A stretch of 48,161 nt of DNA from Planctomycetes bacterium GWF2_41_51. Its GTDB lineage: Bacteria; Planctomycetota; Phycisphaerae; Sedimentisphaerales; UBA12454. The notes under the pieces were generated by a model. That model saw only the letters and a list, made by a program, of their open reading frames with translations. It was not told where the DNA came from and searched no databases. Within the stretch, counting starts at the first letter, position 1. Each line of letters opens with the position of its first letter. Both the position numbers and the translations under genes were made by a program. The stretch lies in the NCBI GenBank assembly GCA_001825665.1, contig MHXZ01000088.1, positions 1 to 48,161 of the forward strand, written 5' to 3'. Positions 1-48,161 of the stretch are shown here, piece by piece.

Positions 1-824
1 CAGTTCAACTTGCCGGCCAAAGTATCCCACTGTGTTCGAAGAGGATTGCTTACAACAAGAAAGCACCCTTTGTGCTTCTCGATAGTTATAACATCTTCTA
101 AATTGAGAGTACTGAAAATTTGACCGTCAAGAATTATAGTCGTATCTTCGTTCACTCTTTGCGGATGTATCTCCAGCTTTTTTTCCGCATCGATTACTAT
201 TGGCCTGAAACTCAAAGTATGCGGACAAATCGGAGTTATAACTATTGCCGACAAATGCGCCGATAAAATTGGTCCGCCCGCTGATAAATTATACGCTGTC
301 GAACCTGTCGGCGTTGACACGATTATTCCATCGCTTACACAATCCGCAAGGCTTTGACCCTGAACAGTCATTTTCAGACCAATCATATTATATTTAGGTC
401 CTGCTGTTATTACGACGTCATTTATCGCGGTCGAGGTAAGTTTTTTCCTGTTTTTTCCATGGACCGTGCATTTAAGCATCATTCGCTTTTCTATTAATTT
501 TTTATCTGTTATGAGTCTGTCAAAAAGCTGTTTAACTTGTTCAAGACTGAATTCCGCCAAAAAGCCAAGTCGCCCGACGTTAATCCCAATAACAGGAACG
601 TTGTTTTCGCTAAGTTCTCTCGCAGCCGAAAGAATCGTGCCGTCTCCGCCGAAAACGACTGCATAATCTGTTTTTTTCAAAAGATTGTCTATACAATCCC
701 CTCGAAAGCAGTTAGCTAAAATTTCAACTTTTCCCCTTATAAACTTTGTGAAATTTTCGATTGTTTCAAGAACGTTTTCACGGCGTTGGTCGCCAAAAAT
801 TATGATTTTGGGAGTTTTTCGCAT
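1..824 (-). CDS. nadK: NAD kinase, C-terminus cut by window edge
   Basis: ATP-dependent NAD kinase, which makes NADP in the cytoplasm. The reading frame starts with ATG at 824 and is still open at base 1, so about 274 codons are visible. Diagnostic motifs are GGDGT at residues 59-63, followed by NVGRLGFLAEF, then AINDVVIT and STPTGSTAYNLSAGGP, which form the nucleotide-binding core of the NAD kinase family. AAGG lies about 9 bases before the start. It lies 36 bases downstream of dxs and is the last visible gene of an ispA-dxs-nadK run, an arrangement familiar from many bacteria. Only the last few codons are expected to be missing. Confidence 0.95.
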   Translation of the reverse strand, partial: MRKTPKIIIFGDQRRENVLETIENFTKFIRGKVEILANCFRGDCIDNLLKKTDYAVVFGGDGTILSAARELSENNVPVIGINVGRLGFLAEFSLEQVKQLFDRLITDKKLIEKRMMLKCTVHGKNRKKLTSTAINDVVITAGPKYNMIGLKMTVQGQSLADCVSDGIIVSTPTGSTAYNLSAGGPILSAHLSAIVITPICPHTLSFRPIVIDAEKKLEIHPQRVNEDTTIILDGQIFSTLNLEDVITIEKHKGCFLVVSNPLRTQWDTLAGKLN

Positions 825-860
825 AATTTCGAACCTTATTCGATTTTATCAAATCAGAGC

Positions 861-2759
861 TTATATTTGTAAAAATTTGTCGATGCTATGCAAATTTTTC
901 ACAGTACTTACTATACTTTTCGCGTCTATTTTCATCGTTTCAAGCTGTTTTTCACGCTTGTCAACCGATACATATATATCCTCAATCCCGAGTATTTTGA
1001 CCTTTTCAGTATTGGCTCCTGCCTTTACAGCCGCCTCTAAAACAGCGGCACCAAAGCCGCAGGCTGTATAATGATCTTCTACTGTCACTATAATGTTATC
1101 GGCATTTATCAGTGAAATAATCTTATCATCTAAAGGTTTTGCAAACCTCGCATTTATTACTGTAACGTCGATATTATCGGCCTCAAGTATATTTGCAGCT
1201 TTTAATGCCTCAAAAATCATACTTCCATAAGCGACAATCACAACGTTACTGCTTCCATTCCTGACCGTAACGCTTTTCCCCAACTCATAAGGCTGCGAAA
1301 AAACATCGCGATAGAATTCATCTTTCACTTCTTCTTTCGGGTAACGAATCGCAACAGGGCTCGAACAATCCAAAGCGAAACGCAACGCCTTTTCCAGTTC
1401 AATTCCATTCGCCGGCGAGACCAGCACCATATTGGGCATCATGCGCAAAAACCCGATATCCATTAATCCATGGTGAGTCGGCCCATCAGCGCCGACAAGG
1501 CCTGCCCTGTCGATGCAAAACACTACAGGCAAATTCTGCAATGAAACTTCCTGAAATATCTGGTCGAAACCTCTCTGCAGAAAAGTTGAGTAGATACACA
1601 CAAAGGGTTTTAAACCCATCTTTGCCTGACCGGCAGCAATATCAACCGCTACAGACTCGGCAATGCCGACATCGTAATATCGCGACTCGAAATTATTTCT
1701 GAAATTTACCAGACCTGTGCCGTCAGGCATCGCTGCGGTAATCGCGATTACCCTGTCATCTTTCTTGGCAAGTTTCACAATTGAATCTGAAAAAACATCC
1801 GTGAAACTTTTTTTGCCGGTCGATTCAATTTCAATCTCACCATTTATTTTAAACGGCCCAGTCGAATGAAATTTAGTCGGGTCTTCCTTGGCGGGAGTAT
1901 AACCTTTCCCTTTTTTCGTATAAACATGAAGAACAGCGGGACTGCTTAAATGCCCCATTGCTTTGAAAAGTTCTATTAGCGAACCTATATCATGGCCGTC
2001 AACCGGACCAAAATAAGGAATATTCAAACTCTCAAAAAGTCTGCTTGGTGTTATTGCCATACGAAGCGTCTGTTTAAACGATTCCAATGCGCCTTCTACT
2101 CTTTTTCCGACAACAGGCAAATGCTCGAGAATTCTGTTCGTAGTATTTCGCAAATCCTCATATTTATGACTAAGTCTGACCTTGGCGAGAAATCTCGCGA
2201 TAGCGCCCTGCGAAACATCAATTGCCATTGAATTGTCATTCAGCACAACTAAAAGCTGTCTTTTGATAAGCCCAAGATTATTTAATGCTTCAAAATTCGA
2301 ACCATTGACAATGCTTGCATCGCCGACGAATGCGACAATCTTTTCCGAGGTTTTCAATTTTTCCGAAGCGAGGGCAAGCCCAAGCGCAGTTGGGATCGAT
2401 GTGCCCGCGTGTCCGACTGAAAACTGGTCGTATTCACTTTCAGCCGGAGATGGAAAACCGCTGATGCCGTCCTTCTGTCTTAGCTTGCTGAAAAGCTCTC
2501 TCCTGCCGGTCAGAATTTTGTGAGTATAGCATTGATGACCGACATCCCAAATCAATTTGTCTTTCGTGAAATCAAAAACATAATGCATCGCAATAGTAAG
2601 ATCAACTGCACCGAGATTGCTTGCAAGATGTCCGCCTGTGCAGCTTACAGAATGTGTGATAAACTCGCGAATCTCGGATGCAAGCGTATTCAACTGAGGT
2701 ACAGTAAGTAATCTTAGATCCTGCGGAGTATTAATTTTGTCGAGCAACTCATATTGCAT
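861..2759 (-). CDS. dxs: 1-deoxy-D-xylulose-5-phosphate synthase (divergent)
   Basis: Condenses pyruvate and glyceraldehyde 3-phosphate in the first step of the MEP isoprenoid pathway, using thiamine diphosphate. At 632 residues it has the usual family length. Visible family motifs are GHQCYTHKILTGRR (74-87), GPVDGHD (251-257), TKKGKGYTPA (281-290) and RAGLVGADGPTHHG. Two normally strict positions are changed: the thiamine-binding GDG reads GDA (146-148, with NDN at 174-176), and the usual EQH reads ESV after the conserved Glu368. It starts 3 bases after the ispA stop codon, so the two genes are surely cotranscribed. The overall match still favours a true DXS rather than another transketolase-like enzyme. 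Confidence 0.93.
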   Translation of the reverse strand: MQYELLDKINTPQDLRLLTVPQLNTLASEIREFITHSVSCTGGHLASNLGAVDLTIAMHYVFDFTKDKLIWDVGHQCYTHKILTGRRELFSKLRQKDGISGFPSPAESEYDQFSVGHAGTSIPTALGLALASEKLKTSEKIVAFVGDASIVNGSNFEALNNLGLIKRQLLVVLNDNSMAIDVSQGAIARFLAKVRLSHKYEDLRNTTNRILEHLPVVGKRVEGALESFKQTLRMAITPSRLFESLNIPYFGPVDGHDIGSLIELFKAMGHLSSPAVLHVYTKKGKGYTPAKEDPTKFHSTGPFKINGEIEIESTGKKSFTDVFSDSIVKLAKKDDRVIAITAAMPDGTGLVNFRNNFESRYYDVGIAESVAVDIAAGQAKMGLKPFVCIYSTFLQRGFDQIFQEVSLQNLPVVFCIDRAGLVGADGPTHHGLMDIGFLRMMPNMVLVSPANGIELEKALRFALDCSSPVAIRYPKEEVKDEFYRDVFSQPYELGKSVTVRNGSSNVVIVAYGSMIFEALKAANILEADNIDVTVINARFAKPLDDKIISLINADNIIVTVEDHYTACGFGAAVLEAAVKAGANTEKVKILGIEDIYVSVDKREKQLETMKIDAKSIVSTVKNLHSIDKFLQI

Positions 2760-2762
2760 TTT

Positions 2763-3653
2763 TTATTTTGTCCTGTCAATAATTTCATAAGCCAGAGATT
2801 TTAATACCTGTGCTTTATCGCCAAAAGTCGATAAATTGTCCACCGCAGCCAGCACCATTTTCTGAGCTTTCTTTCGTGATTCATCGAGCCCGAATATAGC
2901 AGGATAAGTTGTCTTTCCCTGCACAGCATCCTTGCCCGCTGTTTTACCAAGAGTTTTGGTATCAGAGACAACGTCAAGAATGTCGTCAGCAACCTGAAAA
3001 GCAAGACCGAGGTTCAGCCCAAATTGCGAAAGAGATTCTTTCTGCTCTTTATTAGCACAAGCCGCAATCGCACCTAAACAAGCCGAAGCCTGGAACATTT
3101 TCGCAGTTTTATTTATATGGATGAACTCAAGCTTATGTGCGTTCTGTTTTGAATTTTCCGCTATAATATCATCCATCTGCCCTGCAATCATACCGGCTGG
3201 CCCAGCCGCCTGTGCAAGCGTTTGTGCCATTTCCACAGCTTTTTGAGGACTGCTGATATTTTTGGCTATAATTTCAAATGCCATCGTCAAAAGAGCATCT
3301 CCGGCCAAAATAGCTGTCGCTTCATCAAAAGCTTTATGACAGCTCGGCCTGCCCCTGCGAAAATCATCATCATCCATCGCAGGTAAATCGTCATGCACCA
3401 GCGAATACGTATGCATCATTTCGATTGCCGCAGCCCCTGTTAAAGCGTCCTGATTGGCTTCATCGCAGACAAGCTCACAGGTCAGCAGCACAAGAGCCGC
3501 CCTGATTCTTTTGCCCGGAGCCGCAAGGACGTATTTTATGGCATCGGCAAGCCTTTTGGGAATCCCTGTCCATTGAGCAAGAAGAGATTCGAGCTTTTCA
3601 TTTACCAATTCAGCTTTTTCAGCCAAAACATTTTTTATGTCTATTTTAAGCAT
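2763..3653 (-). CDS. ispA: Polyprenyl (farnesyl/geranylgeranyl) diphosphate synthase
   Basis: Short-chain trans-prenyl diphosphate synthase that elongates DMAPP/IPP downstream of the MEP pathway. The protein has 296 residues, typical of IspA. The first aspartate-rich motif reads DDLPAMDDDD followed by RRGRPSCHKAFDEATAILAGDALL, and the second reads QVADDILDV. Both have the spacing of bacterial farnesyl diphosphate synthases; the exact chain length cannot be read from sequence alone. It is the first gene of the ispA-dxs-nadK operon and is divergent from miaA. Confidence 0.92.
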   Translation of the reverse strand: MLKIDIKNVLAEKAELVNEKLESLLAQWTGIPKRLADAIKYVLAAPGKRIRAALVLLTCELVCDEANQDALTGAAAIEMMHTYSLVHDDLPAMDDDDFRRGRPSCHKAFDEATAILAGDALLTMAFEIIAKNISSPQKAVEMAQTLAQAAGPAGMIAGQMDDIIAENSKQNAHKLEFIHINKTAKMFQASACLGAIAACANKEQKESLSQFGLNLGLAFQVADDILDVVSDTKTLGKTAGKDAVQGKTTYPAIFGLDESRKKAQKMVLAAVDNLSTFGDKAQVLKSLAYEIIDRTK

Positions 3654-3701
3654 CCTGAATTATTAATATGCCTTGGTATAGCGTTTTATCCTAAATATGT
3701 T

Positions 3702-3734
3702 ATTATACAGTTTTTAACGTTGGAATACAGTCAA
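3702..3734 (-). promoter_or_regulatory. Possible promoter of the ispA-dxs-nadK operon
   Basis: On the minus strand a perfect TATAAT (3702-3707) lies about 50 bases before the ispA start. TTGACT (3729-3734) is upstream, but the gap of 21 bases is too long for a standard promoter, so only the -10 element is convincing. Confidence 0.3.
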
Positions 3735-3739
3735 AATAT

Positions 3740-4663
3740 ATGCGTAAAAACAAGATATTGATTTTAGGAGTTACCGCCGGCGGAAAAGGCAAACTTGCGT
3801 TCGAACTCGCAAAAAAACTCGATGCTGAGATTATAAGTATCGATTCCATGAAAGTTTATCGAAGAATGGACATCGGCACCGCTAAACCGCCCAAAGAAAA
3901 CAGAACCGCGGTAAAGCATCATTTAATCGATGTTGTTGAGCCAAACGAATCCTTCAGCGTTGACACATTCCTAAGCCTTACAGACCAGGCCATAAAAGAG
4001 ATTGAAAGCAAAGGCAAGCCCGTTGTCGCTGTCGGCGGAACAGCTATGTATATCAAGGCTCTTTTATATGGAATTTTCGAAGGCCCCGGCACAGACGAAA
4101 ATATCCGCAAAAATCTGAAAGAGCAAATCGGAAAAACAGGATTGCCCGAGCTTCACAAAAAATTGTCTACCATTGATTCCGAAGCCGCTTCGAGAATTCA
4201 CCAAAATGACGAAAAAAGAATCATTCGCGCGCTGGAAGTTTATGAACTTACCGGCAAACCGATTTCCACATTCCAAAATCAATTTTCAGCGGAACCTAAA
4301 GACGATTGGCTTGTAATCGGACTGCAAAGAGAAAAGGAAGATGCCTCCGGCCGAATCAACGCAAGAGTTAAGAAAATGATTGAGTTGGGTCTTGTCGATG
4401 AAGTAAAATCACTTCTTGCCGAAGAAAAGCCGTTGAGTATGCAGGCACGATGTGCGATTGGATACGCCGAAATCATTGATTATCTTGAGGGAAAAGAAAC
4501 TCTCGAAAATCAAATAGAGCAAATAAAAATAAACACCCGCAGATTCGCAAAAGCACAGCGAACATGGTTCAAGACTTTCAGGTTTGTTAATTGGCTCAAT
4601 TTGCAGGAAAATGACACAGTTGAGCAGGTGCTCGAGCGATCCCTGCAAATCTTGAACAAATAA
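3740..4663 (+). CDS. miaA: tRNA dimethylallyltransferase with altered P-loop
   Basis: Transfers the dimethylallyl group of DMAPP to A37 of tRNAs that read codons starting with U. The protein has 307 residues. Family motifs are present: IDSMKVYRRMDIGTAKPP, HHLIDV, VVAVGGTAMYIKALLYG and ALEVYELTGKPIS. The phosphate-binding loop, normally GPTAxGKT or GPTAxGKS, reads GVTAGGKG at residues 10-17, so the Thr/Ser after the lysine is Gly. It is divergent from ispA, which makes precursors from the same DMAPP pool, and is followed by a tRNA-Ser(UGA), one of the expected MiaA substrates. No good ribosome binding site is visible; the start is the only ATG before the P-loop. Confidence 0.92.
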   Translation: MRKNKILILGVTAGGKGKLAFELAKKLDAEIISIDSMKVYRRMDIGTAKPPKENRTAVKHHLIDVVEPNESFSVDTFLSLTDQAIKEIESKGKPVVAVGGTAMYIKALLYGIFEGPGTDENIRKNLKEQIGKTGLPELHKKLSTIDSEAASRIHQNDEKRIIRALEVYELTGKPISTFQNQFSAEPKDDWLVIGLQREKEDASGRINARVKKMIELGLVDEVKSLLAEEKPLSMQARCAIGYAEIIDYLEGKETLENQIEQIKINTRRFAKAQRTWFKTFRFVNWLNLQENDTVEQVLERSLQILNK

Positions 4664-4664
4664 T

Positions 4665-4700
4665 TTCTCTGTGTCCTCTGTGAGCTCTGTGGCCTAAACA
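4665..4700. repeat. CTCTGTG-type intergenic repeat, copy 1
   Basis: The stretch between miaA and the tRNA contains CTCTGTGTCCTCTGTGAGC followed by CTCTGTGGCCTAA, a short near-tandem motif. Related wording recurs at 30471-30498 and 37212-37285, always next to gene ends. Confidence 0.5.
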
Positions 4701-4705
4701 GAAAA

Positions 4706-4790
4706 CGGAAGGGAGAGGATTCGAACCCCTGGTACGTTGCCGCACTGCGGTTTTCAAGACCGCCACCTTAAGCCACTCGGTCACCCTTCC
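4706..4790 (-). tRNA. tRNA-Ser (anticodon UGA)
   Basis: The cloverleaf can be drawn by hand on the minus strand. The acceptor stem GGAAGGG pairs with CCCTTCC (4707-4713) with discriminator G. The D arm closes ACC/GGT. The anticodon stem GCGGT/ACCGC encloses the loop CTTGAAA, giving anticodon TGA. There is a long variable arm as in class II tRNAs, and the T arm has the loop TTCGAAT. The 3' CCA is not encoded. The gene lies between miaA and the GH3 gene. Confidence 0.96.
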
Positions 4791-4838
4791 AGTAATATAC
4801 TCTAATTTACCCTGATAATGGTCTTTTTGCAAGCAGAT

Positions 4839-6647
4839 TTAATAAGATAGGCCAAAACCATACTCAAAAAGCGGTTTATCTTTAGCTTGAGACAATGGAA
4901 TCTGCGAAACCGATTTAGGCCAGCTAAAGGAAAGTTTGCCGGTCGGTTTGTAATCGCCGAATAGAACATCCGCCGCGCCCTGCCCTTCTGTTCCCGGCAG
5001 CCACGCCGCAATGAAAGCATCACACTGTTCCAGTACTTCATTTATTATCATTGGCCTTCCTGAAATAAGAACAACAACCACAGGAATACCCGTCTTTTTC
5101 ATATTGCTGACCGCTTCCATATCTTCTTTATCAATCACAGGCTGGCCAACATCTCCCCTGCCTTCGGCATAAGGAGTTTCGCCTATGACTACTATTCCGA
5201 TATTCGCATCTTCTGCACCGCTGCCGTCTTTCGAGAAAGTAATTTTTGTATCGGCGCTTACAGTATTTTTTACAGCCTGCAAAATTGTTGTGCCGCCGGT
5301 CGTTACATCTCCGCTTTTGCCGAGCCATTCGATTGTCCATCCGCCGCACTGATTGCCGATATCGTCGGCGCTTTTACCTGCGATATGAATACGTACAATT
5401 TTTTTCGAAATCGGCAAAGTTTGCTTTTCATTTTTCAAAAGTACAATCGATTGACGAACAGCTTTCCTTGCGGCTTCCCTGTGTTCGGCTGACCCGAATT
5501 GCTTGTGCAGACTTCTGTCGGCAAAGACAGATTTGTTTTTATCCATTAGCCCCATCGCAAATTTCACCAGCAGTATTCTTATAACTGCATCATCGATTCG
5601 CGACATTGGAACTTTCCGTTGTTCAACTAAATTCTTTAACGTTGTAAAATATACATCATAACTATTCGGCTCCATTGCCATATCCATGCCCGCATTGATG
5701 GAAATTTCAACTGCGGTATTAAAATCAGGGCTTATCTGCTTTATTGCCTTGTAATCAGAAATTAAAAAGCCCTCAAATCCCAATTCTTCTTTTAAAATTT
5801 CTGTTAGCAGATGTTTATCCGCTGAACATTTTGTCCCGTTGAAACTGCTGTACGAAGGCATAATGGAACCTACGCCCGCCTCGATTGCCGCTATATAAGG
5901 CGAAAGGAAGAGTTTTCGTAAAGTTTCTTCATTCATCTGCGTATTACCCTGGTCAAGCATTGATGTCATCTTCGATGTGCCGAACACGGTGCCGCCGTCA
6001 CCGATAAAATGCTTAGCACATGCAAGAACGAAAAGCGGATTGCTCAAGTCGTTTCCCTGATAAGCGCGAACCTGGGCCTCGCCCAGAATTTTCACAAGCT
6101 CGGTATTTTCAGAAAAGCCCTCATAAGTTCTGCCCCATCGAATATCCTGCGGCACCGTAACACACGGCGCGAAAGTCCAGTTGATGCCTGTCGCGCGAAC
6201 TTCAAGAGCGGTTATCCTCGCGATTTCCTCAACAAGATTGACATCCCTTGTACACCCAAGACCTATATTGTGAGGAAAAATTACAGCACCCAAAACATTA
6301 TTGTGGCCGTGAAGAGCATCGACGCCGTAAAGAAGAGGAATTGCCAAACGGGTTTTCAAAGCTTGCTTCTGATAATTATCATACATGTCCGTCCATGCTG
6401 CAAGACTATTGCCGTTATAAGGGTCGGAACTGCCGCCGCTGAGGATAGAGCCGAGAAAATATTTCTCAACATCGTTAATACCTTTCAGCATTCCGTGCTC
6501 AGCCTGCGTCATCTGGCCGATTTTCTCTTCGAGCGTCATCTTCGAAAGCAGTTCTTTAGCTTGTTTATCATACGAAGATAATGAGCCGCATCTTGCCTGC
6601 ACCGAAACAATAGATAATAATATTAAAATACGTATGTTTTTTTTCAT
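4839..6647 (-). CDS. Secreted glycoside hydrolase family 3 (beta-glucosidase type)
   Basis: Exo-acting beta-glycosidase of family GH3, 602 residues. The N-terminus is a signal peptide (residues about 1-18, ending VQA), so export is likely; the ARC context of the following Cys is not a good lipobox. The N-terminal barrel contains KHFIGDGGT, and the catalytic nucleophile Asp lies in [10 protein letters not shown]. The second domain begins near the [13 protein letters not shown] segment and ends GFGLSY at the very C-terminus. The fibronectin-like third domain found in many GH3 enzymes is absent. Substrate specificity cannot be read here; beta-glucosidase or xylosidase are both possible. Confidence 0.9.
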
Positions 6648-6962
6648 TTTTCACCAGATTTATTAGTAATTGCTTTTTTCTAAGATAAATTATTCTTACC
6701 ACTCGTATGTACATCTTAAAGAACAATGAAGAATATATCATATTTTTAGGTCTGTTGCCACAATATCTCCTCCCCCGAAATACGCTCCTCCAAAAAAAAT
6801 ACAAAGTTTTGAATCTCTATTAACAGCTACCCCCATTTTGCGACAACCATAAGTCGCAAGATGGTTGTAATTATCCGCAAAATGGTGTTTTGATGAAATT
6901 TGCTTAAAGGTATAACCTTTAAATGTTCGGAAGAAAATGAAACTAATTTTAAGGAGAAAAAA
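6648..6962. other. Divergent intergenic region between GH3 and the CBM protein
   Basis: About 315 bases separate the two divergent secreted-protein genes. No credible protein is encoded. The only clear structure is the long inverted repeat at 6833-6885. AAGGAG at 6951-6956 is the ribosome binding site that fixes the start of the following gene at 6963. Confidence 0.6.
6833..6885. repeat. Long inverted repeat upstream of the CBM protein gene
   Basis: CCATTTTGCG (6833-6842) plus ACAACCAT (6843-6850) form one continuous 18-base arm. It pairs with ATGGTTGT (6861-6868) and CGCAAAATGG (6876-6885). The loop is 10 bases and the right arm carries a 7-base bulge. No T-run follows, so it is not a standard terminator. 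In the leader of the downstream gene it could be an operator, an mRNA stem or a repeat copy. Confidence 0.75.
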
Positions 6963-9812
6963 ATGTTCACTTCTAAAAACTATTTTGCAGGAACTTTAAC
7001 CCTCATTGTATTTGCAGTGATTATGTTCGCTCAAGCCAATGCTGCTTTGTATTCGCGCGAATGTGAAGATTATAATTCTGTAGCATGGGGCGGCACAGGA
7101 GTTCCGAGCCAAGTCAGAGTCGAAAGCCATTCCCTGGCATCTGACGGTTTAACTCTTCATCTCGGGCCTGACTGGTCGCCGAACGACACTTATGGAGTCA
7201 ATGATGAGGCTGTTTACGCTGTTACATTAGAAGATTATAACAACGCTTCGATTAGCATTAGTTACTCCGACGATGTTGCAGGAAATGTAATCAGGATTTA
7301 TCTGGATGATGTGGAAAAATGCCAATTTAAAACTTTTTTCACCGGCGGATGGAATACATTTAAATCGACAAACCGAATTCCGCTTGGAGCTATTGCCGCA
7401 GGTCAGCATACCATCAAGTTTAAAGTTGCGGCAGGCGGCAGCTACGGCCTTAATCTTGATATTTTCGAAATTCGCGAACTCCAAACTTCCAGCAGCGACC
7501 CTGTGTCATTTATAAAAAATTTAGTCGATTCAAATACAGGTCTGGTCAGATCACGCGAAGACGAAACATTCACAACGGTTTACAAAAATTCTCTTGCTGC
7601 GATGGTATTTGTAAATCAGGGTGATATGAACCGAGCAAGAGGAATATTCAATTTCTTCAAAGATGTCTATGACAATACTCAGGATTTCGCAGGATTTACA
7701 AAAGAGTGGAATGCATCTACAGGCGCTGCTTTGGATTTAAACTACTGGGAAGGAGATAACTCGTTCTTATTAATCGCGTTGAATTATTATGAAAAAGCCA
7801 GCGGCGGAATCGGAGATTACAGCCAGATGCGTGATTCACTTATTGACTGGCTTGCCGAACGAGGCAATGACTGCAATGAAATGATACCAGAAGGAGCCGC
7901 GGATATGTATGCTGCGCTGGCGCCTTTTGCTGGTGATGACTACATTGACTCGGCACTGATAAAACTCAAAGCAAGATATTATAATTCCGTAGCTTATGCA
8001 ACTGCTTTGGATCATACTCATCGAGGTTCATTGATTTTCGGGGATCTTGACGGTTTTAATTATGCCGATAATTTTTACTTTCCAAATGAAACATGGGATT
8101 ATGATGATGTAACGGTAGTTTCAGCATACGAAGCTTTCCCCGGTGAGAATTTCAGTAATCTTGAAATAAGTGCTCAATTATTAAATGCATGGGGAATATT
8201 CAGTAATGATTTAACACTCGATTTGGCAAACCTTGAGAATGAACTCGAAAAATTATGGCTCAACGGCCAACATGATTCCAATTCGCGCGGCCTTCCATAT
8301 TATGTTCAGAATGTTCAATTTGAAAATGCGTGTTCTTTGCCGATGATTGATCCGACTGCGTTTATGCTCTTCTACTATTGGAATTTTAATCCCTGTGTAC
8401 CGGGCGAAAAGTTTGTCCAGATTTATGAATGCGAAGATTACAATTCTGTTTTATGGGGCGGCGCAGGCGACCCCGGGCAAATCAGGCTCGAATCAAAAAC
8501 TGCGGCTTTCAATGGCCAGGGTCTTCACATCGGCCCAGACTGGTCTCCTGACAATAGCTACGGAATCAACGATGAAGCTGAGTATGTCATAGACTTACAG
8601 GAAAATTATAATACCGCTGCGGTCAGAATCAGATATGCCGATGATGTCGCAGGAAATGTAATTAAAGTTTTCCTCGATAATGTCGAAAAAGGCGAATTCG
8701 AAACATCATACACCAACGGCTGGAATAATTTCGTATGGACAGATTCGATTTCGCTGGGTTCCATCAATGCAGGAAAACATTTACTCAAATTTAAAGTCGC
8801 AACCGGCGGCAGTTATGGTTTGATTTTAGACGTATTTAAAATTGCAAGACAGAATATAGTCCATTTCGATATGCAATATTTGCAGCGAGAGCAGGCAAAC
8901 TATAGCGGCGCTGCCTGCATAAAGATGGCATTGGATCGTGAGGATGCCAATAATTCGTTCACACAATCGGGACTGCATAGTTATGGTATTTCTCACAATT
9001 CCGCAGTTAATTTAAACGGTACTTACATTGACCCGCAAGGTATGAGTCTGACGTTAAATGATAATGAGTTGGACATTGATTATAACTATAGCTGGACAAG
9101 TTCGACAACAATCAACGATGCCTTCCACGATATTTGCTATTGGATTGAGTATGATATAATCGGCGCGTATCCGCAGAATATGCCGGCAGCGATTCCCCTT
9201 GGCGGCAATTATGAAAATTGGGTTCTCGTCAACGGTTTTAATGCCAGCGATAATCCTTGGCAAACTTCGACTTATACAGTTTATGGTTTTTGGATTACAG
9301 ACCCGAGTGCAAGCGGAATCGGCGAAAATGTGTATAAAACCGCTTCCGAGCTTGCAAATGATTATATCGCTCTAAGCACTGGAGACGGCTGGAACGGCAA
9401 ATATGTTTCTGTTTGCGAACCGCCGCAAACACAGGCTCAGGTAACAATTGCAATCCCTGCAAAATTCAAAGAAAAACTTTCATCGAATAAAGACATCATC
9501 GATGCCGCGATAAAAGGATTGCAGGATAACATTCTAAAATCAGACACGAATATGGAAATTGCTTTTATCGGTTCTTCCCCAGCCAAACCCATAAAAGTGA
9601 AAAAACAAAACGGCAGCTATTTCATCGTACCATTCCTTAAAGATGGCGGCTGCTGTATAGCTGTAATAGTTGACGCTGCGGATGGCACTTTCAAACAGGC
9701 AGCTTTTAGCAAAACACCGGATTTAAATTATTTGAAACGATTTGCAAAAACAAACAAGACATACAAATTTCAAAAAGGGAAAAATGCGTTTTTGCCTCAA
9801 ATATCAGATTAA
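6963..9812 (+). CDS. Large secreted protein: CBM - helical domain - CBM - degenerate C39-like domain
   Basis: 949 residues, starting at 6963 because AAGGAG lies just upstream. A signal peptide covers residues 1-27. Residues about 31-172 and 488-630 are two copies of one carbohydrate-binding-like beta-sandwich, each beginning ECEDYNSV and holding DEA..Y, YADDVAGN and FKVATGGSYGL-type segments. Residues about 180-480 are helix-rich and resemble an alpha/alpha toroid. Residues about 635-815 resemble the C39-like peptidase fold, but the usual CGPAA reads SGAAC and the usual catalytic His position reads NWVLVNGF, so peptidase activity is doubtful. The last 130 residues are unassigned. A role in polysaccharide binding at the cell surface is inferred. 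A strong terminator follows. Confidence 0.8.
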   Translation: MFTSKNYFAGTLTLIVFAVIMFAQANAALYSRECEDYNSVAWGGTGVPSQVRVESHSLASDGLTLHLGPDWSPNDTYGVNDEAVYAVTLEDYNNASISISYSDDVAGNVIRIYLDDVEKCQFKTFFTGGWNTFKSTNRIPLGAIAAGQHTIKFKVAAGGSYGLNLDIFEIRELQTSSSDPVSFIKNLVDSNTGLVRSREDETFTTVYKNSLAAMVFVNQGDMNRARGIFNFFKDVYDNTQDFAGFTKEWNASTGAALDLNYWEGDNSFLLIALNYYEKASGGIGDYSQMRDSLIDWLAERGNDCNEMIPEGAADMYAALAPFAGDDYIDSALIKLKARYYNSVAYATALDHTHRGSLIFGDLDGFNYADNFYFPNETWDYDDVTVVSAYEAFPGENFSNLEISAQLLNAWGIFSNDLTLDLANLENELEKLWLNGQHDSNSRGLPYYVQNVQFENACSLPMIDPTAFMLFYYWNFNPCVPGEKFVQIYECEDYNSVLWGGAGDPGQIRLESKTAAFNGQGLHIGPDWSPDNSYGINDEAEYVIDLQENYNTAAVRIRYADDVAGNVIKVFLDNVEKGEFETSYTNGWNNFVWTDSISLGSINAGKHLLKFKVATGGSYGLILDVFKIARQNIVHFDMQYLQREQANYSGAACIKMALDREDANNSFTQSGLHSYGISHNSAVNLNGTYIDPQGMSLTLNDNELDIDYNYSWTSSTTINDAFHDICYWIEYDIIGAYPQNMPAAIPLGGNYENWVLVNGFNASDNPWQTSTYTVYGFWITDPSASGIGENVYKTASELANDYIALSTGDGWNGKYVSVCEPPQTQAQVTIAIPAKFKEKLSSNKDIIDAAIKGLQDNILKSDTNMEIAFIGSSPAKPIKVKKQNGSYFIVPFLKDGGCCIAVIVDAADGTFKQAAFSKTPDLNYLKRFAKTNKTYKFQKGKNAFLPQISD

Positions 9813-9833
9813 TTAACATTATATTTTCAAAAG

Positions 9834-9867
9834 AAAAAGGTGAGAGTTTTAAATTCTCACCTTTTTT
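9834..9867. terminator. Bidirectional rho-independent terminator
   Basis: AAAAAGGTGAGA (9834-9845) pairs with TCTCACCTTTTTT (9855-9867) around a 9-base loop. A-run and T-run flank both sides, so it can stop transcription of the CBM gene on the plus strand and of the metal-efflux operon on the minus strand. Confidence 0.9.
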
Positions 9868-9878
9868 ATTTTATTTCA

Positions 9879-10301
9879 TTATGATTTTTCATGGCTGCCG
9901 CTATGAACTTTCATACTGACTTGTGCGCCTTGGGGCAACCGCTCAGGCAGCTTGACTTTGAATCTTTTCATATCCGAGCCTGTTACAACTCGATTCGCCG
10001 GGACAAAAAATTCCTCTGTTATTGTTTGATATCCCATAGTTCCATCAGTGTTGACCACCTGAATATCTACGTGGGTCTGTATGATACCCGAACCCGAGCC
10101 TCGCTGTTTGAGAACCCCGGAAACCCACGTTTGACTGTCCTTTTCATAAACATCTGTCCAGAGAATTCTAACTTTTTCACTGTTTTGTTTTTCAATGGAT
10201 ACCATCTCTTTGTCCGTCAGGGACGCATAGTTTGATGAACATCCTGAAAGAACAATGCCCAAAACACTAACAACTGCGATACTAAAAATCTTTCTTTTCA
10301 T
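9879..10301 (-). CDS. Small predicted lipoprotein at the end of the RND operon
   Basis: 140 residues with a clear lipoprotein signal: a basic start, a hydrophobic stretch and the lipobox LSGC near residue 21. The mature part reads as beta-rich and contains WVSGVLKQRGSG and EEFFVPANRVVTGSDMKRFKVKLP, resembling a small beta-sandwich. No family was recognised. A very strong ribosome binding site (AAGGAGG) precedes the ATG, and the gene lies 18 bases after the RND pump gene, so it is the last gene of the metal-efflux operon. It may be an accessory periplasmic or envelope factor; this rests only on position. Confidence 0.8.
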   Translation of the reverse strand: MKRKIFSIAVVSVLGIVLSGCSSNYASLTDKEMVSIEKQNSEKVRILWTDVYEKDSQTWVSGVLKQRGSGSGIIQTHVDIQVVNTDGTMGYQTITEEFFVPANRVVTGSDMKRFKVKLPERLPQGAQVSMKVHSGSHEKS

Positions 10302-10319
10302 TTTTACCTCCTTAAAAAA

Positions 10320-13300
10320 TTAAACAGTTTTCTTTCTTTCAAACCAACCATAAATCGTAGGCAGCACCAGTAAGGTTGCAATTGTTGAAGTAGCAAGTCC
10401 GCCGACAACTACCACAGCCAGAGGTTTCTGGACTTCCGAGCCTGGACCGGTTGCCAAAAGCATTCCGATAAGGCCAAATAGTGTCGTTAAAGCGGTCATT
10501 AAAATCGGTCTTAAACGCAGCATGCATCCTTGTCTGACGGCATCATCAAGACAGACACCGTTTTTCTGAAGAAGCGATATATAGGAGACAAGCACTATAC
10601 CGTTAAGCACAACAATTCCGAGAAGCACGAGAAACCCAATTGAGGCCGGAACTGATAAATACATCCCGGAAATCAACAAAGCAAATACTCCGCCGACAAG
10701 AGCGAATGGCAGATTACACATTACCAGCAGTGTTAATCGAATCGATTGAAAAGTAAAATACAACAGCACCATAATCATACTGATAATGAGCGGCGTAATA
10801 AACATAAGCCGTTTTGACGCCTGCTTCTGGTTCTCGAATTGACCGCCCCATTCAACATAGTATCCGCTCGGAAGTTGCACTTTTTCCTGAATCTGCTTCT
10901 GTGCATCGGAAACGAATGAACCTATATCTCTGCCCTGAAGATTTAGTTCTATGGCCATCCTCCGGCGGGCATTCTCCCTGCTGATCTGTACAGGCCCTTC
11001 TTCCATAGACACATCTGCCACTTGGCTGAGTGGAATACTGTAGCCCTGTGTTGAATCGATCATCATTTCAGCTAAGGACTCTGCTGAATTCCGCGCATCG
11101 CTCGGCAGCCGCAGCGTCAAGTCGAATACCCTGCTTCCCTGATATATTTTTGAAGCGGGTTTGCCGCCAAGCGCTATTTCAATAACATCGAGTACATCGC
11201 TTACATTCATCCCATAACGGGCGATTTTGTTTCTGTCCACATTAATAGAGACGTAGGGTTGGCCTGCCGTTACTTCTGTAACCATGTCTGTATTTCCTTC
11301 GATGCCGGAAAGAACAGCCGCTATTTCGTTGATTTTTTGCTTAAGTATTTCGGAATCATCCCCAAAAAGTTTGACGATTACCTGGGCTCTCGTACCTGCA
11401 ACCAATTCATCGATGCGGCATTGAATTGGCTGACTGAATCCGTAAGCTATGCCGGGAACATCCTCGACAGCCTCTCTCATCTTGCCGAACAATTCTTCTC
11501 TTGTTTTTGCGTTTTTCCACTGCGAACGGGGCTTCATCGAACCGATATAGCCTGTTTTTTCAACACCTCTTGCCTCAATAGCAAGACCCGTTTGACCTGT
11601 CTTGCCGATAAGAGTTTCGAGTTCTTCAAATTGCATCAATCGTTCCTGTACCAAATCGGAAATCATTGCAGACCGTTGAAGTGAAGTGCCCGGAGGAAGC
11701 AGAATATCCATATCGAACGCACCCTCGTCCATAATGGGAACAAATTCCTTGCCGAGAAACGGAACACAGATCATCGCAGCAATGATCAATAAAGCTGAAA
11801 TACCTACCACTATAGGTTTTCGTTTCAGCGACCATCCCAGCGCCGGCAGATATAGCTTTCTTGCGATGATTAAAAATCGGCTGTGCTTTTCTTTCCCGGA
11901 TCGAAGAAATAATTCACACATCACCGGTGCAATAAATAACGAAATAAAGAGTGAAGCTAATAAAGCAAGAGCCACCGTAAATGCAAGCGGGGAAAACATT
12001 TTGCCTTCCATGCCTTGAAGTGTAATTATAGGTACAAATGTCAGAATAATAATCAATTCACCGAACATGCTGGGTTTGCGAACTTCAATCGCCGCCTTCA
12101 GTATAGTAGCCGTCCTGTGTTTGAAATCTACAATTCCTCCCAGATGGCGTTGGATATTTTCCACCTGAATGATTGTGGCATCCACAATCATTCCTAAAGA
12201 AATAACCAGTCCCCCAAGAGACATAAGGTTTGCATCCAGTCCAACAAGTTTCATTGCGATAAACGTTATCAATACAGACAATGGCAATGAAATCGCAACA
12301 ACGAGTGCTCCGTGAACTGTTCCAAGCAGAAGAAATATAACTATAGTTACGAGTATAACGCCTTCAATCATGGCCTTCATAACCGTGTTCATGCTCTTTT
12401 CGACAATCTCGGACCTGTCGTAAAAAGGCTGTATCTTGATATTATCAGGCAAAATTGTTGACGTGTTAATTTCTTCCACTTTGGCCTTTACCCGCTCGAC
12501 GACCGTTCGGCTGTTTTCGCCTTTGAGCATCATGACGACACCCCCGACCGCCTCACCTTGTCCATTTTTAAGAACTAATCCCTGCCGAATCGCATGGGAT
12601 GATTTTACTTCAGCGATATCTTTTAGATAGACCGGTACACCATCATTTGATTTAAGCACAATGTTTGCAATATCTGTTTCATCGCGTATGAGACCAATGC
12701 CGCGAATAACATACTGCTCAGTAGGTGTCTCGATTACATTTCCGCCGACGTTCAGGTTATTTTTTTCTATGGATTCAAAAATATCCTGAACTGAAAGTTT
12801 ATAGGTCAAAAGCTTTTCAGGGCTTAACGTAACCTGGAATTGTTTTAAGTAGCCTCCGAATGAATTAATTTCGTTTACACCGACCAGCCCTTTGAGAATC
12901 GGCGCAATTACCCAGTCCTGTAATGTGCGAAGTTCAGTAAAATACTCAATCTTTTCATTTGCATCTGTTGGCTCCTCACCCTCGAGTGTGTATTGATAAA
13001 TCTCGCCCATCGCGGTAGTAACAGGCCCCATTTCACATTCAACGCCGGCAGGCAGATTTTCTTTAGCCCCCGTAAGACGTTCAAAAACAAGCTGACGAGC
13101 GAAATAAATATCGACATCGTCTTTGAATACGAGAGTCACAACAGACAACCCGTATTTTGTTATTGAACGCATTGTCTCAAGCCCCGGTATTCCGCGCATA
13201 GACATTTCGATCGGATATGTAACGAACTTTTCAATTTCCAGCGGTGAAAGCCCCGGCGCATTGCTGACAACCTCGACCTGCACATTCGTTACATCCGGAA

Positions 13301-13415
13301 AAGCATCAAAAGGTATCGTGTTAAACGCGATCATGCCAAAGCCGATTATCGCTGCAACCAGAATCAGAATCAAAAGTCTGTTGTTTAAAGCAAGACTCAT
13401 TAATTTTTCTATCAT
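10320..13415 (-). CDS. Heavy-metal RND efflux pump, CusA/CzcA family
   Basis: Inner-membrane proton-driven RND transporter of the heavy-metal efflux type, 1031 residues, the usual length. The N-terminus has the first transmembrane segment followed by IPFDAFPDVTNVQVEV, a CzcA/CusA hallmark; FSQPIQCRIDELVAGTRA lies in the second periplasmic half. The proton-relay helix reads ISLGMIVDATIIQVEN: a single Asp and the Glu are present, but the first Asp of CzcA-type pumps is Ser. That is closer to the CusA (copper/silver) pattern than to the zinc/cobalt one, but the metal is not settled. AAGGA precedes the ATG. It forms a tripartite pump with the two genes upstream. Confidence 0.93.
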   Translation of the reverse strand: MIEKLMSLALNNRLLILILVAAIIGFGMIAFNTIPFDAFPDVTNVQVEVVSNAPGLSPLEIEKFVTYPIEMSMRGIPGLETMRSITKYGLSVVTLVFKDDVDIYFARQLVFERLTGAKENLPAGVECEMGPVTTAMGEIYQYTLEGEEPTDANEKIEYFTELRTLQDWVIAPILKGLVGVNEINSFGGYLKQFQVTLSPEKLLTYKLSVQDIFESIEKNNLNVGGNVIETPTEQYVIRGIGLIRDETDIANIVLKSNDGVPVYLKDIAEVKSSHAIRQGLVLKNGQGEAVGGVVMMLKGENSRTVVERVKAKVEEINTSTILPDNIKIQPFYDRSEIVEKSMNTVMKAMIEGVILVTIVIFLLLGTVHGALVVAISLPLSVLITFIAMKLVGLDANLMSLGGLVISLGMIVDATIIQVENIQRHLGGIVDFKHRTATILKAAIEVRKPSMFGELIIILTFVPIITLQGMEGKMFSPLAFTVALALLASLFISLFIAPVMCELFLRSGKEKHSRFLIIARKLYLPALGWSLKRKPIVVGISALLIIAAMICVPFLGKEFVPIMDEGAFDMDILLPPGTSLQRSAMISDLVQERLMQFEELETLIGKTGQTGLAIEARGVEKTGYIGSMKPRSQWKNAKTREELFGKMREAVEDVPGIAYGFSQPIQCRIDELVAGTRAQVIVKLFGDDSEILKQKINEIAAVLSGIEGNTDMVTEVTAGQPYVSINVDRNKIARYGMNVSDVLDVIEIALGGKPASKIYQGSRVFDLTLRLPSDARNSAESLAEMMIDSTQGYSIPLSQVADVSMEEGPVQISRENARRRMAIELNLQGRDIGSFVSDAQKQIQEKVQLPSGYYVEWGGQFENQKQASKRLMFITPLIISMIMVLLYFTFQSIRLTLLVMCNLPFALVGGVFALLISGMYLSVPASIGFLVLLGIVVLNGIVLVSYISLLQKNGVCLDDAVRQGCMLRLRPILMTALTTLFGLIGMLLATGPGSEVQKPLAVVVVGGLATSTIATLLVLPTIYGWFERKKTV

Positions 13416-13444
13416 GTCAATCCTTAGAATATGGAAATTTTAAA

Positions 13445-14719
13445 TTAATGTCCGCCGCACGGATCACCCGTTGACTTGTTCATTTCTGATTTAAGCGTGA
13501 ATGCTCCTTTTGAGACATATTTTTGGCCTTGCTCCAAACCAGATGTGATTTCAAAATATTCACTGTTAATTCGGCCAAGCTGCACCTCCTGAGCCTTGTA
13601 ACCGCCTTCAGCCGGAACAAAAACCATGTATTTGCCCTCAACACTTACAACAGAATCTTTCGCCACAACTACGCTGCAATCAAAATCCTCTGCATAGATA
13701 TTGGCCGTCGCGAAAGTTCCCGGCCGCCACTGGCCTGATTCGTTCGCCAGTATGATGCGGGCAAGAGCAGTCCTTGTATTTGTGTTAACAACACTGCTTA
13801 CATAGCTTACAATTCCCTGTTCCTGACTGTGTTCAGTTTTTATAAGTGCATTTTGACCTTGCTTAATTTTCGATAAATCTTTCTGATTAACATTCACGTT
13901 CACCCACACATTGCTTAAATCCGCTATAACAAAAGGTTCCGAATCTTCCTTAAGCACTTCGCCGATAGTGATATGTTTTTCAATGATTGTGCCGTCAATT
14001 GGAGCTGTTACCTCATAAACAATGTAGGATTCTTCCGGGTAGTTCGGCAGATCTCTTAAATATTCCTCGAAAAATCCCAATGCGTGAAGTTTTTGTTCAG
14101 CAGAACGCAACGCAATTCTCGCATCCGCAACATCAAGCTTGGCTTCCAAATATTCCTGCTCTGCCGTAATTTTTTCTTCCCAGAGTTTTTTTTCTCTTTC
14201 AAACATTTTTTCTGCCAGCGTGATCTTCTCTCTTGCGCCAAGATAGGCCGCCTTATAATCAGCGAGTTCCCGGCTGTGTATCACGGCAAGTACTTCACCT
14301 GCACGGACTTTGTCCCCGAGAGTTTTATGCACTGACCGAACAACGCCCGGAATTCGAGACACAACGTGTGCTATTCTGTCGCCGTTTAAAGCTATTTCAG
14401 CGGGGAGAGTTGTGTGCGTCCCAATCTTGCCTGCTTGGGCGTTTGCCAATTCAATCCCGAACTGCTTCGTAGTTGAATCTTTAAGTTTTATTATGCCTTC
14501 ATGTTCATGAGTTTCTTCATCTTCACAATGCCCATGCCCATCGTCTTCGGAATGCATTTCGCTGTTCTCTTCATGTTCTTCGCATCCATCATCAGTTGCG
14601 CATTTTGCATGGTTCTGTCCTTCATGATCGTCTGCATTAACATTGCGAAAACCCATATAGCCTAAGACAGATACCGCGAGAAAAATAGTTATTATTACAA
14701 TAAGCTTTTTAGACTTCAT
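13445..14719 (-). CDS. Metal-efflux membrane-fusion protein with His-rich N-terminus
   Basis: Periplasmic adaptor of the CusB/CzcB family linking the RND pump to the outer-membrane channel. Start taken at ATG 14719, two bases after the stop of the preceding gene; a GTG at 14731 would add four residues. After a membrane anchor, about 45 residues are packed with His, Asp, Glu and some Cys (for example HSEDDGHGHCEDEETHEHEG), a likely metal-binding segment. The barrel-sandwich hybrid (VVRSVHKTLGDKVRAGEVLA), a helical hairpin and the beta-barrel domains follow, and the protein ends SKGAFTLKSEMNKS with a final GGH. About 424 residues. Confidence 0.92.
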   Translation of the reverse strand: MKSKKLIVIITIFLAVSVLGYMGFRNVNADDHEGQNHAKCATDDGCEEHEENSEMHSEDDGHGHCEDEETHEHEGIIKLKDSTTKQFGIELANAQAGKIGTHTTLPAEIALNGDRIAHVVSRIPGVVRSVHKTLGDKVRAGEVLAVIHSRELADYKAAYLGAREKITLAEKMFEREKKLWEEKITAEQEYLEAKLDVADARIALRSAEQKLHALGFFEEYLRDLPNYPEESYIVYEVTAPIDGTIIEKHITIGEVLKEDSEPFVIADLSNVWVNVNVNQKDLSKIKQGQNALIKTEHSQEQGIVSYVSSVVNTNTRTALARIILANESGQWRPGTFATANIYAEDFDCSVVVAKDSVVSVEGKYMVFVPAEGGYKAQEVQLGRINSEYFEITSGLEQGQKYVSKGAFTLKSEMNKSTGDPCGGH

Positions 14720-14720
14720 A

Positions 14721-16007
14721 TTATTGTTCACTTTCTGAATTGTTTATACTTTCAATTTCCTTACCGATAAACCGCTCAATATCAGTCCTTGAGGAATGAT
14801 AATCGGCAAGATTTTCAATATATTCGTTTTTAACATCAAAGAATGTACGTTGCGCGTCCAGTACATTTAGATAATCCATTTTTCCTTCCTCGTAAGCCCT
14901 CTTGGCCGCATCGAACATTTTAGTTGCCCCGGGAAGAACTTCATTTTTCAGTGAAACCGACTGGCTGTATGAATTTGTAAATTCCAGATAAGCCGCATTA
15001 AATTCGTTTTGCAGTCTCAGCAGCGCCGCTGTTTGCTCTTCTCTTGCCTTGAGCAGATTATAAAACGCCTCCTGTTTTCCTCCCTGGTTTCTGTCGAATA
15101 TCGGCAAAGGAACTGAAAAGCCGACCACAAAAGCGTTCTCATCTGTTTCATTAAATCTTCTGACGCCGCCAACAATAGTAATATCACTAATCGCTTTGGA
15201 TTTTTCTAAATCCAATGCCGCCTGACTTTTCTGAATCTCAATTTTCCACCGCGCATATTCAGGATTCAGTTGTAACCGGCTTATCAGATTTTCAGATACC
15301 GGCAATTGCTCTACACTGTCTAAATTCCCCGCCGCCTCTTGAAACAGCGGATTGTTTTGTCCCCAGAAAGAAGCTAATTTTTTCCTCGCGTATTCGAGTT
15401 CACGCTGCGATTCCAAATGCGATATCTTTATATTCGCATGAGCTACAGACGCCCTGATTTCTTCTATAGGAGAATCCTTCCCGGCCTGGACTCTTTTGCC
15501 AACCGTCGCAAATGATTCTTCTGAAAGCATTAGCAGCTCCTGAGATAATAGAAATTTTTCCTGTGCCTTCAAAACCGAAATAAATGTTTTTGTTGCTTCA
15601 CTGAAAACTTCTAATTTTTTATTTTGATAGTCAACACCTGCCAATTCTTTTTCAAATGAAGCAACTCTTTTTCTTTTTTCCAGCTTTCCGCCCAGTTCAA
15701 TCAGTTGTCCTAATTGAATCGTTGTTTCTGCGGAATTAACGCCGCTCAGTTCTCCTCTCCCTCCGATATTTTCAACTTCAATTCCTAATTCAGGATTAGG
15801 TCGCAAACCGGCTTGTAATTCCCGCGCCTGTGCTGCTCTTGTTTCAAGAGAAAAAACCTTCAATTCCGGATTATGCATCAAAGTCAGTGCTAATGCCTCA
15901 CCCAATGTTAAAATACCATTAGGTTCACTCGCGGCACTTGTCTCTGCAGCGTATCCAACAGACGATATGACAATTAACAGGCATAATAGGGATTTTAGAA
16001 TCCGCAT
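14721..16007 (-). CDS. Outer-membrane efflux protein (TolC/CusC/CzcC family)
   Basis: Outer-membrane channel component of the metal-efflux pump, 428 residues from the ATG at 16007, which has AAAGGA upstream; a longer reading from 16034 lacks that support. A signal peptide ends near VGYAAET. The repeated helical halves typical of the family are visible (LTLMHNPELKVFSLETRAAQ and the GKMDYLNVLDAQRTFFDVKNEY segment). Its stop abuts the start of the membrane-fusion gene, so translation is probably coupled. Confidence 0.92.
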   Translation of the reverse strand: MRILKSLLCLLIVISSVGYAAETSAASEPNGILTLGEALALTLMHNPELKVFSLETRAAQARELQAGLRPNPELGIEVENIGGRGELSGVNSAETTIQLGQLIELGGKLEKRKRVASFEKELAGVDYQNKKLEVFSEATKTFISVLKAQEKFLLSQELLMLSEESFATVGKRVQAGKDSPIEEIRASVAHANIKISHLESQRELEYARKKLASFWGQNNPLFQEAAGNLDSVEQLPVSENLISRLQLNPEYARWKIEIQKSQAALDLEKSKAISDITIVGGVRRFNETDENAFVVGFSVPLPIFDRNQGGKQEAFYNLLKAREEQTAALLRLQNEFNAAYLEFTNSYSQSVSLKNEVLPGATKMFDAAKRAYEEGKMDYLNVLDAQRTFFDVKNEYIENLADYHSSRTDIERFIGKEIESINNSESEQ

Positions 16008-16108
16008 AATGACATTCCTTTCCACAAACAACAAACCCGCAATATTCTATCATGAAGTAGACCTGTGAGAATATCGGGGTAATTACGAAAGAATAGATGG
16101 AGAAAATA

Positions 16109-16483
16109 TCAAACTATGAGGATTACTGTCTGCAGAGCTGCAAAAAACGAAAGGGATTCATTTGAGTCTGCAATCATTGATTTTAAAAATGCAGTATGTG
16201 GCTGAAACAATACTAACAAAATATTTGATGTGATATTTTTATGTGTCGGCATTTTATTTTTTCGTACCGGCACAGTAAAATGTGAAGCATATACTATATC
16301 TTTGCAGTGGTCGTACTCACCGCATAAGCCCAGGCCGCTATCCGTGCATTCGCAATGGTTATGACCTGCGGGTTCTGGCATTATATGACCATCGGAACCA
16401 TGGCAGGTTACTATAAAAAAGCTGCTGACAGAGCTAATAAAGATTAATCCTATCAGTAAAATTATTAATTTTTGTTTTAGCAT
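16109..16483 (-). CDS. Small Cys/His-rich exported protein heading the metal-efflux operon
   Basis: 124 residues. A hydrophobic signal or anchor (about 5-25) is followed by CHGSDGHIMPEPAGHNHCEC, then CGEYDHCKDI, giving five Cys and five His within about 37 residues, which suggests metal binding in the periplasm. The rest is mildly hydrophobic with no recognised domain. It lies 101 bases upstream of the channel gene on the same strand and is the likely first gene of the operon. No good ribosome binding site is seen. A metal sensor, chaperone or leader-type regulator are possible; none is demonstrated. Confidence 0.65.
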   Translation of the reverse strand: MLKQKLIILLIGLIFISSVSSFFIVTCHGSDGHIMPEPAGHNHCECTDSGLGLCGEYDHCKDIVYASHFTVPVRKNKMPTHKNITSNILLVLFQPHTAFLKSMIADSNESLSFFAALQTVILIV

Positions 16484-16617
16484 AAATAAAGTTTATTCTT
16501 TTACGCTTATAAAGTCAACTGTGTTCAACCAGATTAAGCTCCAAATCCGGGTTTATATGGCATTCTTTAAGCTTTTATGGTATATTATTCCATTATTTTT
16601 AGGGTAAAACCAACAGC

Positions 16618-17382
16618 TTGAATTCTGAAATTTTCAAAGAAATAAATCAGCATGGCCCAAATTGGGGCAAACTGCACAACGGTTACTTCGCCGATGCTGT
16701 TACAGCCGCCCCTCTCATCGATGAAATAAAGTCTGCTGTAAATTTATCAAATCCCAAAATTATAATCGACCTCGCCGGCGGAACAGGATTCATACTTTCC
16801 GAATTGATAAAAAGCGGAATCTCGCCTGCTGTACGTTTGATTAATCTCGACCTTTCCATCAAACAATTGGATAACCTGAAAGAAAATAGAATTCAAACCA
16901 TCTGTTCTTCCCTGCCGGATTTCAAAAGATGTGATATCGGAATTGAATCTGAAATGTTTTTCATAATGCGTTCCGCTCTTCATTATTTCGGCCATGATGG
17001 ACTTGAACCGCTGCTGAGGCATCTGCGGCAGCAAATGAAAGCTGGAGAATTTTTCGTTCATCAGAACCCCTGTTTTGAAAATCAGGCTGATGCCGATTGT
17101 GTTAATAAAATTTATAAAATGATGGGAACAGGCAAATGGTATCCAACTGTTGAATATTTAAGCGAATTGCTCGAAAAAACAGGCTTTGAAATAGAATCGA
17201 TCTCCCCCGCTCCGAAACTGCCTTTGACAAGCTGCGATTTGGCACAGCGTTACAGCCTGACCGGCAAAAATATTTCAGATATCCGAAGCCAATCTGCAAA
17301 CATAGACAATATCTTCAATTTGACAGAAAACGGTTTTTGTGCGTATCTGCATTATAAAATTTTTACTTGTATAGCGGTATAA
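16618..17382 (+). CDS. Class I SAM-dependent methyltransferase
   Basis: 254 residues from a TTG codon; no ATG gives a complete N-terminus. Motif I reads IDLAGGTGF, followed by an acidic loop (LINLDLS), and MRSALHYFGHDGLEPLLRHL corresponds to the late Rossmann strands. The later helical part (YLSELLEKTGFEIESI) resembles O-methyltransferases and small-molecule methyltransferases such as those of polyketide or quinone pathways. No substrate can be inferred from the neighbours, and it is divergent from the metal operon. Confidence 0.75.
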   Translation: MNSEIFKEINQHGPNWGKLHNGYFADAVTAAPLIDEIKSAVNLSNPKIIIDLAGGTGFILSELIKSGISPAVRLINLDLSIKQLDNLKENRIQTICSSLPDFKRCDIGIESEMFFIMRSALHYFGHDGLEPLLRHLRQQMKAGEFFVHQNPCFENQADADCVNKIYKMMGTGKWYPTVEYLSELLEKTGFEIESISPAPKLPLTSCDLAQRYSLTGKNISDIRSQSANIDNIFNLTENGFCAYLHYKIFTCIAV

Positions 17383-17447
17383 AGTTTATCCTGAACAAAG
17401 CAGGCATATAGCCGTATTTAAGAGAACTTTAATTTGAAAGGGAACCT

Positions 17448-18119
17448 TTGTTTAAATCAATAAGGCAGTTAATTAATGCCGCAATAATGGCAGGTTTTAT
17501 CGCATTTACAGGTACTTGCGTTTCCACTAACTTATTTGCCGCATCCCGCCCCGAAAAATGGGCATCTCCCGTCAAAGCAAAGGGAATCGGTAATTTCTAC
17601 AAGGTTTCCGACAGTCTCTATAGAGGCAAACAGCCCAAAGCACAGGGTATCACGGAATTAAAGGAAATGGGAGTCAAAACAATTGTCAATTTGCGAACTG
17701 AAGATACGGATAAAGAACTTTTTGGTAATACTCAAATCGGGTACGAGTTTATTCCTATGCGTGCAAAAAATCCAAAAGAAGCGGATATTATAAATTTCCT
17801 GAAAATCGTTACAAATAAAGACAAAGCCCCGGTTTTCATTCATTGTATGCGAGGCGCAGACCGCACGGGTCTTATGTGCGCTGTATATCGAATTGCTGTC
17901 GAAGGCTGGGAGAAAGAAGACGCAATAGTAGAAATGACAAAAGGCGGCTATCGTTTCAGTCCGCTCTGTTACAAACTAAAGGATTATATCAGAAATCTCG
18001 ACATTGATAAAATTCGCAAAGAAGTCGGCATTGAAAATATACCAGATCAGACTGTAACTATGCTTGAATTGGAGCCTGCTTTGGTAACTGATTATTTCTG
18101 GGCTGCCGATATTTCCTGA
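17448..18119 (+). CDS. Exported dual-specificity / tyrosine phosphatase
   Basis: 223 residues, started at TTG 17448 with GAAAGGGA just upstream. An N-terminal hydrophobic segment (residues about 9-31) suggests export. The phosphatase signature HCMRGADRTG is complete: nucleophile Cys133 and Arg139 in a CX5R loop. A general acid region precedes it. The fold matches the dual-specificity phosphatase group seen in many bacteria, where substrates include phosphoproteins, inositol phosphates or phospholipids. Its last 28 bases overlap the 3' end of murJ on the other strand. Confidence 0.85.
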   Translation: MFKSIRQLINAAIMAGFIAFTGTCVSTNLFAASRPEKWASPVKAKGIGNFYKVSDSLYRGKQPKAQGITELKEMGVKTIVNLRTEDTDKELFGNTQIGYEFIPMRAKNPKEADIINFLKIVTNKDKAPVFIHCMRGADRTGLMCAVYRIAVEGWEKEDAIVEMTKGGYRFSPLCYKLKDYIRNLDIDKIRKEVGIENIPDQTVTMLELEPALVTDYFWAADIS

Positions 18120-19732
18120 CGATGCTTAATGCCGCCGATTAATTCATAAAGCTCCGGCGCTTTTAACACCCACAGCATAAATACAAAAACAATCGCACCT
18201 GCCGGAACGCAAACTCCGAGTACAATCAGGTTGTTTACTTCGCGCATATTCCATTTTAAAAGATAAACCGCAATTGCCATTACCGTACAGGAAATTGCCG
18301 CTCTTACCAAACACGCAGCAATTTTCCTGCCACCCAAAAGTCCCATCCGTCTTCTTAGCAGAAATATCAATATCAACGCGTTAAGTGTAAATGTTATCGA
18401 AGTGGAAAGTCCGAACGCCCCCGGCCCGATTCCCGGTATCCAGACAAGCCCTACCAAAAGTAGTAAATTAACAACAGAAAGAACGCATGAAATTTTCAAA
18501 GGCGTCTTAGTATCCTTGCATGCATAAAACGCCCTGGCCAAAATTTGATAACTGCAATACGCCCACATTCCAAGCACATACATTTTTAAAACAAGCGCAG
18601 CCTGCATCGAATCCGCAACAGTAAATCTTCGCCTTGCGTAAATCATCATTATCGGCTCGGCAAGAATAAACAACCCCACTCCCGTCGAAATTCCTTCCAT
18701 CAGCGAAAGACGAATCGCGCGGTTGATACTATCTCGAAGATTTGGAATATCGCCGCGCGATGCGTACCTGCTGAGAAGCGGAAAAACCGCGACTCCCAGC
18801 GATATCGCAAGCACACCCATCGGAAACTGATAAAACGCCCGCGCAGCCCCGACCCGAACAATCACGCCCTCTTTCAAAGGACATGGAATTGACCAGCCGA
18901 AAATATTTATCATTGGCGACTGTTCCGTATAGGTAAGATTCCACGCGATGACATCTTGGAAAAATTCCGAAAACTGCAAAAATCCAAGCCCCAGCAGCAT
19001 CGGCGTTACAAGCCGGATAATCTGTTTGATTCCCGGCTCCATCGGTCTAATAAATGGAAAGATGAATAGCCCGCTTTTCGTCAAAAGCCACAGCACCGCC
19101 GCAAGCTGAACAACACCTGCGACAACAACGCTGAATGCTACAAGCACAAGCTGGTTCTGCAAATTTTCTTTAAGATAAGGAGCAAGCCACCACGCTGCGA
19201 TAATACCAAAAATATTAAATATGATAGGCGCAGCCGCAGGATATATAAAGTGCCCTCTTGCGTTCAGTGCCGCAGAGCAAAGCGCCAGCAGACAAACCGT
19301 GAACATATACGGATACATAATTATCGCAAGCAGCATCAGGAAACTTCTGTCTTTCGGCCCCGGAACCAGTGAATAAAAAAAGAAACCTAATTCCCCGATT
19401 ACCAGCAGCACCGCGAGAAAAACAGCAAGCAGCGCAAAAGAGTTCGCAAGAAGTCTTTTCGCTCTTTCGCTTCCCTCTTTTTCGTGAATATCGGTAAAGA
19501 CCGGCACAAACGCAGACGCCAGTGCCCCTTCCCCGAACAATCGTCTGAAAAGATTAGGGATTTTAAATGCAAGTCCGAACGCGTCGTTATACCGTGTCGT
19601 TCCAAGTGATGCAATGCCCATATCCCGAAAGAAACCGAATACGCGCGAAATCAGCGTAATGAACGCCACCACCTTAGCGGCGTTGAAAAAATGTTCACGT
19701 TCCTTATGTTCATTTTCTGCTTTTATTCCCAT
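18092..19732 (-). CDS. murJ: Lipid II flippase MurJ
   Basis: Integral membrane protein of the MOP superfamily that flips lipid II for peptidoglycan synthesis. About 546 residues with many hydrophobic helices. The N-terminus contains ISRVFGFFRDMGIASLG, NLFRRLFGEGALASAFVPVF and later the family-typical ISLGVAVFPLLSRYASR. The ATG at 19732 is preferred over the GTG one codon earlier. Convergent overlap with the phosphatase gene. Relevant to the long debate about peptidoglycan in Planctomycetes; together with murA in this window it argues for a cell wall. Confidence 0.94.
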   Translation of the reverse strand: MGIKAENEHKEREHFFNAAKVVAFITLISRVFGFFRDMGIASLGTTRYNDAFGLAFKIPNLFRRLFGEGALASAFVPVFTDIHEKEGSERAKRLLANSFALLAVFLAVLLVIGELGFFFYSLVPGPKDRSFLMLLAIIMYPYMFTVCLLALCSAALNARGHFIYPAAAPIIFNIFGIIAAWWLAPYLKENLQNQLVLVAFSVVVAGVVQLAAVLWLLTKSGLFIFPFIRPMEPGIKQIIRLVTPMLLGLGFLQFSEFFQDVIAWNLTYTEQSPMINIFGWSIPCPLKEGVIVRVGAARAFYQFPMGVLAISLGVAVFPLLSRYASRGDIPNLRDSINRAIRLSLMEGISTGVGLFILAEPIMMIYARRRFTVADSMQAALVLKMYVLGMWAYCSYQILARAFYACKDTKTPLKISCVLSVVNLLLLVGLVWIPGIGPGAFGLSTSITFTLNALILIFLLRRRMGLLGGRKIAACLVRAAISCTVMAIAVYLLKWNMREVNNLIVLGVCVPAGAIVFVFMLWVLKAPELYELIGGIKHRQEISAAQK

Positions 19733-19774
19733 CACGTTTCATTATAATCCATTTCTAAATTGAGGTAAATTTAA

Positions 19775-20812
19775 ATGTTTTTGTATATCATTTTGATTTT
19801 ATCTTTTGTGCTTAATTTTTATGTGCTTTGCCGACTTGCCGGTATGCTCGCCGTAAAAAGAGGCATAATCTTTTTTGCCGTCGCTGTTCTACTTTCGATT
19901 TCTCTTATCGTCGCTTCGATGCTCCGCCATTGGTTCGATAATACCATCACTAAAATAATATTTTCAATTGTTACGTACTGGTATGGCATACTCTGGCTGC
20001 TTTTTTCAACTTTAATTGTTTATGAAATAATAAAACTGTTTATAAAAATTAAGCCCTATAATGCCGGTATCGCTATCCTTTTAATAGTCGCCGTACTTAC
20101 CGTCTATTCGATGATAAACACCCAACTCATAAAAATAAAAAAGGTTTCAATCCCCGGCTCCGCCAACATCGACATAGCTCAAATATCTGATATTCACATA
20201 GGCTCTGTCAGCGGATGGTTTTTCAAAAGAGTAATCTCCAAAATCAACGATGCAAATCCTGATTTCGTCCTGATAACCGGAGACTTGGTCGATAACGCAA
20301 ATGGACATACGCGAAAAGCTCTCGAAGTTCTAAAAACGCTCAACGCCCCTGTCCTGTTCGTAACCGGCAATCACGAAGGTTACGCCGGCGTTGAAAAGGT
20401 TACAGAGGCATTGAAAAGTTTGGATGTTACTGTGCTGCGCAACCAGTCAGCGGATTTCAATGATGTTCAGTTTATCGGAATCGATGATGGTGTGCATGCA
20501 AATGAATTGAAATCAATTATTGACGGACTTCGCGATACTTCTAAATTCTGCATTCTGATGTATCATCGTCCGCCGAACGATTTGAATTTGCTTTCCCGGA
20601 CAGGCGTAAATCTTACTCTTTGCGGCCACACGCACAAAGGACAAATTTTCCCCTTTAATTTCGTTGTCAAAAATTTCTTTAAAAATATCTATGGCTTGTA
20701 TGAATTCCCCGGCGGAAATCTTTATGTAACTTCCGGCACAGGAACATGGGGGCCGCGAATGCGATTAGGCTCAAGAAGTGAAATCGTACTAATTCAAATC
20801 CGCGAAATTTAA
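19775..20812 (+). CDS. Membrane-anchored metallophosphoesterase (YkuE/YaeI type)
   Basis: 345 residues. Four hydrophobic segments (about 1-23, 31-50, 63-90, 97-115) anchor a C-terminal calcineurin-like domain. Its metal ligands are all visible: ISDIHIG (Asp139, His141), ITGDLVD, VTGNHEG, MYHRP and CGHTHKGQ. GAGG precedes the ATG. Related proteins act on phospholipid or UDP-diacylglucosamine-type substrates; the substrate here is not known. Confidence 0.88.
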   Translation: MFLYIILILSFVLNFYVLCRLAGMLAVKRGIIFFAVAVLLSISLIVASMLRHWFDNTITKIIFSIVTYWYGILWLLFSTLIVYEIIKLFIKIKPYNAGIAILLIVAVLTVYSMINTQLIKIKKVSIPGSANIDIAQISDIHIGSVSGWFFKRVISKINDANPDFVLITGDLVDNANGHTRKALEVLKTLNAPVLFVTGNHEGYAGVEKVTEALKSLDVTVLRNQSADFNDVQFIGIDDGVHANELKSIIDGLRDTSKFCILMYHRPPNDLNLLSRTGVNLTLCGHTHKGQIFPFNFVVKNFFKNIYGLYEFPGGNLYVTSGTGTWGPRMRLGSRSEIVLIQIREI

Positions 20813-20880
20813 AAAAAAAGTCTCGGCCTTGAGGCCGAACCCACAGTTTTACACTTTTAGTTTTAAGTTTTTAGTTTTTT
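20812..20880. repeat. Dispersed repeat with GC hairpin, copy A
   Basis: A-run, then GTCTCGGCCTTGAGGCCGA, whose core CGGCCTTGAGGCCG is a hairpin, then AGTTTTACACTTTTAG and a run of AGTTTT units. The same order and much of the same sequence occurs at 37304-37370. It fills the gap between two convergent genes and may act as a terminator for both. Confidence 0.7.
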
Positions 20881-22739
20881 TACTGTCCGCCTTTACGTGA
20901 CGCTCTGCGTCTGTCTTCTTCTCGAAGGAATCTCTTTCTGATTCGAATCGAATTCGGACAAATCTCGACAAGCTCATCGCCCTGTATATATTCCATCGCA
21001 ATCTCAAGGCTCATTTTCCGTGCAGCTTTTACTCTTGCGGCTTCATCTTTACCTGATGCCCGCATATTGCTCATCTGTTTCGCCTTGACCGGATTTACAG
21101 GAATATCATTTTCTTTGCAATGTTCACCGACAACCTGGCCGTCATAAACAACATCGCCCGGCTCGACAAAAAACGCGCCTCTGTCATATAATGCATCCAA
21201 GGCATAAGCCGTAACCTGGCCTGCATTGGTCGAAATCATAACCCCGTTCTTTCTCTGCGGTATCGAACCTCTCATCGGCTCATATCTTTCGAACGAATGG
21301 TGCATAATCGCTTTACCCTGCGTCGCATTGAGCATTCTTGCGTGAAGTCCGAACAGCCCGCGAGAAGGAATCAAAAATTCCATGTGAATAAAATTGCTTC
21401 CGCCGCTTTTTGCGTCCATTTTAATTACTTCGCTTCGTCTCTCACCCAGAAGCGACATTACCGCGCTTTGACAATCCATAGGACAGTCAATCGCCAGCAG
21501 TTCTATCGGCTCATGATGTACGCCGTCCACTACTTTTATAATTACTTCAGGTTTGCCGACGCAAACTTCATATCCTTCGCGCCGCATATTTTCAAGCAGA
21601 ATTCCAAGATGCATCAATCCTCTGCCCGAAACCGAATATTCCTCAGGCGTCCTGCCCGGCTCAACTCGCAGCGCAACATTGTGCTGAAGCTCTTTTTCAA
21701 GCCTGTCGCCAATCTGCCTGCTCGTTACATATTTTCCGTCTTTACCCGCCAGCGGACCGTCATTGACTCTGAAAGTCATTGACATCGTAGGCTCATCTAC
21801 CGCGATTACTGCAAGTTTCGATGGATTATCTGGACACGCGATTGTATTTGCAATATCAACAGGATCAAGCCCTGACACAGCACAAATATCGCCTGCCAAA
21901 ACCGTATCAACCTGTTTCCTGCCAAGACCTGCAAATGAATGAACCTGCAAAACCTTTTGCAAAGTATGCACATTATCCGTGTCGATAACAGTAACATTTT
22001 GTCCTTCGCTTATTTGCCCTGCGAAAACTCTGCCGACCGCAATTTTGCCGACATAATCCGAATACTCAAGACTTGTCACAAGCATTTGCAGCGGTGCATC
22101 AGGAACAACTTTTGGCGGCGGAACATGTTTTATAATTGTTTCAAAAACGATTTGCATATTGGTTGTTTTTAAATCCGGGTCGCTCGATGCCCATCCCTGT
22201 CTGCCCGAAGCATAGATAACAGGAAAATCAAGAGCATCGTCACTGGCGCCCAGTTGAACGAGCAAATCGAATATTTCCGTAACAACCTCGTGAGGACGGC
22301 TGTTTTCACGGTCTATTTTATTTATTACCACAATTGGTTTCAGCTTATTTTCAAGAGCCTTGCTGAGCACAAATCTCGTCTGTGGCATAGACCCTTCGAA
22401 AGCATCGACCAAAAGCAGTACGCCATCGGCCATTTTCAAAACGCGTTCGACTTCCCCGCCGAAATCCGCATGACCGGGAGTATCGATAATATTGATTTTG
22501 TATTCATTGCCTTCAGTGTCGGTATAATTGACTGCGCAATTTTTGCTCAGAATTGTGATTCCGCGTTCCCTTTCGATTGGGTTGGAATCCATAATCAAAC
22601 CTTCGACGCCGCCCGCAAGCTTATCAAGGTCTTCTGTCCGGAACATGCCCGATTGATACAAAAGCCTGTCAACCAGTGTCGTTTTGCCGTGGTCAACGTG
22701 GGCAATTATCGCTACATTACGTATATAATCTGAATACAT
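20880..22739 (-). CDS. typA: Ribosome-associated GTPase TypA/BipA
   Basis: Translational GTPase of the TypA/BipA family, 619 residues. GTPase motifs [12 protein letters not shown] (G1), RGITILSKN (G2), DTPGHADF (G3) and NKIDRENSR (G4) are followed by domain II and EF-G-like domains III and V; the C-terminal part holds [17 protein letters not shown] and [19 protein letters not shown], which are specific to TypA. It is used for ribosome assembly and stress or cold adaptation. Monocistronic; ends where the dispersed repeat begins. Confidence 0.96.
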
Positions 22740-22858
22740 ATAATTATCTCAAAAAGGTAAATTAATATAGGGTTTGTTTCATTCCCTGTTGGAAAGCTAC
22801 GTATTTTACATTGTTTTTTGTAGATGTCAATGTAAAATCTATTTCTCCAAAACCTAAA

Positions 22859-23656
22859 ATGATACGTAAAAAAACGATAATCAGCTTAAAAAATGTTACC
22901 GTTGCCAGGGATAATTCAAAAATCCTTTCGGGCATCAACTGGCAGGTCATGCAGGGACAATGCTGCGCAGTAATCGGCCCAAACGGCGCAGGAAAGTCCG
23001 CACTCATCGCCGTAATCAGCGGTTATCTCTGGCCGCAGGATGGTTTCGTTTCTGTTTTTGGCAATACTTACGGCGAAGTTGATTTGCAGACCATCCGCAG
23101 CAAAATCGGCCTTATCGAACCCTCAAGAACGCCACGCTTCGATGATACAATGCTCGTAAAAGAAGTGATCGCGACAGGTCTATTCGGAACCTTAATGCTG
23201 CCAATAGATAGGTCTGTCACAAAGCAGCAATGGAAAAAAGTCGATTCACAAATTTCTTTTTTCAAACTCAATAAACAGAAAAATCTGCCAATCAATGCTC
23301 TTTCCACCGGCGAGCAAACAAAAGTACTCATTGCCCGCGCGATGATTTCTAAACCAAAAATGCTGATATTGGACGAGCCGACAAATGGTCTCGATATGGC
23401 CAATAGAGCGATTGTCGTTAATATTCTAAATAAGATGCGCAAACATAAAAATCCGCCCGCGATAATTATCGTCTCTCATCATCTTGAAGAATTGCCGCAA
23501 TCCCTCGATAATATTCTTCTTTTGAAAAGTGGAAAAATTGTTTCGCAGGGTCAGCCGCAAAAAGTTTTAACATCCTTAAACCTCAGCAAAACTTTCGGCT
23601 GCAAAGTAAAAGTCCTCAAACATAAAGGCGCATATTTAGCTTCCGCCCGTATTTAA
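22859..23656 (+). CDS. ABC transporter ATP-binding protein, orphan (ModF/ZnuC-like)
   Basis: 265 residues from ATG 22859; a TTG at 22811 would add a non-conserved leader. Walker A GPNGAGKS, signature LSTGEQTKV (a variant of LSGGQ), Walker B MLILDEPT and the switch His in IIVSHHLEELP are all present. One nucleotide-binding domain only. No permease or binding-protein gene is adjacent, so its partner is elsewhere or it has a non-transport role. Its end overlaps the DUF4186 gene by 21 bases on the other strand. Confidence 0.88.
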   Translation: MIRKKTIISLKNVTVARDNSKILSGINWQVMQGQCCAVIGPNGAGKSALIAVISGYLWPQDGFVSVFGNTYGEVDLQTIRSKIGLIEPSRTPRFDDTMLVKEVIATGLFGTLMLPIDRSVTKQQWKKVDSQISFFKLNKQKNLPINALSTGEQTKVLIARAMISKPKMLILDEPTNGLDMANRAIVVNILNKMRKHKNPPAIIIVSHHLEELPQSLDNILLLKSGKIVSQGQPQKVLTSLNLSKTFGCKVKVLKHKGAYLASARI

Positions 23657-24001
23657 TTCAATCCATCGCATCAAAACTTCCACAACATAATCAATCTCGC
23701 ATCCGCTCAATTCTTTATGCGCTTTAATTTTATGCCATTTCGCAAGACAGCTTCGACAGCAAGTCGCCGTTGCGTGCTGAGCTATAAAAACCGGATGCCC
23801 TCTCATCGGCGTTTGTTTGCCGTCATTTTTCGGTTCCGCCGGTGCCAGCCGTTTGATAATAAAATCCCTCGCATGTTCTTGAATTTTATCAATCCCTTTT
23901 TGCTGAATATATTCCAGCTCCTTCGGTTTGAGTTTGAATCGGCTCCGAAATTTCGACCTCTTTAATCCCTCAAAAAGCTTATCATCTATTCCTTTGCCCA
24001 T
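23636..24001 (-). CDS. DUF4186 family protein
   Basis: 121 residues from ATG 24001. A TTG at 24019 has AGGAG upstream and would add six residues, but that AGGAG belongs to a repeat-like motif. The sequence KFRSRFKLKPKELEYIQQKG, then HARDFIIKRLAPAEPKNDGK, QTPMRGHPVFIAQHATATCC and RSCLAKWH is the conserved core of DUF4186. The two adjacent Cys, a third Cys three residues on and the His residues suggest a metal site. Function of the family is unknown. Confidence 0.88.
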   Translation of the reverse strand: MGKGIDDKLFEGLKRSKFRSRFKLKPKELEYIQQKGIDKIQEHARDFIIKRLAPAEPKNDGKQTPMRGHPVFIAQHATATCCRSCLAKWHKIKAHKELSGCEIDYVVEVLMRWIELNTGGS

Positions 24002-24045
24002 CCTACATAATCCACCCAAATTAAATAGCTCCTGACCCCGTTTTT

Positions 24046-24597
24046 TTAATCTACCACCATTGTTTTAGCCAATTCTTTGCTCTTCTCAACTCCATACAAA
24101 ACCTCAACCAGCTTCAGCGAAAACTCCATCGCCGTACCCGCCCCCTGAGAAGTTATGCAATTTCCGTCAACGACGACCCGCTGCCCTGCCGCCTCTTTAT
24201 TTTTCAGCTTATCAGACATCGCCGGATAACACGTCGCTTTTTTCCCCGCCAAAAGTCCATGATGTTCCAGCACTACCGCAGGCGAAGCACAAATCGCCGC
24301 ATAAAACCGCCCCGCCTCTTTTTGTTTTTTCAGCATTTCGACCAGATCCGCGCAATCTCGCAGATGTTCCGCTCCCGGCATCCCACCCGGCAGTGCTATA
24401 AGATCGTAAGTATCAGCTTTACAGTCACTTAGTAAACAATCCGCCGTAATTTTCACCTTTCTCGAAGTTATTATTTGCAGCTTCTGCACCGAAGCAATGG
24501 TGACATCGGCTCCCATCCTGCGAAGACAATCAATAATCGCTATCGCTTCGAGTTCTTCCGTTCCATCCGCAACTGGTACAAGTACTTTTTTGCTCAT
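24046..24597 (-). CDS. DJ-1/PfpI family protein (YajL-like)
   Basis: 183 residues, started at ATG 24597, which has AAGGAG eight bases upstream; the frame stays open further upstream but without support. The conserved nucleophile elbow reads AAICASPAVVL with Cys103, and Glu15 lies in DGTEELEA, both as in DJ-1 and YajL. LPGGMPGAEHL is also diagnostic. Members act as chaperones, deglycase-like or glyoxalase enzymes against oxidative or carbonyl stress; which of these applies is open. Confidence 0.92.
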   Translation of the reverse strand: MSKKVLVPVADGTEELEAIAIIDCLRRMGADVTIASVQKLQIITSRKVKITADCLLSDCKADTYDLIALPGGMPGAEHLRDCADLVEMLKKQKEAGRFYAAICASPAVVLEHHGLLAGKKATCYPAMSDKLKNKEAAGQRVVVDGNCITSQGAGTAMEFSLKLVEVLYGVEKSKELAKTMVVD

Positions 24598-24702
24598 AAC
24601 AATTCTCCTTAAAAAAAACGTCATCAATATTTTAAACAATATTTTTACTTGATTACCATAAAAAAATCCCTCAAAATATAACCCTCTTTAAAGGACTAAG
24701 CG

Positions 24703-26028
24703 ATGTTAAACAGGATTTTTAGATTGCAGGCCAGAAATTCCTCCGCCAAAGTAGAAACCATCGCCGGTGCCACAACATTTCTGACAATGGCCTATATCAT
24801 CTTTGTAAATCCCTCGATTCTCTCCAATGCCGGTATGGACAAAGCCTCAGTCGTCGCAGTTACCTGCATCGTAACCGCACTTGCCACAATAATAACAGGT
24901 CTTTTCGCAAACGCTCCCATCGCCATGGCTCCCGGAATGGGACTCAATGCCTTTTTCGCATACACGCTCGTCATCACTCAGAAAATTTCATGGCAGACCG
25001 CGCTCGGCGTTGTTTTTCTTTCCGGCCTTTTCTTTATGTTCCTCACGCTTATCGGTCTGCGAAAAAAACTTGTCGAGGCGATTCCATCTTCGCTCGTCTC
25101 GGCGATTTCCGTAGGCATAGGACTTTTCATCACCTTCATCGGCCTGCAAAATCTCGGCATCGTTACAGACCATCCTGTTACGCTCGTCAAAGCCGCTAAC
25201 ATAAACGCCGCAGTTATAATTGGCCTTTCAGGTTTAATCGTAATGATTTATCTCGAGATGAAAAAATTAAAAGGTTCTCTGCTGATTGGAATTATTTTCT
25301 CTACTCTGCTCGCAATCTGCTTAAACAAATACCTCTCACCCGAACAGAAAATTCAGGTCCCGCATACTTTTTTTTCCGCGAATATAAACATCGCGGCCGT
25401 CGCTTTTAAACTCAATATTGCCGATGCCCTGAAATGGAGTCTTTTCGGCAGCATCTTTTCTCTTATGTTTATGGATATGTTCGATAGTATCGGCACTCTC
25501 GTTGCCTGCTGCAGCGAAGCAAAAATGGCCGATGAAAACGGAAAAGTAAAAGAACTCGACAGGCTCCTTGCGATTGATGCCGCAGCTACAATGTTCGGCG
25601 CTCTTTTAGGAACCTCCACAACAACATCGTATATCGAATCAGCCGCCGGAATCGAAGAAGGGGGAAGAACAGGCCTTACATCAATCGTTACCGGAATCTT
25701 GTTTTTGGCTGCCGCTTTCTTTGTGCCTGTTATTGGAATCGTTCCTGCGTACGCTACAGCGCCTGCCTTGATTATGGTTGGTCTTTTTATGATTAAGGAA
25801 ATCAAAAAAATCGATTTCACTCATTTGGAAAACGCCTTTCCCGCCTTCATAATCATTATAATGATTGCGTTCAGCTACAACATCAGCACCGGTCTTGCGT
25901 ATGGTTTTATTTCATTCACCCTGCTGAAAGTTATTTCCGGAAATCCCACACAAATCAAACCTGCTATGTGGCTCATAACCATCTTATCAATTTTCTATTT
26001 CCTCGTTCCCCTGATCAGTAACAAATGA
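24703..26028 (+). CDS. Purine (adenine/guanine/hypoxanthine) permease, AzgA/PbuG type
   Basis: 441 residues, about 12-14 membrane segments, NCS2 family. Signature stretches are AGATTFLTMAYIIFVNPSIL near the N-terminus, MAPGMGLNAFFAYTLV, and MDMFDSIGTLVACCSEAKM with GTSTTTSYIESAAGIEEGG, which are typical of the AzgA-like subfamily of purine transporters. No purine riboswitch was recognised in the short upstream region. Divergent from the DJ-1 gene. Confidence 0.93.
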   Translation: MLNRIFRLQARNSSAKVETIAGATTFLTMAYIIFVNPSILSNAGMDKASVVAVTCIVTALATIITGLFANAPIAMAPGMGLNAFFAYTLVITQKISWQTALGVVFLSGLFFMFLTLIGLRKKLVEAIPSSLVSAISVGIGLFITFIGLQNLGIVTDHPVTLVKAANINAAVIIGLSGLIVMIYLEMKKLKGSLLIGIIFSTLLAICLNKYLSPEQKIQVPHTFFSANINIAAVAFKLNIADALKWSLFGSIFSLMFMDMFDSIGTLVACCSEAKMADENGKVKELDRLLAIDAAATMFGALLGTSTTTSYIESAAGIEEGGRTGLTSIVTGILFLAAAFFVPVIGIVPAYATAPALIMVGLFMIKEIKKIDFTHLENAFPAFIIIIMIAFSYNISTGLAYGFISFTLLKVISGNPTQIKPAMWLITILSIFYFLVPLISNK

Positions 26029-26048
26029 AATACAGTGTAAATCCGTGT

Positions 26049-26909
26049 CTAAATATTACGCACAAACGCCGCCGCCATTAGTGAAACCAGAATTAAATAA
26101 TCCAGGTCATTGATGCCGTACCGTTCATGTTCGAGTGAATTGTCCGCGTAAAACGCACCATAACATTTATCTTCGCTCATTATCGGCGCGATTATCGCCG
26201 AATTAACTTTATTCTCGCTTTCTGCCCGAATAGGAAGCCGCGGAATAAGTATATACTTTTGCATTTTCAACGCGTCATTAACTCTCGACGAAAATACAAG
26301 TTCCTCCAATTTAACCGCTTTCCCGCCTAATTCTTTTCCTTTTGCCATTTCGATTTCACCCTTCGGGTCTTTCCTTATCCCGACCCACGCGTGAAATGGC
26401 TTAAACTGCTTAAACATCAAATCCAACAGGACATTCAGCAGTTCTTTATTATCCAGGCACTTGCAGATTGCCGCCGCCGCGTCTGCGAACTCTTTCCCGC
26501 GCTTTGCCTGCATTTTTATCAATGGTGCGTCCGCGCTGTCCAAATGCCTTATCACAACTTGCGGCTCATGCAGCGTCGCATGCAGCGTATCTTCAAGACT
26601 TACTCCCCCGCTTTTTTCCGTATCTTCGATTTGTATATCGATTTGAAAATCAGAAACTTTAAGCATATCGCCGTCTTTGATTTCCGCTTTATGAATGACA
26701 TCATTATTGAGATATGTTTTATTAGCCGAGTCGAGGTCTTCGGCCACCCATTTGCCTTCGGTCGTTGTATAAATGACTGTATGCTGACGGGACACCGCTC
26801 TATCCGGAAGGAAAACCTGGCTGCCTATCTGCCTGCCGATATAGATGGGGCCTTTTGCGAAACGTAATTCGTTTACTACTTTATCTCCGCGTTTTACGAT
26901 AAGACGCAT
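26049..26909 (-). CDS. FHA domain protein with C-terminal GAF-like domain
   Basis: 286 residues. Residues about 1-100 are a forkhead-associated domain with IYIGRQIGSQVFLPDRAVSRQH and DLDSANKTYLNN, the phosphothreonine-binding loops. The C-terminal half (about 135-286) has the outline of a GAF domain: PFHAWVGIRKDPKG, VNSAIIAPIMSEDKCYGAFY, then DLDYLILVSLMAAAFVRNI. GGAGAG precedes the ATG. A Ser/Thr-phosphorylation signalling role is inferred; no kinase gene is adjacent. Confidence 0.85.
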   Translation of the reverse strand: MRLIVKRGDKVVNELRFAKGPIYIGRQIGSQVFLPDRAVSRQHTVIYTTTEGKWVAEDLDSANKTYLNNDVIHKAEIKDGDMLKVSDFQIDIQIEDTEKSGGVSLEDTLHATLHEPQVVIRHLDSADAPLIKMQAKRGKEFADAAAAICKCLDNKELLNVLLDLMFKQFKPFHAWVGIRKDPKGEIEMAKGKELGGKAVKLEELVFSSRVNDALKMQKYILIPRLPIRAESENKVNSAIIAPIMSEDKCYGAFYADNSLEHERYGINDLDYLILVSLMAAAFVRNI

Positions 26910-26993
26910 AGCTCTCTCCGTAAAAACCCTAAAACGAATACCGAACCTATACTATCTATTTATTCCTCTAATTGCAAGTTTTTATAATAAAAA

Positions 26994-27024
26994 AAAAGGC
27001 AGGATTTAAGTCATCCTGCCTTTT
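26994..27024. terminator. Rho-independent terminator downstream of rpmB
   Basis: AAAAGGCAGGAT (26994-27005) pairs with ATCCTGCCTTTT (27013-27024) around a 7-base loop. It lies between rpmB and the FHA gene, both on the minus strand. Confidence 0.92.
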
Positions 27025-27049
27025 CTCAATTTCTCTAATTTTGCATAGC

Positions 27050-27310
27050 TTATTCAGCTTCAGCCTTCTTATAATTTCTTTTCAAAGGTTTTTCAACAAG
27101 ACCCATACGAATTGCCTTTGCTGATACCTTGATTCTGGTCACTTTGCCTTCGACCAGTGCCCGAACTTTATGGATATTAGCCTTGAATTTCCGTTTGGTT
27201 ATACCGGTTGTTTTAATACCGACTCCGCCCAGATATTTAGCTTTACCGCGTCTGGCTATTGTATTGCCGCTTGACGTTTTTTTACCTAAGATACTGCAAA
27301 CTCGTGACAT
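27050..27310 (-). CDS. rpmB: 50S ribosomal protein L28
   Basis: 86 residues, basic. The start MSRVCSILGKKTSSGNT and the following KTTGITKRKFKANIHKV match L28; the tail ends KRNYKKAEAE. It has its own promoter and terminator and is therefore a single-gene transcription unit. L33, its common partner, is not adjacent. GGAG lies about 10 bases before ATG. Confidence 0.94.
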   Translation of the reverse strand: MSRVCSILGKKTSSGNTIARRGKAKYLGGVGIKTTGITKRKFKANIHKVRALVEGKVTRIKVSAKAIRMGLVEKPLKRNYKKAEAE

Positions 27311-27360
27311 AGCTCTTTTGCTCCGTTTAATTATCTAACTTAATTCTCTATAGTCCTGTA

Positions 27361-27388
27361 AGTATAATAACTTATTTTCTTATTGCAA
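27361..27388 (-). promoter_or_regulatory. Sigma-70-type promoter of rpmB
   Basis: On the minus strand, -35 TTGCAA (27383-27388) and -10 TATACT (27361-27366) are separated by 16 bases. The start of transcription would lie about 40-45 bases upstream of the rpmB ATG. Confidence 0.65.
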
Positions 27389-27410
27389 GCCCAAATTTAT
27401 TGATTTTCGA

Positions 27411-27821
27411 CTAAAAAAGGCCCTTGTTTTCAATCAATTTATGTATAGTACGCTTTATCTGCCTCGCAAGTTTTACTGCTTTTTTCGCTTCATTAAGTGA
27501 AATTGGCTCATATGGTCCCGGATAACGCATTACTGTCGCATATTCCGTAAATTTCCTTTGTTCTTCTACCGACAAAGAAAAATCTATACTTTTCGGCATC
27601 AGCGATATTAACATCTCTATATCGTGCGTGCGTGGAAATTCCTTTTTTATTATCACCAGAAATGCTTTAAGGTATTTTTCAACGCATTGCTGGGCATGAA
27701 AACACACTGTATCGATTGGACATTTATCGCCGAGTTTGAGGGTATGAGCTGCGTTCTTAAGGTCGTTATCGCCTTTAGCCATCCATTCTTGTGCGATTAG
27801 AAAACTTTTATCTTCTGGCAT
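27411..27821 (-). CDS. HEPN domain protein (partner of MNT)
   Basis: 136 residues from ATG 27821, which has AGGGG upstream. The sequence FHAQQCVEKYLKAFLVIIKK followed by EFPRTHDIEMLI is the classic HEPN pattern; EYATVMRYPG comes later and a candidate R-x6-H lies near the C-terminus. HEPN proteins of MNT pairs are RNases held in check by the partner. It overlaps the MNT gene by 14 bases, so the two are translationally coupled, with MNT first. Confidence 0.88.
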   Translation of the reverse strand: MPEDKSFLIAQEWMAKGDNDLKNAAHTLKLGDKCPIDTVCFHAQQCVEKYLKAFLVIIKKEFPRTHDIEMLISLMPKSIDFSLSVEEQRKFTEYATVMRYPGPYEPISLNEAKKAVKLARQIKRTIHKLIENKGLF

Positions 27822-28152
27822 AAAGTCGTTTCCCCTCAAGAGCGGCAGGTCTTTCAATTGTCCCTATGACCTCTTTTCTCCATTCGAAATCTTGCGGCGT
27901 TACGACAATTATATCTTTGGGGATCATAATATCATGAAGTGCAACCCCGATTTCAATCGCCTTTTCACGTCGGCTGCCGCTGACCGGCATTACTATAAGA
28001 AGATCGACATCGCTGTCCGGACCGGCCGTCCCTGTAGCGTAAGATCCGAATAAAATAATCTGTTCTGGCGAAAATTGATTCACTACTCGCTGAACGATTT
28101 GTTTTATTTGTCCGCTGATTTTTTTAAATTTTGATTTTGTATTTTTGCCCAT
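27808..28152 (-). CDS. MNT-type minimal nucleotidyltransferase (antitoxin)
   Basis: 114 residues. The nucleotidyltransferase signature LFGSYATGTAGPDSDVDLLI has the GS motif and DxD metal site intact, so it may be active. Members of this class modify (AMPylate) a Tyr of the HEPN partner and neutralise it. GGA precedes the ATG. Together with the HEPN gene it forms a type VII-like toxin-antitoxin pair, by family knowledge. Confidence 0.88.
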   Translation of the reverse strand: MGKNTKSKFKKISGQIKQIVQRVVNQFSPEQIILFGSYATGTAGPDSDVDLLIVMPVSGSRREKAIEIGVALHDIMIPKDIIVVTPQDFEWRKEVIGTIERPAALEGKRLYARR

Positions 28153-28261
28153 CTTATTTTCCTGACCGCAATTTTAATTTATCGGCTTATGCTTGTCAAA
28201 AGTTCTTTTTTTCCTTATAGTTAGGCTGTTTTATAAGAGATTATCTATAATTAAGAGTGCT

Positions 28262-30457
28262 ATGAATCTTTATGGCAGAATGTCAATCCTTGTTTTTATT
28301 TGTTTAGTCCTGGCAAGCCCCTCCTTTGTTCAGGCAAAAACAAATTTTTCTAAAATTGAAAAGAAGAAAAATATGAAAATTCAAAATGAAGATGGTTATA
28401 ACTTATGGCTGCGTTATCCAAAAATTGATAACCCAAAATTACTGGATCAATATCGCTCTTCAATCAAAAGCGTCTGCGTTCTCGGAGGCAGCAAAACTTT
28501 CGATATCATCAGAAACGAATTCGACCTTGCCCTGCCCGCAATGCTCGACAAATCTATCCCGATTACTTCCGACAAACCACAAGACAATTCAATCATCGCC
28601 GCCACCATCGCAACATTGAAAAAGTTTAGCCCCCGCACCTGTGGCGGGGGTTCAGAGCCGCGACCGTCAGGGAGCGGTAACGTTTTCGAATTATCAGATA
28701 TTCCCAATATCTCTTCTCTCGGCGACGAAGGTTTTCTGATTCGCAGCCGTGAACAAGACGGCAAAAAACTAATTATCATCACCGCAAATTCCGACATCGC
28801 CGTCTTAACCGGAACATTCCATTTTCTAAGCCTCCTGCAAACCCATCAATCGATAGAAAATCTAAATATCAAAAGCATCCCGAAAATCAAACATCGCATC
28901 TTAAGCCACTGGGACAACCTCGACGGCTCAATCGAACGAGGCTATGCCGGCAAATCCCTCTGGCAATGGAACCAGTTACCAAAAAAAATCGACCCCCGCT
29001 ATTACGATTACGGCCGCGCATGTGCTTCCATCGGCATAAACGGCACAATCCTCAACAACGTCAACGACCAGACCCAAAGCCTCTCCAGCGAATACATAAC
29101 CAAAACCGCCGCCCTCGCCGATTGTTTACGCCCTTACGGAGTAAAAGTTTTTCTTACCGCTGTTTTCAGCGCACCAGTCCAGCTTGGAAACTTACCTACC
29201 AGCGACCCGCGAGACGCTGCCGTCGCAAATTGGTGGAAACAAAAAACTGATGAAATCTACAGACAGATTCCCGACTTCGGCGGATTCCAGGTAAAAGCAA
29301 GCTCCGAAGGCGCCCCCGGCCCGCACGATGAAGGCGCAAACCACAATGATGGCGCAAATATGATGGCCGATGCCCTCCATCCTCACGGCGGTATCATCCT
29401 CTGGCGTGCGTTCGTTTATGATACAACTATTGATTCCGACAGATTCAAATGTGCCTACAAGGAATTTGTCCCGCTCGATGGCAGTTTCAAATCCGATATT
29501 TTCGTGCAGGTCAAAAACGGCCCCATCGATTTCCAGCCGCGCGAACCGGTCAATCCGCTTTTCGGCTCAATGCTCAAAACTCCGCTCGCTCTCGAACTGC
29601 AAATAACACAGGAATACCTCGGCCACGCAAATCATCTCGTCTATCTATCGCCGATGTGGAAAGAAACCCTCGACTGGGACACTTACGCTAATGGGCCAAG
29701 TTCGACCGTCTCGAAAATTATCGATGGTTCGCTCTATAAATTCGAAGATTCCGCAATAGTCGCCGTCACAAACACCGGCTCAGACCGAAACTGGACCGGC
29801 CATCATATCGCACAGGCAAACTGGTTTGCCTTCGGCCGCTTGGCATGGAACTACAGATTGAGCGACGATGAAATTTGCGATCAGTGGGTAAAAATGACAT
29901 TCTCGAACGACCCCGCCTTTGTCGAACCCGTAAAAAAAATGATGCTCGGCTCATGGGAGGCCTGCATCAATTATATGACTCCGCTCGGTCTGCACCATAT
30001 AATGCAGGAAGGCTTCCATTACGGCCCTCAGCCCGATTTAAACACTGCCCCGCGCCCCGACTGGAATTCCACTTATTACCACCGCGCCGATGCAAACGGC
30101 CTTGGCTTCGACCGCACCAAAACTGGCAGCAATGCCGTCGCTCAATATCGCTCCCCGCTAAAAGAGCAATTTGAAAACATCGATACCTGCCCCGAAAAAT
30201 TCCTGCTCTGGTTCCACCACGTCCCATGGAACAGAAAAATGAAATCAGGCCGAACTCTCTGGCAGGAGCTTGAAAAACATTATGCAGATGGTGTACAATA
30301 TACCGCCGAAATGGAAAGCACATGGAAATCTCTCGAAGGAAAAATCGACCCGCAGAGATTTAAAGATGTTGAAGAAAAATTAAAAATACAGCATAATGAT
30401 GCAAAACATTGGCGTGATGTTTGCTTAAAATATTTTAGCCAGTTTGTGCAGAAATAA
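28262..30457 (+). CDS. Alpha-glucuronidase, GH67, with translated palindromic insert
   Basis: Removes 4-O-methyl-glucuronic acid from the non-reducing end of xylo-oligosaccharides. 731 residues from ATG 28262, which has AAGAG upstream and gives a signal peptide of about 28 residues (ending FVQA). GH67 landmarks: KASSEGAPGPHDEGANHNDG, DALHPHGGIILWRAFVYD, VQVKNGPIDFQPREP and LELQITQEYLG, which hold the Glu and Asp catalytic carboxylates of the family. Residues 123-139 come from a palindromic DNA element and do not look like GH67; they sit before LSDIPNISSLGDEGFLI in the N-terminal domain. No xylanase or sugar transporter gene is adjacent. Confidence 0.93.
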   Translation: MNLYGRMSILVFICLVLASPSFVQAKTNFSKIEKKKNMKIQNEDGYNLWLRYPKIDNPKLLDQYRSSIKSVCVLGGSKTFDIIRNEFDLALPAMLDKSIPITSDKPQDNSIIAATIATLKKFSPRTCGGGSEPRPSGSGNVFELSDIPNISSLGDEGFLIRSREQDGKKLIIITANSDIAVLTGTFHFLSLLQTHQSIENLNIKSIPKIKHRILSHWDNLDGSIERGYAGKSLWQWNQLPKKIDPRYYDYGRACASIGINGTILNNVNDQTQSLSSEYITKTAALADCLRPYGVKVFLTAVFSAPVQLGNLPTSDPRDAAVANWWKQKTDEIYRQIPDFGGFQVKASSEGAPGPHDEGANHNDGANMMADALHPHGGIILWRAFVYDTTIDSDRFKCAYKEFVPLDGSFKSDIFVQVKNGPIDFQPREPVNPLFGSMLKTPLALELQITQEYLGHANHLVYLSPMWKETLDWDTYANGPSSTVSKIIDGSLYKFEDSAIVAVTNTGSDRNWTGHHIAQANWFAFGRLAWNYRLSDDEICDQWVKMTFSNDPAFVEPVKKMMLGSWEACINYMTPLGLHHIMQEGFHYGPQPDLNTAPRPDWNSTYYHRADANGLGFDRTKTGSNAVAQYRSPLKEQFENIDTCPEKFLLWFHHVPWNRKMKSGRTLWQELEKHYADGVQYTAEMESTWKSLEGKIDPQRFKDVEEKLKIQHNDAKHWRDVCLKYFSQFVQK
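28628..28678 (+). repeat. Double-hairpin palindromic repeat inside the GH67 gene
   Basis: 51 bases, 17 codons, in frame. First hairpin: CCCCCGC (28630-28636), 7-base loop, GCGGGGG (28644-28650). Second: CCGC (28658-28661), GA, CC, loop GTCA, GG, GA, GCGG (28674-28677), with matching GA/GA mismatches. It is translated as SPRTCGGGSEPRPSGSG. The composition is far more GC-rich than the surrounding gene. It resembles the repetitive palindromic elements known to insert in frame in other bacteria. Confidence 0.8.
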
Positions 30458-30470
30458 AATTGAATTTAGT

Positions 30471-30498
30471 TTTGTGTCTTCGTGCCTTAGTGGCTACG
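30471..30498. repeat. GTGTCTTCGTGCC-type intergenic repeat
   Basis: Between GH67 and dapB lies TTTGTGTCTTCGTGCCTTAG followed by TGGCTACG. It resembles the CTCTGTG repeats at 4665 and 37212 in its alternating GTG/CTTC/TGGC wording. dapB begins 18 bases later, with its AAAGGA just after the repeat. Confidence 0.4.
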
Positions 30499-30515
30499 TT
30501 GAAAGGAAAAACCAG

Positions 30516-31295
30516 ATGAGTTCTAAATTAATAATCGTCGGCGCAGCCGGTAGAATGGGAAAAAGAATCGCCGCTCTCGCTCTCGAATCGAAAAATTTCG
30601 AAATCTTCGGAGCAGTCGAAGGCAGCACATGTCCCGACCTCGGCAAAAATTTCGAGCAGACAAACATAAAAATCACATCTGATTTTCCTGCCGGCGCTGA
30701 TGTCGTAATAGATTTTTCACTGCCCGTCGCCTTTGAAGGCACAATAAATTATTGCCTGAAAACCAAATGCGCCCTCGTTCTCGGCACAACCGGCCTGTCC
30801 CCCGAGCAAATCAAAAAAGTCGATGACGCCGCAAAAACAATTCCCGTCATCCAGGCCACAAATATGAGCGTTGGTATGAATCTGCTTTTCGACCTCGTCG
30901 GCAAAGTTGCCCAAAAACTCGGCGATGAATACGATATCGAAATCGTCGAAGCGCATCATCGTTTCAAAAAAGACGCACCCAGCGGTTCAGCAATGACCCT
31001 TGCTGAAAAAATCGCAATCGCTACAGATAAAAAATTTCCCGATTGCCTCGATGTAAGCAGAAATGGCAAAGAAGCCCTCCGCAAAAAAGGCTCAATTGGT
31101 ATGCAGGCCCTCCGCCTCGGCGACACCGTCGGCGAGCATTCCGTAATGTTCGGCACTCTCGGCGAAACCGTAACAATCTCCCACAGCGCTCACAGCCGTG
31201 ACACCTTCGCCGTCGGAGCCGTCAGAGCCGCTCAATGGCTCATCGGCAAAAAACCCGCCAGATACACAATGCCCGATGTCCTCGGCCTCAAATAA
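30516..31295 (+). CDS. dapB: 4-hydroxy-tetrahydrodipicolinate reductase
   Basis: Lysine and diaminopimelate pathway, NAD(P)H-dependent. 259 residues from ATG 30516 with AAAGGA upstream. The nucleotide-binding loop GAAGRMGK (9-16) and the catalytic signature EAHHRFKKDAPSGSA (145-159, with the catalytic His pair and Lys) are intact. Its stop codon touches the stop of the CPBP gene on the opposite strand. Diaminopimelate is needed for peptidoglycan, which fits with murA and murJ here. Confidence 0.95.
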   Translation: MSSKLIIVGAAGRMGKRIAALALESKNFEIFGAVEGSTCPDLGKNFEQTNIKITSDFPAGADVVIDFSLPVAFEGTINYCLKTKCALVLGTTGLSPEQIKKVDDAAKTIPVIQATNMSVGMNLLFDLVGKVAQKLGDEYDIEIVEAHHRFKKDAPSGSAMTLAEKIAIATDKKFPDCLDVSRNGKEALRKKGSIGMQALRLGDTVGEHSVMFGTLGETVTISHSAHSRDTFAVGAVRAAQWLIGKKPARYTMPDVLGLK

Positions 31296-32120
31296 TCAAG
31301 TAGTCAATAACGCAAACGCGATCGTCGTCCCGTTAAAAAGCAGATGAATAAAAATCGGCCGAAGCAGCGACCCGCTTTTTTCATAAGCATACCCCATCGC
31401 AACCGACAAAATAAATATCGCCGGCAGATGCATCAATGGATGAAGCACCGCAAAAATCGCCGAAGCAAAAAATATACTCTGCCACGGCCCATATCCCAAA
31501 CCTTCGCGCATATACGTCTGCAATAGTCCCCGAAAAACCAGCTCCTCAAAAATCGGCGTCAGTCCCGCCGCGAACAACACCATCAAAACCCGCAAAATTA
31601 ATTGTTTATGTTCGAGCAGTACAACAAGTCCCTCATTTTTTTCAAACTCGAACTCCGGCCCGACAATAAGCGTCCCGATAAAAACAACCGCCCAAAGTGT
31701 AATTATAACCAGCGGCCAAACTGATACGAAAATCGCCGCCGCCAATGCCAGGTCGCGAAAAATATCTTTAAATTTTATTCCAAACCCCCGCAGCCCATCC
31801 TCAAAATATATTTTCGCCGAATTGACAATAAAAAAGATAACAACAACTTCAATCGCGAAGAAAACTCCAAACGTCGCGAACTTCTGACGCCAGTCTGTCA
31901 TTTTCGACGTCAAACTCTCCGCCGCACCAGACCCAATCGCCGTCAGCAGCAGCCACCCAAAAAGAACCGCAAATGGAAAGTAGTACGGCATATTATTCCG
32001 CCGATGCCCCGCACTTTCGAGCGATTTTGTCCCAAATCGCGTCTCAGAAAGCCACTTAACCAGCATTCCCCCGCCCGCCGCCAGCGTTATCACAAAAAAA
32101 ACTGAATAATATATTTCCAT
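31296..32120 (-). CDS. CPBP-family intramembrane metalloprotease
   Basis: 274 residues, about eight membrane segments. The Abi/CPBP (CAAX protease-like) motifs are present: FEELVFRG (EExxxR), FAVLHPLMH and FIHLLFNGT. AGGA precedes the ATG. Substrates of such bacterial proteases are mostly unknown; roles in bacteriocin immunity or protein maturation are known for some. No peptide gene is seen next to it. Confidence 0.88.
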   Translation of the reverse strand: MEIYYSVFFVITLAAGGGMLVKWLSETRFGTKSLESAGHRRNNMPYYFPFAVLFGWLLLTAIGSGAAESLTSKMTDWRQKFATFGVFFAIEVVVIFFIVNSAKIYFEDGLRGFGIKFKDIFRDLALAAAIFVSVWPLVIITLWAVVFIGTLIVGPEFEFEKNEGLVVLLEHKQLILRVLMVLFAAGLTPIFEELVFRGLLQTYMREGLGYGPWQSIFFASAIFAVLHPLMHLPAIFILSVAMGYAYEKSGSLLRPIFIHLLFNGTTIAFALLTT

Positions 32121-32134
32121 TATCTTTCCTGTTG

Positions 32135-32163
32135 TTGCAATAATTTAATTTTATTGTTAGTAT
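32135..32163 (+). promoter_or_regulatory. Putative promoter of murA
   Basis: TTGCAA (32135-32140) and TAGTAT (32158-32163) with a 17-base spacer, about 30 bases before the murA ATG. Confidence 0.45.
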
Positions 32164-32196
32164 CAAACCTGAACGATATTTTCAAGGATTATAAAA

Positions 32197-33468
32197 ATGG
32201 CAATGGATGTCTTCAAAATTGCAGGCCCCGTTAGGCTTGATGGTACTATAACAGTCAGCAACTCGAAAAACGCCGCTCTCCCGATCATGGCCGCTACACT
32301 TCTCGCCGGCGGAAAAAATATCCTCCATGGCCTGCCCAACCTCAGCGACATCGAAGTTATGTGTCTGCTTATTGATTCCCTCGGCTGCAAAACCGAAGTC
32401 TCAAACGGCACAACCACCATCGACACAACCACCGTTGACAATCCTTTCGGCGATTACGAAATCGTCCGAAAAATGCGCGCCGGCATTTGCATCCTCGGCC
32501 CACTGCTCGCACGTTGCGGCAAAGCTCAGGTTTCAATGCCCGGCGGTTGCGCTATCGGTTATCGCCCCGTTGACATCCACATCCGCGGCCTGCAGGAAAT
32601 GGGCGCAAAAATCGAACTAAAGAACGGCTACATCGTCGCTCATTCAAACGGCGGACTCAAAGGTACAAACATCTTCCTCGGCGGACCATTCGGCTCAAGC
32701 GTCCTCGCTACCGCAAACATCCTCTCCGCCGCTGTCCTCGCAAAAGGCAAAACCGTAATCGAATACGCCGCCTGCGAACCCGAAGTTACAGACCTCGCAA
32801 ACTGCCTCCTCAAAATGGGAGCAAAAATCAACGGCATCGGCTCTCCGCAGCTCACTATCGAAGGTGTCAAAGAATTAAAACCCGTCGAATATTCCATCAT
32901 CCCCGACCGAATCGAAGCGGGAACTTTCCTTACCGCCGCCGTCGCCACAAGGGGAAGATTAAAACTCAAAAATTGCCGTCTCGACCACTTAATGGCCGCA
33001 GTCGACAAACTCCGCAGCATGAAAATCGCCGTCGAAGAAACTTCCGATGGCTGCGAAATCGCCTGCAATGGCCACATCGAAGCTACCGATATAACAACGC
33101 TTCCCTATCCCGGCTTCCCGACAGACCTCCAAGCCCAGTTCATGGCCTGCCTCTGCCTCGCAAAAGGAAACAGCGTTATAACCGAAAAGATTTTCCCCGA
33201 TAGATTCATGCACGTCGCAGAACTAAGCAGAATGGCCGCAAATCTCCGCAAGGAAGGCCCCCACGTTATCGTCAGTGGCGTTGATAAATTAATTTCCGCT
33301 CCCGTAATGGCCTCTGATTTAAGAGCCTCCGCCGCCCTCGTCGTCGCAGCTCTTGCCGCGCATGGCGAAACAATCGTTAATCGTGTTTATCACATTGACA
33401 GAGGTTATGAAAAAATTGAAGAAAAACTAAATGCAGTCGGCGCAAACATTCAGCGCTTTAGCGTATAA
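32197..33468 (+). CDS. murA: UDP-N-acetylglucosamine 1-carboxyvinyltransferase
   Basis: First committed step of peptidoglycan synthesis. 423 residues, full length. NSKNAALP near the N-terminus carries catalytic Lys24; the loop GGCAIGYRPVD carries Cys118, so the enzyme should be fosfomycin-sensitive rather than the Asp variant. RIEAGTFLTAA and TDLQAQFMA are further family motifs. AAGGA lies upstream. Third positions are C-rich compared with genes further right in the window. Confidence 0.95.
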   Translation: MAMDVFKIAGPVRLDGTITVSNSKNAALPIMAATLLAGGKNILHGLPNLSDIEVMCLLIDSLGCKTEVSNGTTTIDTTTVDNPFGDYEIVRKMRAGICILGPLLARCGKAQVSMPGGCAIGYRPVDIHIRGLQEMGAKIELKNGYIVAHSNGGLKGTNIFLGGPFGSSVLATANILSAAVLAKGKTVIEYAACEPEVTDLANCLLKMGAKINGIGSPQLTIEGVKELKPVEYSIIPDRIEAGTFLTAAVATRGRLKLKNCRLDHLMAAVDKLRSMKIAVEETSDGCEIACNGHIEATDITTLPYPGFPTDLQAQFMACLCLAKGNSVITEKIFPDRFMHVAELSRMAANLRKEGPHVIVSGVDKLISAPVMASDLRASAALVVAALAAHGETIVNRVYHIDRGYEKIEEKLNAVGANIQRFSV

Positions 33469-33961
33469 ATATCGACTGAATCCAATTCCATAATCCTTTG
33501 AAGAAATTCACCGCCTCGAAATCTTTTTCTTTCAGGCTCCAGACAAATTTCCCAAATCCGATTTGTCCCAGCGCATAATATCCAAATGAAAACTGTCCGA
33601 TTGCTATCGCTCCGATTGCAGCTTGACCAATCGAAAAGAATCCTGCGAAACTCAACTGCGCAAGCCCGAAAACCAGCGCAACCGAAAGCTGACCAATTGC
33701 AATAACACCAATCGATAATTGCCCTATCGCGACAACACCGATTGCTTTCCTGCCGACAGCGATAATCCCTTTCGCCCAGATTCGCTTGCCCGTCTCAGGA
33801 CAAATCCCCATCGTAAAATGCAGCAGCGGACAATTCCCGATTTTCATCTTCGACGTAAATTCCTTAAAAAGCATCCCGCTCTCATACAAATATTTCCGCG
33901 TCTCGCCCCACCCGCTCTGCGTTATAACATAGTCCGGCTTCACATTCAGTAAATTCGCCAT
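33458..33961 (-). CDS. AIGQ-repeat protein of unknown function
   Basis: 167 residues. After an N-terminal part of about 65 residues with a CP..GKRIW segment come eight or more imperfect copies of a G-x-x-A-I-G-Q-x-S pattern (AVGRKAIGVVAIGQLSIG, FSIGQAAIGAIAIGQFSFG). Period about 7 residues; the repeats are very hydrophobic and could form a beta-solenoid or a membrane-associated structure. It ends within the last 11 bases of murA on the other strand. AAGG precedes ATG. Similar glycine-rich repeats occur in other hypothetical proteins; no function is known to me. Confidence 0.75.
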   Translation of the reverse strand: MANLLNVKPDYVITQSGWGETRKYLYESGMLFKEFTSKMKIGNCPLLHFTMGICPETGKRIWAKGIIAVGRKAIGVVAIGQLSIGVIAIGQLSVALVFGLAQLSFAGFFSIGQAAIGAIAIGQFSFGYYALGQIGFGKFVWSLKEKDFEAVNFFKGLWNWIQSIFIR

Positions 33962-33972
33962 AATTGCATCCC

Positions 33973-34926
33973 TTAATCCACGACTTTCTTCCTGTAAATT
34001 TTCGAATCGAGTCCCTTAACAAACGCCGTCCAGTTCGAATCCCCCGGCTCATTTTCAATCTTGCCAGTAACCTGATTTATCTTGGCATCAATATTATCAA
34101 GGAAACTTACCAGAAACGCCTCCGCCGTCATCGGCAGTTTCGGCGAACCAAATTCATATTGACCATGATGCGACAGAATTATATGTTCGAGACATTCGAT
34201 AATCTCACGATTAACCTCCGTAAGTTCCGCCGCTTTTTTCTCAACCATATTCACAGTCAGCACGATATGCCCCAGTAACTGCCCGCTGTCAGAATACCCG
34301 AACGCCATCTTATAAGTCAACTCTTGCGTCTTACCCATATCATGCAGAAATATCCCCGCCAATACCATATCGCTCTGAAGCTGTGGATAAAAAGGCATTA
34401 TCGCTTTTGCCGTATTCAGCATATTATTCGTATGTTCCAGCAGCCCCCCGATATAGTTGTGATGATTCGCAGTCCCGCCCGGTGCAGTGCAGAAATTCTT
34501 CATCATCTCTTTATCGTTCACAAACTGATTAACAAGCGATTTCAAAAACGGATTCTTAATTTCCGAAACTATTTTTACAGTATCGTCCCACATCTGCTTG
34601 ATGTCTTTTTCAGTTCTCGGCAGATAATCATTAATATCCACCTTCTCCGCCGGCACTGCCGTAATACGATCTCCCACAATCTGCATTGCGTTCTGATATA
34701 TTTCGCTCCTTCCCCTGATATGTGCAAAACCTTCTTTAGGCAGCGAATTAAAAAGTTCTTCCGTCGCCTGCCAAATCCTGCCGTTGACCTTGCCCGTCCT
34801 GTCGCCGACAAACATCGCGATATACAAGTCCCCTCGCGTCGTACTCCTCAAAATCGGCTGGCTGATCATATAAACATCATCGATTGTCGTCCCGCCCTGT
34901 AATTGATTTATAAAAATATGTCCCAT
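33973..34926 (-). CDS. OB-fold / HD-domain 3'-5' exoribonuclease (YhaM type)
   Basis: 317 residues from ATG 34926; the ATG two codons earlier leaves no spacing to its AAGG. Residues about 10-90 are an OB-fold (ISQPILRSTTRGDLYIAMFV, GRIWQA). The HD domain follows: NHHNYIGGLLEHTNNM, GIFLHDMGKTQEL, ILSHHGQYEFGSP and FLVSFLDNIDAK hold the His and Asp metal ligands. The order and spacing match YhaM/CbfA. It sits upstream of the AIGQ gene on the same strand with an 11-base gap, so the two probably share a transcript. Confidence 0.9.
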   Translation of the reverse strand: MGHIFINQLQGGTTIDDVYMISQPILRSTTRGDLYIAMFVGDRTGKVNGRIWQATEELFNSLPKEGFAHIRGRSEIYQNAMQIVGDRITAVPAEKVDINDYLPRTEKDIKQMWDDTVKIVSEIKNPFLKSLVNQFVNDKEMMKNFCTAPGGTANHHNYIGGLLEHTNNMLNTAKAIMPFYPQLQSDMVLAGIFLHDMGKTQELTYKMAFGYSDSGQLLGHIVLTVNMVEKKAAELTEVNREIIECLEHIILSHHGQYEFGSPKLPMTAEAFLVSFLDNIDAKINQVTGKIENEPGDSNWTAFVKGLDSKIYRKKVVD

Positions 34927-35004
34927 TTTCATCCTTAAATTGAAGTTTTGATAATAATTAATATAGTATCATTAGCCCAATAAAACAAGCAGGATTTTTG
35001 CCGG

Positions 35005-35304
35005 TTAAATTGCTTTCAAATCAGTATATAAATCCTCCCATTCAGGATTTGACTTTTCGATCAAATTGATTTTCCATTCCCTCTTCCATTTTTTAATCTG
35101 TCTTTCTCTCGTTATTGTATCCCCAGGGTATTTGTGTTCCTCAAAATATACAAGAATGTGAATACCGGTATTCCTCGTGTAATTATCATTGCTTTTGCTT
35201 CTGTGTTCACTCATTCGCCGAATCAGGTTATCCGTCGAACCAACATAAATATCTCCCCCTTTTCTATTCGCTGTTATGTAAACAAAATGTTGTTCCATAA
35301 TCAT
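35005..35304 (-). CDS. GIY-YIG domain protein
   Basis: 99 residues; a second ATG two codons on (35298) is equally possible. HFVYITANRKGGDIYVGST gives the GIY and YIG strands, followed by LIRRMSEHR (catalytic Arg) and ERQIKKWKREWKINLIEK and NPEWEDLY at the end. This is the single-domain UvrC-like group, spread widely by transfer and common near repeats. No strong ribosome binding site. Its role as a nuclease is not shown. Confidence 0.88.
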   Translation of the reverse strand: MIMEQHFVYITANRKGGDIYVGSTDNLIRRMSEHRSKSNDNYTRNTGIHILVYFEEHKYPGDTITRERQIKKWKREWKINLIEKSNPEWEDLYTDLKAI

Positions 35305-35338
35305 TTTTTTACATCGGTTAATTTTTTTATTTTGATTC

Positions 35339-35400
35339 TGCCTGCGGAGGACTCTGTCCGGAGTTTACCCCTGTGAAAACAGTGAGACCGCAGGGACAGG
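35339..35400. repeat. Three-way-junction repeat, copy 1
   Basis: The 44 bases 35339-35382 are identical to 35571-35614. CCTGCGG (35341-35347) pairs with CCGCAGG (35388-35394); inside lie a GGACTCTGTCC hairpin and CCTGTGAAAACAG with a GAAA tetraloop. Outer TGCC also faces GGCA. This draws as a small three-way junction. Confidence 0.8.
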
Positions 35401-35570
35401 CAAAAAGCTTAAATATCACCATTCATTTTCATAAATTTATATTCTCTTCATCGCCTGTCCTCAAGAATGCAGAAAACAGGAATTCACATCATTACACAAT
35501 CCTAATCTTTTATTTTTTCCTGCGCAGAATATTACAAATTTATCCATGCTCCTTTTCCTCAACATCTGGT

Positions 35571-35625
35571 TGCCTGCGGAGGACTCTGTCCGGAGTTTAC
35601 CCCTGTGAAAACAGGGGCAGCCAAA
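35571..35625. repeat. Three-way-junction repeat, copy 2 (right arm diverged)
   Basis: Identical to copy 1 over 44 bases. The tetraloop hairpin is perfect here: CCCCTGT-GAAA-ACAGGGG. The closing arm CCGCAGG is absent and replaced by GGGGCAGCC, which can pair with upstream GGTTGCC imperfectly. Confidence 0.8.
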
Positions 35626-35804
35626 TAAAGACATCACACAAAAATGAATTGCCCAACTATAGCTACCTGTCCTGCCCGTCCATTTTGTCCGCTCCGTTAG
35701 ATGCGAGCTATCATGCCTATCTTTAAAAAACTCAGAGAACTCAATTGGAAGAGGACGTTTCAAATTAATAAACCTATTATTACTTTCTAGAAAGCTAAGA
35801 CAAT

Positions 35805-36728
35805 TTAATTAATTTTTGCCCTTAAACCCTTTTTTAATTTAGGGTTTTTGGATATCATCTCAATAGCAATATCAAAATCACTTTTTGATTTTGAAAAAAT
35901 AAATCGCTCAGAAAAAACAACTTGAAGCGAATTCACCCTCATAACATTTTCATTATTCATAAATATCGGTAAACCAGTTAGGAATGAATCCCTTAATGGA
36001 CTTTCAACTAAAGATCCTGAAATGACCACTTGTGCTAATTGAGGGCAAATAATATATAAACAGGATCTTGGCGATAAGGGTAAATATATCTCAATGCCAG
36101 GACTTAATAAACCAAGGTTTCCATAAGGTCGTTGATCAAACATGTTATCTCTTACCACAGGGTTATCAGATAAAATAAAATTTCTATTTTGTGGAGATTC
36201 ACACAAAAACCAACGTCTGGTCAATAAATGCTCAGCAAATTCTTGTGCAAATAAAACAATACAATTCAAGGCAGCCTGTTTATCATCTTCCTTGCTATAT
36301 TCACTAACCTTTTTTTTGTCACCACCAAACTGTATATCTGAACCATAATGTTGAACAATATATTCACGCATAGCTGCAAATTCTTTTTGAAGACTAGATG
36401 TGCGAACAATTTGAACTGCTATAAATAATGCCAAATTATATTTTTCATCGTCTGATAATTGTAAATTTTTATTAATTAAGATTTTATTTATGCTGTTTGC
36501 ACCCGTACCATCAACTTTTTTTAGTAAATCCTCCATATGTGGAATGTTGTGATTTTCGTTAAAGCCATCATAAAATTTATTTTCATGTGCAATATCTTTA
36601 GTGGGAGATATGAAAAAATTATTTAGCTCTTTATCCATTACCCATACTTGGGCTTTACGACCACTTTTTATTGCAAATTTCTTTAAAAGAAACTGAGGAA
36701 CATAATGTTGCTTCTTAGTTTTATTCAA
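35805..36728 (-). CDS. DUF4238 family protein
   Basis: 307 residues from TTG 36728; the conserved start of the family, QHYVPQFLLKKFA, lies at residues 7-19, so the TTG start is needed. NRNFILSDNPVV and the LPLSPRSCLYI segment also fit DUF4238. The gene is strongly AT-rich and uses A/T-ending codons, unlike murA or dapB nearby. Flanked on both sides by repeat-filled DNA and near a GIY-YIG gene. Likely acquired. Function unknown; a defence role has been guessed for some neighbours of this family but is not shown here. Confidence 0.85.
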   Translation of the reverse strand: MNKTKKQHYVPQFLLKKFAIKSGRKAQVWVMDKELNNFFISPTKDIAHENKFYDGFNENHNIPHMEDLLKKVDGTGANSINKILINKNLQLSDDEKYNLALFIAVQIVRTSSLQKEFAAMREYIVQHYGSDIQFGGDKKKVSEYSKEDDKQAALNCIVLFAQEFAEHLLTRRWFLCESPQNRNFILSDNPVVRDNMFDQRPYGNLGLLSPGIEIYLPLSPRSCLYIICPQLAQVVISGSLVESPLRDSFLTGLPIFMNNENVMRVNSLQVVFSERFIFSKSKSDFDIAIEMISKNPKLKKGLRAKIN

Positions 36729-36874
36729 AATATTTAACCACCAGTCCCGAAAAAGATAAATTAATTTGGTTTATTATTTTCTTTTCCTAAGCAGATTTCA
36801 GATAAATTTTCCCATGACATATTACATAATAGATACAACTTTCCGCTATTCACTTATCGTTTTTACTGTTTTGC

Positions 36875-36889
36875 CTGCCGCATCGGCAG
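36875..36889 (+). terminator. Short hairpin followed by T-run
   Basis: CTGCCG, loop CAT, CGGCAG, then CGTTTTT. It looks like a terminator on the plus strand, although no plus-strand gene ends before it. Confidence 0.4.
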
Positions 36890-36894
36890 CGTTT

Positions 36895-37012
36895 TTGCTT
36901 TAAGGCACAGCCTGCAAGCTAAAAAATTAAAAAGATAACACTGGAGCAAGCTTGCTTGCGGAAGGGTTACTTTTAATTTTTTTATGTGTTCGCAGAACAC
37001 GCCTTAAAGCAA
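36895..37012. repeat. 118-base element with 12-base terminal inverted repeats
   Basis: TTGCTTTAAGGC (36895-36906) and GCCTTAAAGCAA (37001-37012) are perfect inverted repeats. Inside, AAAAAATTAAAAAG (36921-36934) faces CTTTTAATTTTTTT (36970-36983), a 12-base palindrome AGCAAGCTTGCT lies at 36945-36956, and GTGTTC-GCA-GAACAC is at 36986-37000. The whole folds back on itself, like a MITE or a structured RNA. Confidence 0.7.
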
Positions 37013-37053
37013 TTATCTCTGCTGAAGCAAAGCGAAAGTCCTCGAATCTTCAG

Positions 37054-37101
37054 GATTTTTGCTCTTGCAATCCCCCTTGCGGGGACTTGAAAGCAAAAAT
37101 C
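37054..37101. repeat. 48-base nested inverted repeat
   Basis: GATTTTTGCT (37054-37063) pairs with AGCAAAAATC (37092-37101); the interior contains TCCCC (37071-37075) facing GGGGA (37081-37085). CCTC and GAGG just outside extend the pairing. Confidence 0.7.
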
Positions 37102-37182
37102 AGAGAGGATTAGCTCTGTGGCTCAAGCAATATTTTATTTTCAAAAAAACATTCGCGAAAATTCGTTCGTGTTCGGAGCCTG

Positions 37183-37200
37183 CCCTCGCGCATGCGGGGG
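37183..37200. repeat. CCCTCGC-GCAT-GCGGGGG hairpin
   Basis: Seven-pair stem with one T-G pair and a four-base loop, in a GC-rich patch inside AT-rich DNA. It resembles the first hairpin of the element in the GH67 gene. Confidence 0.5.
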
Positions 37201-37211
37201 TGGTTTAAAAT

Positions 37212-37285
37212 AATCCGTTAAATCCGTTAAATCCGTATCATCCGCGGTTAATAGCTCTGTGATTCTCTTTTTCTCTGTGGCTAAC
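37212..37285. repeat. AATCCGTTA tandem units plus CTCTGTG motif
   Basis: Three to four 9-base units (AATCCGTTA twice, then AATCCGTAT, CATCCGCGG) run into TTAATAGCTCTGTGATTC and TTCTCTGTGGCTAAC. The CTCTGTGGC wording matches the repeat next to the tRNA at 4665. Confidence 0.5.
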
Positions 37286-37303
37286 TTTTTCTTTTGCCTC
37301 CTT

Positions 37304-37370
37304 AAAAAAATAGTCTCGGCTTTTTGCCGAATCCAAAGTTTTGCACTTTACACTTTAAGTTTTAAGTTTC
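37304..37370. repeat. Dispersed repeat with GC hairpin, copy B
   Basis: Order A-run, GTCTCGGC, short loop, GCCGAA, CCAAAGTTTTGCACTTT, then AGTTTT-rich tail, as in copy A at 20812. The hairpin loop differs (TTTTT against CTTGAG) while the arms are kept, a sign of paired change. Confidence 0.7.
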
Positions 37371-37491
37371 TTCTTTGCTGCTTCCTCATCGCAGCTAAAA
37401 TTATATCCTTCATTTCCCCCAATCTCAACCGATTAAAAAAATCTTCTTTCAAAATACCCTCGAAAAGTTCGTATTTTAAACCCCTGCGCAA
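37348..37491 (-). pseudogene. Possible gene remnant or 47-residue protein
   Basis: On the minus strand 48 codons run from TTG 37491 to TAA at 37348. The product looks protein-like: GLKYELFEGILKEDFF, then NRLRLGEMKDIILAAMRKQQ, then a basic tail whose last codons lie in repeat copy B. An in-frame TGA (37492-37494) directly precedes the TTG, with further codons in the same frame before it, and no ribosome binding site is visible. It may be the tail of a decayed gene. No family was recognised. Confidence 0.3.
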
Positions 37492-37577
37492 TCAGAAATG
37501 AAGATATCCAAATTGCGTCAAAAGTAGGTTATTCTATACTCCCTATATCCTTAATTCTGCCCCCAAAACCCTATACC

Positions 37578-37653
37578 TTTTTTCACTTTTCTCCGCTTTT
37601 TTCCCACTTTTTCAGACTTTTTATGCAACATTTCACGCTTTTTCGCGACTTTT
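37578..37653. promoter_or_regulatory. Phased A-tracts, predicted curved DNA
   Basis: Eight T-tracts of 3-6 bases have centres near 37580, 37588, 37599, 37610, 37620, 37632, 37641 and 37651, on average about 10 bases apart. Such helical phasing is the classic pattern of intrinsically bent DNA. Confidence 0.55.
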
Positions 37654-37707
37654 AAAAAATTCTTCTTAACTTATTTAAATACAAACACTTATCGTTTTAA
37701 AATCGCG

Positions 37708-37784
37708 CATAACTTCTTTATTTACGTACCTGCAGCGTCCAACTTGTTTATAGACGATTTTTGCCATAAGTCCTTTATTTACGT
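37708..37784. repeat. Direct repeat pair with overlapping inverted repeat
   Basis: CATAACTTCTTTATTTACGT (37708-37727) and CATAAGTCCTTTATTTACGT (37765-37784) match at 18 of 20 positions, 57 bases apart. TAAGTCCTT in the second copy is also inverted as AAGGACTTA at 37806-37814. Confidence 0.6.
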
Positions 37785-37843
37785 TAATTTTTTGCGCACA
37801 AAAATAAGGACTTACAAACCCCGTTTAGTTTCTGCATCCAAAA

Positions 37844-38725
37844 TTACTTTTCTTCTGTCTTCTCTGGCTTTTGTGTGATTTCTTGTAGCTGTTCGTTTAT
37901 TTTTTTTAGCGTATCGACGTGATTTTGCTGAATCTCGGCAAGGCTTTCCTGGGTCTCTGAAAGTTTTTCTTTAGTTTGAACAAGTTGGACTTGTAAGCTT
38001 GCTATTGACTGTTGGTTTCTTTGTGCTTCTGCTTTCCAGTTAGCGCTGTCAATTTCGAGCATCTTTGTTTTACGGGCTGTGCTGTCATATTCGTTTACTA
38101 ATTTGCCAATATTTTCATACGCCTGCTCTAATTTCTGCTGCTGCAAATGATTTTGCAGACTGCTCCAAACAAACGCAGCTATCGTTATAGCCAGTCCAAA
38201 GGCCATAAAGGCCAAAGCGACTTTTCCGCCCGTACTGAGTTTAAACGCATCGAAAATTTTTCTGCTCAGTGACACTTTGAATTCGACCGGCAGCGGCTCG
38301 AACTTTTCCAGCTTGATTGTCGGCGCTTTATTTTCTTCCTGGGCAAATATTTTCAAATCCGGAATTGCCGCCGCAGGCTGTTGCGTTGTCGGTTTTGTAA
38401 CTGTAACAACTGGTTTATTTTGCTGAATAGAAGGCTGGAAAATTTTATTTACGATTCCGGAAAGTCTCTGTGCCTGTTCGGCGGTGTTGATATGTTCGAC
38501 TTTATTTTCATCTTGTTGTTTCGCGGATTTAGACGCGTCCAGCGGTAAATCGACTATAAATGTCTTATTTTTATGTTTTCTTATCTGCACAACTCCAAGC
38601 TTCGCGCATTCTTCCACCACGCCCGCCGAAATTCCTTGACTGCTTGCGTATTGCTGCAAAGTCAAAAGCGATTTCTTTCTGCTGAAAAGCCGGTCGTCAT
38701 TTAATTCGTTGTTGCCTATTGACAT
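37844..38725 (-). CDS. Membrane protein with helix-turn-helix-like N-terminus and coiled coil
   Basis: 293 residues from ATG 38725; the frame is open for 18 more codons but the earlier start is unsupported. Residues about 18-60 (SLLTLQQYASSQGISAGVVE and following VQIRKHKNKTFIVD) resemble an excisionase/MerR-like DNA-binding module. A Gln/Pro-rich linker follows, then one membrane helix (about 172-195) and a long coiled coil rich in Gln, Glu and Lys. A cytoplasmic sensor linked through one helix to an outer coiled coil is one reading. Family not recognised. Divergent from the signalling pair at 38871. Confidence 0.75.
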   Translation of the reverse strand: MSIGNNELNDDRLFSRKKSLLTLQQYASSQGISAGVVEECAKLGVVQIRKHKNKTFIVDLPLDASKSAKQQDENKVEHINTAEQAQRLSGIVNKIFQPSIQQNKPVVTVTKPTTQQPAAAIPDLKIFAQEENKAPTIKLEKFEPLPVEFKVSLSRKIFDAFKLSTGGKVALAFMAFGLAITIAAFVWSSLQNHLQQQKLEQAYENIGKLVNEYDSTARKTKMLEIDSANWKAEAQRNQQSIASLQVQLVQTKEKLSETQESLAEIQQNHVDTLKKINEQLQEITQKPEKTEEK

Positions 38726-38870
38726 AGTATCATTCCGAAAAAGGAGTTTAGATAAATATATTTTCGGACTTTTTGGCAAAATTCTTGAAATTTAAGGTTA
38801 GTTTTACAAAAAAACGTGCCTCTGAATACACAATAAAAAGTATCGACTTTAATTCGCCGATACAAGAGAA

Positions 38871-40181
38871 ATGAAAGTTCTTATAGCTGAAGATGATACT
38901 ACGTCAAGGATTGTACTGCAAAACCACCTGAAAAACTGGGGTTACGAAGTTATTGCGGCCGGTGACGGCGGCAATGCGTGGGATGAGATTCTGACCCAAC
39001 GACCTGAAATCGTCCTTATCGATTGGATAATGCCGGGGATAGACGGTCTTGAGTTGTGCAGGAAAATCCGCTTATTGAGCAACACACAATACATATATAT
39101 AATTTTCCTTACATCGAAAGCGGAAAACTGCGACATTGTAACCGCGCTCAACAGCGGTGCAGATGATTTTATGAGCAAGCCGTTCGATAAAGACGTTTTC
39201 CACAGCAGAATAAAAGTCGCAGAAAGAATTTTCAATTATGAAAATGAAATGCGAACAGCCCGTCAAAAAGCGGAAGATTCTCAAACAAAACTCGAACAAG
39301 TCAATCTTCAGCTCGAACTTACGTACAAAAAACTTATGGAAGCCGCACATAGAGCCGGAATGGCGGAAGTAGCCGCCAACGTTCTGCACAATGTGGGTAA
39401 TGTTCTCAACAGCATTAATGTGTCAGTGGAAATTGTCAGTGAAAAAATTGCAAATTCTGAAATTTCAAATCTGCAGAAACTTGCGCACCTCCTAAAACAA
39501 CATAGCGGGAATATTGCCGATTACCTTTCTAATGACCCCAAAGGCAAGCACATCCCAGCATATCTTTTCGAAGCGGCTGAACACCTTGTGAAACGTAAAC
39601 TGGAAATAACTGAGAACCTTAATTCTCTTATCAAAAATGTCAAACGCGTAAAAGATATTGTCAAATCGCAGCAGCTTTATACTAAAAATGAAAAGCACAG
39701 GGATATTGTTCATATTTCAGACATAATTGAGAACGCTATAGAAATAAATCACGCAGGACTCGAGCGGTTTAAAATCGAGGTTATTCGAGAATATGAAGAA
39801 CTTGGAAAAATCACAATAGATAAACATCGGCTCCTTCAAATGCTTGTAAGCATTATCGACAATGCACAGCAGGCTCTTACAGAAAGTCCTAATCAGCCGA
39901 AAATTTTAAAAATACGTACGGCAAAAAAGAATAATAAAAGAATTAAAATAGAAATATCCGATAATGGTGTCGGCATAAAATCTGAGGATGCGCATAAAAT
40001 CTTTCAACAGGGCTTTACGACAAAGCCCACAGGCCATGGCTTCGGATTACATAGCTGTCGACTTACGGCAAACGATTTACACGGCAGCATAAGTATCCAT
40101 AGTACGGGCGTCAACCAGGGCGCAACAGTAACACTTGAACTGCCTGTGACTGAAATTGAGGTGAAAAATGAAAGTCGTTAA
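38871..40181 (+). CDS. Receiver-histidine kinase hybrid (receiver first)
   Basis: 436 residues. Residues 1-120 are a receiver domain: phosphoacceptor Asp51 in LIDWIMPG and Lys103 in MSKPFD. A coiled coil (about 122-160) leads to the His region AEVAANVLHNVGNVLNSIN, where His173 is the likely phosphate acceptor; this is a non-standard H-box. The ATPase domain has IDNAQQAL (N box), DNGVGI, FQQGFTTK and GHGFGLH, all intact. No membrane segment or sensor is present, so another protein must signal to it. Overlaps the next gene by 14 bases. Confidence 0.9.
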   Translation: MKVLIAEDDTTSRIVLQNHLKNWGYEVIAAGDGGNAWDEILTQRPEIVLIDWIMPGIDGLELCRKIRLLSNTQYIYIIFLTSKAENCDIVTALNSGADDFMSKPFDKDVFHSRIKVAERIFNYENEMRTARQKAEDSQTKLEQVNLQLELTYKKLMEAAHRAGMAEVAANVLHNVGNVLNSINVSVEIVSEKIANSEISNLQKLAHLLKQHSGNIADYLSNDPKGKHIPAYLFEAAEHLVKRKLEITENLNSLIKNVKRVKDIVKSQQLYTKNEKHRDIVHISDIIENAIEINHAGLERFKIEVIREYEELGKITIDKHRLLQMLVSIIDNAQQALTESPNQPKILKIRTAKKNNKRIKIEISDNGVGIKSEDAHKIFQQGFTTKPTGHGFGLHSCRLTANDLHGSISIHSTGVNQGATVTLELPVTEIEVKNESR

Positions 40182-41370
40182 TGAATTTAAAAACAAAAGA
40201 ATACTCATCGTTGATGATAAGGAATCAATACACGAAGATTTCAGGCGTATTCTTTCTGATACCGCTCAGAATACACCGCTCGATATGGCCAGAGCAGCGG
40301 TTTTCGGCAATACTTCCGAGAACGCAAATCCATCTACAGACAGCTTCGAATTAGATTGCGCTTTTGACGGACACGGCGCACTTGAAAAAATTGTAGAAGC
40401 GGCAAGAGTTGGAAAACCTTACGCTATGGCATTTGTAGATATGAGAATGGATTCGAACTGGGATGGTCTGGAAACAATAGAAAAACTCTGGAAAGTTCAG
40501 CCTTCCCTTCAGGTGGTTATTTGTACTGCTTATTCAGATCATTCATGGTCCGAAATCACAGCCAAACTGGGTCAAACCGAAAGATTTTTAATTCTCAAAA
40601 AACCTTTCGATAGTATCGAAGCACGTCAGATGGCTTGCGCTCTTACAGAAAAATGGGAACTGCTAAACAACCTCGACAAGCTTGTGCAGGAAAGAACTGT
40701 GCAGATTTCTGAAACACGGGACATTGCTGTTTTCGTGCTTGCTTCTCTGGCAGAATCCAGAGATCCTGAAACAGGCGAACACCTTGAAAGAATCCGGAGC
40801 TATTCTCATATTCTCGCCGAAGAGCTTCGTAATAATAGTCCATATTCAGAGTGGATTGACGATAAATTTATGGAAAATCTATATCGTTCAAGTCCGCTGC
40901 ACGATATAGGCAAGATTGGGATTCCAGACAGTATTCTTTTAAAGCCAGGAACATTAACTGATGAAGAATTTGAAATAATGAAGCAACATTCAATAATCGG
41001 AGCGGAAGCACTGGGCAGCACGATAAAAACTTCCATTGGAGAAAGCTTCCTGGAAATGGCGTCAGATATCGCCAAATATCATCATGAGAGATTTGATGGG
41101 GGCGGTTATCCCGAAGGTTTAAAGCAGCAGGAAATACCATTGCCGGCAAGAATAGTCGCTCTTGCAGATGTTTATGATGCCCTGACCAGTTCGCGAGTTT
41201 ACAAGCTCGCTTTTCGTCCGGAGCTTGCCTTTACGATGATAAAGGAAGAACGCGGCAGACATTTCGACCCACTAGTTGTCGATGCATTCGTCAACAGGTA
41301 CAATGATTTTCTTCAGGTTCATAGTATAACTGAACTTGAAAAAACATCAATTTTACTTGGCGCTGACTAA
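40168..41370 (+). CDS. Receiver / HD-GYP response regulator
   Basis: 400 residues. The receiver (about 10-150) has Asp91 as acceptor in FVDMRMD and Lys in LKKPFD, with an insertion of about 30 residues after the first helix, a known subclass of receivers. The HD-GYP domain has HDIGKIGIPD (His245, Asp246), YHHERFDGGGYPEG (305-317) and LADVYDAL, the full metal site for cyclic di-GMP hydrolysis. Cotranslated with the upstream kinase (overlap 14 bases), so kinase output probably sets cyclic di-GMP levels. Confidence 0.92.
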   Translation: MKVVNEFKNKRILIVDDKESIHEDFRRILSDTAQNTPLDMARAAVFGNTSENANPSTDSFELDCAFDGHGALEKIVEAARVGKPYAMAFVDMRMDSNWDGLETIEKLWKVQPSLQVVICTAYSDHSWSEITAKLGQTERFLILKKPFDSIEARQMACALTEKWELLNNLDKLVQERTVQISETRDIAVFVLASLAESRDPETGEHLERIRSYSHILAEELRNNSPYSEWIDDKFMENLYRSSPLHDIGKIGIPDSILLKPGTLTDEEFEIMKQHSIIGAEALGSTIKTSIGESFLEMASDIAKYHHERFDGGGYPEGLKQQEIPLPARIVALADVYDALTSSRVYKLAFRPELAFTMIKEERGRHFDPLVVDAFVNRYNDFLQVHSITELEKTSILLGAD

Positions 41371-41441
41371 TAAAAACAAATTAGTCTCTAAAATAGTAAG
41401 AAAAACGAGTAAATTGCTCAAATTCCCATTTTGCATCCTTA

Positions 41442-41469
41442 TTGTAATTTACGGATATTTTGCTATTAT
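41442..41469 (+). promoter_or_regulatory. Putative promoter of uup
   Basis: TTGTAA (41442-41447) and TATTAT (41464-41469) with a 16-base spacer, about 65 bases before the uup start. Confidence 0.5.
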
Positions 41470-41534
41470 TATGCAATCGTAAATTTATCGATTTCGAAAT
41501 CTATTCAGCAGTTTCGCTGAAAGGCATAAACAGT

Positions 41535-43424
41535 ATGGCAATAATAGGAATGCAGGATGTCAGCGTCGGCTTTGGCGGCAGACCCCTGCTTGAAAATATT
41601 AATTTACAAATCGAGCTCGACGAGCGAATTTGCCTGCTTGGCCGAAACGGCGTCGGCAAATCGACATTGATGAAACTCATCACAGGCGAAGTCTTGCCTG
41701 AAAAAGGCGATATATCCCGCGCCTCTAAAATTACAATAAAATGTCTAAGACAGGATGTGCCTGAAAACATCAAAGCAACTGTATTTGATTTAGTATCAGA
41801 AGGGCTTGGAGAATGTGGAAAGCTGCTGGCAGAGTATCATCATGTCAGCCATCAGCTCGCGCTTGACCATGAGAACAAATCGCTTTTAGAAACTCTCGAT
41901 AATCTTGGGCATTTGCTCGAAACAAAAAATGGTTGGCAGATGGACAGGCTTGTCGAAAAAATTATTGAAAATATGCAGCTTGACGGCGATGCTGAAATGG
42001 CAGGACTTTCTGCCGGGATGAAGCGGCGGGTATTGCTTGCACAGGCGCTTATCAGCAATCCTGATGTGCTGCTGCTTGATGAACCAACGAACCATCTCGA
42101 TATAGAAGCGATAACGTGGATTGAGGATTTTTTGACAGGCTTTAAAGGTACTCTTATTTTTGTAAGCCACGACCGCGTGTTCGTAAAAAAAATGGCAAAT
42201 CGTATCATTGAGCTTGATAAAGGCCGAGTGATAAATTATTCCTGTGATTATGAAACGTTTCTTGTTCGCAGAGACATAGCCAACGAAGCACAGGATGTTG
42301 AGAATTCGCTTTTCGATAAGAAACTCGCTCAGGAAGAGGTTTGGATTCGCAAAGGAATAAAGGCGCGGAGAACTCGCAATGAGGGCAGGGTTCGTGCATT
42401 GAAAAAAATGCGTGAGGAAAGGAGGCTGCGAAGAGAACAAATCGGAAATGTCAAATTAAAATTGCAGGATGTTCAGCAAACCGGCAGGCTGGTGATTGAA
42501 GCAAAAAATATTTCTTTTGAATACCAGAGCGGCAAACCTATTATTTCGAATTTTTCCACAACTATAATGCGCGGTGATAAAATTGGAATCATCGGACCAA
42601 ACGGAAGCGGAAAAACGACATTGATGAGGGTTCTTCTGGAAGAAATTGAACCGCAACAAGGTTCGATACGGCATGGAACGAATCTGGAAATCGCTTATTT
42701 CGACCAATTGCACGCGCAGCTCGATTATGACAAATCTGTGTATGAAAATGTCGCAAATGGAAATAAATCGGTTGTGATTAATGGAACGTCGCGCAATATC
42801 GTCGGCTATCTTCAGGATTTCTTGTTTTCGCCCGACCAGTCGCTTAGCCCATTATCGAATCTTTCCGGCGGCGAGCGGAATCGGCTGCTGCTGGCAAGGC
42901 TTTTTTCAAAACCATCGAATGTGCTTGTTATGGATGAGCCGACAAACGACCTTGATATTGAAACTCTGGATTTGCTGGAAGAATTTTTGTTAAATTATCC
43001 GGGAACAGTGCTGCTGGTCAGTCACGACCGTGAATTTTTGAATAATGTGGTTACGGGAATAATAGCAATTGAAGGCAATGGAATTGTAAATGAGTATGTC
43101 GGGGGATACGACGATTGGCTGAGGCAAAAAAAAGAATCTCCAAAACTTCAGCAGGCAAAGCAGCCTGAGAAAGTTGCAGAAAAGGAGCAGGTAAAAGAAA
43201 AGCTTCGGAAACTATCTTACAAGGAAAAGGAAGAATTAAAGGCATTGCCCGCTAAAATTGAAAAAATGGAAAAAGAACAGCAGGAATTAAACAAAACAAT
43301 GTCAGACCCATTTTTTTACAAAAACCAGACTGAAGTTGTGACCGTAAGAACCAGAGCAGCAGAATTGAAAAGGCTGCTTGATAAAGCTTATGCCCGATGG
43401 CAGGAATTGGAATCTCTGCAATAA
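41535..43424 (+). CDS. uup: ABC-F ATPase, Uup type
   Basis: 629 residues, started at ATG 41535 with AAAGG upstream; a longer reading lacks support. Two ATP-binding cassettes: first Walker A GRNGVGKS, signature LSAGMKRR, Walker B LLLDEPT; second GPNGSGKT, LSGGERNR, VMDEPTND. The linker holds the RKGIKARRTRNEGRV stretch, and the C-terminal coiled coil (YKEKEELKALPAKIEKMEKE and on) is the Uup hallmark. ABC-F proteins act on ribosomes; Uup also affects precise excision of transposons. Confidence 0.93.
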   Translation: MAIIGMQDVSVGFGGRPLLENINLQIELDERICLLGRNGVGKSTLMKLITGEVLPEKGDISRASKITIKCLRQDVPENIKATVFDLVSEGLGECGKLLAEYHHVSHQLALDHENKSLLETLDNLGHLLETKNGWQMDRLVEKIIENMQLDGDAEMAGLSAGMKRRVLLAQALISNPDVLLLDEPTNHLDIEAITWIEDFLTGFKGTLIFVSHDRVFVKKMANRIIELDKGRVINYSCDYETFLVRRDIANEAQDVENSLFDKKLAQEEVWIRKGIKARRTRNEGRVRALKKMREERRLRREQIGNVKLKLQDVQQTGRLVIEAKNISFEYQSGKPIISNFSTTIMRGDKIGIIGPNGSGKTTLMRVLLEEIEPQQGSIRHGTNLEIAYFDQLHAQLDYDKSVYENVANGNKSVVINGTSRNIVGYLQDFLFSPDQSLSPLSNLSGGERNRLLLARLFSKPSNVLVMDEPTNDLDIETLDLLEEFLLNYPGTVLLVSHDREFLNNVVTGIIAIEGNGIVNEYVGGYDDWLRQKKESPKLQQAKQPEKVAEKEQVKEKLRKLSYKEKEELKALPAKIEKMEKEQQELNKTMSDPFFYKNQTEVVTVRTRAAELKRLLDKAYARWQELESLQ

Positions 43425-43452
43425 AAGCTTATATAGGTGTATTGTTAAAATT

Positions 43453-44040
43453 ATGAAAATTAAAGCGGTGATATTCGATTTAGACGGAACAATAACTGAG
43501 CCATATCTCGATTTTGATAAAATCAGAGAAGATATCGGTCTTGCGCGCGATGCGGGTCCGTTGCTGGAAGAAATGGACAAAATGTCTGTTACCGAACGGA
43601 AGAAGGCAGAAGAAATATTATACAAGCATGAACAATGTGCAATCGAATATTCGGTATTAAACAGAGGTGCAGCCGAGACATTCGATAAGCTCGGCGAAAT
43701 GAAAATTCCTGTGGGCATTCTCACGAGAAACACACGCCTAAATGCTTGTGCAATAGCAGAGAAACACAATCTAAAATTCGATGCCATTGTTGACCGAAGC
43801 GATGGGCCTGTAAAGCCTCATCCTTTCGGCGTTGAGAAACTTTGCAGTCAGTTCAAAGTCCTGCCGGGAGAAACTATCGTTGTGGGGGATTATTTATTCG
43901 ACCTGCAATGTGCAAAAGCAGCGGGTGCGGTAGCGGTTTTAATGAAGAATTCTGATAAATCGATGCTGTTTTCAAGCTTTGCAGATTTCACTATTGACAA
44001 TCTTATTCAGTTATTAGATATAATAGACAGCACAAAATGA
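43453..44040 (+). CDS. HAD-family hydrolase (phosphoglycolate phosphatase-like)
   Basis: 195 residues from ATG 43453, just after the uup stop. Motif I VIFDLDGTIT (nucleophile and acid Asp), motif II GILTRNTR, motif III Lys in PVKPHPFG and motif IV VVGDYLFDLQCAKAAG are all present. The subfamily includes phosphoglycolate phosphatase; substrate not proven. The last base pairs overlap the next gene as ATGA. Confidence 0.9.
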   Translation: MKIKAVIFDLDGTITEPYLDFDKIREDIGLARDAGPLLEEMDKMSVTERKKAEEILYKHEQCAIEYSVLNRGAAETFDKLGEMKIPVGILTRNTRLNACAIAEKHNLKFDAIVDRSDGPVKPHPFGVEKLCSQFKVLPGETIVVGDYLFDLQCAKAAGAVAVLMKNSDKSMLFSSFADFTIDNLIQLLDIIDSTK

Positions 44041-44720
44041 AAAAAAATATTTTAATAATCCTGTTTTTATTCATAAATATCTCTTTTGCAGATGATGTGG
44101 TTAAAACAATTGAAAAATTGAATCATTCAGCGAAGGATTTGAAAAATCTTACCGCTGATATCGAATATATACACTCGCAGCCTTTGTTCGATACGCAAAC
44201 TATCAGAACTGGAAAAATATCTTACACCAAAGATGTCAATAGCGGTGCACTAAGAATTAATTTCCAAACTCTAAAACAGGATGATTCGAAACAGCAGAAA
44301 TATAAGGAAGATTATATTTTTGATGGAATGAAGCTGACAAGAATCGATTATCAGGGCAAATCCGCTATAACTGAACAATATTCCACGGATAAACAAATCG
44401 AGCCGCTGGAGCTTGTGCAGGATTATTTTCCAATCATCGGTCTTTCTAATCCGCAGGAAATCACACAAGAATACGATGCTGCAATTAACGGCAACACTTT
44501 AAAGCTGACACCGAAAGAAGGTTCAAAGTTTTACAATACATACAAGCAGATCGAAGTTACTATAGATTCGAAACTTAACCTGCCGGTCAATTTCAAAGCG
44601 TCAACAACCGAAAATGAAGAGATAATTATAAAACTCAGCAGGATTGATACTTCAAACACAATCAAAAAAGAAGTGTTCGAAATATCAATACCTGCCGATT
44701 TTGTTCATACACAAAAATAA
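44037..44720 (+). CDS. LolA-like outer-membrane lipoprotein carrier domain protein
   Basis: 227 residues. Signal peptide 1-18 (MKKNILIILFLFINISFA). The mature part has the outline of the LolA/LolB fold: LKNLTADIEYIHSQPLF, then YIFDGMKLTRIDYQGKSAI, and a late strand QIEVTIDSKLNLPVNFKAS. It starts in ATGA overlap with the HAD gene, so they are cotranscribed. Whether it truly carries lipoproteins is uncertain, as the fold is common. Confidence 0.7.
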   Translation: MKKNILIILFLFINISFADDVVKTIEKLNHSAKDLKNLTADIEYIHSQPLFDTQTIRTGKISYTKDVNSGALRINFQTLKQDDSKQQKYKEDYIFDGMKLTRIDYQGKSAITEQYSTDKQIEPLELVQDYFPIIGLSNPQEITQEYDAAINGNTLKLTPKEGSKFYNTYKQIEVTIDSKLNLPVNFKASTTENEEIIIKLSRIDTSNTIKKEVFEISIPADFVHTQK

Positions 44721-44747
44721 CTAAAGACGGTAAATTCCCTGGTGAAA

Positions 44748-45713
44748 TTAATCGTCGTTTTTAACTTCCGGGCACAACATTATATATTCCCGCATCTGAT
44801 TCATATCAGCCATCGCGACGGCGATTTTATCATCCGCTGCACCATAATACAGATATAGCATATTTTTCTCATCATTTACCGTTGCGCCGGTAACGAACAC
44901 AACATCAGCAACATCACCGATTCTTTCATATTCGGCTTTCGGCCCTAAAATCCATTCTTCGCTTCTTCGCAGAACCCTCCACGGCTGCTCAAGGTCAAGC
45001 AGAGCGGCTCCAATTCGATATGTCTGCCCCGCAGTTGTGGATCTGACACCATGATAGAAAACTAGCCAGCCTTCGGGAATCTCTATCGGCTGACAGGCAA
45101 GACCTATTCTTGCACCATCCCAGAACGCATGCCGAGTCCTCATAAGAATCCTGTGGTCTCCCCAATGCTTCAAATCCGGCGACATACTAATCCACATATG
45201 CGCTTCGCCTCGCACAATCGGACGATGAATAAGCGCAAATCGGCCGTTGAATCTACGCGGGAAAAGACAGGCATCTTTATCTTCCGGCGGAAGCATAGGC
45301 CCCATTCTTGCAAATGTGTGGAAATTTTTCGTGATAGCAAGAGATACTACCGGCCCGCCTTCTCCGAAAGAAACGTAAGTTATCGCGAAATGCCCCTGCT
45401 CATCGAGCCAAACAATACGCGGGTCTTCAAGTCCCCATCGCTCTTCTTTGGAATTATGGTCGGCCTGCATTGTGGGCTTATCGTCAATTTGCCAATTAGT
45501 CAAACCGTCTTTGCTCCTGCAAAGCGTCAAATGCGAAAAACCTCGCAAATCTTCGACTCGAGCGAGCAATATAGTTCCGTCAGGCAGATTAATCGCGGCA
45601 GGATTAAATACCGCATTAACTGGATACGGCCAGTCTTTTGCCTGGAGTATAGGATTATCTTCGTATCTTTTGAAAAGGTCTCTTGCCAGATGCTGGCGAA
45701 TGAGTTCAGACAT
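44748..45713 (-). CDS. GH130 family glycosidase/phosphorylase
   Basis: 321 residues, no signal peptide, five-bladed beta-propeller. GH130 landmarks: FNPAAINLPDGTILLARVED, WGLEDPRIV, CLFPRRFNGRFALIHRP, VFYHGV and GDVADVVFVTGA. The family cleaves or phosphorolyses beta-mannosides, for example mannosyl-glucose or mannosyl-N-acetylglucosamine. Cytoplasmic. GAGGAA precedes ATG. Confidence 0.92.
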   Translation of the reverse strand: MSELIRQHLARDLFKRYEDNPILQAKDWPYPVNAVFNPAAINLPDGTILLARVEDLRGFSHLTLCRSKDGLTNWQIDDKPTMQADHNSKEERWGLEDPRIVWLDEQGHFAITYVSFGEGGPVVSLAITKNFHTFARMGPMLPPEDKDACLFPRRFNGRFALIHRPIVRGEAHMWISMSPDLKHWGDHRILMRTRHAFWDGARIGLACQPIEIPEGWLVFYHGVRSTTAGQTYRIGAALLDLEQPWRVLRRSEEWILGPKAEYERIGDVADVVFVTGATVNDEKNMLYLYYGAADDKIAVAMADMNQMREYIMLCPEVKNDD

Positions 45714-45740
45714 TAATTGTTCCTCAAAAAATAACTACAA

Positions 45741-45768
45741 TTGACAAATTTTAACATTCTGGTATATT
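45741..45768 (+). promoter_or_regulatory. Promoter of the MBL-fold hydrolase gene
   Basis: TTGACA (45741-45746) and TATATT (45763-45768), spacer 16 bases, about 25 bases before the ATG, which has GAGGG upstream. Confidence 0.65.
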
Positions 45769-45793
45769 TCTGCCCTTTTGAGGGTTTTCCTTT

Positions 45794-46435
45794 ATGCAAA
45801 TCAGCAAATTAGTATTAGGAGATTACGAGAACAACTCGTACATAGTTCGAAAAGAAAATTCAGCAAATTGTCTCATAATCGATACGGGTTTAGATTCTAA
45901 CCCTTTGATTCAATATATAAAGGAAAAAAAACTTAATCCTGCCGCATTAGTTCTTACTCACGGTCATGTTGATCATATAGCCGGTGTCGAAATTTTGCGT
46001 AAAAACTTCGAAAATATAAAAATATACATTCATAAATGTGATGCTCCTATGCTCGGAGAACCTGTAAAAAATTTCTCAACAATTTTGGGCTTAAAAGTTC
46101 AAACTTCACCTGCTGATGTACTCCTTGCTAACGAAGGGAGTACAGATTTCCAGGGATTTGTTTTCGAGGTAATTCATACGCCCGGCCACACTCCAGGCGG
46201 AATTTGCCTTTACAACAAAGATGATAACGTTCTATTCACAGGCGACACGCTTTTTGCCGGTTCAGTCGGCAGAACCGACTTTCCCGGTTACGAGACACAT
46301 AAATGTATGCAGCAGCTTATCGAAAATATTAAGAAAAAACTGCTGGTTTTGCCTGATGACATCATAGTAAATCCCGGCCACGGCCCTTCCTCTACAATTA
46401 AGAACGAAAAAATGCACAATCCTTATCTTAAATGA
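45794..46435 (+). CDS. MBL-fold hydrolase (glyoxalase II-like)
   Basis: 213 residues. Zinc ligands are clear: THGHVDHIAG, HTPGHTPGG, FTGDTLFAGSVGRTDFPG and VNPGHGPSST. This is the group usually annotated as hydroxyacylglutathione hydrolase-like. It lacks the C-terminal part of true GloB, so the substrate is uncertain. Confidence 0.9.
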   Translation: MQISKLVLGDYENNSYIVRKENSANCLIIDTGLDSNPLIQYIKEKKLNPAALVLTHGHVDHIAGVEILRKNFENIKIYIHKCDAPMLGEPVKNFSTILGLKVQTSPADVLLANEGSTDFQGFVFEVIHTPGHTPGGICLYNKDDNVLFTGDTLFAGSVGRTDFPGYETHKCMQQLIENIKKKLLVLPDDIIVNPGHGPSSTIKNEKMHNPYLK

Positions 46436-46450
46436 AAAAATATAAAACTC

Positions 46451-46478
46451 TTGTCAAAACAGGCGAAATCCGTATAAT
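46451..46478 (+). promoter_or_regulatory. Promoter of rpmH
   Basis: TTGTCA (46451-46456) and a perfect TATAAT (46473-46478), spacer 16 bases, 36 bases before the rpmH start. Confidence 0.75.
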
Positions 46479-46514
46479 ACCCCGAAAATTGTAAAATTTG
46501 TGCCTGGAGGCAAA

Positions 46515-46652
46515 ATGGAAAATCATCGTATCAGTAAAATTAAAAAGAAACGCAAAAGCGGTTTTCTGGCGAGAATGAGAACCCCCGGCGGCAGGAAGAT
46601 TCTAAGCAGAAGAAGACGCATCGGCAGATCGCTGAAACTACGCAACACATAA
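46515..46652 (+). CDS. rpmH: 50S ribosomal protein L34 (divergent)
   Basis: 45 residues. GGAGG ends four bases before the ATG. The core GFLARMRTPGGRKILSRRRR matches the L34 core (normally GFRARMxTxxGRxVLxRRR). The N-terminus MENHRISKIKKKRKS replaces the almost universal MKRTYQPS start. It has its own promoter. rnpA, its usual follower, is absent: the next gene lies on the opposite strand two bases later. Confidence 0.92.
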   Translation: MENHRISKIKKKRKSGFLARMRTPGGRKILSRRRRIGRSLKLRNT

Positions 46653-46654
46653 TG

Positions 46655-47293
46655 TCAAAACAGGCTTTCAAAAGCCTCGTTAAGATTATTGCATACTTTA
46701 GCTCCTGCAGCGGCAAGCCTTTCTCGGGATTGATGGCCCGCAGGCAGGAGCAGACAATCGGCTCCCAATTCACACGCTACCTGGTAATCGTGCGTGGTAT
46801 CTCCAATCAGGAGAATTTCTTTGCCATGCGCGGATAGATTTTTCATCAGCTTTTTACCGGCATCGACTTTACTATGTGCATAATAATCCTCGAGTCCGCT
46901 GATATTTTCGAAGAAACTTTTCAAACCGAACCGCTCAACCGCATCTATCAATGATGTCTGCTGTGAAGCGGACAAAACAGATTGTGATAATCCCGCTTTT
47001 TTCAGCGAGTTTATAATATCGACAATTCCAATGCGTAAACTGCACCTGTGAAACTGAGAATTGTAAGATGAAATGTATTCGCGTGCGACGGCATCAAACT
47101 CTTCTCTTGTGAAATTGAAACCAAGCTTCAGATAGTAATTTATTACCGGAAAATCGAAATGATTTTGATATTGCTCAAGAGTGGTTGCTTTCATTTTTCT
47201 GCCGTCAAGCATTGTGTTTAGTATTTCGACACAAAGCCAGGCGTCATTGAGTAAAGTGCCGTTCCAGTCCCAGATGATATGTTTGTATTTCAT
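46655..47293 (-). CDS. HAD-family hydrolase
   Basis: 212 residues. Motif I IIWDWNGTLLND has Trp for the usual Phe before the second Asp-region residue, as in a common WDWNGTL subgroup. SVLSASQQ is motif II, Lys lies in HSKVDAGKK, and LLIGDTTHDYQVACELG is motif IV. Its start overlaps the upstream gene as ATGA. The substrate is not known. Confidence 0.88.
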   Translation of the reverse strand: MKYKHIIWDWNGTLLNDAWLCVEILNTMLDGRKMKATTLEQYQNHFDFPVINYYLKLGFNFTREEFDAVAREYISSYNSQFHRCSLRIGIVDIINSLKKAGLSQSVLSASQQTSLIDAVERFGLKSFFENISGLEDYYAHSKVDAGKKLMKNLSAHGKEILLIGDTTHDYQVACELGADCLLLPAGHQSRERLAAAGAKVCNNLNEAFESLF

Positions 47294-48161
47294 TTCTTGG
47301 TAAAATTAGAGTTGCTGTCTGCAACTACCGGGATATTTGGGCCTGAAGGAGTTAAATTGATTTTTAGCAGTGTTCGCCATTTTACAATTTGGGCTGTCCA
47401 TAACGGATATTTAGCCGCGTCAGAAAGCTGAATCGATGCGATAGCGCGGAAAATTTTCGAACATCGCTCTTTATCCTGATTATCACTGAAATACTGGTTA
47501 AGTACGTTTGAAACTTTTTTATCCTCACCAATATCACTGGAAAGCAGAATATTCGCTATGAGTTGTTTGGCTGATTCCGCCTGCCCATCATAGATATTTA
47601 CCTCAAGCAGCCGTGAAGTAAGATATTCTCTGTCATTTGAATCGGCAGCGGATTGCAGGAGCATTCCCAGGTATTTTGCCGCCTGTGCGTACTGCTTTGC
47701 CTCTGCGTAAGAATCAGCGAGCGTACGACGCAAAACCATCAATGTATTTGCATCCTGCTGTGCTTCGGCTTTCTTTTCAGCCATTTCGAATAATGTTCGT
47801 GATTTTACAAGAAGCAAATCGTCATTTTTGCTTTTAGACTGCACGGATAAACGCTGCGCCCAGGTAATCAGAATATCTGTTTTGCAATATTGAAAGATAT
47901 TCATCATTGCATCGGCTGCCTTCTGACGTTCATCTTCCAGTTCGGAATTATCCGCTAAGGTTGCGAGCCATTCAAGGTCCTGCGCTGTACCTATTTGTCC
48001 GGCCACATATATAAGTTCGCCTCTAATCTTGCTGCTCGAATGCAGAAAAAAGCTTTGGTTTTTAAGAATTTCGAAAGAACCGGCCTGATCTATTTTGAGA
48101 AGACCGGTAACGGCCGGGGCTGCAATAAGATCGCTTTTATCTTCAGCGGCTTTCAAGAATA
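47290..48161 (-). CDS. Helical-repeat protein, N-terminus outside the window
   Basis: About 290 residues are visible and the frame is open at the window edge. The helix-rich sequence has HEAT-like pairs at first (ELIYVAGQIGTAQDLEWLAT) and TPR-like pairs later (LADSYAEAKQYAQAAKYLGM). It ends with a proline-rich tail. Probably a larger repeat scaffold, perhaps exported. It overlaps the HAD gene by four bases, suggesting one transcript. Confidence 0.7.
   Translation of the reverse strand, partial: FLKAAEDKSDLIAAPAVTGLLKIDQAGSFEILKNQSFFLHSSSKIRGELIYVAGQIGTAQDLEWLATLADNSELEDERQKAADAMMNIFQYCKTDILITWAQRLSVQSKSKNDDLLLVKSRTLFEMAEKKAEAQQDANTLMVLRRTLADSYAEAKQYAQAAKYLGMLLQSAADSNDREYLTSRLLEVNIYDGQAESAKQLIANILLSSDIGEDKKVSNVLNQYFSDNQDKERCSKIFRAIASIQLSDAAKYPLWTAQIVKWRTLLKINLTPSGPNIPVVADSNSNFTKK

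Follow-up and report, generated by a model that had tools for sequence, protein, structure and literature searches.

REP elements inserted in frame into genes are known in Rickettsia and, within the PVC superphylum, in Opitutus terrae (PMC3733652). A second related system is that of the class 3 TnpA_Y1 transposases. The account by Quentin et al. (2018, PMC6006769) places these enzymes, together with hairpins carrying a CnGA foot, in Planctomycetes, Acidobacteria and Proteobacteria, and gives about 600 copies of the hairpins in Solibacter usitatus. The locus described here lies in a GH67 α-glucuronidase gene of Planctomycetes bacterium GWF2_41_51. The window is the whole stretch of DNA analysed, the 48,161 nucleotides of contig MHXZ01000088.1, and positions refer to it unless another contig is named.

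An in-frame insertion in the GH67 gene

The GH67 protein begins with a probable signal peptide (residues 1–25), and residues 43–727 align to the structure of the Cellvibrio enzyme (1gqi). The reading frame stays open across residues 122–140 (Table 1). Between the [AG]T and xGDEG/xGEEG motifs there are 38 residues in this protein and 19 in seven full-length homologues of the same class, a count that leaves aside an eighth homologue (L086) whose sequence lacks the region just upstream. In the alignment to 1gqi, the gap at this place is exactly 19 residues. Since the protein has 19 extra residues relative to both the class homologues and 1gqi, the insert measures 57 bp. The original prediction of a translated, in-frame palindromic insertion that is missing from GH67 homologues thus holds, with its length revised from 51 bp. 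The insert is preceded in the 1gqi alignment by a hydrophobic stretch (SLVIGT) and followed by the segment SPLIASL, and it probably occupies a strand-to-helix surface loop after a β strand of the N-terminal domain.

Table 1. Positions of the GH67 insert, its parts and in-frame copies in other genes
Feature	Position	Strand	Details
GH67 α-glucuronidase gene with insertion	28262–30457	+	ATG 28262, from which residues of the insert are numbered; Pfam Glyco_hydro_67N/M/C; 1gqi alignment
In-frame insertion, 57 bp	28625–28681	+	residues 122–140, FSPRTCGGGSEPRPSGSGN; ends uncertain by about 1–2 bases
H1 palindrome	28625–28650	+	model R2 match 28624–28653, 47.7 bits; covariation
H1 foot	28625–28629		TTTAG
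H1 stem	28630–28636 / 28644–28650		CCCCCGC/GCGGGGG
H1 loop	28637–28643		ACCTGTG, conserved
H2 palindrome	28653–28677	+	model R1 match 28651–28681, 49.8 bits; covariation; conserved mismatch
H2 foot	28653–28656		CAGA, fits CnGA; followed by G
H2 stems and loop	28658–28677		CCGC-GA-CC-GTCA-GG-GA-GCGG; outer stem CCGC/GCGG, inner stem CC/GG
H2 tandem mismatch	28662–28663 / 28672–28673		GA/GA
H2 loop	28666–28669		GTCA
PfkB sugar kinase	C52		GVSEPRPLGSGN; GWF2_41_51 genome
SMC hinge	C104:14128–14158		H2 copy, QSRDSNGAGK; L267 / L020; GWF2_41_51 genome
MetH-MTHFR			QSRDSQRSNPVDNGAG; 15-residue gap against T. maritima MetH (1q7m); GWF2_41_51 genome
α/β hydrolase			LPIAYAQGSE; GWF2_41_51 genome
ParB-like protein			LPLPDGRGSD; GWF2_41_51 genome
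ParA	C72		C-terminal tail; GWF2_41_51 genome
GH88 enzyme			N-terminus; GWF2_41_51 genome
UvrB frame	L133:6745–7998	+	H2 copy; Phycisphaerales genome
MetH	L180		another genome
MeaB GTPase and glyoxalase-type domains	L201:1361–2920	+	one open frame bridged by an inverted H2 pair

Among the family genomes searched this is the sole GH67 gene, and none of 12 family relatives contains a full-length GH67 match. With 4.83 Mb in 138 contigs and 3.77% contamination, the genome has roughly double the size of most others in its genus. Its size and the absence of GH67 from those 12 relatives hint at gene gain or a mixed bin. At the GH67 gene itself, which is intact and alignable to both ends, there is no sign of an assembly artefact; in a bin of this kind other contigs may be chimeric.

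Hairpins, copies and transposases

Both stems lie where they were originally placed, at 28630–28650 and 28658–28677. In the 81 distinct copies of H2, 96.7% of pair cells are paired and 63 cells show double changes, compared with a shuffled mean of 12; sliding the pairing partner abolishes this signal. For H1, 98.2% of cells are paired, with 25 double changes against 4.8 after shuffling. The alignments were fitted to these same structures and the double-change counts are biased in that direction, but an effect of this size, together with the slide control, points to real pairing in the stems. It is thus structure and not sequence that the stems conserve, and in H2 the constant features are the unpaired ones. 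H2 keeps a C[AC]GA foot (C in 67, G in 79 and A in 79 of the 81 copies, the second position being A or C), a GTNA loop and the symmetric GA/GA mismatch noticed earlier, which is conserved in 77–80 copies. H1 keeps a TTA[GA] foot and an ACCNGTG loop. In some H2 copies (L282, C29:35303; L285, C29:32035; C114:15832; C10:40215) a second palindrome (TCCTTCGTAGCTTTAGCGAAGTAGGA-like) is nested in the loop, an arrangement that resembles the insertion of one palindrome at the tip of another.

A BLASTN search with the 91-bp GH67 region found 40 places in the GWF2_41_51 genome, and copies at unrelated loci reach 97%–100% identity to the GH67 H1 and H2. With covariance models (E<0.02) the genome contains 31 H2 matches and about 37 H1 matches, the H1 set including partial ones; each palindrome has about 30 dispersed copies. 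At the base composition of the genome 7e-8 exact H2 matches are expected, and the repeat is therefore not a product of chance. Both outcomes that were to refute the original prediction, residues shared by homologues and a lack of further copies, are thus contradicted. In the GH67 copy both stems are intact and the score is near the top of the H2 family, from which we judge the copy to be probably young.

H2 extends well beyond this genome. Of 13 genomes in the family 12 carry it, and exact matches to its 23-base core (GAGCCGCGACCGTNAGGGAGCGG), up to 92 per genome, were found in 12 of the 392 genomes sampled from the phylum; the reversed pattern gave none. Named records with the exact 23-mer, often as inverted pairs, belong to Planctomycetota, Acidobacteriota, Anaerolineae/Ardenticatenia (Chloroflexota), Legionella and other proteobacteria. 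The earlier suggestion of similar residues in proteins of several PVC genomes is borne out by this distribution, which reaches outside PVC. Identity across phyla suggests either inter-phylum spread or strong constraint by the transposase. In a gammaproteobacterial genome and one other record (L112, L136 and L191), the AAGTTTTAAAATTT-like spacer of the H2 pairs is almost the same throughout, and each pair makes up a compact inverted unit some 60 bp long.

The original prediction treated the insert as a single element. It is instead a composite of two different REP-type palindromes side by side, each with its own transposase clade. H1 directly followed by H2 is found at GH67 (C88), PfkB (C52), C108:104–164, C53:41926 and the 3′ end of parA (C72), and H1-H2 or H2-H1 pairs occur in five other family genomes (loci L350, L352, L353, L354 and L361).

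Seven Y1_Tnp genes are encoded in the GWF2_41_51 genome. The TnpA on contig C109 lies between H2-type arrays on both sides, that on C102 lies between H1 arrays and that on C84 is accompanied by an H1-like hairpin. The C109 protein has the motifs NHIH (HUH), WT and YVKNGQ (Y----Q type). An H2-like copy with at most five substitutions is present at 24 of 54 loci with a C109-type TnpA, compared with 1 of 54 for a reversed-pattern control. These copies are mostly 14–350 bp from the gene, often inverted on both sides, and the loci include Legionella shakespearei (L242), another Legionella (L243), a gammaproteobacterium (L239) and a Bryobacterales genome (L244). Of the 12 genomes that contain the H2 23-mer, 7 encode a C109-type TnpA (E<1e-30), compared with 18 of 380 others (Fisher p about 1e-6, uncorrected for kinship); the remaining 5, several of which are incomplete, show none at E 1e-6. 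Elsewhere in the phylum, TTAGCC hairpins of the H1 type flank genes of the C102 type. In a tree of 75 TnpA rows, a single branch (support 99/79) separates H1-flanked from H2-flanked proteins, and none of 500 shuffles scored as low. Rows on the H1 side end in Y[IV]xxH where that part is covered, as opposed to Y----Q in the C109 type. These proteins score below NCBIfam cut-offs; by flanking copies, motif and tree, each kind of palindrome is tied to its own clade of Y1 HUH transposases (TnpA_REP/RAYT).

Two further loci carry related genes. At L158:3161–7189 (+), a class 3-type TnpA is contained in an open frame of 1343 codons, which spans several H2 copies that differ in frame and lie in either orientation. 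At L046 (C63:32492–32815 of the GWF2_41_51 genome), a longer RAYT-like gene of 232 aa stands beside inverted TTAGTATGGTGTCCCCGGATTT-type repeats; these contain GGGGACAC, which fits the GGGGWSAS motif of 'TIRYT' elements (PMC3733652).

In-frame copies, mechanism and alternatives

Copies are read in frame in several other genes (Table 1). Only Pfam-supported cases are given, since surveying named contigs for open frames without such support is unreliable where genomes are GC-rich. The UvrB of Rickettsia conorii also carries palindromic insertions (PMC3733652), and the frame bridged at L201 may be a gene fusion brought about by REPs. Clear genes contain only a minority of the copies; these are read forward and in reverse and in different frames, a mixture more readily explained by tolerance than by selection for a peptide.

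Very likely, the insert is a non-autonomous two-hairpin REP element, a substrate of two Y1 HUH endonucleases encoded elsewhere in the genome, that landed in the GH67 gene and was translated and tolerated. H1, with its TTTAG foot, and H2, with its CnGA foot, would each be a substrate of one of two small enzymes of the TnpA_REP/RAYT type acting in trans. The hairpins may form in single-stranded DNA, for example on the lagging-strand template, and be recognised through foot, mismatch and loop; the catalytic tyrosine would then cut the hairpin DNA, which would be rejoined at a new site. On the model of IS200/IS605 and TnpA_REP (PMC6006769; PMC8266576), hairpin cutting and transposition are putative activities of this TnpA class. 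One composite H1-H2 copy would have entered the GH67 gene, and as the unit is exactly 57 bp and free of stops in that frame it would be translated as a 19-residue Gly/Pro/Ser-rich insertion. Its persistence would reflect tolerance by the enzyme, the insertion being most likely neutral; in general, insertions into genes would survive if the frame is kept, no stop is introduced and a tolerant loop is hit. Against a mobile REP stand the five genomes with the 23-mer but no C109-type TnpA at E 1e-6, the TnpA scores under the NCBIfam cut-offs, and the SMC copy, which is flanked by a 17-bp direct repeat (GAAATTCCGCAATCAGC), a feature not predicted by simple IS200-type transposition. This repeat may mark a repair or template-switch event.

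That the peptide is instead a selected part of the protein, such as a linker or a binding or processing site, with the element domesticated as coding sequence, is suggested by several copies in intact genes that share one reading frame: SEPRPSGSGN in GH67, SEPRPLGSGN in PfkB and SEPRP at the end of the ParA frame. The hosts are unrelated, however (enzymes, SMC, ParA/B), and have taken up the element at different places; copies are read in three coding frames and lie in both orientations, most of them are outside clear genes, and GH67 homologues work without the insert. Domestication is therefore improbable. That the hairpins act as RNA, changing translation or stability or serving as a cis-regulatory motif, with the DNA copies spreading for that reason, is suggested by the predicted fold of 28625–28682 (TTTAGCCCCCGCACCTGTGGCGGGGGTTCAGAGCCGCGACCGTCAGGGAGCGGTAACG; −31.3 kcal/mol, z-score −3.2, with 2 of 200 shuffles folding as well) and by the conserved tandem GA mismatch, which had originally been likened to an RNA motif. 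The mismatch is real, but it is likelier to be part of an ssDNA hairpin recognised by a transposase, and such recognition explains the conservation. No Rfam covariance model matched the insert near a gathering score, the copies lie in either orientation with respect to genes, and they flank transposase genes, which makes an RNA role improbable. There is scarcely any probability left for an old, lineage-specific GH67 loop in which the palindromes are coincidental. It gains from this being the single GH67 gene in the family genomes searched, yet H1 and H2 occur at many unrelated loci at up to 97%–100% identity, exact H2 is found in other phyla, and the copy number and the composite copies elsewhere refute it.

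Starting from the mobile two-hairpin element, one may go further and suppose that H1-H2 composites move as single units and need both HUH transposases, one of the TTAG-foot clade and one of class 3. They would then be a two-transposase minimal mobile element, and the in-frame units would repeatedly supply housekeeping and secreted proteins of several phyla with ready-made linkers. We regard this extension as rather unlikely. With the in-frame copies in SMC, MetH, PfkB, UvrB and GH67, the frequency at which a mobile palindrome turns into protein sequence can be tested, and annotators should be aware that stretches like SEPRPSGSG-, QSRDxxGAG- and PLPDGRGS- can be transposon-derived.

Relation to described systems

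H2 and its transposase match the class 3 TnpA_Y1 system. H2 shares the CnGA foot (C[AC]GA, with CAGA in GH67), flanks a Y1 gene with HUH, W[TA] (as WT) and Y----Q motifs, is present in high copy number (about 31 in its own genome at E<0.02, up to 92 exact copies elsewhere in the phylum) and occurs in Planctomycetota, Acidobacteriota and Proteobacteria. In contrast to the present copies, neither in-frame insertion into host genes nor pairing with a hairpin of a second foot is reported for class 3 hairpins in the available part of PMC6006769. This poorly studied class gains a clear substrate model, consisting of foot, tandem GA mismatch, GTNA loop and covarying stems. Alongside it stands a sister system whose foot is TTA[GA], and both are found fused in one element. 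H1 qualifies as REP/RAYT in the broad sense, as it has a conserved foot, flanks a Y1 HUH transposase and is dispersed in the genome. A 'TTAG' foot is not mentioned in the text of PMC6006769; the H1 system and its sister transposase clade look new, no description having been found in the open literature. Likewise, a search of the open literature found neither the H2 sequence nor its peptides in any paper.

The GTAG-type REPs and RAYTs (Di Nocera et al., 2013, PMC3733652) have in common with H1 and H2 the short palindrome and its 5′ foot, the arrangement of copies in clusters or inverted, and the linked tyrosine transposase, and in Opitutus terrae, also of the PVC superphylum, they are likewise in frame in housekeeping genes. 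Their foot, GTAG or GTGG at 0–2 nt from the stem, differs from those found here (TTTAG, that is TTA[GA], for H1 and C[AC]GA for H2). Their transposases belong to other clades, and here two kinds form a composite. The likeness to Rickettsia palindromic elements drawn in the original prediction stands for the multi-copy, in-frame behaviour, with insertion into unrelated genes (GH67, PfkB, SMC, MetH-MTHFR, the hydrolase and others), and goes no further: the terminal CGTC tag is at neither end of the GH67 insert, and CGTC repeats are reported without transposase association (PMC3733652), whereas each palindrome kind here is linked to an HUH-Y1 clade. REPINs and BIMEs likewise consist of paired REPs at short, regular spacing, and inverted H2 pairs are common in other genomes. 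In REPINs and BIMEs, the pair is formed by inverted copies of one REP, whereas in GH67 the two joined REPs are unlike and stand in direct orientation. In-frame insertion of a REP is itself an event already known, and what look like new variants are the H1-H2 composite and the TTA[GA]-foot system.
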